NCBI RefSeq assembly: GCF_032854445.1
Contig: NC_088299.1
Location: 17,787,608 to 17,851,607 of the forward strand
Source of the DNA: Liolophura sinensis
Taxonomy: Eukaryota > Mollusca > Polyplacophora > Chitonida > Chitonidae
Direction of reading: 5' to 3'
DNA: 64,000 nucleotides
Below the pieces are notes generated by a model. That model worked only from the letters and a program-made list of their open reading frames with translations. It was not told the DNA's origin and made no database searches. The position numbers and the translations under genes were made by a program. Shown here piece by piece: positions 1-64,000 of this stretch. Position 1 is the stretch's first letter; each line of letters starts with the position of its first letter.

Positions 1-77
1 TACAAAACCACGGCGTTATACATGGAGCGTGTGAGGCTGAACTACGTGCATAAGCAACCAGTTAGCCAAAGTCTTTT

Positions 78-385
78 TTGAGAATCATCAGGCCAGGTTC
101 CCTGCGGATTCGTGGCTCTGTGCTGACAAGTGAAACAGTGGGGTCCGTCACCCCTCACAGTCACTTCTCTCAGAAACAAATGAGACTGTGCCACCGGTGA
201 CAGATTTAATCAGAGCCCACTGTTAGAAAACCTCTGTACCTTCTGACTCCTGTGGCGTAGCACCAGGGTTAATGTCTCATTCCAGAAGTGCCTCATGCCA
301 TGGGTATTCTTTAACCTGTATATTACAACAACTGTTATTCTAACAGGGTGTACAGAAGTCGGGCGATGTTGATTTGAACAGGGTG
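78..385 (+). repeat. Dispersed repeat, copy A
   Basis: This segment is ~80% alike to 9088-9405 in the same orientation, sharing GGCTCTGTGCTGACAAGT, CTGTGCCACCGGTG and CACCAGGGTTAATGTCTCAT. It is non-coding. A short, more diverged relative occurs near 2215-2310 (GTGACAGATTCAATCA). No element structure is recognised. Confidence 0.8.
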
Positions 386-3106
386 GCATTCTTCTGATAT
401 GATAGGAAATTTATCACCGTTCAATCAAATCCATAGCCCATATTGTTGGTCTAAATGATGGCTTAACTGCTACTAGCCATTGATGTTCAATAAATGTTAG
501 AATCATGATCACCACTGGCCTGTCCCAAATCGACAAAATAGCAACCATAGTTGAAAAAGGGTTATTTAATGTCATAGAATTACTTACATCGTTATGTTAC
601 TTTACCAAAAAATTGTATCAGTCAAAGAGTGAACGCTTATTTCCGTGCGATTGTGACCTTAACCAGTAAGGGATAACTGAGAACGTTATCGGTGAGAACA
701 TTGTAGAATACGTCTTCTTACCTATACTGACGCACGCCACTTAATGTTGCCTTTTGTGCTCTGTTGGCTACATGGATTCTTCAGGAAAACGATAACGCTT
801 TCTTTAAGGTGGTTGGGCGTTCGATTCCCTCTGCCGCTGCTCAGGATGTGTTTTCAAGGGTGTGATTTATTCTGCAGAAGATGCGCTTAACATATCAGAT
901 CCCAGAAGAATTGCTTATATTGCGACTGGCCGCTGATTTTTCATATATTTGTAAAAAAAAGAAATATCTATTTTGTATCTTCTTGTAAGCTAAAAGAAAG
1001 CATATACGCTTCAATTATCGAATATCGATACTCGGAGTAACGGAGAAATGTCCACAGGTATATCAGCTGGGTTATAGACGCTCCTTTGCAGGTGATTAGC
1101 CGTGATTTGATAATGGTGTACTAGACACGGCTGTGTGCTGTGTCACTGCTGATCCGGAACTCCAGTTCTGGGTAATGTTTGACAGAAAACATACCACATG
1201 CTCAAGTTTGGACAGACTAGAAGCGGAATACAATTATACGGCTGAAAAGAAAGCCCTTAATGTTTGATCCAATACACAGAATAAGGGATTTATCTAGCCA
1301 GTCCATAACTGGCCTAACGGGTGAGCCTCATTAGAGCTTGTCTGGTGACATCAATAGCTTGCTGGTTAATCTGACATGTAGGTATATCATCACATCCACT
1401 TTTCACAGTACCATCGCCCTCGCTGCGGAAGTAGTTCTAACAATTGTTTAGTTGGGGGAAAACACACACACTCACCGTCAAGCCGAGTGTTCAAGATATC
1501 TCATTCCCTGAAGATGTAAGGGCAGCCAATATTCTCGTTTCTTTTCTCATCCTTAACACTCTGGTAAATGAGCATTGCTTCCCGAGCACTCAGGGTGTTT
1601 TTTCTCGGTTTTCTAGACACGGCTTTTGTTACGACACAACATAAACAGGTCAACGTTACGGCTTCTAGTCCAGATGTTGAACGAAGAGAAGCCATATCTT
1701 ATACAATCATCATCAAGAAACCTTGGGGCTCATTAAAGGCTTCTATTACCATTTATTATCTCATTATACGAGATAACTGAGTGGCAGAGAGGCACGCTTA
1801 CATCCAGCGCCTGAGTTTTCTGTGGTTTTTTTATTTTTTATTTATTTATTTGACTGGAATGCATCTGAAATGCATGTTCATGAATCCCATCTCCTCACTA
1901 AGCTGTTAGATACAGAACATATTTTGACTCAAAAGTTATTTTCTACAACTTTACTGGAAATGTCTCACCATGCGAAACAGTAAGATCTGTTGAAACCAAC
2001 ACCCTTTCAGTTTGATGATACACTGTACAATGTCTTCTACAAGAACAGTTTTCCGTTGTTTATATTTCATATTAGATGAGGTAAGAAAGAAACACGGCGA
2101 CTATTATTACGTTATCTGGACAGGTAATCAGGCAGCCTTGTTCTACACCCAGTTCTATAGGGATCGTGGATCTCAACCTCAGTACTGAAGTATATGGGGC
2201 ATCATTCATTTCACACGCCAGTCAATTCTGTCTCGTCTACTGGGAGCTGTGCAACTGGTGACAGATTCAATCAATGCCCTGTGTTCGAAAATGTCGCTCC
2301 CTGGTGACAAAAAAGAGAATACCATATCTCTTGTGACCAGAGTCCAGTAACGCAGTTAAATGGAAACCAGCAATGGTCATTGAAGCGTGATAATGGACAT
2401 TCAGGAGAAGGTCAACAAATGCTTACATCCCATCGCCTATATACGCAGAGTAACTTCGCGCGGCACTGAGTAGGCTAAATTGTTATTTTCAGATTCAACA
2501 CTGACATCACAGTCCTGTGTAATATGAACTCCCCTGAAGCACGTCCTAGTATAATCCTACAGTCCAATCAGCATGTGCTGGATTCGGATCCGCAACACCA
2601 CTAAACACAGACGACCGGAGCCCCATTATAACATTACCACTGTCATCCAAACCTTGTCTATCCAATACTAACACGCGGGGTTTCCCATATATCGTTTTCT
2701 CACATAGATTTACATGATAACTAGCAAGTATTTCTTCATCGCGTATGCAGGGGCGGATCTGTGCTGCATAAAGTTGCGGTATCAATGTACTTCTCAGATA
2801 TTATTTATTCCATGTACAGTACAATTTGATGCTTCCCGTCATATAAATGAAAGGCGATAGTGCCGCATATTCCAGGATGGGAATGTGAAATGAGCTTACC
2901 GGCGCCGGAAGCCAAGTTCAGGTCGAACCACCTATCGTGATTGAGTCTGAAGTCTTTACATTCAACCTTCAAGCGAATTGAAAACAAATAACGCCATTTT
3001 CTGGAAACATCTGTCGTATGTCACTGAAAAAGGTGAGAATTTCCAAGTCGTTCCTCGATTCGTGCTGAACTCGAGCTTGTGGCAAATGATTCCACTCAGA
3101 ACAAAA

Positions 3107-3252
3107 TGCGAAGGCCTGACAGCAACCTGCGGATTGTCGTGAGTTTCCCCCGGGCTCTGTCCGATTTCATCCCAGCATAATGCTGACCGCCGTCGTATCA
3201 GTGAAATATTCTTGAGAACGGCGTAAAACACCAATCAAATGAATAAATAATT
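3107..3252 (+). mobile_element. 5'-truncated SINE
   Basis: GGCCTGACAGCAACCTGCGG, CATAATGCTGACCGCCGTCG and CGGCGTAAAACACCAATCAA match the family body and tail on the plus strand. Confidence 0.8.
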
Positions 3253-3550
3253 CCACCCAGAAGAGTCCACCTCATCCTTGAGACAAATCATTAGATACAT
3301 AACAGGCTACCGCACGCTTAACATGTATCAAATCCCTCAATGAAAACACTACGATAACAAACCATAAAATACACAGAGGTGGTCCCAAATAACCACCACA
3401 GAAAAGATATTTAAACGCTCTTTTATCCTAAAAAAGATGTAAAAAAAATATTGAGGGCCATATTTACAAAAACATTTATCACACTTTTTCATCCGAATAT
3501 TTTGTTTTCTCCACCCTTAATTAAGATCAGATATGATGTGTATAAACTAT

Positions 3551-3697
3551 TTATTTTTTATTTATTTATTTATTTGATGGGTGTTTTACGCCATACCCAA
3601 AAAGATTTCACTTATACGACGGCGGCGAGCACTATGGTGGGTGAAAACCGGGCAGAGCCCGGGGGAAACCCACGACCATCCGCAGGTTGTTGACCTG
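3551..3697 (-). mobile_element. 5'-truncated SINE, minus strand
   Basis: The reversed tail (TTTATTTATTTATTTGATGG) leads into GTGTTTTACGCCATACCC and TTTCACTTATACGACGGCGG, ending with ATCCGCAGGTTGTTGACC. It lies 300 bp from, and opposite in direction to, the copy at 3107. Confidence 0.82.
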
Positions 3698-4431
3698 TAT
3701 TAAATACGCAGCTGGACATTCATTGTCTTCTTCCAGTATTCCAGGTTAACAGATTTCCATTTTTGTATTAAACACTTCGATCTTCAGCTGTGCAAAAATG
3801 ACAGCGGTTTCTAGGACAATTTCAGCGTGTAACACTGTCATTAGAATAAACGACAAAAGTTACTTGCTTTTTGGAGAAGCCGTCTAAAAGCACCGGAGAA
3901 GCCGTTCAAGATTCTGACTCTAATATATATGATATATGGGTGCATTAGTGCCCTTACAGGATGTTCACAACGCAATATGAGAATGTCCCCAGAACCTACT
4001 TTCTCACGTAGTGTTAATGGTACACATCCCGTCGGTTCGTGGCTAAAACGTGCAATGATAACGGTTGTAGATGTCATATTGTTGAGGATGTTGTTGTTAT
4101 TAATCTGGACAAATGCTTTGCACGAAGACCCAGTATTAAAGGTTCGCTATCTCTCAAATTTGAGACGTAAGTGGACAGAGTACAGGGCTCACTAGCAGCT
4201 CAATTTCCTGGAAAAAGTTACGTGGAACGTTTTGTAGCATGCAGTTATAATGCAACCGTTGAATAACCGAAAAATCTTCAGATCAAACACACAGACAGAC
4301 AAACAAACATAATTCAACTTTTAGCAACAACGTCAGTCTTCTAATATTTTTGTTCATATTTACCTTCAGTTTAAAAAAAATCAGCTTCAGACTTAGGCCT
4401 ATATGTAATTCTAAATATGTAAATATATATA

Positions 4432-4455
4432 TATCAATTTCCGAAGTTCAGTGAG

Positions 4456-4518
<63 letters not shown>

Positions 4519-4546
4519 AATACTCACTGAACTTCGGAAATTGATA
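4432..4546. repeat. (TA)n tract flanked by perfect 28-bp inverted repeats
   Basis: Left arm 4432-4459 and right arm 4519-4546 are exact reverse complements (TATCAATTTCCGAAGTTCAG on the left against CTGAACTTCGGAAATTGATA on the right). The 59-bp centre is almost pure TA. The right arm belongs to the retroelement coding fragment that follows, so the left arm is an inverted copy of coding sequence. Strong hairpin or cruciform potential is expected. Confidence 0.9.
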
Positions 4547-5495
4547 CGTAAACATGAACGAGGCCTTACTGAAGACGAACACGAGTATCTAACCAAATTT
4601 GAATCGAAAACCAGCAATTTCTATGGTCTTAAAAGCACATAAATCAAAACAGATTACCATGGCTACTGAAGACCAGAAATCAGGGTTCATTACACTGCAC
4701 TGTCCTTCCGATTTGAAATTTACCCGCGTCATATTCGGGCAAATATCCCATATTCCCTTGCCAGAAAAATCTGTGCAATAGTAAACGTAAAACTGAAACA
4801 AAATGGGAGGCTAATAGAACTTAAATCATGTTTACACAACAGGTGTTATCCGGAAGGATTAATTGACAAAGGAATTAGGAGTGCGCAGAGTCATTCACTG
4901 ACTGAACTGAGGGAACCCTCACAGAAAAACCTGACGAGGAGGTAATTCCATTTATTTCAACACATTATCCCAGTAATAAAAACTTCCTCCCAATCATTGT
5001 GAATACCCTACCAATTCTAAAAAGCAGTGACAAGATGAAAGATATCCTAGCCAAATCTAAGGTCATTAATAGCAAACGACATGCTCCAAGCCTAAAAAAT
5101 TGTTAAGTCGGGCTCACTTTTCAGAAAAATCTGTGACTCTGTCGGTCTCTAAATGCAATAAACCTTGATGTGGAGTACGCATACACATGTTAGGAGGATC
5201 AAGCTTTCAGTCTGAGAGAAAAGATTCTTTGTTTAATGTAAAATTTGACATGTGCCGCACTGTAAAAAAAATGTTGTATATGCACTTGTTTGCATGGGAT
5301 GTGGCAAACAATATATTGGCCAGACCTCAGATCTCCGCTCCAGATTGACGCTGCATCGACAACATATCAGTGAGCACATACGCTCGTGTGCACTATCACT
5401 GACTCCCTCGTTTAAAGTTTTTCCATTTTATAAAGTATTAGATGGAAATCAAGCCACCTTAGATGTAAAAGAAACTTTCTTCCATAAATAAATAC
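4515..5495 (+). mobile_element. Decayed Penelope-like retroelement fragment with GIY-YIG endonuclease end
   Basis: Conceptual reading on the plus strand shows short stretches typical of the C-terminal half of Penelope-like proteins: a region with IPFISTHYPSN and VNTLPILKSS resembling the reverse-transcriptase-to-endonuclease linker, then (5252-5491) a GIY-YIG-type endonuclease with VVYALVCMGCGKQYIGQT and an LTLHRQHI..H block. The reverse transcriptase core is not seen, so this is a 5'-truncated, broken copy with several breaks. A fossil. Confidence 0.75.
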
Positions 5496-6054
5496 AACCC
5501 ATGTCTCAATGGTAGTCATCGGCCCTTATATTGTATCTTATAATATCATGATGTACCACATGCTTGTATAATTTATGTTGATTAATTTTGTCAAACCAGT
5601 TCACTTTAATTACTCATTGCATATATATCCCATTGTATATGTACAAATATTATGTCACAGATTATCCGCAGGGTCATCCGTTTGATGCTAATAAAGACGC
5701 ATCGTCACTGGTCGCCCTGCGGATAGGCACTCTTAGGTACTGATTTCTCTATTGTTTGCTACTTAACAGCTTTATACATGTACGACCTTGTTCCCAGCAA
5801 CAATTTATCCATGTATTATGCCATGTAACTAAACCACTGCCTGTTTTGACATGTACGTAACATGTTCCTTAGTTACTGGTAACACATATCCTATAAAAAA
5901 AAGACCTCTGTGGACATTCATATTCATATTCCTTGAGAATAACATGAGGAATATAACAGAATGTAGACAGTTAAGAAGGCGTTTTATTATTGTTTTTTTC
6001 CTACGTAAATTCTCCTCACCAGGGGATCTTTCTCTATTTCTTCAAATATATATA

Positions 6055-7585
6055 CACTGACGGCCAAAAGAAACTTTACAAAGAGCTCAAATCAATTTAT
6101 TTTGCCAAAGCAAAAAAAAAAACAGGTTGACTGAAGTTTAATATATTGAAAAGATCAATGTCTTTTAGATATTGAAAGTCTTCAGTAAGAACGGGCAAAG
6201 CAGCTGTCAAATCATTTTTACAAGTGAACAAACAGAGCAGGCGTAGAAAAATAGCCATTCCATCTTGGTTAACAATGGGCAGAGTATACAAAAATTGATT
6301 ATTTTTAAAATCAGTAAATATCAAAACCAATCAATATCGCGTGTGGCCACCCTTGCTTCAATGCATGCAAAAACTCTCCGACCCATCGAAAAAGTCAGTC
6401 GTCTGATGAGATGACGTGGGATTCGTTGCCATTCATCTTGGAGAGCAAACGCCAGTTCGGTTGGCTGCAAGGTGTGGCCGTTGTCTTACTCGACGTCCCA
6501 CGATATCCACCTATGCGGGACATATCTGGGGAACGTGCAGGCCCCGGCAAGATGCTGACGTCGTTGGCGTCCAAGAAGTTGTGCACAGCTCGAGCTGTAT
6601 GGGATCTGGCGTTGTCATTCTGGTACAGGACACTACGTGGCTGCTGTTGAAGGAATGGCAGGACAACAGGACGTAGAATTTCATCCACGTAACGTTGAGC
6701 TGTTAGGTTCCCGTAAATGATGACCGGTGGTGTCCGTTCCTCTCCACAAATCCCACACTATCACGCTGTCGCCACCAAACGGTACCACCTTCTGGACGCA
6801 TGATGCAGCCATTCGTTCGTCTTCGACGGTAAACTCGCTGTCTACCATCAGCTCGGAACAGGCAGAAGCGGCTTTCATCCGTGAAAACAACACGTTGCCT
6901 ATCATGTCGCTGCCAAAGGCGTACAATTCGAGCCCATCGTAACCTCTGGCGACGATGTTCGGCTGTCAACAAGTGCCCTCTGAATGGTCGATAGGCCCTA
7001 ATTCCGTGAGCCATGAGTCTCCTGGACACGGTCTGCCGACTGATCCCGTGACCTAAGGCATTGATTGACGATGACGTCACTATCAGGAAGCGGTTGCTCA
7101 GGTGCAAGGTGCGCAGGTAGCCGTCTTCTCTGGGCACAGTTACACTAGGCCTGCCTGTTCTTGGCCTGTCCGATGTCTGCCCTGTCTGTCTGTAACGTTG
7201 CATCAAGTTTGACAGTTACTCGAGAGCAGCCAAAGGTCCTTTCAAGTTGGGCATGGGTGGTTCCCATGGACCCAGGGCCCTCTCGCGTTGTTCTGGAGTC
7301 AATCGAGGCATTACTTTTGGTGTTTTTAGTCAGTGTGCAAGTCCAGAACACTGTGTGTAACGTTTGTATACACTTATTACATGTGCAGTTGTGGCTATCC
7401 ATGGGTCACGTGATTTTTCAACATTCTTCGTTGTCTCAAAACAAATTCGTGTGGGCGTATATGACGCTTGTCGCACATGGGAATATGCTTCGTGCAATGT
7501 TTTCCTACAATAATTTGGTATTAATTTGCTGAAAAGGCTGGGTAGATTTCACTGACAGTCGTAAAGTTTCCAACTTTTGTAAATT
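6055..7585 (-). mobile_element. Decayed Tc1/mariner DNA transposon
   Basis: Minus-strand transposase pieces are clear. Near 7205-7320 MPRLTPEQRERALG is followed in another frame by ERTFGCSRVTVKL; 6703-7206 holds QTGQTSDRPRTGRPSV, the second helix-turn-helix (GISRQTVSRRL) and VVFTDESRF (first catalytic Asp); 6395-6688 holds LYQNDNARSHTARAV (second Asp). The third acidic block, expected as SPDMSPIEHLWD, has degenerated to SPDMSRIGGYRG, so the catalytic triad is lost. Several frameshifts exist. The left terminal repeat begins CACTGACGGCCAAAAGAAAC at 6055 after a TA; the right end near 7561-7585 (GTAAAGTTTCC..) is diverged, so that boundary is approximate. Confidence 0.88.
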
Positions 7586-9087
7586 TCCATTTTCAACAAG
7601 GACATCTAGTGATGTGGATGACAAAATAAAATGTCTTCAAGTTTTTGGTCGCTTAATCTTAATAAACGACAAAATGAAAGAGAACAATGAATGGAGTCCC
7701 GCATGAAGCCAACTGAGATAAAAAGAAAGAAAGAATAAAATGCAGTCTATTAGCCAGACATCTGAGTACGTCGTGTCCCAACATTAGGACTTTCACAGTT
7801 CGCTTCCAGCCATTTTACTTTGTACTCCCTGCACAAGACACGATCTTTATTAATCTCGCCTGAGGAAAGCTTTGATACCCCCCATCCTCCGGGGCTACTT
7901 TATTTCGTAATGGCGACGTACTCTTGTGTAATAACCTATACATATATAAAGGCCCCGGGGATATAATCAGACCAGCACGGATACATGTAACTGATCTGGC
8001 ATCAAACGAGAATCATTCTAGCTATTATATATTATGCCTACATGTATCAGTACACTGGTCATATCAAATTCACATTACAGCTTTGAAATTACATAGAGCT
8101 TATTTTAAGAATGTAAAGTAGGTACATGTAACGATAATCCCCGATGGGAGAAATGACAGAACGACACGCATCAGTCCGTCAATGGGTAATGAATTTGTAT
8201 GGACAAATCCAAAATGAAGAAAACAAAATTCGGTATAAACGATGCATATCAATGAAAACAATACCTTGAAGTAGTAAAATGTAACCGGATATCCGATCCA
8301 TATCGCTCCTGTTCATGATGTGGCCATTTAAATAGTAAAATATGACACCGCTGAATTTATTTTGAGCCTTGTGAATTGTAAGTTCACTATATTCATGTAC
8401 CAAACACACGCTCACATAACCGTTAGCTTCAAAATAATGTGGCTAGCAATATGACATCAGAATGTCATTTTCGTCATGATGTGAGAACTCCAACCGACCA
8501 TCTGCGTTCGGATATCAATTTATAACTATCATTTCACAATTTATGACTCCCCACATGACAAATTGTATCACTTTATGGCATCTGTTGTAGCGATATTTAT
8601 AAATCGCTTCCGCTTTGCCAATCCGCAGAACCTAATTGTCGCACATAAATGTAATTTAGCTCTGCTCTATTGCCAATTCTATTACCCGAAGGACACGGCA
8701 TATTAATTCTGGAAACTGCAAAAGAGAAACCTGTCTGCGCCAAATTGTGTTGATGTCGCCGATCAGACGTGTTTATGTCCTGTATGTCGGTCGGGAATGT
8801 GTCCACTAGCCATTGGGGGTCCTGGAGAATTACCCTTATTACCATCACTTCTCTGTTCCATTTGGAGACCACTGCATCGAATTCCATGGCATTGTTCACA
8901 TCGTGATGTACTTTGTTTTGGACGAAATGAATCTTGTTTGTATTTCAAAATTATTCTTCACATGACTCTGACGGAACCACTTGGTCAGGGTAAAGAATTC
9001 TTGACGTGAGAACTCGTGTACTCTAAGTTCTTTATATCTAGGGACATGCGCCACAAAAAAAATAACCCTTTTTGGCCTTGTTGTTTG

Positions 9088-9405
9088 GGAATCATTTATG
9101 CCGGTTCCCTGTGGATTCATGGCTCTGTGCTGACAAGTTAAACAGTGGGTCCGTTAGCCCTAACAGTCAGTTCTCTCGGACACAAAGGGAACTGTGCCAC
9201 CGGTGTCAGACTTAATCAGAGCCCAGTGTTAGAAAATCCCGGTCCCTTCTGTAAAAACTAGATTCCTGTGGAGTAGCACCAGGGTTAATGTCTCATTCCA
9301 GAAGTGCCTCGTGCCATGGGTATTCTTTAGTCAATAACGTCTGCATACAGCAATAATTGATATTCTCTCAGGGGGTACAGACGTCAAGCGATATGGATTT
9401 GAATA
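9088..9405 (+). repeat. Dispersed repeat, copy B
   Basis: Direct-orientation partner of 78-385, about 9 kb away, with the same block order and small indels (an extra ~16 bp around CTGTAAAAACTAGATT). Confidence 0.8.
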
Positions 9406-9777
9406 CGTATTCTTCGGATATTTTCTGTTATACATACTCTTCGGATATTTTCTGATATACTTATTCTTCTGGTATGTTCGTAGAGAATTCATGCATTATC
9501 AGTATTGTTGGTGTGACTGGTGCCTTAACCGCCCCTAGTTTGTAATGTTTGACATGTCACCTACGGAGTAAATCAGAAGGAGGCATGCTACGAAATAGGA
9601 TGTCACAGGTTTTTTCGCATGGCCTTAGTATTCCTCAGATCATATGAAAGGCAGTAAATTTGTTTTCTCTAATCAGCGAAAATGAGCGCCTTCCTTCTCA
9701 ATACATTGTGTTATGGATTTTAAGATGGTGGGATGATAGAAAGCCATAGAAGTAGCAAATACAATCATCATAACTGA

Positions 9778-11185
9778 AGACGTACATCATGGGGAGTAAA
9801 ACCAGAGCAGCGACGACGGTGCGATAGCTGACAAACGGTCACTCGTAACTGCTGAAATAAGGTCTCTTGTCAATTTACCTCAGTCAGGGTTTTGTTCTGC
9901 CTGTTCATGTAAACTCATAAATAGTAGCATTTCGCACGCCCCCTAGAAACATGGCTTAAGCATAATTACGTAAAAAAAATTTGCAGCGATGTAAATTGCA
10001 ATTTATTGGACGCAACTGATGTAGAATTTCTCAAACTGTAATGTTTTCATCACCCACATCACATTTTCAATTTATAAATCTTTGATTTAGTTGCTTTTTA
10101 ACATCAAATGCATGAGTATTTCACACATCCGGCAGTGATCATTTTGATAGGCGGAGAAGACTGAGAGCCGGCCTGGGATAAACCATCGAATTATGGCAAG
10201 TTACTGACGGACAACCATGCAAAAGTACACTCACCATATTATCTGTGGATGAGAAATGACTAATGCAACCTTGCATTAAAGCATGACACAAGGAGTAATA
10301 TACATTTAATATGACTGCTATAACCATAGTTAAAACACAGATGATACGACTCTCGCACATAGGGGTGAGTTACACTGGTGTTTGAAATGTATACCTCCAG
10401 TTTTCCACAAATGATACGCAAAGTTGTAGGCAGCAGCTCCACAGGTAAGTAAGTAAAAATTTGAAGACTTGGTTTCCAGTGATGTATAGAGAACGATGTG
10501 ACTGTCGGCGGCCGTCTTTGTTTTCCAGATGGTTAACCTTGAGTGGACGGTAACTCTGTTACATTCTCTTTGTACTAAAGTTATATATGATTGTAATATC
10601 AAGAAGTACAGCATAGAGAGTAGAACCAGTGCAGCGACGGAAGTGTAATAGTCGACAAATAGTCACACGTAACTAGTGAAATACGTCCACTTAGGGTTTA
10701 GGTTAAGGTTTAATATCACTTGTGGAACTCCAAAAGCTATGAGTCTTACATCGCAGAACCTGTAGGCCCTATCAACAATCGAAATTTCTGCACCTTCGGC
10801 AATTCACTGCTATGAAATATTTCTATTATATCATTCCATTTTTACAGCGTGTTTTTTTTTTTCATCCAATCTGCAATTCTGATTTCAAGCATGGTTTTCT
10901 TAAAATGCCGTTCGGTACCAGTAGCCTACATCGAAATGCAAGATTTCTGTTAGAGTTGTTCCCCTTGGTTTGCCACATATAATGATATAATACACATAGA
11001 CAGTCGGTAGTTATAAGTATGAAGGAAACAATGAACAACAAAATGATGAGTAACTCAGAGCAACAATGTTACATTCTCTCTTGTACTAGAGTTATATGTG
11101 TTTGTAATATCTGTAAGCAGTACAGCACAGAGAGTAGAATCAGAGCAGCGACGGCAGTGTAATAGTCGACAAATGGTCACACTTT
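9778..11185 (+). repeat. Three direct copies of a ~75-120-bp segment
   Basis: Copies at about 9778-9850, 10560-10690 and 11055-11185 share AGAGTAGAA(C/T)CAG(T/A)GCAGCGACGG-like sequence followed by AATAGTCGACAAAT.GTCAC. The two right-hand copies are most alike and also share GTTACATTCTCT upstream. The DNA between them shows no gene. Confidence 0.7.
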
Positions 11186-12792
11186 TTTTATGTCCAGCCT
11201 ACAACTTGTTTTCCCCAATAATTAGGCAAGAGTTCCTCATAAAATTTGTACTTTTAATTTCAAATCCGATGACTCCAGAGTTCTGGGAATTATTTTTACT
11301 AAAATACTTCGGCAGTGTATCCACTGTGGATTTCTGGTAGTTTGCTGCACTTCAAATAGGTTTTTTTTATCTAAGTTTAGAAAAGTTCGTTAGTAATGAT
11401 ATCATAGTATATTAGACATAATATATTAGACATGGACATAGAAACACTGAGTAACAAAATGATAGAATTACACACAGGAAGTTGATACATACACGTACAA
11501 GCAGTCCGACAGAGGCAGGCAAAGTATTCCAGACAATTAATCTTCAACATTTGAGTGTGTACCTAAATTATCATTGAGTGAGCCATGAGTTTGAAAAAAT
11601 GTGACAAGCGATGCTTTAGTCTCAGTGCTGATCTTCGCCTTAATGTTTGTTATACATCCTATTTCAGCCACCCTAACAGACGTGTCCATTTCATGCGTGT
11701 AAAATGAAAATAGTGATACGCAAAGTATCCCACAAAAACGACTGAATCCCATTTAACAGAATACGATCGGATAGTGGACCATACACGCAACGAGTAGCTT
11801 AACAACATGCATGGACATGCCACGATTAATAAGCCTATTCCTCAGATTCCAGTGTCTGACGCTGTCAAAAATGAGTTTTAACATCTAAAACAGTCAAATA
11901 CAATGAGATGCGGAAAATTTGAACACGATGGCCGTTAAGACAAAAAAATAGTTCAGCGATATCATGGCTTATAGTCAAAAAGTAAGTGTTTCGTTCACAC
12001 ACCTACAATGGCTTTATAACAAACTCCACTCCTACGATAATGTGGTTGGAGGACACCATATAGAGCCAGGAGCATTATATTGTGAGGACTTTTTGTCGTT
12101 CGACAACAACATGCATTAAACGGGCGTGTACGGTTCGTGCGTATTACCGCAAGACAACGTTTCCTGCGAAGAAAGCTTTGTTGAACATATATCACTTTAT
12201 ATTAAAAAAAAATTCTCAGCTTTACTTTTTGTTCGCTCGTTTTAATGCATTTGAGAAACGGTTTATTGTTTATTCGTGCTGGACAAAGATGGTTTGTGAG
12301 GAAACTAGTGGTGTAGTAACGATGTAGTACAAGAGAGCCACGTCCAATCCACCTTCGCCCTTGTGCGGAAAAGGGCACCCCTTCGTCGTCACACTTTTAC
12401 TTGTGCATTCTGATTTGGAAGTTGGGGGTTAGGTATTTCATCAATATCTTGACTTTTTATATGGTTTCAGCGATAGCATGCAGACATTTTATCTTACTGT
12501 ATAGGGTAGAAAGTTTGAGGGCGTTCTAACTTGGTTTGAAGAAGAAACAAACATTAATTATGCAAAATAAGCGACAGATGCACCAACTAAGACGTTTCTA
12601 AGCATTTGATCACTCCATGTACTCTTACATGCTGTTCTTTGTCTCATGTTTTGTTTTCCACTTTTAACCAGTCAAACTGTTCTAATTATCCAACATTTTT
12701 TCTTATACAGTACATTACCAGTTCTTGGCATTTTCTTTGTATCATTTGCGTTATACCTTATTGCCAACAATAAGAATCAGGGATTGGGTTAG

Positions 12793-12873
12793 TTATATCA
12801 TGAATGTGCGTTATAATCATAATTGTGTGTTATAATTATAAATGTGTGTTATACTCATAAATGTGTGTTATAA
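12793..12873 (+). repeat. ~20-bp tandem repeat (4 copies)
   Basis: GTGTGTTATAATCATAAAT-like units recur four times. The surroundings (11.8-13.2 kb) show no recognisable gene. Confidence 0.75.
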
Positions 12874-13253
12874 GATTTGACTCTTTATAGACATGGACTC
12901 TTCTAATGTTAACACAGAGACGCAAAAATAATTAGGGGCCTTCCAGCAAAATGTAGGTTTCTGTACCCGCAACTGCTTGAACATATTATGAAAGTACAGA
13001 ATTTGTTATTGCAGCTAGAGTATAGGCTTATATGAGAGACAAATCACTAACACCCCTTACAAAGATCCGCTAGTTACCTTATAACAAGGTCTACAGTCTA
13101 CAGAGCGTGATGGCAGGGAGAGGCGATCCTCGGTGTTTAAATAGGCCAGTGTACTATACATTCTGAATGGTATAGCTTCTGCCTAGGCTATGGCGTGCCT
13201 TTGTATAGACACTATGACGTATGAGCTGTCTAAATATAGTACCGTGAGCGTGC

Positions 13254-13400
13254 GATGACGTCAGTGACGGGATCTCCCGACAGCTGCCAGAACACGTCCA
13301 ATCCTGCCCGAACATGTTAGATCGATGCTGGACAGGCTAGAACATGAACCTGCCGAGCAAAGTACGGGCATATAAACTCGGAGTCTTCTCCTTAACACCA
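13254..13400 (+). promoter_or_regulatory. Candidate promoter of the DNA ligase gene (CRE, p53-like decamers, TATA)
   Basis: A perfect palindromic CRE (TGACGTCA) lies at 13256-13263 and a TATA box (TATAAA) at 13371-13376, followed ~25-30 bp downstream by a plausible start around 13398-13404. Between them, GAACACGTCC (13290-13299) and GAACATGTTA (13310-13319) each match the p53-family decamer RRRCWWGYYY with one mismatch, 10 bp apart. A 5'UTR exon would then splice to the acceptor just before 14240. Motifs are seen; their use is inferred. Confidence 0.4.
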
Positions 13401-14264
13401 CACAGTCCACAGACGCAAGTCAAGGCAAACATATCGAGGAGGCTTACCTGTACACAAATCTACCTACCTTAGGTCAAGCCTGCGCCCTAGCGATATTCCA
13501 GGTGCGCTGTCAATGTATAGGCCTACGGTATACCGTAGTGGCCGTATACGACAAGGATATCATAGCTTTCAGAAAAAACATATATGTACATAAAATATGT
13601 ATGATACCTATTTGTATTTAAGCAACAGCACTGTTTATAACACAATCTTGGCCATTTCCGAATTAACAACATGGGAAATCTACTACTGGACCTTGTACGT
13701 GTAGACCTACCGAGCGTCTGAAGAGTCCACTTACACATCTCATTTCGCTGATATACCATTTCTGACGTTTCGTGGTTTTCTACGATATATACACATAAAT
13801 TCCACTCGAGTTGGAGAATTTGGGGAGTTGTTAAGTATTTAATATTCTGCTAAATCGGTTCCATGCACCAATATATAAAAATAGCCCATATTTCTGGGCA
13901 CCAGTGAGCATTAATTCTCTCATAATATACAGTCAGACCAGAGACTATACAAACTCTGATGGGCTTTTATAAAAGCCTACGTCAGCTACTCCACCTAAAT
14001 ATACCTGTACCTGACCAGGTAATAGAACTAGATTACACAGTCTCGTGTTACTGCTGACTAAAACATGCCCAAGCAGGCAGGTACAAATAATCAATATACC
14101 TGTATAAACTAGAAAAAGCAAGCTCTGCACGTTTGTTAGGCCAGTGTAGAGTGACGAGGAAATTGGCCGTAGGGCGACCTTACCTTTATATCACCTGTGG
14201 TTAACATCTGGATCATTTTCTTCTCTATCTTATTTACAGATTGTCCAAATTTTACCTACAAACG

Positions 14265-17200
14265 ATGGCTGATAAATCAAGTCCAAAAGCAGAAGTAAGT
14301 CCATTAGTTTTGTAGTCCAGCGTTCTAAATGTTTGTTGTAAATTCATGCCAGAGCAACCCGTGGTTATAACCATACAGTGCTATAGAGCTCTGGATTGAC
14401 CTTGATCCTTCGTTAAATTAATTCTCAAATGACATTGCACTGGTCTGTAATAAATTATTATTTATTCCATTTCACGGCTAATTCCTCAGTTGAAGTGTGT
14501 CCAGTGTACGATCGATTAGTTGGCCATACAAGGTAATCCTAACTTCAGTCTGAGCCAACTTTCTAACCAGGTATATGCACATCTTTCGATTAGCCTAGAT
14601 ATTGCAACAGAACTCTTCTGTTATTGCAGACGTCGGCGAAGCGAGGCCGTGCTGGACGGAAGGCGGTTCCGTATGACGTGCCGGGCACGGCGTCCCGCGC
14701 AGAGCGCCGGTCAGACCGCGTTAAGTCAATTGAAGAGAAACCCAAGCAGAAAACGTTCCCTTTCCCAGGACAAGTTCTCCTGGCACAGAAATGGGACGAA
14801 GAAAGGTACGACGAAGACAGATCAGAAGCATACTTAGTGCTAAGTAGCCCTTGGCTAAGTCCATTTTATATCTCCATAACATACGTTGCCATTTTATTTA
14901 AGGGCGAACTTAGATAAATGAGTTTCATGAAACCTGCCAAAACCCCCTAACCTCAGTAATACAAACTTGATTGTCTTGAGCTCTACGCCAGTTAAATATT
15001 ATATATACTAATGGTTCTTTTCATGAAGAATAAAGAAACAACCTTCCCCCGGGCTCTGCCCTGTTTCCTCCCACCATGATGCTGGTCGCCGCCGTATAAG
15101 TGACATATTCTTGAGTATGGCGTGAAACACCAATCAAATAAATAAATAAATAAATATAGGAACAACCAACGTTTAAGTTACATAAAAAAAATCCTCAAGC
15201 GATGCATTTACATATGCATTTAAATTAGTCAGGATAGATGTCTATATCTATCAATTTTTCTTCATTAGCGTCGACCCCACGGGATGGTGGATGAGCGAAA
15301 AGCTGGATGGTGTACGAGCATACTGGAGTGGCAAGTAAGTAAAGGATTTAACATCCGCAACAACAACGACATTCAGCTCCTTATGAGGATTATAGGCCCT
15401 ACATACGATATAAATGACAGATTTTCTCGGCCTATGCATTTTTAATTTATTCATGTATTTATTTGTGTATATTTTACTGCACGGGTAATCAAGCAGAGTT
15501 TATTATTACATAAGTATACCTTCTTGTATCCTGGTAAATAAGTTTAAAAAATACAATCAAATGTCACACTCTGCGTCAGTATATTTCGCCTGTATTTACC
15601 ATGGAGTATGCCTGAACAGTCATGAGGATTTTTTTCTATTCCAACAGAAAATTTTTCACAAGGAATGGGAACCCGTTAACTCCACCCGATTGGTTCGTTG
15701 AAGAGTTCCCGGATGACATGTCATTGGACGGCGAGCTGTTTGGTGGGCGGGGCATGTTCCAGTCAACTGTCAGTATTGTGAAAACAGCTAAAGACCCAAG
15801 GTGGAAGAACATTCGATATAAGGTGAGTTGCCCTATCAGCTAGACAAGAACACTGTTTAACATCTGTGAATAGACGTCATTACAATATTGCCCCACATTG
15901 ACCGAAATACTAAAGGCGTCTGTATCAGTCTCATAATAACATCTGTTGCTTTGTTCACTTTTTCAAATCAGATATTTGACACCCCCAGCAATGGCTCGCT
16001 GCCCTTTGAGAAGCGAATGGAAATTCTGCAAGACAGATTTGAGGAGGGAAAGTAAGTGTACACATGACCCACGACACAGAGTGCGCATGCTTTGCAGTTG
16101 TGTTTGTCCTTATGCTCATGTAATGTAACACACGTGAATAGGTAAATCTTACATAATTTGGAATGTGTAGATGTGACAGATATTTACAGCCTACCGCAGA
16201 GTTCCTCTGTCCTTTGGTCAGTCCTTAAATTTATATTGGTTGCCAGTTGTTAAAAAATGCATTAAAAGTTAGCTCAGTCTCAAATCATTATAGGGCCACT
16301 AATCCCACCCTGTAACACAAAATATAAGACAAGAATTTTGAACATCTTGTCCAAGATTCTTGGAATTTTGCCGGCTATACCTGAGTTCACATACTTATGA
16401 ACGCGACTGCGCAAATTACATTCACTTCTTTACGGGCTGTATTCCTTTTCCCCTCAGAACTACATACTTGTCTCTGGTAGAACACACAAAGTGTAAAGGC
16501 AAAGAGCACATTGAGGAAGAGTTGCCGAAGGTGTTAGCCCGCGGTGGAGAGGGCCTAATGATCAGGGAGCCAAAGTCAAAGTACGAACAAAGAAGGTCGT
16601 ACACCCTGCTCAAGATCAAAAAGTTTTACGACGCCGAGGTAAGGACTACGCCGTTCAGTAATCTCCAGATAGCCTACATACATATAAATCCGAAAGTTAC
16701 TTTGTGCGCCTTTGTTAACGGAATAGTATAAATATGGCGACAGAAATGTTAAGAAACATTAATTGACAACATTCTACTGACTCTCATTTCATTGACCTTT
16801 ACCCTCCACAGGCAGTAGTAATTGGTCACGAGAAGAGTAAGAGTGGAGCCGGCGGTTGTGGGGCGCTGAGGTGCCGAATGGAGTGTGGCAAGGAGATAAA
16901 AGTCGGATCAGGGTAAGATATTAATAATATATCACTTGCCAGAGAGACACAGTGAAACCAGATTTTACAGAAAGCATGTGAAGAAATCAAACTTTTGTAT
17001 AAACGGGTATCGAATGATTATCCCACCAAAATGAAATTCGACTGAGCAAATGTTGATTCAACATTCAATGTATCTTAATTAGACATTCAAATGAGATGAC
17101 TTAGTCAACACAGTTATTATTCAAACATTAAAAATTAAATTTAAAACATTATTATAAAGCTTAAAAGTAACATAACGAGTGAAAATCAATCAGTTATGAC

Positions 17201-17890
17201 GCCTGCACATGTACAGGTAGCTAGTACAGAAGACTGTTGGCGGTCAATTTAGTGAGATTTTCAATCCTTTTCGTTGGTGGGAACGTTCAAGCCCATACAT
17301 CTATACAAGTAGAAATATCTTGATTTAAGGCGCACGAATTCATAACAGAGAGAAATCAAGGAATGTAGAATTCCAGAATCACCTATTCAAATGCAAGATT
17401 ACTGAGTACATGAATTATAGCTCTTTATACGCGAGAAAACAATGAAGATGGCAATGTAAGGTGTTAGGGTAGCTGTGTTAATGAGAGCGGTTTAGGGTTA
17501 GTCCTGTTTTAGGATGTCCACACAGCGTGCCTTTATAGGAGTAAGGCCTATTGTGTACTATTTTATTAAATCTTGTCATCACAACTAATCAGCACAGTGG
17601 AATGGGACCACGTTTCTAAGCATCTCACTTTTAACACTTCCGTTAGCCTATACATATTTTCATCGTAGAACTTGTACGGTTACTATATTGTCATTTCTCT
17701 CATGTATCACAGGTTAACAAATAAAGACAGGCGGAACCCGCCCAAAATCGGCACCATCATCACCTACAAATTCCAGGAATATTCGGATTCGGGAAATCCA
17801 AGGTTCCCCTCCTATATCGGCGTGCGCATCGATATGGACTCGCCCAAAGACGCCATACTTCCCGCCAAAATCAAAGAGGCTGCCACGTGA
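14265..17890 (+). CDS. Small ATP-dependent DNA ligase, 8 coding exons, 328 aa
   Basis: Coding exons: 14265-14294, 14630-14805, 15269-15334, 15648-15822, 15972-16051, 16458-16638, 16812-16912, 17713-17890; every junction is GT-AG and phases join to 328 codons plus TGA. The product should adenylate itself on a lysine and seal nicks in DNA. Seen: motif I SEKLDGVRA with candidate nucleotidyl lysine at residue ~80, motif III LDGELFGGRG (~117-126), motif IV GGEGLMIREP (~205-214), motif V LLKIKKF (~226-232), then a ~95-residue C-terminal part suited to an OB fold. The first ~60 residues are basic and poorly conserved (KRGRAGRK). Length is close to minimal viral/bacterial ligases (~300 aa) and far below animal LIG1/3/4. 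The blocks 'DPTGWWMSEKLDGVRAYW' and 'DWF..FPD..SLDGELF' resemble, from memory, a bacterial short-ligase group, so an old transfer is possible. An acceptor at 14239 implies an upstream 5'UTR exon. Family call firm; subfamily and localisation uncertain. Confidence 0.88.
15043..15157 (+). mobile_element. 5'-truncated SINE in DNA ligase intron 2
   Basis: CCCCCGGGCTCTGCCCTGTT through TAAGTGACATATTCTTGAGT and CACCAATCAAATAAATAAAT. Only the 3' half of the SINE is present, ending 111 bp before exon 3. Confidence 0.82.
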
Positions 17891-19024
17891 GACAGCCCCC
17901 TGTGGGCAGAGGGCACTAAATCTCAGGTTGTTGTGTTACAGTCACGTGAGATGTAATCAGGACACTTGTGATTCGTTCGTTTTAGCACGACTTTCTGTAA
18001 TTGGTTTTTCAATCCAGCCGGGCATTCTTGGTCTATCGGAGAGCGCTTAGTACGAAAATAATGGAAAGTTTTGACAGATATGAGGCTTAAGAACGAAAGT
18101 TCCATACTTTTGGCGAGAGAGTACAATTAAGGTGGCAGGCAGTTAGGAGGTGCAAACAAACACCCTCCTGGCCTTGTCACCGCGGAAAGCGTTTATTTCA
18201 TACATGTTATATAGGCCGATAGACCGCTATTCGATGGAATTTCGAAGGCAACGCCATGTATCAGCAGTATAATTGCTGAAAATAAAAACGACGACCTTGT
18301 ATACATGTGGCATACATACAGGTATTTATTTTTATCAGGGTGGTTATTAATACATCTGAAAGCTTTAACACGGCAGCAAGTAAATCAGGAAGTAAAATAG
18401 ATGAGCCATAATCATTACTGTGTAATTAATATTTTCGTATCAGTGAGTGTATAGCTGAGAGTTTTGGACAGAATAACGCTGTTACATGATAAAGTTTCTG
18501 CGTTTTACATATTGTAGTCACATTTGTCTGGTATATGACGTAAATGTGTAAGGCGTCATCGCAATATGGACTCATGAATGTTATTTATTCAACACAAAGA
18601 TGACAAAAGTGCTGACTTTGTCTGTGATATATAACACATGCGGGATACTAAATATATGTCAATCATGTGTCTTTATCTACATTTTAAACGTTTATTATAC
18701 ACACCATTTTACATGTGGATGATTTGTAATAAATTTGTTCATTTATTGTGAAGTGCAAATTTGGTTAACTTGTTTAGTTTTCTTCGCATGTAATATCTAC
18801 GTTTTATTATATTCATATTTCTATATACGCATAACAAATTTGTCATAGATAAGGCTTACTCAAAGAGTCAGGCCAATGTGAGCATGTTTATATGTTTTAT
18901 TTATTCGTTTATTTGTGTTTAACTTTATACATATTCTGGAGAATTTTTCACTTATACATGGTCGATGGCAGGCAGTGTAATGTTTGAAGAAAATCCAAAT
19001 ACCTGGAGTAAACAACATCAAAAT
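17891..19024. other. 3' flank of the DNA ligase gene
   Basis: Probable 3'UTR followed by AT-rich intergenic DNA; AATAAA occurs near 18281, a possible polyadenylation signal. A SINE remnant lies at 18893-18985. No further coding segment is seen. Confidence 0.5.
18893..18985 (-). mobile_element. SINE 3'-end remnant, minus strand
   Basis: TTTATTTATTCGTTTATTTG with TTTTTCACTTATACATGG matches the reversed end of the SINE; strongly diverged. It sits just before the 48-bp satellite. Confidence 0.5.
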
Positions 19025-20608
19025 TCACTGCATTAACTGCATGGTAATACGGTGGCTGACAGCGTCCATTTTGACACGGAGTAACTGCATGGTAATATGG
19101 TGAAAGACAGCATCCATTTTGACACGGAGTAACTGGATTGTAATATAATGGTGGCTGACAGCATCCATTTTGACACGCAGTAACTGCATGGTAATATGGT
19201 GGCTAATAGCATCCATTTTGACACGCAGTAACTGCATGGTAATATGGTGGCTGATAGTGTCCATTTTGATATGGAGTTAACTGCATTGTAATATAATGGT
19301 GGCTGACAGCATCCATTTTGACACAGAGTAATTGCATGGTAATATGGTGGCTGACAGCGTCCATTTTGACACAGAGTAACTGCATGGTAGTATGGTGGCT
19401 GACAGCGTCCATTTTGACACGGAGTAACTGCATGGTAATATGGTGGCTAAGAACGTCCATTTTGACACGCAGTAACTGCATGGTAATATGGTGGCTAATA
19501 ACGTCCATTTTGACACGCAGTAACTGCATGGTAATATGGTGGCCGATAGCGTCCATTTTGACACGCAGTAACTGCATGGTAATATGGTGGCCGATAGCGT
19601 CCATTTTGACACGCAGCAACTGCATGGTAATATGGTGGCTGATAGCATCCATTTTGACACGTAGTAACTGCATGGTAATATGTTGGCTGACAGCATCCAT
19701 TTTGACACGGAGTAACTGCATTGTAATATGGTGGCTGACAGCATCCATTTTGACACGCAGTAACTGCATGGTAATATGGTGGCTGACAGCGTCCATTTTT
19801 GACACAGAGTAACTGCATGGTAATACGGTGGCTGACAGCGTCTATTTTGACACAGAGTAACTGCATTGTAATATGGTGGCTGACAGCATCCATTTTGACA
19901 CGCAGTAACTGCGTGGTAATATGGTGGCTAATAGCGCCCATTTTGACACGCAGTAACCGCATGGTAATATGGTGGCTAATAACGTCCATTTTGACACGCA
20001 GTAACTGCATGGTAATATGGTGGCTGACAGCATCCATTTTGACACGCAGTAACGGCATGGTAATATGGTGGCTAATTACGTCCATTTTGACACGCAGTAA
20101 CTGCATGGTAATATGGTGGCTGATAGCGTCCATTTTGACACGGAGTTAACTGCATTGTAATATAATGGTGGCTGACAGCATCCATTTTGACACGGAGTAA
20201 CTGCATGGCAATATGGTGGCTGACAGCATCCATTTTGACACGCAGTAACTGCATGGTAATATGGAGGCTCACAGCATCCGTTTTGACACGGAGTAACTGC
20301 ATTGCAATATGGTGGCTGACAGCATCCATTTTGACACGCAGTAACTGCATGGTAATATGGTGGCTGACAGTGTCCATTTTGCACAGAGTAACTGCATGGT
20401 AATACGGTGGCTGACAGCATCCATTTTTGACACAGAGTAACTGCATTGTAATATGGTGGCTGACAGCATCCATTTTGACACGCAGTAACTGCGTGGTAAT
20501 ATGGTGGCTGACAGCATCCATTTTGACACGCAGTAACTGCGTGGTAATATGGTGGCTGACAGCATCCATTTTGACACGGAGTAACTGCCTGGTAATATGG
20601 TGGCTGAA
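19025..20608 (+). repeat. 48-bp satellite, about 33 copies
   Basis: The unit is approximately TAACTGCATGGTAATATGG, TGGCTGACAGCATCC, ATTTTGACACGCAG. Most copies are 48 bp; a few have ATAATGG or one-base insertions that change the frame. Since 48 bp is 16 codons and the unit lacks minus-strand stops, all three minus frames and one plus frame stay open for long stretches. It is intergenic, between the ligase gene and RABIF. Confidence 0.92.
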
Positions 20609-22182
20609 AGGCGCTCAAAATTCATGGAATTTCACAACAAATAGTCGCCAGGTTCTGAGATTGGCATCAAGTACGGCTAACAGCACCCTGTATGGGGATA
20701 CCAACCAAGACAAAAAACCTTTCACACGCAATTTCGGACAATTCAGAATATTGATGGAATATCATGTTTAACACTATCAAAAACATCCACGGCCTTATCC
20801 CCAATTTTTTCAAGGGCTGTCAAGACCTTGATAACCTTCCAACAAAACTGATGAATCCAACCTTACAGGACTATTCAGGGAGGAAAAGTATGATTCTGTG
20901 CCCTTTATGTGCTCGTGAAAGTGCATTCTACAATACCTACATGTGTAAGTTAAAGTAAAATATAATACATTCAAAGATTTCAAAAATCAGTCCTGCGCTC
21001 ACAGCCCAAATAGGTAACACTAGTGCCACAAAATTATTACCATACCCAACATTTACGTCTCTACTTACTATGTCATGCATGTATTCTCATGTACACAGAT
21101 TATTTTTTTCGCTTGATAGTTTTGCAGTAATAAGGACAAATTGTGTTGGCAGTTGGCACCACTTCGATCGACTGATTATGGAGGTATTTAGACCACTATT
21201 TCCAGATCTGTTTGTACCTCCGATGCCAGTTCAGATTGTCACATTTGAGATTAACTCTGCCCTCTATTACCACTATTCAGTGTATGTTTTCCGAGGAAAA
21301 GTTCTTTATTGATATTCCTATTTTGATGTAGTTCTTCCGCTAATTTTCACTGCTTATGTTCCTTTCACATTTGCCAAGCTTTTCATTGGTAAAAATGAAA
21401 ATCAGGGGAGGCAATTCGGAACGATTACCTCCCCTGTACCACTCATTCCTCTCGCCTTCTGTATCAAGCGTCTCTTGCACAAAATAAAAGAAAATGGATT
21501 TCTTCATAAAGAAATATAGCAAGTGTGAGTGAACGAGTGGATAAGGTTTAATGTCGCACTTATAGCATGTGTTGTGGCATGTGAATAACTGTACAAAGTT
21601 TTATGTAAATGGCATATAACATCATACTTTGGAATTTTGAACTGTGTTCAGGTTAATGGCTGGGCGGATACCAGAGTGTCTCATACATATGCAGTCACAT
21701 AGCTTTTTATGAGGCAATTATATGAGATAAATCCTGTACCAGCAGCTAGAGTTGTGCCCCTTACCACTGAGTCACAATGTCCGGGAATCTTAGAGGGGTT
21801 GAAATCTGAGGTGAGATAATAAGTGTAGCGGACAGGAATAGCAAACTACGTAGTCATGTTGCTGGTTCTTATAACAAGCTATACTCCTGTCAACTCATGT
21901 CAGAAAACGACAGAATTTTATATCACCAATATTTAAATGTAATTATTTTTTTATTTTCATATGTACATGTACACGACATCAACTGGAGGGTATGTACATC
22001 AAAACCAATGGCAACCTGTACAAAAATTGACATCGATGAAATTCTACCTGTGTTACTGGTGTTTAATCAAACTCTCCTATGGCATGATATCTGGCCCCAT
22101 AATTTCTCACAATGATTTACAATGAAATGTCCCCATAAAAATTCATAAAATAGGCCTTAATGATGAATTAGCATAATAACAA
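20609..22182. other. Intergenic stretch between the 48-bp satellite and RABIF
   Basis: No protein family, splice chain or RNA gene is recognised on either strand. The right part should contain the RABIF 3'UTR (minus strand). Confidence 0.5.
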
Positions 22183-24266
22183 TCACTGCACATGTTGTAC
22201 CCTGGTCAGTGAGATGTAGTAAGCTTTCTTATTGTTCAAATCATGCCACCCTACTGGTCCAATCTCACAGTCTGCACACGTCAGGTACTTGATCATACCA
22301 ACGGTGTTGGAAAATCCTACGTTCTCAAATGTGAACATGTCATCAACAACCCAGTAGTCACTCAGCTCTTCTGCATCAGCTACATCAGTGCCTTCTTTCT
22401 TCTTTTTCATGTGTGGCAAAGGAAACTAAAAGAAAGCAAAATAACTGGGGTTATCATTTGAGATTAAGGGAAGGAAAAGAGCTTAAGGAACACATAAAAC
22501 AGGCGACCTGAAAAAAGCAATGGAGTCAGTGTTCAGGCACCTTTCATTGTTTTCCAACTGAATTCTATGAATATGTATGCACTAATTTAACTTGCACATG
22601 TTTTCAATTCAATAATATCTGCCCTAAGTGACCATACATTTCGTACATGACTAAGCTGCCCTTATTTCCTGATTCTGAGAGTTCTATTGATTTTAGAAAT
22701 GTGTTTCGAGGTTTGCTTGGAACATGGGATGATATTCTACCAGAAAATTTTAAGTTTCAGCACCAAAAATAATATTTTGAGACATTTATTTGCCTCTAAA
22801 CATGTACTTTTGTGGACTAAATTTAGGGTCATTTGGGGTAGTTTTAATTACAATATCGTACCATAATACAGCATACATTGTAGAATATGCTGATCGAGTC
22901 CAGCTCTGAAATCAGTTGGCCATGTTCCCAGCTTAGCTTTCACATGTATTTCTGAACGATAAGCTGTGAAGAATGATACAGATCTCAGATCTACCTTATA
23001 CATGACACTCCCAAGTTCAGTCCCAGCACAAGTACTTCTATCAACACTTGTTATGTATATAGTGCTGCCTCACTGGAATGCCATACCAAAGACGCTATAT
23101 TTGACCCTTTAACCAGTCAAAGTGTACTAGCTACATGGAGGGCTACCTCTGTAGGGCTGTGATTACATATCCTATCCTTGACCTGTCTTTTTCCATAACT
23201 TTACCTTGACACCTTTGTACTTCCTGTGCTGTCCTTAATATGCTAATAAATGCTGTCTGCCAAACAATGTGTCTCAGCTATCAATCCCAAGTAGATGTAC
23301 CCGTGTGTCATCACTAATAAATCCACACAAGCATCAAACTGGTGAAAATTGGACGAGTGTCAACTTCAACCACCATGTTCAAATGCAAATTTCTCACATC
23401 ATATACAAGTGAAGTAATCAAGTTTCTGGTATAGCGTTACCTGACTGACACCACTAGCAATAAGTATATTTGGTACAGAAATCTTTTTAGTGATAAATTT
23501 TGATTGTGGGTCTGCGCAAGACCATTAATGGTGAGATTGATCCTAAAAAACATAGCCCAAGTGTGTCAAAAGGTCAAACTTGTCTACTAGCGTCATCCTT
23601 ATGTACTGTAAGGTGCATGCTTCAAACATGATGGCAGTTGATGGAATTTATCCAACTTCCACCAATTTTATGCTTGTGTGAATTTACTAGTCGATGACAC
23701 ATGCTGATGGGGACATGTGCCTGGAATTCATAGCTGAGAACACTATGAGTTCGGACAGACACATTATTTGTAGACAGCATTAGTGTAATGAATACTGCAC
23801 GGGAAGCACAGAGGTGTTCAAGGTAACCTTATGGAAGAAGACTGGGCTGTGATGGTGCACGTGATCACAGCCCTTCAAAACTAATGGAAAACCTGATCAA
23901 CACTTCTGACACCAATTGTCCACTGAATGAGGACTGGTTCTTGCTTCAAAACAGCCTGAAAGTTGAACCCTGTCCTATTTTCTAGTTTCCTTCATGTACA
24001 CACGTGGTCCCGGATGACAGGCAAATAATATTCCTTATTTTTAGGCCTCGTCAAGTTGTAGTCACCTCTTTCGACACATACGCTGCCTTCCCTGGCAGTA
24101 AAATCACACTAGAACAAAGTTGACAAACAATTTTTGTTCTATTTTTGTCATCCTCTATCAGTGCAGCAACATCCACACCCTGTTCGTTGTTAGAACCAGC
24201 CATAGATACGTCTCCCTCCTTTGCTTTACTTGTCGACGTATTATTGTTTTGCTTTTCTGCAACCAC
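22183..24266 (-). CDS. RABIF: Rab-interacting factor MSS4 (RABIF), two exons
   Basis: Exon 1 is 24066-24266 and exon 2 is 22183-22425 (minus strand); the intron is GT-AG, phase 0, and the stop is TGA at 22183-22185. Read from the first Met the protein is 147 aa; starting at Met22 (24203) gives 126 aa, closer to the 123 aa of human RABIF, so Met22 is the likelier start. MSS4 binds nucleotide-free exocytic Rabs, acting as a weak exchange factor or holdase in the cytosol. Seen: zinc-binding pairs CQLC (Cys48/51 of the long form) and CADC (Cys117/120), the Rab-contact stretch DDMFTFENVGFS, and CADCEIGPVGWHDL, nearly identical to the human block. The ~1.6-kb intron contains a long inverted repeat (23262-23755). 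The gene diverges from PSME3IP1, with about 1.9 kb between start codons. Confidence 0.93.
23262..23755. repeat. Long inverted repeat in the RABIF intron (possible MITE)
   Basis: The left arm (about 23262-23395, containing CACACAAGCATCAAACTGGT) is the imperfect reverse complement of the right arm (about 23625-23755, containing ATTTTATGCTTGTGTGAATT). Arms are ~130 bp with a ~230-bp centre. No transposase is present. The outer ends share CTCAGCTAT / ATAGCTGAG. A non-autonomous DNA element is plausible; no target-site duplication was confirmed. Confidence 0.65.
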
Positions 24267-26167
24267 GTTGTTTGTAACTGGACGTAAGAAATGACGTGCA
24301 CATGCGTGCAGACAACATCCTATCTGTTCGGCTTGGGGGTCAACTTCTATTGCACTAAATTGAACTAAATTTCTACTTCCACGTACCTATTTACCTATGG
24401 AAACATTTTTTAAAAATTCATAATAGATGTTGTTCAAATATAAGCCCTACTTAGGACAAGTAATATTGAGGGAAGCTACAATTAAAGAAGTATAAAGTGG
24501 AGGCTTTCAGATATTTTGTCTCGGTCCCTGAGTGTGGAGCCGGCAAAAACGCAGGAGAGCGGTGTGGAAGTGATCTGTAAACAACGTCGTAAAATCAGAA
24601 TGTTTTGATTTGATCGGAAAGATTTTGTATGAAAACGGTGATATAGGTAGGTGAATCCTTTCTTGCTCTATCCAAGAGGACACCATCACATGCCTGCTAT
24701 GAATAATGAGTTCCATGTTGCAAATCTCTTCAGTGTTTTATAAAAAAACAACAACAACAACACATGATAGACCCAGGTCCAGGGCCCGTACTTAAGACTT
24801 AATTCATAAATTGCAAGTCCAGAAAAGCCAAACTCGGCACAGGAAAGAGCTCAAATTGTGGTTAGTATATTTTTCTGCGGCAAAGAATCAGTGTACAAAC
24901 TTTAAACTTTCTAGATCAAAACATTTTGTCTCTCACCGTCGGCCTGAGATCCCGTCTAAGCATTGCGACAAAATGGCAATGAATATCGACTAAAAACCGC
25001 TAGGCCTAAAGATTCACTGCTGGTGATGTTCTACATTCAGTGATGTATAATTTGTCAAAAATTGAAGCAGTGTTTACTAAGCTTTTATATATCACTGCAC
25101 ACACCGATAACTTGTAGCTTGAGAAACTAATTTGTGGATAATCAACTCAGGGGAAATGGGGGAGGAGGAAATGTATGTATGTTCATACCTGATGAGGTGC
25201 ATGTATCCAGTTTCTTCTACACCATATTGTAATATGTGTAAATCCTTTTGTTCAGATTTGTCACACACATACAGGGTGCAGACTTTACTGTAGATACTCC
25301 ACAAAACATCTACACAGTCGACTCTATATTTCAATTCAATATTTAAAGTAATTAATAGAAGTAATATTGGCTTAAGGCCTAAAATATAATGCTATATACA
25401 TTATACCCAGGCATGGGAATTTTTCACCAGTTGGCTGATTTCAGACTTTTTTTATTTAAAATTTAAAAAACTTAAAAGCAAATATCAGCAGATCTTGGTG
25501 GAACAGGTGATTGCAGATGTAATTTGGAGGTAGAGTTTTCAAACATTTTTTTGGCCATCAGTTTAAAAAGCCAGTCAACTAGACAATTATCTTAACGCAA
25601 TACATCTATATATACTTTTCTATATTATATATTTTAAAGTTGTGAATTGGTTTTACACTTTTAGCGGATGTTTGTATTATTTTAGCTGGTTATAAAATGA
25701 CTGTTTGTTTTTCTTTTATTTTTCATGTTCTCATTATCACATGGAAAACTGTTTACTCTTTTTTGGTTTAAACATGTTTTCGCCATGATATGGCGGCAGT
25801 ATTGCCAAAATGGCTTTAAGCCGTTATCAGTCATTCATTCATTAAACTCATTTACACGATATATTCATGCAGGATCACATGTCAACTATTTTAACACCTG
25901 ATAAAATCAAGTACGCATTTGCTCAGCTCTGCTGCAGATTATCTTCACAAAGCCAAATGTAAGTCGATGAAAAAGTCTTGAGTGTGATATTAGACAGTTA
26001 TCACAAACTGAAATTCTTCATGCATATTAAACCATGTAAATTATATATAAGGTGTAGTAAGCCTTTCTATCTGTCCAATCAGAAAACCTCTCCCATCTTT
26101 TTCTTTCTTTTTTTTCAAGTCCAGGGTACATGTATTGGGGTTGGACTCACCACACAGGAAACACAGA

Positions 26168-29076
26168 ATGAGTTTTTCTAATCAGGAAGCACCAGGTATT
26201 GGATTTAAGAAGTTTGTGTCAGAGGAGGAACTTGAGGAGAAACGGAAGAAGAGACAGGAGGAATGGGATAAAGTGAGACAACCAGATGACCCAGAAGGTA
26301 TGCAATTGGTCTAACCAGATGAAACTGAAGGTATGTCATTGGTCTGACCAGATGACCCTGAAGGTATGCCATTGGTCTAACCAGATGACCCTGAAGGTAT
26401 ACCATTGGTCCAATCAGATGACCCTGAAGGCATATCATTGATTTAACCTCATGACCCTCCCATAGGTCCATCATCTGGTCTAGATGAGGCTGCATATTTG
26501 AATCTAACTCTCACTGTTCTGACTGTTGCTTTATGTCAGGAGAGTTGTTCGTGCCATTGTCGGAGACCGTTTCCACTGGGGATTCCCCCAGTTGACCTTA
26601 ATAGTACAGTGGACCATCAATGTGATAGGTGTGGCATATTCTATCCTGAGTATATGTACTCTTGTTTGGTGTGTAGTCTAGCTTAACCTGAAAATAGCTT
26701 AGTGTTGGTTTTGCTGGCATATTTCTGTCACATCTAGGAAAATGTTTCTGAGAAAAAAAATCATTACAAAGCCACAAGTTTTCTGCAATCATTCATTGAT
26801 AATAAATTTGAAATCAAGAAATAAATACATTGCTATTGAAGACGTTGAAGGACAGTTGTTGTTTTGATTTTATTTACATATCAGTTGCTTTGAATGGTGT
26901 TTTCTTGTGTTGTAGAGTGTCCAGAAGAAAAATATGATCCCCGTTCTCTATTTGAGCAGCTGGAAGATCAGAAAAACAAGAAACAAGAAGAATATGAGGA
27001 GCAGTTCAAATTGCGTATGTTTGCCAAGTTTATGGAAAGTTTTATCCACCTTGTGCAACTTTATAAGTGCAACTTCTTTTAGTTGTGTGAATGATGTAAA
27101 GCCAGGAGCAAAAAATGATGCTTCTACAGTTAACATAGGTTCAGGGTTGTAAATACATGTACTAAATCTGTGTATGCTTGTTTCATTGGGAGCTGTGCAA
27201 GCATTTAATATACACACATATTTCATGCACATACAAGTCGTTGTTAAGGCACTGTTACAAAACCATATCCAACCAAGTACAAGGAACCCTGCCAGATTAG
27301 TGATGTTGCTTTCTTGGTTTTGTGGTATTTGATCAGGTAACCAAGTAAAAGGGCTGGGTGAAGATGAGGCTGAGTTCCTGGATTATGTTTCTAACCGACA
27401 GATTGAGATCAACAGGCAGCGCGCAGTGGAGACAGACTCTATTCTGCAGGAGATGAGAATATCCTTATATCAGTCGTGCGTTGCACAAATTTTTACCAGA
27501 TGGAAAACACTGAGTAAAGGGATACAGTTGAATTTAGACATTTGTAATTCAGATTTGTCTTCATAATTCACATTGATCAGCTCAAATTCAATCAGTTTTG
27601 GCTATTATTTTAGCATAACCCAAGTAATTACCTTTCACAAAATATCAGCCTTGTCTGTGCACACGTTACCATTCAAACTGGTAATCAAGTTCCTGAAATC
27701 TAGTGCTCTTCGTAAGTATTGTCAAGAAAATTTGCACCTAATCTTCCAAAATACAGATTGTCTGAGCTAACTGTTTAACTGTTTCAAGTGTGTGAGCAGA
27801 AGCTCTTTGATTACCCTTGCATCAATTCTGCCTCAGCAAGAACAGCGCACTGAGAAAAAGATCACTCGTGTACGCGTTCTGCAACCAAAATTGGCTGACT
27901 TTGTATACCAGAGTTATCCCCCCTTAACCACTACCCAAGAATCTAAGGTGGAGATAATTGCTGCTAAAGATAACAAACAGGAGGAGAAGAAAGTGTTGAA
28001 ACCTCAAGTGGGAGCCTCCCAGGGCAAGTCCCAGATGGCGCTACTAGCAGGGGCTATCAAACGGAAGAGGTAAGACACCACCACATATTCAAGGGCAGGT
28101 GGCCAGCTCCGTCAATATGTAAGAAATATTACAAAGGCTTTCTGTGTTGTTCTGCTTGGTAGCTTTGGTCATGTGGTGTTTTCTGTGACAGATGCTTTCA
28201 GTGTAGAGTATTGAGGTAACTCCAACAAGATACAGGGTGATGCTGGTTTAAATAAAACCAAAATATCCTTTGTGAAGCTTGTCAGTGGAAATGGAAATAG
28301 GTGCTTTTAGTGGGTTAATATTTTGAATAGAAACGCAGTTCGACAGTTGATCACCCATGTATGGATAGAAGAGATTCTTCAGTGGAAAATGTTCCCTGGA
28401 TCATTGGAAATGTCATGTGGAGTTCCTCTGTGATGAAAAGTCGAAATTTTTAAACAGATGTAAGATAAAAAGTTTCAGATAATCAACTCCTTAGGTGGAA
28501 GTCCTGCATGCATATCAAGCTTCAGTTTACTGCATGTATCACAAAATTTTGTATTGTTTCTCTTTGAAGCTCCGATGCTAAAGACGATGAGAAGAAGAGA
28601 AAGCTCTCAGGTGGAGGTAGGTGGACACAGTTTTGTTGTACGCAGACTAAATGTTACATATACTCAGGGTCAGTAAATAGATGTATAAATCACTTGTTGT
28701 TTCAATACAAAGGACATTCTCTTTCTTGAACATAAAAGCGCTGAGTAAATTTTCACTACCAGTTAAACTGTGGTAACGTAGTTTTGCTAACAAATCTGGC
28801 AGGAAAGTTGTAAGTGTGCGCATAATAACGTGAGCGCTTGGTATTGTGTTCCCTAACTGATCTTACATTTGCGTTGTTTATACAGACTCTCCATCCAAGG
28901 AAACAAAAGACAATGACAAACCAGGCAGTTCCTCAGCAAATTCTGTGGCTAAGATAATTGGAGTGTTGCCAGGATTAGGAGAGTACACGAACGACACGAG
29001 TGACTCAGAGACGTCCAGCAGTGATTCTGAAGTGGAGGTTAAAGCTACAGACAGTGTCATCATACGTTCCAAATGA
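26168..29076 (+). CDS. PSME3IP1: PA28-gamma (PSME3)-interacting protein, FAM192A/PIP30, six exons, 273 aa
   Basis: Exons: 26168-26297, 26916-27014, 27337-27458, 27837-28069, 28570-28616, 28886-29076. Phases join to 273 codons plus TGA (human about 254 aa). In vertebrates the nuclear protein binds the proteasome activator PA28-gamma and modulates its associations. Seen: the NIP30-domain start [20 protein letters not shown], then [40 protein letters not shown], the lysine-rich region ending [12 protein letters not shown], and the conserved tail [19 protein letters not shown] with an acidic serine run, the region reported to bind PA28-gamma. Two oddities: exon 1 is followed by tandem copies of its own 3' end and splice donor (26279-26467), and exon 3 ends at ATATCCTT, the U12-type AT donor. 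The first coding exon is probably preceded by a 5'UTR exon; I cannot place it. Confidence 0.92.
26279..26467 (+). repeat. 33-bp tandem repeat (~6 copies) seeded on PSME3IP1 exon 1 and its donor
   Basis: The motif ACCAGATGACCC.GAAGGTATGC begins in the exon (26281; the codons for QPDDPE and the donor GAAG|GTATGC) and recurs at 26314, 26347, 26380 and 26413, with a decayed copy near 26446. Every copy except the last two retains GGTATG or GGTATA. The unit is 33 bp, but the first intronic copy contains an in-frame TAA, so using a downstream donor would end translation. Confidence 0.85.
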
Positions 29077-29344
29077 TGCCCTCAGCTTACATACATGTGT
29101 GCAAGACCTTACACATCATCCGTGTATTTTATATGTATGCTGTGCAGTCTAGTATCCACAGTGATAACAATGAAAGTGCTTTTACCAGATAACCATGGCG
29201 CAGAATGTAATGTACAGGAAGTGGGTTGTAACTTGTATTTCTTGGAGTGGAGTTTCATCTGTAAATACTTACCGAGGTGTGTTTGCCACAGTCGGTGTAA
29301 GTGAGAAAGTCAGTGGCACAGACTCTGGACACAGATGGAAGGTT

Positions 29345-29692
29345 TTCACGATTGCTTCCCACGAGGGTTCCATGTTTTGAAAACTGCTTCCCAAGAGGGT
29401 TCCATGTTTTCACGATTGCTTCCCACGAGGGTTCCATGTCCACTGTTAACATCAGTTGTCTTTTCTTTATGCAATAGCTTCTACAATGCAGTTGATGTTA
29501 CATGTGCACATGTAGATGAATGCATGTCATAACTTCAGGTAACAGTCGTCTATGGATAATGGTCAGACAGGTGCTTGTTTGCAGTTATCAGAGAGTTCCC
29601 TGTGTGCGATGGTCAGAGTTGCCTTTGTGCGATGGTCTGACAGTTGCCTTTGTGCGATGGTCGGAGAGTTTGCTTTGTGTGATGGTCAGACA
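29345..29692 (+). repeat. Two short tandem repeats downstream of PSME3IP1
   Basis: At 29345-29440 GCTTCCCACGAGGGTTCCAT recurs three times at ~30-33 bp. At 29590-29692 a ~27-bp unit with GTGTGCGATGGTC(A/T/G)GA recurs four times. Both probably lie in or just after the 3'UTR. Confidence 0.75.
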
Positions 29693-30565
29693 GAAACTCT
29701 GTCTATTAGAATACTTTACACATGGTATATTAAGTCTTTATGTAAGTCAGATATGTATTATTTATAATATATTATCTGAAAAAAAAGGATGGGTTATTCT
29801 GTGAAACTTTATCAAATGATTATCAATCTGACTGCATGGTGTCCCAAGTCTTATCACTGATTGTGACGACTCAGTGAGTTTCTTGTGTCAACTTCCAAGA
29901 TGCTAGTGGCACATAAATGTTCATCAGATGAGAGATTTCACAGGAATTTCAAAACAGTAAATACACAGACAGGTTTAGTCACGATTTAATCAGTCAGCTG
30001 CATGTTACCTGAGTTACAAGTTTCAAATGGAAATGTGGACATCTGGACGGCCTGATAGTGGTGTGTTTTAAAGGTTTTTGTGACATGTCTTTATTCCTTT
30101 ATCATTCAGATTTACATGTATGTAATCATAGGTTTCAGAAATACAACCTGACAAGGAATATCTCCTACTTTATTTTTTGAATATTAAATATAACGTACTT
30201 AAACTACCAAAGCTGGCAATTCACGATGTTAAGCATTAAATGGCAGAGAACAACATCTGTGATTTACCAAATTCTTTGTCATAACTTATGTTGAGTCCAC
30301 TAGAACCTAGCACTGCACATCATGAATTTGGACCCGATTTCACAAAACTGTTTCTGACAGTGGTCAAGACTTCTTTAGAATGCTTAGTTTTTTGGTACTG
30401 GAGATTGATATTTCGTACACATTTGTGTTAAGATAATAGCAAAGAGATTGTCAGAACTTTTGGGTTACAAAAAAAAGTTCTAACATTGTGTTACAAATTT
30501 TGACTTAAGTTAGAATGTGCTTTGTGGAATCGACCCCAGATCTCTACTACCTAAATGACATGTTA

Positions 30566-30724
30566 CCTCTCCGGCCGTAAGTGGGAAGGTCTGCCAGCAA
30601 CCTGTGGATGGAAGTGGGTTTCCCCTGGGCTCTGCCCGATTTCCACCCACCATAATGCTGGCCGCAGTCATATAAGTGAAATATTATTGAGTATGGCGTA
30701 AAACATCAGTCAAATAAATAAATG
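30566..30724 (+). mobile_element. SINE body, downstream of PSME3IP1
   Basis: It runs from CTCTCCGGCCGTAAGTGGGA to GGCGTAAAACATCAGTCAAA with an ATAAAT tail; 5'-truncated, lacking the tRNA head. Confidence 0.82.
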
Positions 30725-31488
30725 ACATGTTACAATTAAAAAATATTTGTGACATTTATTTGCATCTGAAAATGCCTTTTTGTGGGCAAAATTTTAGGTC
30801 CTTCAGGGAAACCTGAAATTGCTTTTGATTCAGTGTGGTTTACTTGAACTAGAGAACTGTTTGATTAAACCATAACTGTCTCTGCTATTTATTTGCTACC
30901 ATTGCTAATTTGTTGTTTATGCTCAGAAAGTGCTAAACTGTAGTTTTGCAATTGTTGGGGGCATTATAGAAATTCAGTCGTTCAATACAGTGAGTTGAAC
31001 GTTTCCATGTAATTGTTAAATGAATTTGTTGCTGGTATGAATGAGTTATTTGTGTTCATTTTTCACATCTACTACATGTATATAATATCTTACAGCTATA
31101 TTCCCATGCCAGAATTTGCCAAGCATGTATGAATCATTGTAAATTATCAAGCACTATTGTAAAACATGTTTGAATAGTGATAATTAACTGGCTAGCAACC
31201 GTTTGTTCATTGTAAATACATGTACATCATTATGAACCATTTTGGAGGATTTGTGTTAGCTCTTCTGCTTTATTTAATGATTGACATGGATATGCATATC
31301 CACTGGGTATGATGCAGTACGTTGGATTAGTCCAATTGTTGATTTCTGAAAGTACCATCACACTGATGGTAAATGGCAGTTGTGATTTCTGTGGTTTAAT
31401 GTCACATAACTACTGCATGCAAATGCATGTAGGGTTATTCATTTGTATGTCTATGTAGTTTATGGTGTCAATACGTAATCTTTGATGG

Positions 31489-32530
31489 CAGAGAGCCCAG
31501 AGGGACCCACACCTGCCAGGTACATCTACCTGCCCAGTCACAACTACAGTTATTTACATATCTTATGTATCTGATAGATGTTCACACTGTACTCACTATT
31601 ACACTTCCACACGTACATCTCTGATGGCAGACAAGCTTACTGTGGAGGAAATCAGAGCCCAGAGGGACCCACACCTGCCAGGTACATCTACCTGCCCAGT
31701 CACAACTACAGTTATTTACATATCTTACGTATCTGATAGATGTTCACACTGTACTCACTATTACACTTCCACACATACATCTCTGATGGCAGACAAGCTT
31801 ACTGTGGAGGAAATCAGAGCCCAGAGGGACCCACACCTGCCAGGTACATCTACCTGCCCAGTCACAACTACAGTTATTTACATATCTTATGTATCTGATA
31901 GATGTTCACACTGTACTCACTATTACACTTCCACACATACATCTCTGATGGCAGACAAGCTTACTGTGGAGGAAATCAGAGCCCAGAGGGACCCACACCT
32001 GCCAGGTACATCTACCTGCCCAGTCACAACTACAGTTATTTACATATCTTATGTATCTGATAGATGTTCACACTGTACTCACTATTACACTTCCACACAT
32101 ACATCTCTGATGGCAGACAAGCTTACTGTAGAGGAAATCAGAGAGCCCAGAGGGACACACACCTGCCAGGTACATCTACCTGCCCAGTCACAACTACAGT
32201 TATTTACATATCTTACGTATCTGATAGATGTTCACACTGTACTCACTATTACACTTCCACACATACATCTCTGATGGCAGACAAGCTTACTGTAGAGGAA
32301 ATCAGAGAGCCCAGAGGGACACACACCTGCCCGATACATCTACCTGCCCAGTCACAACTACAGTTATTTACATATCCATGTACCTGATAGATGTTCACAC
32401 TGCACTCACTATTACACTTCCACATGTACATCTCTGATGGCAGACAAGCTTACTGTAAAGGAAACCAGAGAGCCCAAAGGAACCCAAACCTGCCAGGTAC
32501 ATCTACCTGCCCAGTCACAACTACACTTAA
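31489..32530 (+). repeat. 162-164-bp tandem array (~7 copies) with exon-like units
   Basis: CTGATGGCAGACAAGCTT recurs at 31621, 31783, 31945, 32107, 32271 and 32435, preceded by a partial copy at ~31489. Each unit has pyrimidine-rich DNA, GGCAG, a 51-nt segment (53 nt in the later copies through an added AG) and CCTGCCAG|GTACATC, which looks like a donor. Because 162 is a multiple of 3, a 216-residue open frame crosses the first four full copies (31624-32274). No known protein family is recognised in it. It lies between PSME3IP1 and the 3' end of NDUFB9. Confidence 0.85.
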
Positions 32531-33115
32531 TTACATATTCATGCATCTGATTGGTGCTTACAATGAACCCAGTATTTCACTTACACATTATATACTTAAT
32601 GGCAGTCACACTAGTTTATGGGTGGGAAACTTGGGCTCTGTTTCACAAAACTTGCTATTTTCGCTCAAGCAGTATTTTTCTTGTGCAACATACCATACTG
32701 AGGCCAGACCAATGTAAATTGCTGTTTCCCATCAGAATAAATCTTTTTTCAGTGTCATCTGTTTCCAGTTTATGTGAATTGCAAAGGTTACATAATACTT
32801 AACTGCATCTACCGTACATGCCCAACACTTTCACCAATCAACAAGTTGCGCATTTGGCCCCATTCTGGGAATTCTACTGATCTCATGTAGGTGCTTGGAA
32901 GTCTGCTTGAAAGGAAGGATGGTGTCACAGCACCAAAGGTATTATAGCCCATTTATTGTAAATCTTTTTGATTTTCCTCTAAAGCACTTTTTTCAGTGGA
33001 ATTTATGCAAACAATTACATGTATTATGAAAGACACCCAAAATGGTTTGTGTAACCAAGATGCAAGCTTCATAAAACTGAGCAGATTTTTTTCTCTACAC
33101 CCCACAGTTTTGAAA

Positions 33116-33229
33116 TACTGGTTGCAGTGGTCGTTGAAAATGTTGAAGGATTAGGGTACATTTACCTCCAAATACGCACTTGGTCCTACCCTAAACCTTC
33201 AACCTTTTCAACCACGACTACAACCAATA
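33116..33229. repeat. ~42-bp imperfect inverted repeat (hairpin)
   Basis: TACTGGTTGCAGTGGTCGTT..GAAGGATTAGGGTA (left) pairs with the reverse of TACCCTAAACCTTC..AACCACGACTACAACCAATA (right) around a ~28-bp loop. It lies in the region between PSME3IP1 and NDUFB9. Confidence 0.65.
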
Positions 33230-34091
33230 TCTAATAAATATATAAAACATTCTGAAAGAACCAGGAGGTTCAGAAAAATAATCTGTACAGATTTAGGTAG
33301 CTTACACCTTCACTGACACAAACCAATCGGTTTTGGTGACGTTTTCATAATGACTGTATACATAAACTCCACTGGAAAAAGAGCTTTAGTGGCTGAAAAG
33401 GTTAAAAGATAGGTTATTTACCAAACATCAAAGGGTTAACCTTCATTTTCAGTTGAGTGCCCAGGAAGAGATTATTCTTACCCAATGGCACAAGTGATGT
33501 TCGCAATCTTTCAAATGCCTGATGATTTGACTGTTAAGTAACGCAATAATGGAAGATATCTTTACTTGTATGATGTTCAGTTTTACAGGTTGAGAAAACC
33601 CAAATCACCCAGGGAAAACTACCTTTAAATAATGGGCTGACAAGTAAGAAACTCCACTACATGTCACATGTCACAGATCAGCACACCACAAGAGTGTGAG
33701 AATGGTCGTAGACGCTTGTCATTAAGGTCCAAAGCATAAACAATGAATCTAGACATTCCCTGTCCATGGTCTAGATGAAATACCGAACAATGCATGTCTA
33801 CAATGTGAAGCAATGGAGATTGGTGTTATTATGTGGAGGTGAATATCTCAGATGTTACAGAGGGCATTTTAAAGAACAAGACAAAAAAAAAGGACATTTT
33901 TAAAGTCAACTTTTTACTACACATCTACGAGATACAGCGCACACACCTCAGAGGGTCCAGGTCAGCTGTTACTGTATGTCAAATCAGACAGCCTCCTATT
34001 GGTGCAGATTCTATTTACAAATACAACGGTATTCCAAAAAGCGGGATATTATTATAGTAATGTCCAAACAGAAATAGCACTTCCTCCATCA

Positions 34092-37000
34092 TCAATGGGC
34101 CCCATCCAGTTGGGGCTTGCCGTATTGCTTCTCCCATCGCTCAATATACTCCTGCTTCCTCTTCTCTCGCCGAGCAAAATATTCAGGGTACTGTGCCTTC
34201 TCCAGGGGTGCCCATGTGTCATAGATCTGAAAGAGTTACCCATCAATGTTACATGTAGTGTCCCTGTAACAATGTGCGTGCATGTTAACTACTTGAGTAA
34301 ATTAGTCTATGTTGTGCAAGATAACGTACCAAGATAATGTACCAAGCTATCATAATGTCTAATCTTGCCACTCACACTGCATGTGATGAACCACTGAATA
34401 ACAGGGGTTTGTAGAAAGCTCTGAATGATACATAGGTCTATATACATATGATATACATATATAGTAATACATGTATCAACTTCCCAACAATAATCTTACT
34501 TAGATGTTATTTGGGTGTTTGGACAGGAGACAAAAAAAATTTAACTCAAAACACTTCAAATTACAAACAAAATCTGAAAATCTGGGAAAAATCTGATAGT
34601 TGATATCAGTGATATATGCACATGTAATGCTAGGGATGCTTTGTTACACCCACCTCAGAAAGATTTCCTCTGGACATGAAATGGTTAACTACAATGTATG
34701 TATTCTGTAACACAACTCACCCAGTCAGGTACAGGGGGTTCTCTGCCATACGCCACTCCACCAGGCGAATTAGGAACTGGAACAGGACAGAAAGTAAACA
34801 GTCAGTCAATACTGACACAGCGAGAGGAGTTGTCAACCTTACAATTAACCTGCCATAAAGAAAGTCCCTTACATATACCAGAAACATGCAGCCTTTTAAA
34901 TATGAAAACTAGATTCATACATGTATACATGTGCCAGCTATGATAACACATTATTACACCAGGGTTGATACGGCTGCATAAAATTCCCTTAGGTTTAATG
35001 ACAATATTTTTCACTGACTTTACCACCCACAAAAGTATCTTTCAGCGCGAGAGAATCTCAGATAATCCCATCTACAAGTAGCTTTCGTGTGACTGGATAC
35101 ACCTTATCACTTTCTGCTTCAAGTTGCTGCCTCTGTGTGTGCAAGTAAAGTGACTTGGATATACATGTACACAACCATCACCAGGATCACAGTTTGTTAC
35201 CCAAATCAGCCAAGGATTATTGGCCAACAGACCTGTCACCAGGACCAGGCCATCACAACAGAGTGACAATATTTTCTTTATGGCTTTGTTTCTTAACAAA
35301 AATTAAATTTTATTTAAGGTATTATAGCCAAGGGAATTTCATTTCTTTTCTTTCCTTTTAATGACTGAGTGATATCTAAGCCGCTCTTTGCCATAGTACT
35401 TTAAAGGTACATGTAACATCCAATCATGCTTCTGACTTCAACAACCTACATTTCACAGGCTGGACATGCTGGTTTAAGAACAGTTCCCTCTCGCCATCCT
35501 CCAAAAGCTTCTTGGCCACCCTTAAATCTTTCACATCTTTGTTTTCATCAAACCTGGCTCTCATCAGGACACAATTATATCTGTACCAGTATCTGGAAAA
35601 AACAAGCACACACCACAGAACATGTTCAGACACATTCAGTCTACTGAAAACACCTGCCCGCACCACAGAACATGTTCAGACACATTCAGTCCGCTGAAAA
35701 CACCAGCCCACACCATAAAAACTACATGTGTTTAAACACATTCAGTCTGCTGAAAACAAAAGCCCTCGCTGTAAAAACTATGTGTTCAGACACATTCAGT
35801 CCGCTGAAAACAAAAGCCCACACTATAAAAACTACGTGTTCAGGCACATTCAGTCCATTGAAAACACAAGCCTGCACCATAAAAACTAGATGTGTTCAGA
35901 TGCATTCAGCCCATTGAAAACACAAGCCTGCATCATATAAACTACGTGTTCAGACATATTCAGTTCATTGAAAACACTAGCCCACACCATAAAAACTAGG
36001 TGTTCAAACACATTAAGTTCACTGAAAGCACAAGCCTCCACCATAAAAACTACATGTGTTCAGATGCATTCAGTCCAATGAAAACACCAGCCTGCACCAT
36101 AAAAACTACGTGTTCAGACACATTCAGTCCACTGAAAACAAAAGCTCACACTATAAAAACTAGGTGTTTAGACACATTCAGTCCACTGAAAACACCAGCC
36201 CACACCATAAAAACTACATGTGTTCAGACACATTCAGTCCATTGAAAACACAAGCCTGCACCATAAAAACTACATGTGTTCAGACACATTCAGTCCACTG
36301 AAAACAAAGGCCCACACTATAAAAACTAGATGTGTTCAGGCATATTCAGTTCATTCAGTTCGTGTGTTCAGACACATTCAGTCCACTGACATCACCAGCC
36401 CGCACCATAAAAACTACATGTGTTCAGACACATTCAGTCCATTGAAAATACAAGCCTGCACCATAAAAACTACGTGTGTTCAGACACATTCAGTCTGCTG
36501 AAAACACAAGCCTGCACCATAAAAACTACATGTGTTCAGATACATTTAGTCTACTGAAAAGAAGAAAATACTCTGATTTAGTAGCACTGCGACCAAAGAG
36601 TTCGCCTGGAGAAGACACATGAATGCAAACTTCTGCTTAATACGGTAATAAATATGCTCACATCATAATGGAACATTCCACTTGTGTTACTGTGCTCTAC
36701 ACGTGTGCAGAAACAGAGCTCAATACATGTAGAACTTCAGATACCACTCTGAACATTTGCTTTACCTGTTATTGTACACCTATGTTCAGGGTATCATCAT
36801 GACATAAGTACATGTATGTGGGTTAGGAAAGTCCACGCTACAAGGCGGGAAGCACTATGCACATAGTTTGAGGGCATCGGAAACGCTCTGGGTGGCCTTT
36901 GACTTGATCTGGCCCTGTTTGACCAAGTTTGAGCTCCGAGATATACATGTACATGAGTGATGAGTCCAAAATAAGTGGACTGGGGAATAAGCAAAGAAAC

Positions 37001-38704
37001 AAAGAAGTATCGATGTGGTGCCATCACCAGCTAAACTACACATCATCATGAAGGCAAATTATTGTGAAACCATCCTCGGCTGTTATTATGTAGAAAGCCC
37101 TGTTTGCAGCATCGAAGAGATATAAAAGACCCAATTCATTCTGGGCATAACTGTCTGATCTTCATATACATGTATGAAATATTAGGCCCCACTAACAATG
37201 TTAGCATGGGAATCCTTAAATGATTAGTGTCCAGATTTATTATTTATTAATAATTAGCTATACCCTTGTATACATTGTTAAATTGAGTGTAAAAAAGATA
37301 TTGAAAAAAACTACATACAAGATGTCAGAGCTTTGCAATTTAGTTCAGTGTTAAAAAAGTTACTGGAGTGACAGCAAGCATATCATCTTTGTCCACGAAA
37401 TGGTTTGCTGTTTGGCATACGGTTGTAAAAACAGGTGGTCAAAGAAACCTAGAGTTAGTTTTTTCAAGTCTCCTCATTTTACAGCTCAAAGCTACGAGAG
37501 GAATACGGCTGATTTCCAAAACGGCACCCACACATAGCAGTTATAAAATACTATCATTAACTGAATTGAAAACTGATAGATACTAAATCTCTGTACATCA
37601 TACGTGTTTATACTCTACGCGATCATATGCCTCCTATATAGACATAGGCTATTTGCCCAAAATAACATGTCTCGGCCGTTGTCATGGAATATAGGTATGA
37701 ATTTAGAAACCATTTAGAATAGAATGATTTTTACTGTGAAGTGGATAAAAAGCAAGTAGTAAATAAATATTAAATCTTAAGAGGAACACACAAAATGTAC
37801 AGTGTAACACAGGGCAACAACTTTAATACCAGTCCATCTATTACCAGTGCTCCTGAAAATGCCTGGACAAAGATCAAAATCAACATCTAAAAACTCAGAA
37901 TCTAGAGTCTGGCTAGAGATGCCAGTGTCATAAATTGGAACAATGTGCACAATGGGTTCAAATTAGTATGGAAGTACATTTACTTTCATGTAGCTACATG
38001 TAGAATTAAATAGCCGGGAGAGTTACGAGGAGAAACTGCTCCTAATGTGTCGGATAGACAGTAAGCCACATTTACTGCATCTTCACATGCATAAATCGAC
38101 CGAATCAACAGAATGGTCCCCATAATCAACTAACCTCTTTTGCACCTCGCTGAACCAAAATCGATCCATGACAACTGCACAAATTCTCAAAATAAATACA
38201 TTTTCGACACTACCCCCACTGTGGCCACCTGCCACCATTTTGATCACCTGGGAGAATGAACGATTAGCGCCATCTGATGTCTGGGGGAGGGAGCCAGTCA
38301 AACGGGCGACCAGATTTGCCTAGTGTTACTGTAATGATTTTCGTATGTATTATCTCCGTTGAACAACCATATTTTTTCTATTCTCATATCGGTCACGTGA
38401 CTTGTATGTACAACTATTAGAACGAGGCCAGCCTAGGAAATAACCGATCAACGTTGTGCTTGTGATAAATCGGCAGACGAAAAGATGACATAGTCTTTAC
38501 CACTGCACAGACGGAGGCTAACGAAAATTGGACCATAGCTAATGTCTAATAGACGTGGCGAATCAGCAGGAACAAAATTGTAACTTTAAAGTTTAGTCAT
38601 TACCTTTTGTCTCCATAATATGATTCTAGTTGCCTCAAAGTTTGCTTATACAGTTTACAAACTCTCTGTCCGTGAGACAAGACGCGTGTTTGCAAGTAAG
38701 ACAT
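34092..38704 (-). CDS. NDUFB9: NADH dehydrogenase 1 beta subcomplex subunit 9 (LYR protein), four exons, 144 aa
   Basis: Minus-strand exons: 38604-38704, 35450-35592, 34721-34776, 34092-34226; all GT-AG and phase consistent, stop at 34092-34094. It is an accessory subunit of mitochondrial respiratory complex I, located in the membrane arm. Seen: the LYR-type N-terminus KLYKQTLRQLESYY (residues ~17-30; LYK, as in human), then RYWYRYNCVLMRARFDENKD, NQHVQPVKFPNSPGGVAYG, and YDTWAPLEKAQYPEYFARRE, each collinear with human NDUFB9 (179 aa). The C-terminus ends at ~144 aa, shorter than human by the tail. Exon 1 is short and sits 3 kb upstream of exon 2. Intron 1 contains a large minisatellite (35600-36556) that directly abuts the exon-2 acceptor. 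The start codon lies 141 bp from the FANCA start on the other strand. Confidence 0.92.
35600..36556 (-). repeat. ~50-58-bp minisatellite (~18 copies) in NDUFB9 intron 1, abutting the exon-2 acceptor
   Basis: On the minus strand the unit reads about GACTGAATGTGTCTGAACA, a variable middle, GGTGCAGGCTTGTGTTTTCAG. Each unit therefore ends in a pyrimidine-rich TTTTCAG. The copy nearest the gene ends in the true acceptor (TTTTTTCCAG|, exon 2 starts at 35592). Near the exon the period is 50 bp, elsewhere ~54-58 bp. It makes several short open frames on the plus strand, which I do not regard as genes. Confidence 0.85.
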
Positions 38705-38845
38705 TCTGAACTTTCCTGCAAAGTCAACCGATGTCACAGCGCCTTGCCGACGTTCTGGCCAAAACTTCTGCAAACGATGTGCTCATTGGCTGAGCAAAAA
38801 CTGTCATGTGTACTTCTGCTGAGTGGTGCCGCGGGAAAGAGAAAG
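38705..38845. promoter_or_regulatory. Bidirectional NDUFB9/FANCA promoter
   Basis: Only 141 bp separate the divergent start codons, so both 5'UTRs and the core promoter must share this interval unless hidden 5'UTR exons exist. It contains an inverted CCAAT box (ATTGG, 38785-38789) and a perfect E2F-type element GCGGGAAA (38831-38838) just 7 bp before the FANCA ATG; no TATA box is seen. Mammalian Fanconi genes are known E2F/Rb targets. Co-regulation of the two genes here is inference. Confidence 0.6.
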
Positions 38846-41800
38846 ATGGCGAGCAGGAAAAGGAGAAGTGACAGCGAGGCAAAAGTTGAAGCCAAAAGAC
38901 GCTTTGATTTCTTGATCAGTACGTTCTTCTAAACGAAGGATTGACAGGAGCGTTTTTATAGATTACTGGTCGGATAATTCGCTTTTACAACTGACAGTAA
39001 AAGTTAGTCGGTCGGAATGAAAAGTGTTATTTTTAATTTAAGTTTTAAAGTCAAAAAAAAAAAACAAAAACCCCAATGTAGAACCTTACACGGAAATTTT
39101 TATCCAGTAGGCCCCTATTTGTAAAATTCAGTACTAGATCTGTAGCTGTAGACACAGTAAGCGGTCAAAGAACTATTGTCATTGATTACAGTGTGATTGA
39201 AGGGCATAGTTTTTTCCTTGAATAGGCCTATATTTAAAATTAAGTCATTTCTGGAGAGTCTCTCATGTCTTGCATATATATATATGTATATGTCATTGAC
39301 ATCCAATTTTAGCTGAATCATTATTTCAAGAATTTTGTATGTTGTGGGTTTAACCGAGAGACAAGGTGGAGAACGTCTCAAACCAACTCCACTAAATGAT
39401 GTGATTTTACACTCAGGCTGGTTGTTCAGTTCATTAATTATGGCTCTCCTGAACTCACTAGCTGTTCCTACTGGAACCTTTGGTACAGTATGATGTCTTT
39501 CAGCTGTGTACGGTACCATGTCTCACCCAAACCCGTATGAACTCTCAAAAAGACTCTTGAAATGCTGATGTGCCTTATGCCTAAAAAGTGGTTGTCATCG
39601 ATTTTATACCTGAACCCAGTTCTGCATTTAAAAGCATTAATCTGAAAGATGATAATAACTACCACGACAGATGATGATGACTACCATGACATGATGATGA
39701 CTACCATGACATGATAACTACCCTGACAGATGATGATGACTACCATGACAGATGATGACTACCATGAAAGATGATGACCACCATGACAGATGATAATAAC
39801 TTCCATGACATGATGATAACTACCATGACAGATGATGACTACCATGACAGATGATGATAACTACCATGATAGATGATAATAACTACCATGACACATGATA
39901 ATAGCTACCATGACATGATGATAACTACCATGACGCATGATAATAACTACCATGACAAATAGTGATAACTGCCATGACAACGCTCATGACTAGTCACCAT
40001 GCAAGTTTTCAAGTTACATGTATAATTAGCAGTCTGCAAGTGCTTTGTCATATTTGTGGAGGAAAGCCCAGACTCACATCTGGTTACTGTCAAAAGTCGA
40101 TAGTAACTGTCACCATCACATTAAATTAAAATTTCCATGATAGCTATATAATCAGCTTAGCATTCAAGGACTTAATGGAACCAGGCCCAGGCAGGTAAGG
40201 ACTGAAGGCCTGCAAAGTGGTGAAAAAATATGGCAACCCTTGTCCATCTACTGATAGGCACAATGTGTTATTTTAAAGTTCTTACATTCAGTGTAAGTGT
40301 AACTGCACTCCTGTCTGTCAAACAATCATGGTGCAAATTTCACCTCCTTCCTACTCATGGCGATCAATCTCACCTCTGTTGTTCATTTCTGTGTCATTCT
40401 GCAAAGGAATCTCAGTTGCTGTCATCTTTATACACTACCAGTGAAATTAATTAATTCCTCGTCTTGTGGTCACATTCGAACTTTGTCGAAACCAAATGCC
40501 TTGCCGTAGACAGCAGTTTTGAAATGTTGTGTAATGCAGGTTACTCATAGTTTTGACATATAACCAAGTCCTAGCATTGAAATCACCCCAGAAAAAGATT
40601 ATATTTCATCAGGGGGTTAGCCACAATTGTGAAAGAGAGTGTCTAAACATCCCTTTTTGAAGCCATTTTATAATAGCAAGGTGTCCAGATTTCATTTTCT
40701 CCTATCTCTCACCTTAAAAGTGCTGAAAACAGGGTGTTCAAATGGCACCTGTGTTCTGTTGGGCAGGTAGCTGGCTATAACCTTACGATTTCCATTGCTG
40801 TTGTAGTTTATTGTGTTCAGTGTCAGGCGTAAAGCCCTAATCATTCATTCAGTGTCAGGAGTAAAGCCCTAATCATTCATTCAGTGTCAAGAGATGTATC
40901 TTGAAGGCTGGCTTATTCCAGCTTAGCCTATCTTGTTCATCAGCATTAAACTAGTTACCTGTTTTTGTTTAGCAGACACTAATTTCATTACCTGTCACAC
41001 CTTGTTTTTTTTAATTGGTGGCAGGCTACATGTACCTAATGTTTTTCATAATACATATTGTTGACAGCTTTCATCACAGATTGTTCAATTTTATTGTTCA
41101 TTACTGTTTGATGGACTTACAGGTACATAATCTTACTTATGTGTTGTGCTCTATAGCTGCTGGTGTGTTCCCATCTATGTGTTTGTTTCAGATTCCCGTA
41201 GATCTGAATGTCTCTCAGAGAACAGTAAACTGGCCTTGCAGGATGCTGTCTTCCAGTTGATAGCTCACCATCAAGACGTGGATGGACTATTGGCTGAGGT
41301 ACCGTTTTCGTTGTATGAAATTGAATGTGTTTGCTTGTGTGAGGGAACAGAAGGTGACTTTGTGAGACTTTGGTAACAGTGAGCAATGACTGGTGCTAGG
41401 GGGCCATTTGAGCTGTCTTACATTGGTTGAAAGTTATTTGTGTGCTTGTGTGAGGGAACAGAAGGTGACTTTGTGAGACTTTGCTATGTCAAATACATGT
41501 TCCCATATTCTCATGTCCCTTGTTTTAATACTTATTGCTATTGCCTGATAATTTTGTAGTGTGATGATCATGGCAGAGCCCAGACTGGCCATAAGGAAAA
41601 AGGAGCCCTGCCTGATAGTGTTGATGAAAATCTGTCTTCTCGGAATGATCCATCCTCCATGACAGGTCAGTTAACAATGATTCACGTATTGGGAGAGTAA
41701 CACAAGGCTGGGAGATGTCTTAACAGGTTACCCACAATTTTACAGACTCTTAATATTACATGTTAGGTGTATATTACAATAAGAGATGCAGTGCTCAAGT

Positions 41801-44800
41801 GTTTGCATGTAATACATGTTTCAGTGAAAAAGAAAAGCCTTCTGAAGTATGGTTTTATACAACAATCTAACAAGCATATAATTTCTGGAGTGTGTGTGTG
41901 TGTTACAAGTGTAGTTAGGTCTGTTGTTATACATGCACATGGACTTCTCAGTTTTGATTGTTTTATAAAGGAGATGAGAAATGTGTTAAATGTTTATTTT
42001 AGTGTTAGTAGTTTTCATTTTGTCTTTTTTAATGAATGATGACAAGTGTGCTAATAGTGTATTGAATCTGTTGTAGTTTTCAGTTTGACTAGTTTAATCA
42101 GGGACAAGTCTAGGATTCTGAACTCACCTGTATCTGTTGTTGCTCCTAACGTCTGTGCTGGGAAGCTGACAGACATGGTGGGGAAGAGGCGAGTTTTTAA
42201 GACAGGAAATGAGACAGCCAAGCGTACCCCTGGGGGACTGACATCAACTGATAAGGTGGGAGAGGCAAGATACATAGCTATTGTTGTCTCCAAGCTTGAT
42301 ACATAAAAATCATTTCTTGCAAGCTCAGCATTATCCTAGGAGGCCAGTTCTTCTTTTGCAACATTTTAATTGTGCAATTTAATTTTAATAAGTCCTAGAT
42401 CTTTTCCTGTAAGCTTGACATATTGTAGAGATCATTGATCTTTTCTTGCAAGTTTCACATATTTGTAGGATTATTTTTGTACGCTTGTCATGACTGTCCT
42501 GCGAACTTGTCCGGATTACGTGAAGAATAAAAGATTGCAGACAAGGGCTCTATAATAAGTGGATACAAGCCAAAGGAGAGGTGTTCACAAACTTCTTACT
42601 GTGATTTGTACTATACCTGGTAGAAACTGAGTACCTAGTAGAATAACAAAGTTTAATTTACCAAAAGTTCAAAAAGTTTACTGGGCCCTGAGAAGAGGAG
42701 CTTGATACATAGTTTTACCTAGCCAATTTTTGGAGCGTGATATACATGTGTAATGACATTTAAACAATTCTCATTATTACTATGTACTACATTGTGTGTA
42801 ATGTATTAACTCAAATTTCAGAAGCAGTGTCTAATAATAGTGAAGACAGCTGAAGAATTTGTGAGGAAGGACAGTTTTAATCAGCTGCATTTTACAAAGC
42901 TTATATGTAAAGAGGTAAGTACCAGTCTGCCCATTGCAGTGCTTCTGATAACCAACCAGTGCATGTAGTTCTCTTCTCTATTCTTTACTGTGATACCACT
43001 AATAATCATTTCTTCAACCTCCCTGCCACATTGAGGGATGTTGTAGGCAGATATTACATTTAGTACAATAACCAAAAGCTGTATTTCAGTTTTTTTCTGT
43101 AAATACTGTGTAACCTCGCTACAGTGCGCTGCTTTGGAGACAAATTCCTGAGTGTTTTTAGGCTACCTCGTGCTGCAATGAAATGGCCTTGAGATCCAGC
43201 TTCGATAAATCTTACAGGTCATGATTTTGACATTGAACGATGTTATATCGATGCAAAATGTGTTTTGTCAAATGCTTTCTTATTGTTAGTTTACCATAAA
43301 CGCCTGAGATTTTGTGTTACCTAAGGATTCAAGCATTTCAGCACCGCCCTACGAGTTGTATCGCATGAAGCTAGCCTCGTATCGTGTAATCACAGGCCTG
43401 AGCTGATCTACAGAACTCGGAGCAAAGTTAAACATTTCCACAAGCTGAATTCAAGTGACTTAGTTTCATCCACTTTATTTTTAAAGAAAAAAAGCTACAT
43501 CACATTTGGCATCCAATTTGTCCATGTCTGCTTGCATCAGAAGTAATTCCTGGAGCTTAAATGCCTCATATTCAAAATGGTGGACTGCAGACGACTCTCA
43601 ACTCGATCACGTGACCACGTCATAGCAACTGAACAGAAATAAAATCATAATGTTCAGCATTTTAATGTATATCATGCTAAATCAATGTATTAAACGAAGG
43701 AAAGGGGGAAAAAATTAAGAAGCTATTCTCAAATATTTGTGTGAGTTCATCTCAACTCTCACATGTCAACACGCCAGTAAGCCAATTCTCACTCTCTGTA
43801 GTTTGACACCTCGCTTTATAGCCATTCAGTAATGTGATTAAAGTTATCAGCATTTACTGAAAGTGTACAGATATTAATCCCTTTACGAGGCATGCCTGTC
43901 ACAGTGAGCAAAATTTGTTCTGCTTTGCCGACGAAGCCACACATGCGGATGTAATGCTGTAATAACAACGTCATGCGCGTTTTCTCACAAAGAAGAGGTA
44001 ACCAGTTATAACCACTTCCATCATTACAAAAAATCCATTTCTTTCTGCTTATACTCGGGTAATATTCAGTAGCTTAAGCCTAAAATATCAAATGCCGGTA
44101 ACACATGGATCACACACCAACAGTAAGAAATGATGTCGCCTTATTTATGTACATTTCTTGGTGAAAAATCTTTATTCGTTTGCAGTTTTGGCTGTTCTTA
44201 TATGACAGTACACCACAAATTTGGGGAGACGAGATTTGGGTTGCATTCTATCCCATTACGCGCTATATTGAGGCATCTTTTTGCGAGGCTACACTGTGTA
44301 TATATATGAAGATAAATGTGAATGCAAATTTACCTATGTCTTTTGACAGGGAATATGAAACTTGATATGTAAAATGCAAATATACCCATGTCTTCTCAGG
44401 CAATAATGAAACTTGATCAGTAATGCAAATATACCCATGTCTTCTAACAGGCAATAATGAAACTTGATCAGTAAAATGCAAAGATACCAATGTCTTGTAA
44501 CAGGCAATAATGAAACGTGATCAGTAATGCAAATATACCCATGTCTTCTGACAGGGAATCATGAAACTTGATCAGTAATGATGCGATTGAGCAGTACTGG
44601 TAGATTCAGGCAGACATGGCACATGATTTACATCAAGAAAAAGAAGTTAATTAAAATCACAAAACATTTAGTTATGGACTATTTAGTACAGAGAATATAT
44701 ACATAGGTGAGAGTTCATTGTTTGAAAACTCCAACTGATGATTATTGTGAATAATTTAGCCAGGCAGTATAGCTTGTTAGATTGTTGTCTGACACTGTCA

Positions 44801-47800
44801 GATGAAAGAGCGGCAGATGTATCAGTTTCCATGTGCTGAAATGGCTTTAATTCGTGTGGGTTCAACAAATACAGCATAGATTTCATGGAATACATAGATA
44901 CGCATGTACCTCCAAAGTTTTCTTATCATGTCGGTAGATATTACATGCTCACATTTGTCTTGCTATTCAGGATTACCTGCCCTTGTTTGTGACCTGGCAG
45001 CTGCACAGCTCCGGAGTGATGCCCTTGGATATGTTCCTAGTAGAGTACGGATACAGTAAACTCTTGGCAACAGTCTGTTCAAACCTGCGTCTGATAGGGT
45101 GCAGCATTTGTGCCACGTTTTTTTTTTTTTGGTTTTTTTTTTTTTAAAGAGGTTTAAAGTGTAACATTATTGTGACAGTTTTGACACAGTACAATTTTGG
45201 GGGCTGCTGTGTTTCAGTTGGTTAGCGCGCTAGTGCAGCATCATGACCCAGAAGCCTCTCACCAATGCGGTCGCGTGAGTTCAGCACATGCTGGCTTTCT
45301 CTCCGGCCGTAAGTATGAAGGTCTTCAGCAACCTGCATATGGTTGTGGGTTCCCCTGGGCACTGCCCGGTTTCCTCCCACCATAATGCTGGCCGCCGTCG
45401 TATAAGTGAAATATTCTTGCGTACGGCGTAAAACACCAATCAAATAAATCAGATAAATAAACAGTACTATTAGTATTTCAGGGAAGACTGTTCAGTATTG
45501 TTATGACATTGTGTTGTCATTATTTGTGTATTGTGTTAGTTTGCAACTCACACACATTTACTGTTACATTGCACTGTTGTAATTTTACTGTTGTCAGTGT
45601 TTTTGTATCTAATTAAAGGCGTCTGTTTTTATCTTCTTTTCTTTTCAGAAAGCAGAACGACAGCAAGTTTGTAAGATGTTTTTGTGAACAGCTGAGAGAT
45701 AGTTATGAAGGCCATGAAGATGAGCAATCAAATATTATTAAAGGTTTGAAATAATGTAATGTGCCATTTCAAACAGGTGAAATATTGGCTCGATTGTTTA
45801 ATTAAGTTGAATTTGGTTTTTGTAATGAAAGTAAAAATTCCTTAGTGAAACCTAAAGATGTTAAGATAGATATCCTGCTTATATTTTGTACTTGCGGATG
45901 AAAAAGTGGATATTACGCAGTGTAAAATATCTTTCTATTCAGAAGGATATCCTGTCTTTCCTTCATATTAGGAAGAGTTCATGTATCATAGACATTGGGA
46001 TGTTTTATTGTATTTGTCCCAAAATTTTGCTCATGACTAAGTTAATTATTTTGCATGTGTTCTATTTTCTTACTAAAATATGTTGACATTTTTTTGGAAG
46101 GTATGGTTACATGGTATAATCCTGATCCAAGAAAGTTTCAGTACCAACAAATTTATGACCTTTATTTGCCTTTAAAAATGTATTTAGCAAACACACATGT
46201 GCCTTATTGATACCTTATTTCAGAGATTTTCAGCTTCCTAGTTTCAAAGGATTTAGTGAAAGTAATGAAGATAGCTCAGGTGTGAGAAAGGTGAGAATTC
46301 ATTCATAAACAGTGTTGGACTTTTGGACCTGGAATGAATTAAAAACAGTTTTCATTAATTTTTTGTGTTATTTTTTTTTTTGTTTGAGTCTCATGTGGCT
46401 GAAAAGCTTGAAATGAGATGACATACTGACATGTTGAGCCGGTAGTTATTGGTATTGCAAGCGTTAGGAACTAATCGTGATTTCAAGTGGTATAAACAAA
46501 AATGAATAAACACCAAGACCATGGTAGTCAATACAGCACTGTTCCCAGATAATTTCTGAGACATAAATAAAGTCATATGGTCGTTGTGATAGGTTTGCAA
46601 TAATGGGACAGTGTCATGGTACATGTAGGAGTTGAATCATCATGGAAGTCTCAATCAGCTGGCAGTTCTCATCCATTGATTGGTTGATTTCTGTAAGTTG
46701 ATGTAACAAATAATGTTGTTCACAGTGATTGAGCAAACCAACATGCTTTTGTATGTAAAACAATGCGTGAAATTTTGTTTTTGTGGTGATCCAGCCTGAT
46801 TTGTTCACGCCCTTATGGTTTTAAAATATGTTGTATTTGTTTTGTAAATCTGTTTATTTATCAATTTGATTGATTTTATCTGGTGTTTTTGCGCTGTTTT
46901 TCAGATAAGTGTTGCTGTACTGGAACTATGGCTCTCAGGTAGGATGAGCACTAAAGTATATAACTGTTGCTGTTTTCGTCAAAGAATAATGTGAAATCAA
47001 ACATAGTTGCAGGTGTGTAAATTGTAATTTATGCTAATTTCAAGTGCAAATCTGAGGAACTGTATTAAACTCACATCCTACTGATGGAAACTTTGACTGT
47101 TCACAGATATTGTGGATTCTGTCACTCATCCAATCACAGAAGCACCTGACAGCAAGAAACCAGGGATGGAAACACCAGTTCAGATCCAGACTGAGGTCAG
47201 CGAGACTAACCACAGCTTTATCAACCTTCTGATGTCATCAAAACAACTCTGCCAAAGCACTTTGAAGAGATTTTCTACCCACCTTATTTACCATTTGGTG
47301 AAACAAGGATCTGACTTGAAAGGTAAGATGAATGTTCAGACGTGACTCAGTGATAATGCGATTGATCACTGTCCACTAGCACACAAGAGTTGTAGGTTTA
47401 TTTTCAGACAGGAAGTCTCTAGATTCCCCTGCTCTCGATATTCTTAAAGCATTTATGGCATTTAGCATTTTATGAGATTCAGGGGGCCATTTGCACAGCC
47501 TTGTGTTGGTTGAAGACCACTCGCCTTCCACCAGTATGGTGTGCAGATTTGTGTGTCACACCTGTGAATGTTTGTCGTCAGCTGTCCAAATGTCATCAGT
47601 TTACCAACGTTTGTCGGTAGCTTTCCAAATGTCATCAGTGTACTAACGTTTGTCGGTAGCTTTTCAAATGTCATCAGTTTGCTAACGTTTGTCGGTAGCT
47701 GTCCAAATGTCATCAGTTTACCAACGTTTGTCAGTAGCTGTCCAAATGTCATCAGTTTACCAATGTTTGTCGGTAGCTGTCCAAATGTCATCAGTTTACC

Positions 47801-50800
47801 AACGTTTGTCGGTAGCTGTCCAAATGTCATCAGTTTACTAACAACACTCCAGTTTCCTATACTGATAAAACAGACTGTCATCGTGTAAGTCAAAATTCCT
47901 AGGTTTTACGTTAAAAACACAGTCAATAAAGTAAATGAAAATGGATGTCGTGTATTGTGTTCAGTATGGTGAAGATACAGGTACATTGTAACCTGGAGTC
48001 CCCCGATTTTTTTTGGATGATTTTGTTGTGTTAAACGAGGTCCAACTAGTGTGCTCCAACTTATGCATAGCGGTTATGTCAAAACGGTTTGAAAAAACCT
48101 TGCGATCTCAAGCAACTGACACCATGTGGATGCAAGCACGTATAGATCAAAAGAACTGTATACAGCTGGATACTTAAGGTTTGCAGAAAAGTAAAACATG
48201 TTCATTTGCTTAGTCAGCAGTTGTCAGTGACCATAATATATACATATATATGTTTGATTGATGTTTTATGCCGGTCTGTACCTGAAGTGCCTGTTTGAAA
48301 ATTTTCCTTGAAGGCAGATTGTATGGTATTGCCCGTTTATGTTTTAGTATCAGAGGCTATACAGAATCAACACCAGTGGACGTATGCAAAGTCCACCAGA
48401 ATTCTTAACATCTCTTATAAAACAGGTAAAAAAGATAGTTTGCCAATTTAAGTCTATTTCAATGATGTTTCTTAATCAGAAATCGTTTTCTCTAGTCGTC
48501 CATTGTAAATTAAGACAGAAATTCGAAGTACTATTCTTTAAAGGCAAACACAGATAAACACATAATTACTTTCTTAACTTGTTTAAAACAGTGGCGATAA
48601 ACTAAACATTATTATCAAAACTTGTGAACGTGTGAATATTCTATTGTGTGGCCTTCTTGTTTTTTGTGACAATACCTTTGTAAGTTTTAGTTTGTGTCGT
48701 ACCCTGAGTGTCAGCGTCTAATAACTGGGAGGGCAATGTTGAACAAAATTTGGTATTTTAAAACGTACTGCCGGTATTGAGATCAAGGTTAGCGCACATA
48801 TAGAGCACAATAACACCAGGGGGATATTCTGTCATTGATTCAGTGTGTACATATTAAATAACGTACCTTACCAATTTTGGGACTTAGTGTATTATGTATT
48901 ACAATCTGAGTTAAACAACATGTTAGCGGTGGTATCACAGAACGTATAGCATGTATTGACCTGAAGTTTTACGTGCATGTAAGGCACAATGTCCCATCAC
49001 TGATGCTCTGTGTGCATATTGATTACAGTAAATTACCAAATTCATGATTTCATTTATTATGTATTGAGCTGAAGTTCTGTGTTCATGTATCTGTTCGGAG
49101 CCTTGCTACCAAATATAAGTTAGGTGCTGTGATCTTTGGAAGTGTAACAGCTTGCCAGGTGTTTGTTGTTTACCCTGGCAACTCCAGTTTTCTCCACTCA
49201 AGAAAATGACCACATTGGTATATGTGCACAGGTTTTGGCATTTGGCATTGGCAATGGTCAAATAAATATATGTGAGGCCCGTTAGTACTTGTATATCCTG
49301 TTTTGTTTTGTTCACAGTTGTTTCTGTTGATGACATCAGAGGAGATTGGGAATGTACTGAGTACAGTTGTTCAGCAGCAGGAGCTGGGATGGCGCTTTAC
49401 CCTAACGCTCACCTCCACATTTCTCCTCTGTTATCCTGATGCCCCAAACATGGTGAAAGGTGATTTACCTGTAATCTGGCACAGATCAGTGCCTCCATAT
49501 TGAGTGTCCTCTGTTATCCTGATGCCCCAAACGTTGTTAAAGGTGATTTACCTGTAATCTGGCACAGATCAGTGCCTCCATATTGAGTCTGCTCTGTTAT
49601 CCTGATGCCCCAAACGTTGTTAAAGGTGATTTACCTGTAATCTGGCACAGATCAGTGCCTCCATATTGAGTCTCCTCTGTTATCCTGATGCCCCAAATGT
49701 TGTAAAAGGTGATTTACCTGTAATCTGGCACAGATCAGTGCCTCCATATTGAGTCTCCTCTGTTATCCTGACACCCCAAATGTTGTAAAAGGTGATTTAC
49801 CTGTAATCTGGCACAGATCAGTGCCTCCATATTGAGTCTCCTCTGTTATCCTGATGCCCCAAATGTTGTAAAAGGTGATTTACCTGTAATCTGGCACAGA
49901 TCAGTGCCTCCATATTGAGTCTCCTGTTATCCTGACACCTCAAACGTTGTGAAAGGTGTTTAACCTGTAATCTGGCACAGATCAGTGCCTCCATATTGAG
50001 TCTCCTCTGTTATCCTGACACCTCAAACGTTGTAAAAGGTGATTTACCTGTAATCTGGCACAGATCAGTGCCTCCATATTGAGTGTCCTCTGTTATCCTG
50101 ACACCTCAAACGTGAAAGGTGATTTACCTGTAATCTGGCACAGATCAGTGCCTCCATATTGAGTGTCCTCTGTTATCGTGACACCTCAAACGTTGTGAAA
50201 AGTGATTTACCTGTAATCTGGCACAGATCATTGCATCCATATTGAGTCTCCTCTGTTATCCTGACACCTCAAACGTTGTGAAAGGTGATTTACCTGTAAT
50301 CTGGCACAGATCAGTGCCTCCATATTGAGTCTCCTCTGTTATCCTGACACCTCAAATGTTGTGAAAGGTGTTTAACCTGTAATCTGGCGTAGATCAGTGC
50401 CTCCATATTGAGTCTGCTCTGTTATCCTGACACCTCAAATGTTGTGAAAGGTGATTTACCTGTAATCTGGCACAGATCAGTGCCTCCATATTGAGTCTGC
50501 TCTGTTATCCTGACACCTCAAATGTTGTGAAAGGTGATTTACCTGTAATCTGGCACAGATCAGTGCCTCCATATTGAGTCTGCTCTGTTATCCTGACACC
50601 TCAAATGTTGTGAAAGGTGATTTACCTGTAATCTGGCACAGATCAGTGCCTCCATATTGAGTCTGCTCTGTTATCCTGACACCTCAAACGTTGTGAAAGG
50701 TGTTTAATCTGTAATCTGGCACAGATCAGTGCCTCCATATTGAGTCTCCTGTTATCCTGACACCTCAAACGTTGTGAAAGGTGATTTACCTGTAATCTGG

Positions 50801-53800
50801 CGCAGATCATTGCCTCCATATTTAGTCTCCTCTGTTATCCTGACACCCCAAATGTTGTAAAAGGTGATTTACCTGTAATCTGGCACAGATCAGTGCCTCC
50901 ATATTGAGTCTGCTCTGTTATCGTGACACCCCAAACATTGTGAAAGGTGTTTTACCTGTAATCTGGCGTAGATCAGTGCCTCCGTATTGAGGTATTCACA
51001 GCAGGTAAATCTCCACTTCAAGCAGGGACGTACATGTATATTTTCCCACATGAAGTCTTTGACGAGCTTTGGTGACAATAAGCAGGCAACAACAACAACG
51101 TGGCTGGCTGCGCCATCTAACACACGTTGACGATCACTCGTCTCAATTCTGCCGGTTTGAGGTACAAGTTTGTGTGTTATACACAAGTCTGTATGTCACA
51201 AAGACTGTGTGGTGGTTTACCTAAGGCACTGTGGTTTCCACCGCTAATAGAACTGGGTGCCACACTACACATGAAAAATTACTTGCATGTCTTTGAGAAA
51301 CAATCAGAGAAATAATAAATTTTATACTGGGCGAGAAGTACCCAGGAGAAGAGATGCATGCACGTGATGAACACATGGATGTTCCGCTTGTTTGTATTAG
51401 CAGTAGATGAAAGGCTGTGGATGACTTTTAACTTTTTATATAACACTCCTTTTCCAGCAAGCTGTTTGAATTCATGACTAAATGAGTTCATTTTTGCACT
51501 TGAAAAAATGGATTTTTTTTCTGTTTTTTTTTTTCTTCGTCCCCTTAGATTTGTTAAAAGAGCTTCTGGGAAGGGCTATGGAGAACTGTGAGACTCTTCA
51601 GCTGACCGGTGTTTTCCTGTTGGCAAGACAGGCCTGCCTGGAGGGACCTCATATTTTCCCACCATACAGGAACTGGTTCTCTGTAGGTCATGTTGTCCTA
51701 GAGGCACAATGGTCATTCCAGGGATCGTTAATTACCAAATTCCTGACTTAGTGTATTGTTTACTAAAATTAATGGTAAATGAAATGTTAGGGGCGGTATC
51801 TCAAAGAATACAGGATTTATTGACCTGAAGTTTTACGTGCATATAAAGCACAATGATACATGGGGGTGCGATGAGAAATCCACCTGTTTATAAGTCTCAA
51901 AATATGCTAGGATAATATACCAAAGTATATTGTTGAACTATGCCTTTTTACCGTAACTATAGTTTTCCAGTGACAACAAACTTCATAAACTGTGATCTTT
52001 GTGGTGTACCTGGTATGCAAGAGATCCATGTTCTAAGTAGTAATCCTCATATGAAGAGACTTACAACTGTACAAATTCAGAGAAGTGTTTCCCTCTCTTA
52101 TTTTCAGATCACATTTGGAGACTCCAAATCTCCAGCGAACAACAGGAAGACATTCTTGTTCTTGATGAAGTTTTTATCTGATATTGTTCCATTTGAGACG
52201 TCTCAACATTTGAAGGTATGGGGGTAATTGGCTATGTGAAGACTTTCCTATTGCTTGTCTCACAGTTTACTTTTTTTTTTATAGTCACCTGAATATATAA
52301 AGTCCAGTTGAGTATACAGTACAGTCCTGTGCTTGAAGGGACATGTAATCTAATTGAACCTTGGCTGTGGAGAGTGGTCAAGCACACCCATTACTGAAAT
52401 AAACACTAGAGATGTTGTAATGTGCTCACATGAAAGCTCATGGGATGTGTGTTCATTTTAGGAAGGATATTTAGCAAATCATCACATAATGATGATAATG
52501 GATTATTGAGATTATTATCATCTACATTTATTGATTAAGGGATATAAATGTAGTTCATTTTAGAAGATTGGATAATTTATTTGTAGAGCAATATTACGAT
52601 GGTTATGTCCAGGCTTTTAGGGGTTGAGAACTTTTTGGAGAAATACAATGTTGAGTATAAAGAAAGTTTAGACAATCAAATACAGGGATCATTGTTCAGG
52701 TACCCTTAAAATCAGATTATACAGAGATCTCTATAGTATTAACTGTCTGTACATATATATATATATGTAAGTTTGTTTGATGCATGTGGCCAGCTTAACT
52801 GTTTTTTCATTAACTTTATCCATTGATTGATTGTTGTCTAATGCTGTACCCAAGAATGTTTGACGTATGTTATGGTTGGAGGAAACCAAATGGTGACATT
52901 TGAGTTTAGCTGTATCTGTGGTTGTGTGTGCATGTTGTCAGGTGCACATTCTGAAGCCACCGTTTGTACCCTCCAAGTGTAGAGAGGTTCTATCAGATTA
53001 CCTGACGCTGGCTAGAACTAGGCTAGCTGACCTCAAGGTGAGTAGTCGTCTGGTCTTATTCCTGTACACGTCTCTGAAACAAACATGCCATCTGAGGTAT
53101 GTCACTTTTCTCATTTATAATAGTTTATGTACTGGTAAAATTAAACCATTTGTTAATTAAAGCATATGTGATGCCTTCATCAAAAGAAGAATAAAAACAA
53201 ATATATATCCCATACATATATGTAGTGAAAGCGTGTATTAGTTAGCCTTTGGTGTTTGAGTTCAGCTCATGCTAGTGTCCTCTCCAGCAGTATGTGGGTA
53301 GGTCTGCCAGCAACCTGCTGATGGTTGTGTTCTACCTCACTATAACGCTGGCCACCACTGTACAAGTGAAATGTTCTTGAGTACAACATAAAACACCAGC
53401 CAAAATAAGTCCATTTTAAATTAGCTCTTTGTCTGAATAGGAACATGAGGATTTGAGAGTGACTTGTTCTGTTTGTTCATTGGTTTGCTGGACTGCTTCA
53501 TGTCAGACTATTAACTGCTGAGTAGGGTGCACCTGTCAAATCATGCTGACTGTGAAATAAATAACAATAACTGGCGGGGTTATTTGTATGTGGATTGTTT
53601 TTTTGTTTTTAATAAGGAGTTTAGGGTCACTCTCGTTTGTTTATTAGTCTGCTGAACTGTTTTAAGTCAGACCGCTACCTGATGAATATGAATCAGGTAT
53701 CAGATGAATCCATATCAGGTCATGCTATCCTTGTGACGGACTATTTCCAGGTAAGGATACATTTGCTGATCGTCTGTTGCAGGACCCTATTGACTCCGGA

Positions 53801-56800
53801 GGTGTGGGGGATACAGCAGCACCTGGGACCAGCTCTGACAAGGTGATAGTACATGCTCTCTACTCTGCACGTCGTAGATGTGATTCAAAAATTGAAGCCT
53901 GTAACAGATTGTCGTCGTAAAAATTGTGTTCCATTTGTGGCGTGTGGAGTTCTCTGTGATTTTGGAGAGTGTCAGGTTGCAGATTTTTAATGATTACAAT
54001 GTGTGCAAACGGGAGATTTGTTAGATATGCAAAGTCTGTGTTTCACGTGTGCAAAGTTTGTCAGAGGTCGGAAGTTTGTCCTATGCATTCCAGTTTTCAC
54101 CCCCCATAAAAGTGAACGGCATAGTAAAAGTGAAAATTTTTGAGTCCTGAGTTAAAGAACAATTAAGTAAATAAATATTGGGAATATTAAGTGTATACTT
54201 TGTTAGATCTGACAGCAAACTCTGCTTAGCGAAGATTGTATATCTGTGGACACCAACTGACAGTGTTATGTTTGTTAGATCTGACAGCAAACTCTGCTTT
54301 GTGAAGATTATATATCTGTGGACATTAACTGACAGTGTTATGTTTGTTAGACTTCAGTAAAGAATAATAAAAGATGTTTTTTAACAATAATATTTCACAT
54401 TCAAGGCACAGAAACTGGAAAATGAGATAGAGAAGGCTTTGGCGGTGTTTGACAGTTCAGGGAAAATCCCCCCCTCTATCATTGAAGCCAGGTATGTAGC
54501 GTTTAGACATTGTTTTACATCTTTCAATCTATAAAATTATACTTTTTGCTATTATTCAGGTAATGTTTTTTTTTTAATATTTATACTAAAGTGTTGAGTC
54601 TAAAAGCTAAGAAGGGTAGGGCTTGAGAACTTGGGTATCAAGAATGTACAAACAAGGGAATGTAAGTATAAATTACAGCTGGGGCCCCTAGTTAGTTTAA
54701 TGATTGAACAATGACCTAAATGTATAACTTGTCAACCTGTACTTTTAATATAGTTGCAACCCATGGGATACCTGTGTTAAGTTTATACATGATTATGTGT
54801 GGCTGATCCTCCCTAATGTCTGGTGAATACTTGTAGTAATAACCACAACATTTGTGCACAGTTTACAGGCTTACTTATTACACAGAAAACATCTCGTTTT
54901 TCCAGCATCTTCAGAAAACCATACTATCTGGGAAGATTTCTTCCTGTGTTGCTCCAGCCCAGACCTGTAAGTATTTCACTGTAATATCGGTCATAACAGC
55001 TTTTGTAATCCCTGTTCTGGACAGTGATATATAGATTTACCTGTTCAGGAAATCATCATTCTCTCGCATCACCTGTAATTAATGCGCTAGTACGTGAAAC
55101 CTAAAGGGCTGCTTGGAGACTTTACCTGGTGGCAAGGTAGTCAACCCTCAGCCTATGGAACATAAGCTCTAAGTTCAACCCCAGTATTGGACAGGGAATG
55201 TCAAAAATAAATTAGGAGTGATCAAATGTTGCTGTATGTGTGAAACCAGGAGTGATCAAATGTTGCTGTATGTGTGAAACCAGGAGTGATCAAATGTTGC
55301 TGTATGTGTGAAACCAGGAGTGATCAAATGGTTCTGTATGTGTGAAACCAGGAGTGATCAAATGCTGCTGTATAGCAGTTGTCTCTAGAGAAATCCTGGA
55401 TCTCTGTAGACAAGCAAATTACCAGAAACCATATGTCAGAGACTCATAAGGAATCTCTAAAACGTGTTATGATCTGGAGGATTAGTATAATCTGAACTGT
55501 ATGATTACACTTATCTACTTCTCAAGACTTCCCAGTAACAGAAGACACCAACTAACAGTAACTTGCCAGAGGTCGATGGTTTACCCTAGGCACTCCAGTT
55601 TTAAAAACTGAGGGCCAGTTGAACAATTCCTTTGTGGCTTACCACTACTCCAATGCCATTCCATTAGCCTTCGTTACCCGCTGGTACAGAACTCTGCTGT
55701 GGTTAGTGGGTATGGTTGTCAGGCTAGCAGAACTACAACCAGCCCTCTGCCATTCCACAGGCAAACTACAGACAAACCACAGACAGGCTGCAGTCAAACT
55801 ACTCAAAGCTTGTTACAAAAAAGTTTTGCCTGCCTGCTACATGTATGCTATCTGTTCCTTTACAGCTACCAGATATTCCTGATAGACGAATGAAGCTCAT
55901 AGAGGAATTAAAAAGGTTAGATTCTGGATGGATTGAAAGGTGTTTGATGAGTTTTCTTCTGGATGCAAAGAAAGATATTGCATACAGTAGGCAACAGCTG
56001 ATAGATAGACTCTGGGATAGATCACTGTACACATAGTATACTTTGCAATTGTGAAAACATCAAAAATTATCAACAAAATAATATTAATACATGTAATTAC
56101 ATTCATGTTATTTTTGCAGACTGGTACATGTAGATAGTTACAAATTAAATTAATTTATTTCAGATCAAACTGAAGATTTTTTTCTTGGAAATTTCTTGTT
56201 ACATTCAGTTAGCTTACCCGATTCTGCAAGAAGTGCTAAATTTTCATGCTTTGTTTCTGATGTTGACAGGGCTGAGAAACTCCCCGTTTCGATGTACACC
56301 AGCTATGTGAAGGCCTGTGAAAAAGAGAAATCTCAACTTCTGGAAGGTGAGTCATTACTTTATATCTATACATAAGGTGGAGGTTCAACCTGGGCATTGA
56401 GCAGAGCTTTCATTGATTCCTCCACTTTTACAGTTTGTGGAGCCTTTGTGACAATATGCAGTCCACAGGCTTCATTTTGCCGATCAAACAGTCTAATGAT
56501 CATAGAAGACTGCTTGTCTTTTCAGTATGTTTCAATATGTATGTCACGTCAGTAACCACCTATTCATATATAAATTTTATGCTTTTTCTTCTAAAAATTG
56601 TGTTATGCTGTTAATGAAACCTATTTTATGACTTTTTTCTTATATTTTTGATGATATATCTCCCCAAAATCGCAATAAGAACCGTACAAGAAATCCTGGA
56701 TGTAACTTTGATTCTTGTTGTGACTGGTGAAGCTGGGAGACCTTGGGACCAAACCCAAGTCAGGTCATACCAAAGACTTTAAAAATGATATTTGCTGCTG

Positions 56801-59800
56801 CCTTGGTTAGCACTCAGCACTGAGAGGTTAGAGCAAGGAGCAAGACTGGTTGACCAGGTGTCAGTATAATGTGACTGGATGGGATTTTAGGTTTCAAAGT
56901 ACGACGATAAACCTCAAGAATATATACATACATTTATTTTGACCGGTGTTCAGGGCTGTACATAGATGATGATGACTCCATGGAGGACGCTCTCTTACAG
57001 CCCATGGATCAGCTGAAATACAAACTTAACCAGCTGCTGGAGACTCTGAGCCAGTCCAAAGGGGAGAGCACCCAAACAGGCTGGAAAGGTTTGTACCCCA
57101 TTAGATCTTTTTAATTAGACAGTACACACTGATTTGGAAAGTGATTTTGTATAGTGAGCCTCACTTCTGATTTACACTATTTGACCTAAAATTCCTGTTC
57201 AAGGTTAAGTTACCCATCTTATCTAATTCTGATAGATATGTCCATCTAAGGAAGGTGTTTTGAGGTTTGGATGGCAGGAACATATATTACTACTGGCAAA
57301 GTGTAAATGTCAGATCAGAAAATATGTGGGCACATAGATGACAGTAAATTTTCTTGAAGTAACACGTTCACATAGTTGTGAAAGTGGGTGCATGTATATA
57401 AATGTCCAAAGAGACTGATATGTTTTTTTAAAAACATATATTGACAGTTTTTAGTCTCCTGATATTCAACTCCAATAATTCTTTTGATTCCAGACATGCT
57501 TTCCCATGTCTCAGAGAAGCTGGATGTTGTGTTAGCCATCCAGGGGAAAGAGGCAGGGGAGGTTGCTCAGACATGCAGTTTTCTCTTTTCTAACTGTCCA
57601 CAGCTCACCCACAGCAATTTACAGGTAATCATACAGGTGTAACAGGGTGAAATATAAGTGCTATCTAGCCCCGAGCTGGTTGGGGGTTGGGTTGAAGGCT
57701 GGGGTCAGGGGGTCAGGGGGGGCTGGGCATTTCCCTTTACTCTGGTGGTAGAAACTTGGACTCAAATCCCATAGATTGCTGGTTCACATCCCCAGCTGGC
57801 TTGTCCCATTACTGTTCAGCAGTGAATATGCCTCCATTAAACCTGTATCACTAATCACTATCTCCACTTCATGACTTCATTTCCTTGCTTACAGGTAGTA
57901 GACGCCCTGCTGAACACAGTCTGCAGGATGGTTGTCCAGGGTGGTAAACACCTCACAGTGCTGGCTGATAGCTTGCTAGCCCTAGTGAAGATGCTGTCCC
58001 ACCACCCTACCATCTACCCAGCCCTAGTGGTAAGGGTGTACAAGCTGATTACAGAACAGGTAATACTTCTGTAGGTGTGGTGAACTTCACAAATACTTTT
58101 TGTACAACAGATTACATATTGTATGTACTTTAATTCTTCAACCTCTTTGCATGTTTGCAAGGTGTTTATTCAAGCATATTCTTAGGGCATTATTCTGTAA
58201 GGACAGATAAGATCATACATAACCTGGCCAACCCAACCAATGCAGTTTTTCCTAGAATCAAATTAAAAATGCGCATAAATTGCACTGGAAGTTGCTCTTT
58301 CATATGGGAAACAGTTGAGGAATCAGGGTATCACAAAGCTGATCTGAAAAGATTGGCATTTGGAGCTGGAATTATAGTTTATGGGTAAAGTTGCATAGTA
58401 CACTTATATAAAGTGTTAAGCAATATAATGTCCTGTGTCAGATAACTTCAACTAACACATAATGTGTGCTTTGCATAATTAATTTGGAGATAAAATGATA
58501 CTCAGTTGTAATGGTCATGATGACTATGTGCCAGATTTGTTGATGTTATTAAGTTTTTTTCTTTAACTTTAGGGCCTTAGATTGGAATCTCATCATATTT
58601 TTGGGATTACTGCCTTATTAGTTTGTCTAGGAGCCACCTCAGACCTGTGGCCACCGATCAGTGTGTATGACAAAAACATGTCAGCTCATGATCTTGTTCA
58701 GCACCTGAGTGGTCAGTTGTATCACCACACTAGCCAATGGATGATGTTTTCTCTGAGGTAAGCAAATGTAGATCCATGTGTACCTATTAGTTCAGTGTAC
58801 TGCATTGGTGTTCCAGGTCTTAAATTAGAGATAAATGTCAAATCTAAAGTAACTTAATTTTTAACATTTAAATGTTTTTCAGACATAGTAGCTTGTTTAA
58901 ACTAAAAAATATTAATTGCTTTAGTATGATGTTTCAGAAGAGTGAAATGCAAATTTAATGTTTTGAACAGATTGTAAACTCTGAATTTTCTTATTTGGGT
59001 TTTATTTCGTAATTTAGCACTAGTAAAACATATTATTATATACATGTGTAATATAAGCAATGTCATTGTCTGACTGACTCGTACTTTGTTTGATAAACCC
59101 AGTCGATGCACCCTGTTCCCATCGTAGTGAAAGTTTGCATGTTTCAGGTTCTGTACATCATACCTGCGACATAGCTTCTGGCTGTTCTCAGCCACTAGTG
59201 TTGAGGGGGGAAGTGATACCTGTGTCTTTGTCCCAAAGTTTCTAGTGCAAAGTTTGCATGTTTCAGGTTCTGTACATCACACCTGTGACATAGCTTCCGC
59301 CTGTTCTCATCCACTAGTGTTGTAGGGGGAAGTGATACCTGTGTCTTTGTCCCAAAGTCTCTAGTGCAAAGTTTGCATGTTTCAGGTTCTGTACATCAAG
59401 CCTGCGACATAGCTTCTGCGTGTTCTCAGCCACTAGTGTTGTGGGGGGAAGTGATACCTGTGCCTTTGTCCCAAAGTCTCTAGTGCAAAGTTTGCATGTT
59501 TCAGGTTCTGTACATCATACCTGCGACATAGCTTCTGCCTGTTCTCAGCCACTACTGTTGTATGTCGAAGTGATACCTGTGCCTTTGTCCCAAAGTTTCT
59601 AGTGCAAAGTTTGCATGTTTCAGGTTCTGTACATCATACCTGCGACATAGCTTCTGCCTGTTCACAGCCACTAGTGTTGTATGGGGAAGTGATACCTGTG
59701 CCTTTGTCCCAAAGTCTCTAGTGCAAAGTTTGCATGTTTCAGGTCCTGTACATCATACCTGCGACATAGCTTCTGCCTGTTCTCAGCCACTAGTGTTGTA

Positions 59801-62800
59801 TGGGGAAGTGATACCTGTGCCTTTGTCCCAAAGTCTCTAGTGCAAAGTTTGCATGTTTCAGGTTCTGTACATCATACCTGCGACATAGCTTCTGCCTGTT
59901 CTCAGCCATTAGTGTTGTATGGGGAAGTGATACCTGTGCCTTTGTCCCAAAGTCTCTAGTGCAAAGTTTGCACGTTTCAGGTTCTGTACATCATACCTGC
60001 GACATAGCTTCCGCCTGTTCTCATCCACTAGTGTTGTATGGGGAAGTGATACCTGTGCCTTTGTCCCAAAGTCTCTAGTGCAAAGTTTGCATGTTTCAGG
60101 TTCTGTACATCACACCTGTAACATAGCTTCTGCCTGTTCTCAGCCACTAGTGTTGTATGGGGAAGTGATACCTGTGTCTTTGTCCCAAAGTCTCTAGTGC
60201 AAAGTTTGCATGTTTCAGGTTCTGTACATCAAACCTGCGACATAGCTTCTGCGTGTTCTCAGCCACTAGTGTTGTAGGGGGAAGTGATACCTGTGCCTTT
60301 GTCCCAAAGTCTCTAGTGCAAAGTCTGCATGTTTCAGGTTCTGTACATCATACCTGCGACATAGCTTCTGCCTGTTCTCAGCCACTAGTGTTGTATGGGG
60401 AAGTGATACCTGTGCCTTTGTCCCAAAGTCTCTAGTGCAAAGTTTGCATGTTTCAGGTTCTGTACATCATACCTGCGACATAGCTTCTGCCTGTTCTCAG
60501 CCACTAGTGTTGTATGGGGAAGTGATACCTGTGCCTTTGTCCCAAAGTCTCTAGTGCAAAGTTTGCATGTTTCAGGTTCTGTACATCATACCTGCGACAT
60601 AGCTTCTGCCTGTTCTCAGCCACTAGTGTTGTATGGGGAAGTGATACCTGTGCCTTTGTCCCAAAGTCTCTAGTGCAAAGTTTGCATGTTTCAGGTTCTG
60701 TACATCATACCTGCGACACAGCTTCTGCCTGTTCTCAGCCACTAGTGTTGTATGGGGAAATGATACCTGTGTCTTTGTCCCAAAGTCTCTAGTGCAAAGT
60801 TTGCATGTTTCAGGTTCTGTACATCATACCTGCGACATAGCTTCTGCCTGTTCTCAACCACTAGTGTTGTATGGGGAAGTGATACCTGTGTCTTTGTCCC
60901 AAAGTCTCTAGTGCAAAGTTTGCATGTTTCAGGTTCTGTACATCATACCTGCGACATAGCTTCTGCCTGTTCTCAGCCACTAGTGTTGTATGGGGAAGTG
61001 ATACCTGTGTCTTTGTCCCAAAGTCTCTGGTGCAAAGTTTGCACGTTTCAGGTTCTGTACATCATACCTGCGACATAGCTTCTGCCTGTTCTCAGCCACT
61101 AGTGTTGAGGGGGGAAGTGATACCTGTGTCTTTGTCCCAAAGTCTCTAGTGCAAAGATTGCATGTTTCAGGTTCTGTACATCAAACCTGCGACATAGCTT
61201 CCGCCTGTTCTCATCCACTAGTGTTGTATGGGGAAGTGATACCTGTGCCTTTGTCCCAAAGTCTCTAGTGCAAAGTTTGCATGTTTCAGGTTCTGTACAT
61301 CATACCTGCGACACAGCTTCTGCCTGTTCTCAGCCACCAGTGTTGTATGGGGAAATGATACCTGTGTCTTTGTCCCAAAGTCTCTAGTGCAAAGTTTGCA
61401 TGTTTCAGGTTCTGTACATCATACCTGCGACATAGCTTCTGCCTGTTCTCAACCACTAGTGTTGTATGGGGAAATGATACCTGTGTCTTTGTCCCAAAGT
61501 CTCTAGTGCAAAGTTTGCATGTTTCAGGTTCTGTACATCAAACCTGCGACATAGCTTCTGCCTGTTCTCAGCCACTAGTGTTGTATGGGGAAGTGATACC
61601 TGTGTCTTTGTCCCAAAGTCTCTAGTGCAAAGTTTGCATGTTTCAGGTTCTGTACATCATACCTGCGACATAGCTTCTGCCTGTTCTCAACCACTAGTGT
61701 TGTATGGGGAAGTGATACCTGTGTCTTTGTCCCAAAGTCTCTAGTGCAAAGTTTGCATGTTTCAGGTTCTGTACATCATACCTGCGACATAGCTTCTGCC
61801 TGTTCTCAGCCACTAGTGTTGTATGGGGAAGTGATACCTGTGTCTTTGTCCCAAAGTCTCTAGTGCAAAGTTTGCATGTTTCAGGTTCTGTACATCATAC
61901 CTGCGACATAGCTTCTGCCTGTTCTCAGCCACTAGTGTTGTATGGGGAAGTGATACCTGTGTCTTTGTCCCAAAGTCTCTAGTGCAAAGTTTGCATGTTT
62001 CAGGTTCTGTACATCATACCTGCGACATAGCTTCTGCCTGTTCTCAGCCACTAGTGTTGAGGGGGGAAGTGATACCTGTGTCTTTGTCCCAAAGTCTCTA
62101 GTGCAAAGTTTGCATGTTTCAGGTTCTGTACATCATACCTGCGACATAGCTTCTGCCTGTTCTCAACCACTAGTGTTGTAGGGGGAAGTGATACCTGTGC
62201 CTTTGTCCCTAAGTCTCTAGTGCGAAAGGTAAAGCCAATTTTATTACAGATTATGAGATCTGTTTTTTGTTGTTAATACATAAGTCCTTTTGTACATTTA
62301 TTGATTGTGTTTGTTTACATTTATGTAATGTCTGATATACTAGTAAAATTACTTCATAAGAAGACTTCTTCTCATTGACAATGATTATTTAGTAATTTTG
62401 ATTAACATCACGGATGAATACAAGTACCGGTGCAGTCTGTGGAGTTTAAATTAAAAACTTACCTGTTCATGCTTTAATGTATTTCTCCAGTTCACCTACC
62501 TGAACAGCCGACTGTTTCCAGACATTGAACATGAGCGTTGGGGTTCAGGAGAGATGTTACTTAGTGGGTGGGAGGTTGACCACCCACATCTGCTGTCCAT
62601 GGATGTATCTCAGTCTATATTCAGGTCCAAAGTGTTCCAGGACCTGCTCACACATTGTCAGGTATGAAAATTCAGAAAGTAAAGCATTTATTTATTTGAT
62701 TGATGGGAGATGGGAGCACAGGGGATAGCCACGACCACTCGCAGGTTGTTGACAGACTTTCCCACGTACAGCCAGAGAGGAAACTAGTATGAGCTGGAGT

Positions 62801-63426
62801 TGAACTCACAGCGACTGCATTGGTAAGAGGCTCCTGGGTCATTGCACTGTGCTGGCATGCTAACCGGAATGCGACAAGTAAGTAAGTGACATGTGTGTGT
62901 TATGTGTGTGATTTTGTGATCTCAAACAGGATTGATACTTGTATATATAGGTGAGTTGCATAAATAGAAGGACATGTTTAGGATATCTGTTTTTGGCATC
63001 TTGTCTTCCTGTTAACCAGTCGTCCAGAACTGTCAGAATTGCTGTTTTCATGTTATTAAATCCTACATATGTTTCGTTGGGCCAGACCTACATGAAACAC
63101 ATTAGTGAAAATGAACAGGCTGCTTTTTTGATTGTGGTTGTTGAATTTCTCTCAGTCTACAACATTGCTAAGAACAAAATGTTGATGGATTTATGCCATG
63201 GAATTGAAGAGAAATTAATCTGGGATTATCACAAGTATTTAAGGTGTGATTAAATGCGTTTGGTATGGAATATGTGCAGCTTTTACTTTTGAACTGTCCG
63301 TATAAAATATATCCACATAAATTGCTTCTTTTTTTCTTGTCTGTGTTGCTAGTTGAGCTTTGTGGATTGGATCAGATTGGAGCTGAATGCTGCTGCAGCT
63401 TCAGATTGTTTGTCCGAAACAGACAG
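38846..63426 (+). CDS. FANCA: Fanconi anaemia group A protein, 5' two-thirds (27 exons); continues past the window
   Basis: Exons: 38846-38918, 41192-41298, 41560-41665, 42077-42255, 42822-42914, 44971-45044, 45649-45743, 46224-46279, 46905-46938, 47107-47322, 48348-48425, 49318-49459, 51549-51682, 52108-52215, 52942-53037, 53783-53842, 54406-54491, 54906-54966, 55866-55915, 56270-56346, 56954-57088, 57494-57624, 57895-58059, 58573-58757, 62123-62228, 62491-62661, 63353-63426; about 964 codons of human 1455. FANCA is a core-complex subunit (with FANCG and FAAP20) needed for FANCD2/FANCI monoubiquitination at interstrand crosslinks. Best matches to human: [76 protein letters not shown]. The N-terminus is basic ([15 protein letters not shown]), like a bipartite NLS. 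All junctions join in phase except exons 11-12, where an apparent one-base frameshift lies near 48391-48393. Exons 12 and 25 are seeds of large tandem arrays. No later exon is convincing before 64000. Confidence 0.9.
39655..39980 (+). repeat. Short tandem repeat (GATGATAACTACCATGACA-like) in FANCA intron 1
   Basis: Units of roughly 17-22 bp built from GATGAT(GAT/AAT) plus ACTACCATGACA recur about 16 times with substitutions. The tract has no coding or RNA feature. Confidence 0.85.
41318..41484 (+). repeat. Two direct copies of a ~45-bp segment in FANCA intron 2
   Basis: GCTTGTGTGAGGGAACAGAA and GGTGACTTTGTGAGACTTTG occur at ~41332-41372 and again at ~41442-41482, just downstream of the exon-2 donor (41298). 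Confidence 0.75.
44325..44580 (+). repeat. ~58-bp imperfect tandem repeat (4-5 copies) in FANCA intron 5
   Basis: The segment TGCAAATATACCCATGTCTT followed by an AACAGGCAATAATGAAAC-like half and TTGATCAGTAA recurs four to five times. It is intronic and non-coding. Confidence 0.8.
45196..45452 (+). mobile_element. Full-length tRNA-derived SINE in FANCA intron 6
   Basis: The head resembles a tRNA gene with an A box (GTTTCAGTTGGTTAGCGCGC) and a B-box region (GGTCGCGTGAGTTCA). The body follows (CTCCGGCCGTAAGTATGAAG through CCACCATAATGCTGGCCGCC and GTCGTATAAGTGAAATATTC), with a short tail AATCAAATAAAT. This is the best-preserved copy of the main SINE family here; it resembles SINEs reported from molluscs, but I cannot assign a family name by search. 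Confidence 0.85.
47560..47850 (+). repeat. 39-bp tandem repeat (7 copies) in FANCA intron 10
   Basis: The unit TGTCATCAGTTTACCAACG, TTTGTCGGTAGCTGTCCAAA repeats about seven times. As 39 bp is 13 codons, it yields open frames on both strands, which are repeat artefacts. Confidence 0.88.
49422..50998 (+). repeat. 83-bp tandem array (19 copies) seeded on FANCA exon 12 and its splice donor
   Basis: The first copy is the coding end of exon 12 ([11 protein letters not shown]) plus donor AAAG|GTGATT and ~46 bp of intron. Copies repeat at mostly 83 bp (TTATCC starts at 49431, 49514, 49597, 49680 ... 50918), with a few 80-81-bp units. Each carries TTATCCTGA.., AAAGGTGATTT-type donor sequence, TGTAATCTGGCACAGATCAG and CCTCCATATTGAG. 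Downstream copies are intronic; continuing translation past the true donor meets TGA within one unit. Confidence 0.92.
53262..53410 (+). mobile_element. Diverged SINE, FANCA intron 15
   Basis: GGTCTGCCAGCAACCTGC, CACTATAACGCTGGCCACCA and TAAAACACCAGCCAAAATAA match the SINE body with many substitutions; the tRNA-like head is mostly missing. Confidence 0.75.
54184..54353 (+). repeat. Two tandem copies of a ~79-bp segment in FANCA intron 16
   Basis: TTTGTTAGATCTGACAGCAA through CTGTGGACA..AACTGACAGTG is present twice in tandem with a few substitutions, ending 53 bp before exon 17. Confidence 0.75.
55214..55383 (+). repeat. 34-bp tandem repeat (5 copies) in FANCA intron 18
   Basis: AGGAGTGATCAAATGTTGCT followed by GTATGTGTGAAACC recurs at 55214, 55248 and onward for five copies, the last diverged. 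Confidence 0.85.
59148..62241 (+). repeat. 119-bp tandem array (26 copies) of a whole FANCA exon with its 3' splice site
   Basis: Unit starts sit at 59148, 59267 and so on to 62123: 25 periods of exactly 119 bp. Each unit is the FANCA exon coding for [14 protein letters not shown]...SLV, followed by TTTGCATGTTTCAG, which is the polypyrimidine/acceptor of the next copy. Only the last copy ends in a credible donor (CGAAAG|GTAAAG, junction at 62228/62229); in the others the exon end runs straight into the next acceptor as GTGCAAAGTTTGC. Copies are near-identical, with scattered single-base variants and no net length change. Because 119 is not a multiple of 3, reading through from one copy to the next shifts frame and meets TAG at the end of the second unit, so only copy 26 can be spliced in open. 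Confidence 0.93.
62676..62870 (-). mobile_element. SINE of the same family, minus strand, FANCA intron 26
   Basis: It begins with TTTATTTATTTGATTGATG (the reversed tail) and ends with sequence matching the reversed tRNA-like head (GGCTCCTGGGTCATTGCACT). The middle is internally shortened. Inserted between FANCA exons 26 and 27. Confidence 0.8.
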
Positions 63427-64000
63427 GTAAATTGCACTTCTTTATTGTAGATTCAGTGGAAAACATGATACTTGGACAGTAACGAGTGTGCAGTTGCCAC
63501 TGACAAAAGTCTGTGACATCAACATTGTCTAATTTGAATATGCCACTTCCACAGAGATTCCTTCCTTTATAGTTGTGAAATACGTGTCAAAAACCGTTTT
63601 ACGAACACATTTAAGTTCCTTCAAAGTAATAGTCATTTTCCTTCACAATGATCTGACAGGTAACACCTCACGTCATCACGGACTTAAGATTAACAATTGG
63701 CTGTTTGCCTGGGAACTTGTCTATGAAACCTTGCTATCTAGGAACCATTTGACACATTGCTCATAGCATTACAGTCATCTCACCACAAGGACAACTTGAT
63801 ATCTACAATGGCTGCTTGTTAACATTAAGGTACTAATGCCAGAGTACAGTTGGGATATGTTCCTGCGGTTTGATGTTCAGTCCAAACACCGGTACAGATT
63901 CTTGGCTAGATGTGGAAAGAAAAACATAATTTATGCTTTGAAGAAGTCATTAGTGCCGCATGTTTTTCTAAAAAAATACACAATGGCAAAAACTCCAGAT

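Follow-up and report, generated by a model that had tools for sequence, protein, structure and literature searches.

Tandem repeats across exon-intron boundaries

Tandem repeats that cross an intron/exon boundary are known from amphioxus as "mirages," in Adh3, TnC, and the globins BflGb6 and BflGb9, and similar repeats are described in PGBD5 (PMC3087553, PMC3902484). As far as the excerpts of these two papers go, splicing of the Adh3, TnC, and globin mirages is reported to be regular. Mirages are further characterized by lengths that vary among haplotypes or individuals. Other systems share parts of this arrangement. In excerpts of the sources, introns are proposed to arise through tandem duplication of AG/GT segments (the Rogers model, as cited in PMC3087553), with potato RdRp as a case (PMC4974935), and the earthworm metallothionein clone Lr6F14 carries duplications of its fourth exon, the copies of which are said to be absent from the final transcript (PMC12783039). 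The excerpt of a paper on abalone TSSK1 describes a minisatellite that is intronic. Our literature search found no boundary minisatellite in a mollusc. Where exons are short, splice sites are paired across the exon (exon definition), and a donor that stands alone is joined to the closest acceptor upstream of it.

The locus described here is part of scaffold_13 in the assembly of Liolophura sinensis, a chiton, and falls in a stretch of 64,000 nucleotides that was analyzed as a whole ("the window"), in this one assembly. Public RNA-seq for the species comes from digestive gland, foot, gill, gonad, and heart (PMC11068029). It holds three arrays that cross exon boundaries, two of them in the FANCA gene (Table 1). 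As in the excerpted amphioxus cases, each array spans one boundary, on the acceptor side (the 119-bp array, like BflGb6) or on the donor side (the 83-bp and 33-bp arrays, like BflGb9), and AG/GT signals are retained in many copies. Judged by sequence, the repeat at the cluster edge is the genuine boundary: copy 26 of the 119-bp array and copy 1 of the donor arrays. The chiton differs from the described mirages in being a mollusc and not a cephalochordate, in a 119-bp unit that covers nearly a whole coding exon, in copy number (26, whereas one BflGb6 haplotype has 6 units and the other 3), and in having three arrays within 64 kb, two of which belong to a single gene. The earthworm clone is likewise lophotrochozoan, but its excerpt describes tandem exon duplications with inversions, no short-unit array of splice sites, and minisatellites that are intronic. 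As in tandem-duplication intron gain, splice signals were multiplied and surplus copies would have turned into intron; that model expects a new intron confined to the lineage with the duplication, whereas the introns flanking the chiton array pre-exist. The kind of array is thus already known, and the chiton FANCA looks like a molluscan case of it. A preliminary description had presented the 119-bp array as a singular event. Its anatomy largely stands, but its singularity is not supported, given the two donor-spanning arrays in the same 64 kb and the amphioxus precedent.

TABLE 1 Features of the FANCA and PSME3IP1 loci, with positions in the window
Feature	Position	Strand	Remarks
33-bp array, 5.4 copies	26280..26458	+	Covers the donor of PSME3IP1/FAM192A coding exon 1 and the end of that exon
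FANCA exon 11	49318..49459	+	Assigned in this analysis; absent from NCBI model; 3' end is array copy 1
83-bp array, 19 copies	49422..50991	+	Unit runs from the final 38 bp of FANCA exon 11 through its donor into 45 bp of intron
FANCA exon 23	58573..58757	+	Precedes 119-bp array; last two bases are a partial codon
119-bp array, 26 copies	59125..62228	+	Acceptor in every unit; donor absent from copies 1-25
25 decoy exon copies	59148..62108	+	From the exon start in copy 1 to the exon end in copy 25
Decoy copy 13	60576..60665	+	Aligned place of the 90-nt exon of P0001, whose residues are also encoded by copies 11 and 12
Copy 26, FANCA exon 24 of window	62123..62228	+	106 bp; both splice sites are present in this copy only
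FANCA exon 25	62491..62661	+	Follows 119-bp array; begins FTYLNSRLF...

Anatomy of the 119-bp array

The gene that carries the 119-bp array is FANCA: the product of the locus matches the FANCA domain PF24783 FANCA_arcN (E = 5.9e-19) and is similar to the solved FANCA 7kzp_A (E = 1.5e-7). Only one annotated product, P0001, was found for the locus, and its 937 N-terminal residues are obtained by splicing the window sequence (spliced alignment). We used the alignment based on P0001, because one with a human scaffold placed false mini-exons inside the array. It puts the ends of the flanking exons where they had previously been assigned. Exons are numbered by their count within the window, by which the exon of the array is the 24th and not the 25th.

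The assembly does contain the array (period 119, 26.1 copies, 96% matches; TRF). Each unit joins 14 bp of intron end to 105 bp of the 106-bp coding exon, with exon starts at 59148 + 119k. The earlier claim that an exon was amplified is right as to the FANCA exon, of which each of copies 1-25 holds 105 bp; the span given with it, 59148..62241, starts correctly but ends within the intron, beyond the true exon. The acceptor is kept in 26/26 copies, preceded in 22 of them by exactly TTTGCATGTTTCAG, whereas the true donor, AAAG/GTAAAG, occurs only after copy 26, at 62228/62229, as had been proposed. A 26-nt acceptor pattern (≤3 mismatches) has 26 matches in the window, all within the array, and none in 100 shuffles.

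Units 1-25 have a mean pairwise identity of 0.963 (range, 0.916 to 1.000), and 3 of the 300 pairs are identical. Among their variable exon columns (n = 23), codon positions 1, 2, and 3 account for 8, 9, and 6, respectively, with no excess at the third. The folding of two units is unremarkable (z = -0.44; 58/200 shuffles folded at least as well), and an Rfam search gave no match at the gathering score.

Proposed choice of copy 26 at the 119-bp array

Acceptors were scored with a matrix for which 33 acceptors from the window served as training set. Of the 25 decoy acceptors, 19 equal that of copy 26 (5.8), two are higher, and four are lower; acceptor strength, therefore, would not single out copy 26. 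The true donor scores 8.0 (leave-one-out median for 31 donors, 8.8), and the best donor-like site in decoy copy 11, the only unit scanned, scores 3.4. Against a reading of undisturbed splicing, this decoy site scores higher than four of the 31 donors used in training. When joined to the true donor, the acceptor of copy 26 delimits an open exon of 106 nt, and each of the other 25 acceptors leads to an exon of 225 to 3,081 nt that contains a stop; modelled FANCA exons within the window measure 34 to 216 nt.

We consider it probable, from the anatomy of the locus, that the 119-bp array is a neutral boundary-spanning minisatellite of the mirage type and that exon definition keeps splicing undisturbed. 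The donor at 62229 would pair with the nearest acceptor, that of copy 26, and the 25 upstream acceptors, from which no strong donor is reached at the usual length of an exon, would be removed with the intron. The array would be tolerated because exon definition joins the sole donor to the nearest acceptor, and the decoy copies would drift free of coding constraint. Compared with other systems in which exon definition acts, this is, as far as its sequence indicates, a natural locus at which 26 nearly equal acceptors compete for one donor, and could serve as a natural test of the rule. The preliminary description had copy 26 being picked past 25 decoys, which would fit exon definition, yet in P0001 a decoy copy (11, 12, or 13) is spliced to copy 26.

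Donor-side arrays in FANCA and PSME3IP1

The two donor arrays have a like anatomy on the opposite side of the exon: each contains one splice site, and the modelled functional site is at the exon-side edge. In PSME3IP1, the NCBI model takes the donor of copy 1 (8.5), in agreement with undisturbed splicing, and the decoy donor of copy 2 scores higher (10.1). In the 83-bp array, an AAGGT donor is kept in 18 of the 19 copies, and 14 of these score 7.8, like copy 1. Because decoy donors equal or outscore copy 1 in both arrays, correct splicing there would depend on proximity alone. If our reading is true, mirages also occur in a mollusc, and a simple rule may be proposed by which a boundary minisatellite is free to grow as long as its unit contains one splice site only.

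At FANCA exon 11 the evidence is less favorable to undisturbed splicing. This exon encodes 47 residues that are present in 12 other aligned FANCA proteins, but in the assembly it is out of frame. Exon 10, which has a run of A at its end, ends one base beyond the expected phase, so that skipping of exon 11, and not its inclusion, would preserve the frame, and P0001 indeed omits it. The boundary array may thus change the product, as a mirage that deletes an exon, together with a compensating frameshift. We regard this as unlikely, though less so than any other alternative. Relaxed constraint on exon 11 is not evident: with exon limits in the protein that are approximate, the ratio of chiton-bivalve to bivalve-bivalve similarity is 0.52, versus 0.61 and 0.64 for its neighbors. 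Two alternative in-phase acceptors for exon 11 were rejected as poor (1.0 and -3.9, versus 12.4 at 49318; the sites of exon 11 itself were part of the matrix). A possible mini-exon at 48941-48978 might bring exon 11 into frame.

Possible use of decoy copies and other readings of the 119-bp array

P0001 is contrary to undisturbed splicing at the 119-bp array as well. It includes a 90-nt exon that derives from a single decoy copy (copies 11, 12, and 13 all encode its residues), with an extra predicted intron between this copy and copy 26. The claim that exactly one copy fits in phase holds with the true donor only: through a weak internal site, CCCAAA/GTCTCT (GTTTCT in two copies), each copy contributes 90 in-frame nt, and 23 of the 25 decoys are stop-free when used in this way. 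FANCA with one or more extra repeats of 30 amino acids could result, and a single insert of this kind is present in the NCBI model. We nevertheless find such use improbable. Across the 25 decoys, scores of the internal donor range from -0.2 to -0.4, whereas the true donor reaches 8.0; a second copy of the exon is absent from all 12 other FANCA proteins that were aligned out of 84 other matches; and the copies lack third-position bias. Moreover, the first 43 nt of copy 26 are common to 13 of the 25 decoys (44 nt to three, 60 nt to none), so that short reads could be misplaced and mislead annotation. Annotators should note that the NCBI FANCA model departs from the 12 other aligned proteins at both arrays.

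Even less probable, in our view, is stepwise (recursive) splicing, in which CAG/GTTCTG would act as acceptor and then as donor, so that units leave singly and the final mRNA is unchanged. AG/GT is found at 26/26 acceptors, but CAG/GTTCTG scores only 3.4 as a donor (3.2 in copy 6), which is low for the window, and nothing at the locus requires stepwise removal. The least probable reading is an assembly artefact, with the array or its copy number wrong: HiFi coverage is 14x (reads SRX20411988; PMC11068029), and the excerpted report on BflGb6 describes an aberrant assembly of its array in the draft (PMC3087553), but HiFi reads average 8,347 bp, more than the 3.1 kb of the chiton array, few unit pairs are identical, and two nearby arrays have similar anatomy.

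Proposed origin of the arrays

The data do not show a special seeding of arrays at splice boundaries. Three of 20 arrays overlap a junction, versus 0.92 expected (P = 0.06, not clearly above chance), and within genes the overlap is 3/11 versus 1.15 expected (P = 0.09). The 20 arrays were merged by hand from 32 TRF rows, excluding a (TA)n row at 4459 and a T-rich row at 45117, and the 68 junctions included our own assignment of exon 11 and one approximate boundary of PSME3IP1 (27458).

By eye, breakpoint homology is seen for the 119-bp array but not for the 83-bp or 33-bp arrays. The homologous pieces are present at the positions previously reported, TAGTGAAAG at 59125-59133 and TAGTGCGAAAG at 62218-62228, and we judge an origin of the junction through short homology, as proposed before, to be plausible. 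The first step would have been a tandem duplication, for which the short homology shared by intron end and exon end (TAGTG..AAAG) probably provided the breakpoint. The last exon bases would thereby have come to adjoin the intron at a point 14 bp upstream of the acceptor, giving a 119-bp unit that has the acceptor and the exon body but no donor. Unequal exchange or gene conversion may then have produced 26 homogenized copies. The pattern of variants supports this second step, as they recur in blocks; for example, copies 2-3 resemble copies 9-10, and copies 14-15 resemble copies 19-20.

FANCA gene model and tandem arrays in the window

Exons 23-24-25, when joined, match the Pfam family FANCA_arcN (5.9e-19) and the solved FANCA 7kzp_A (1.5e-7), and the top of 85 database hits is the NCBI model P0001, "Fanconi anemia group A protein-like [Liolophura sinensis]." Residues 1-937 of P0001 can be recovered from the window by splicing in an extra decoy exon, that is, one of array copies 1-25, and leaving out exon 11. 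The DNA ligase-like model P0206 is reproduced exactly, and the PSME3-interacting protein model P0086 is reproduced except for five residues at one exon boundary. P0206 is a short ATP-dependent DNA ligase-like protein (246 amino acids; Pfam DNA_ligase_A_M and DNA_ligase_OB_2), whose best relatives among the matches listed include fungal, bacterial, environmental, and animal proteins. According to the genome paper (PMC11068029), assembly GCA_032854445.1 was built from PacBio HiFi reads (mean read 8,347 bp, 14x); the paper names the species L. japonica, an identification that its correction (PMC12441733) revises, and the database name of this chiton is L. sinensis.

Coordinates of FANCA exons, tandem arrays, and the ligase-like gene
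Feature	Position	Description
48-bp x 32.6 array	19030-20607	
P0206 gene	15622-17887	
33-bp x5.4 array	26280-26458	end and donor of PSME3IP1/FAM192A first coding exon
162-bp x 6.8 array	31489-32587	
54/56-bp array	35623-36560	upstream of FANCA
FANCA exon 10	48348-48425	
FANCA exon 11	49318-49459	
83-bp x19 array	49422-50991	38 bp from the FANCA exon 11 end, its donor, and 45 intronic bp
119-bp array, 26 copies	59125-62228	tandem-repeat call
True exon 24 (copy 26)	62123-62228	106 bp

The 119-bp array

The preliminary description had proposed a 26-copy exon array, and both the array and its anatomy hold: cut at the acceptor, it has 26 exon starts, at 59148 + 119k, and each unit combines a 14-bp stretch, TTTGCATGTTTCAG (22 of the 26 copies match it exactly), with 105 bp of exon. 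Near its end, copy 26 holds one extra base (GCGAAAG versus GCAAAG) before the donor GTAAAG, which brings the true exon to 106 bp. A 26-nt acceptor pattern has 26 matches in the window, all within the array, and none in 100 shuffles.

Units 1-25 share a mean identity of 96.3% (range, 91.6-100%) with 26 variable columns. The 23 variable exon columns of these copies are distributed 8/9/6 over codon positions 1/2/3, the exon frame of copies 2 and 9 is interrupted by a stop, and the decoy copies look neutral. Variants recur in blocks (copies 2-3 resemble 9-10, 14-15 resemble 19-20, and a marker is common to 1, 17, and 25), the pattern expected of unequal exchange. Over its first 43 nt, copy 26 is identical to 13 of the 25 decoys, so reads ending there cannot separate them.

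The short sequences previously claimed for the intron end (TAGTGAAAG, 59125-59133) and the true exon end (TAGTGCGAAAG, 62218-62228) are both present. At the unit junction, TAGTGCAAAG could be a hybrid of the two, a pattern that fits duplication at short homology. By eye, no comparable short homology was seen at the ends of the 83-bp and 33-bp arrays.

Choice among 26 acceptors

Sites were scored with small splice matrices trained on 31 donors and 33 acceptors of the window, the arrays' own sites being excluded. The copy 26 acceptor scores 5.8, as do 19 of the 25 decoys; copies 1 (6.9) and 6 (6.1) lie above it, and copies 8 and 17 (5.7 each), 11 (5.1), and 18 (4.7) below. The true donor scores 8.0. 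In the one decoy unit that was scanned, the top donor-like site reaches 3.4, a value below which 4 of the 31 training donors fall. With exon 23 joined to a decoy acceptor and the frame followed up to the true donor, a stop is encountered in every case (25/25), whereas copy 26 has none. Use of copy 26 yields an exon of 106 nt and use of copy 25 would yield 225 nt; FANCA exons modelled in the window span 34-216 nt. Exon definition therefore predicts copy 26, with no special device needed. The earlier claim that copy 26 must be picked was put with too much certainty: P0001 joins a decoy to copy 26.

Other arrays across splice sites

On uniqueness, the preliminary interpretation goes too far given the 83-bp and 33-bp arrays. 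Among 20 arrays in the window, three overlap a splice junction, versus a mean of 0.92 under random placement of single units (P = 0.06), and the same three, with no others, touch a modelled exon. These data therefore show tolerance of arrays across one splice site, not boundary preference.

The 83-bp array contains 18 AAGGT donors, 14 of which score 7.8, equal to the exon-side donor. In the 33-bp array, the decoy donor of copy 2 scores 10.1 versus 8.5 for the exon-side donor, the one used in P0086 (26297). Decoy donors that match or outscore the exon-side site add slightly to the weight of the rival explanation that decoy copies are used in FANCA transcripts, which we regard as improbable. They also take slightly from our main reading, a boundary minisatellite of the mirage type with copy 26 used, which we regard as likely.

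P0001 and exons 10 and 11

Aligned with 12 other FANCA proteins (out of 84 other hits), P0001 differs from them at both FANCA arrays. Its 30 extra residues, joined via the weak site CCCAAA|GTCTCT, are coded identically in copies 11, 12, and 13; the 47 residues of exon 11, present in all 12 proteins, are missing. In the assembly, the two exons are out of phase by one base (phase 1 at the end of exon 10, phase 0 at the start of exon 11), and inclusion of exon 11 leads to a stop, while skipping keeps the frame. The residue just before the exon 11 segment is Q in all six bivalve FANCAs (K-Q in five), and the assembled A-run TATAAAACAG at the exon 10 end has one A more than a Q or K-Q end would need. 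The mismatch reflects either a one-base error or allele or true skipping of exon 11, whose conservation is only slightly below that of neighboring exons, which argues against long loss.

Comparison with amphioxus mirages

The chiton arrays have the anatomy that defines amphioxus mirages, tandem repeats across one intron/exon boundary (PMC3087553), to which a further report adds TnC and PGBD5 (PMC3902484). Compared with these, the 119-bp unit takes nearly a whole coding exon, copy number is high, and FANCA carries two arrays in one gene. A word match of the open-licence PMC literature found no molluscan boundary array, which does not prove absence. The FANCA array adds a good new case to a kind already known and offers a clean test of splicing.

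The 162-bp array (95% matches) is partly open as a 54-residue repeat, and the 48-bp array has long open stretches on both strands; the former is outside the three gene models mapped in the window, as is the latter. The 54/56-bp array has higher-order periods (TRF rows 110, 164, and 200).
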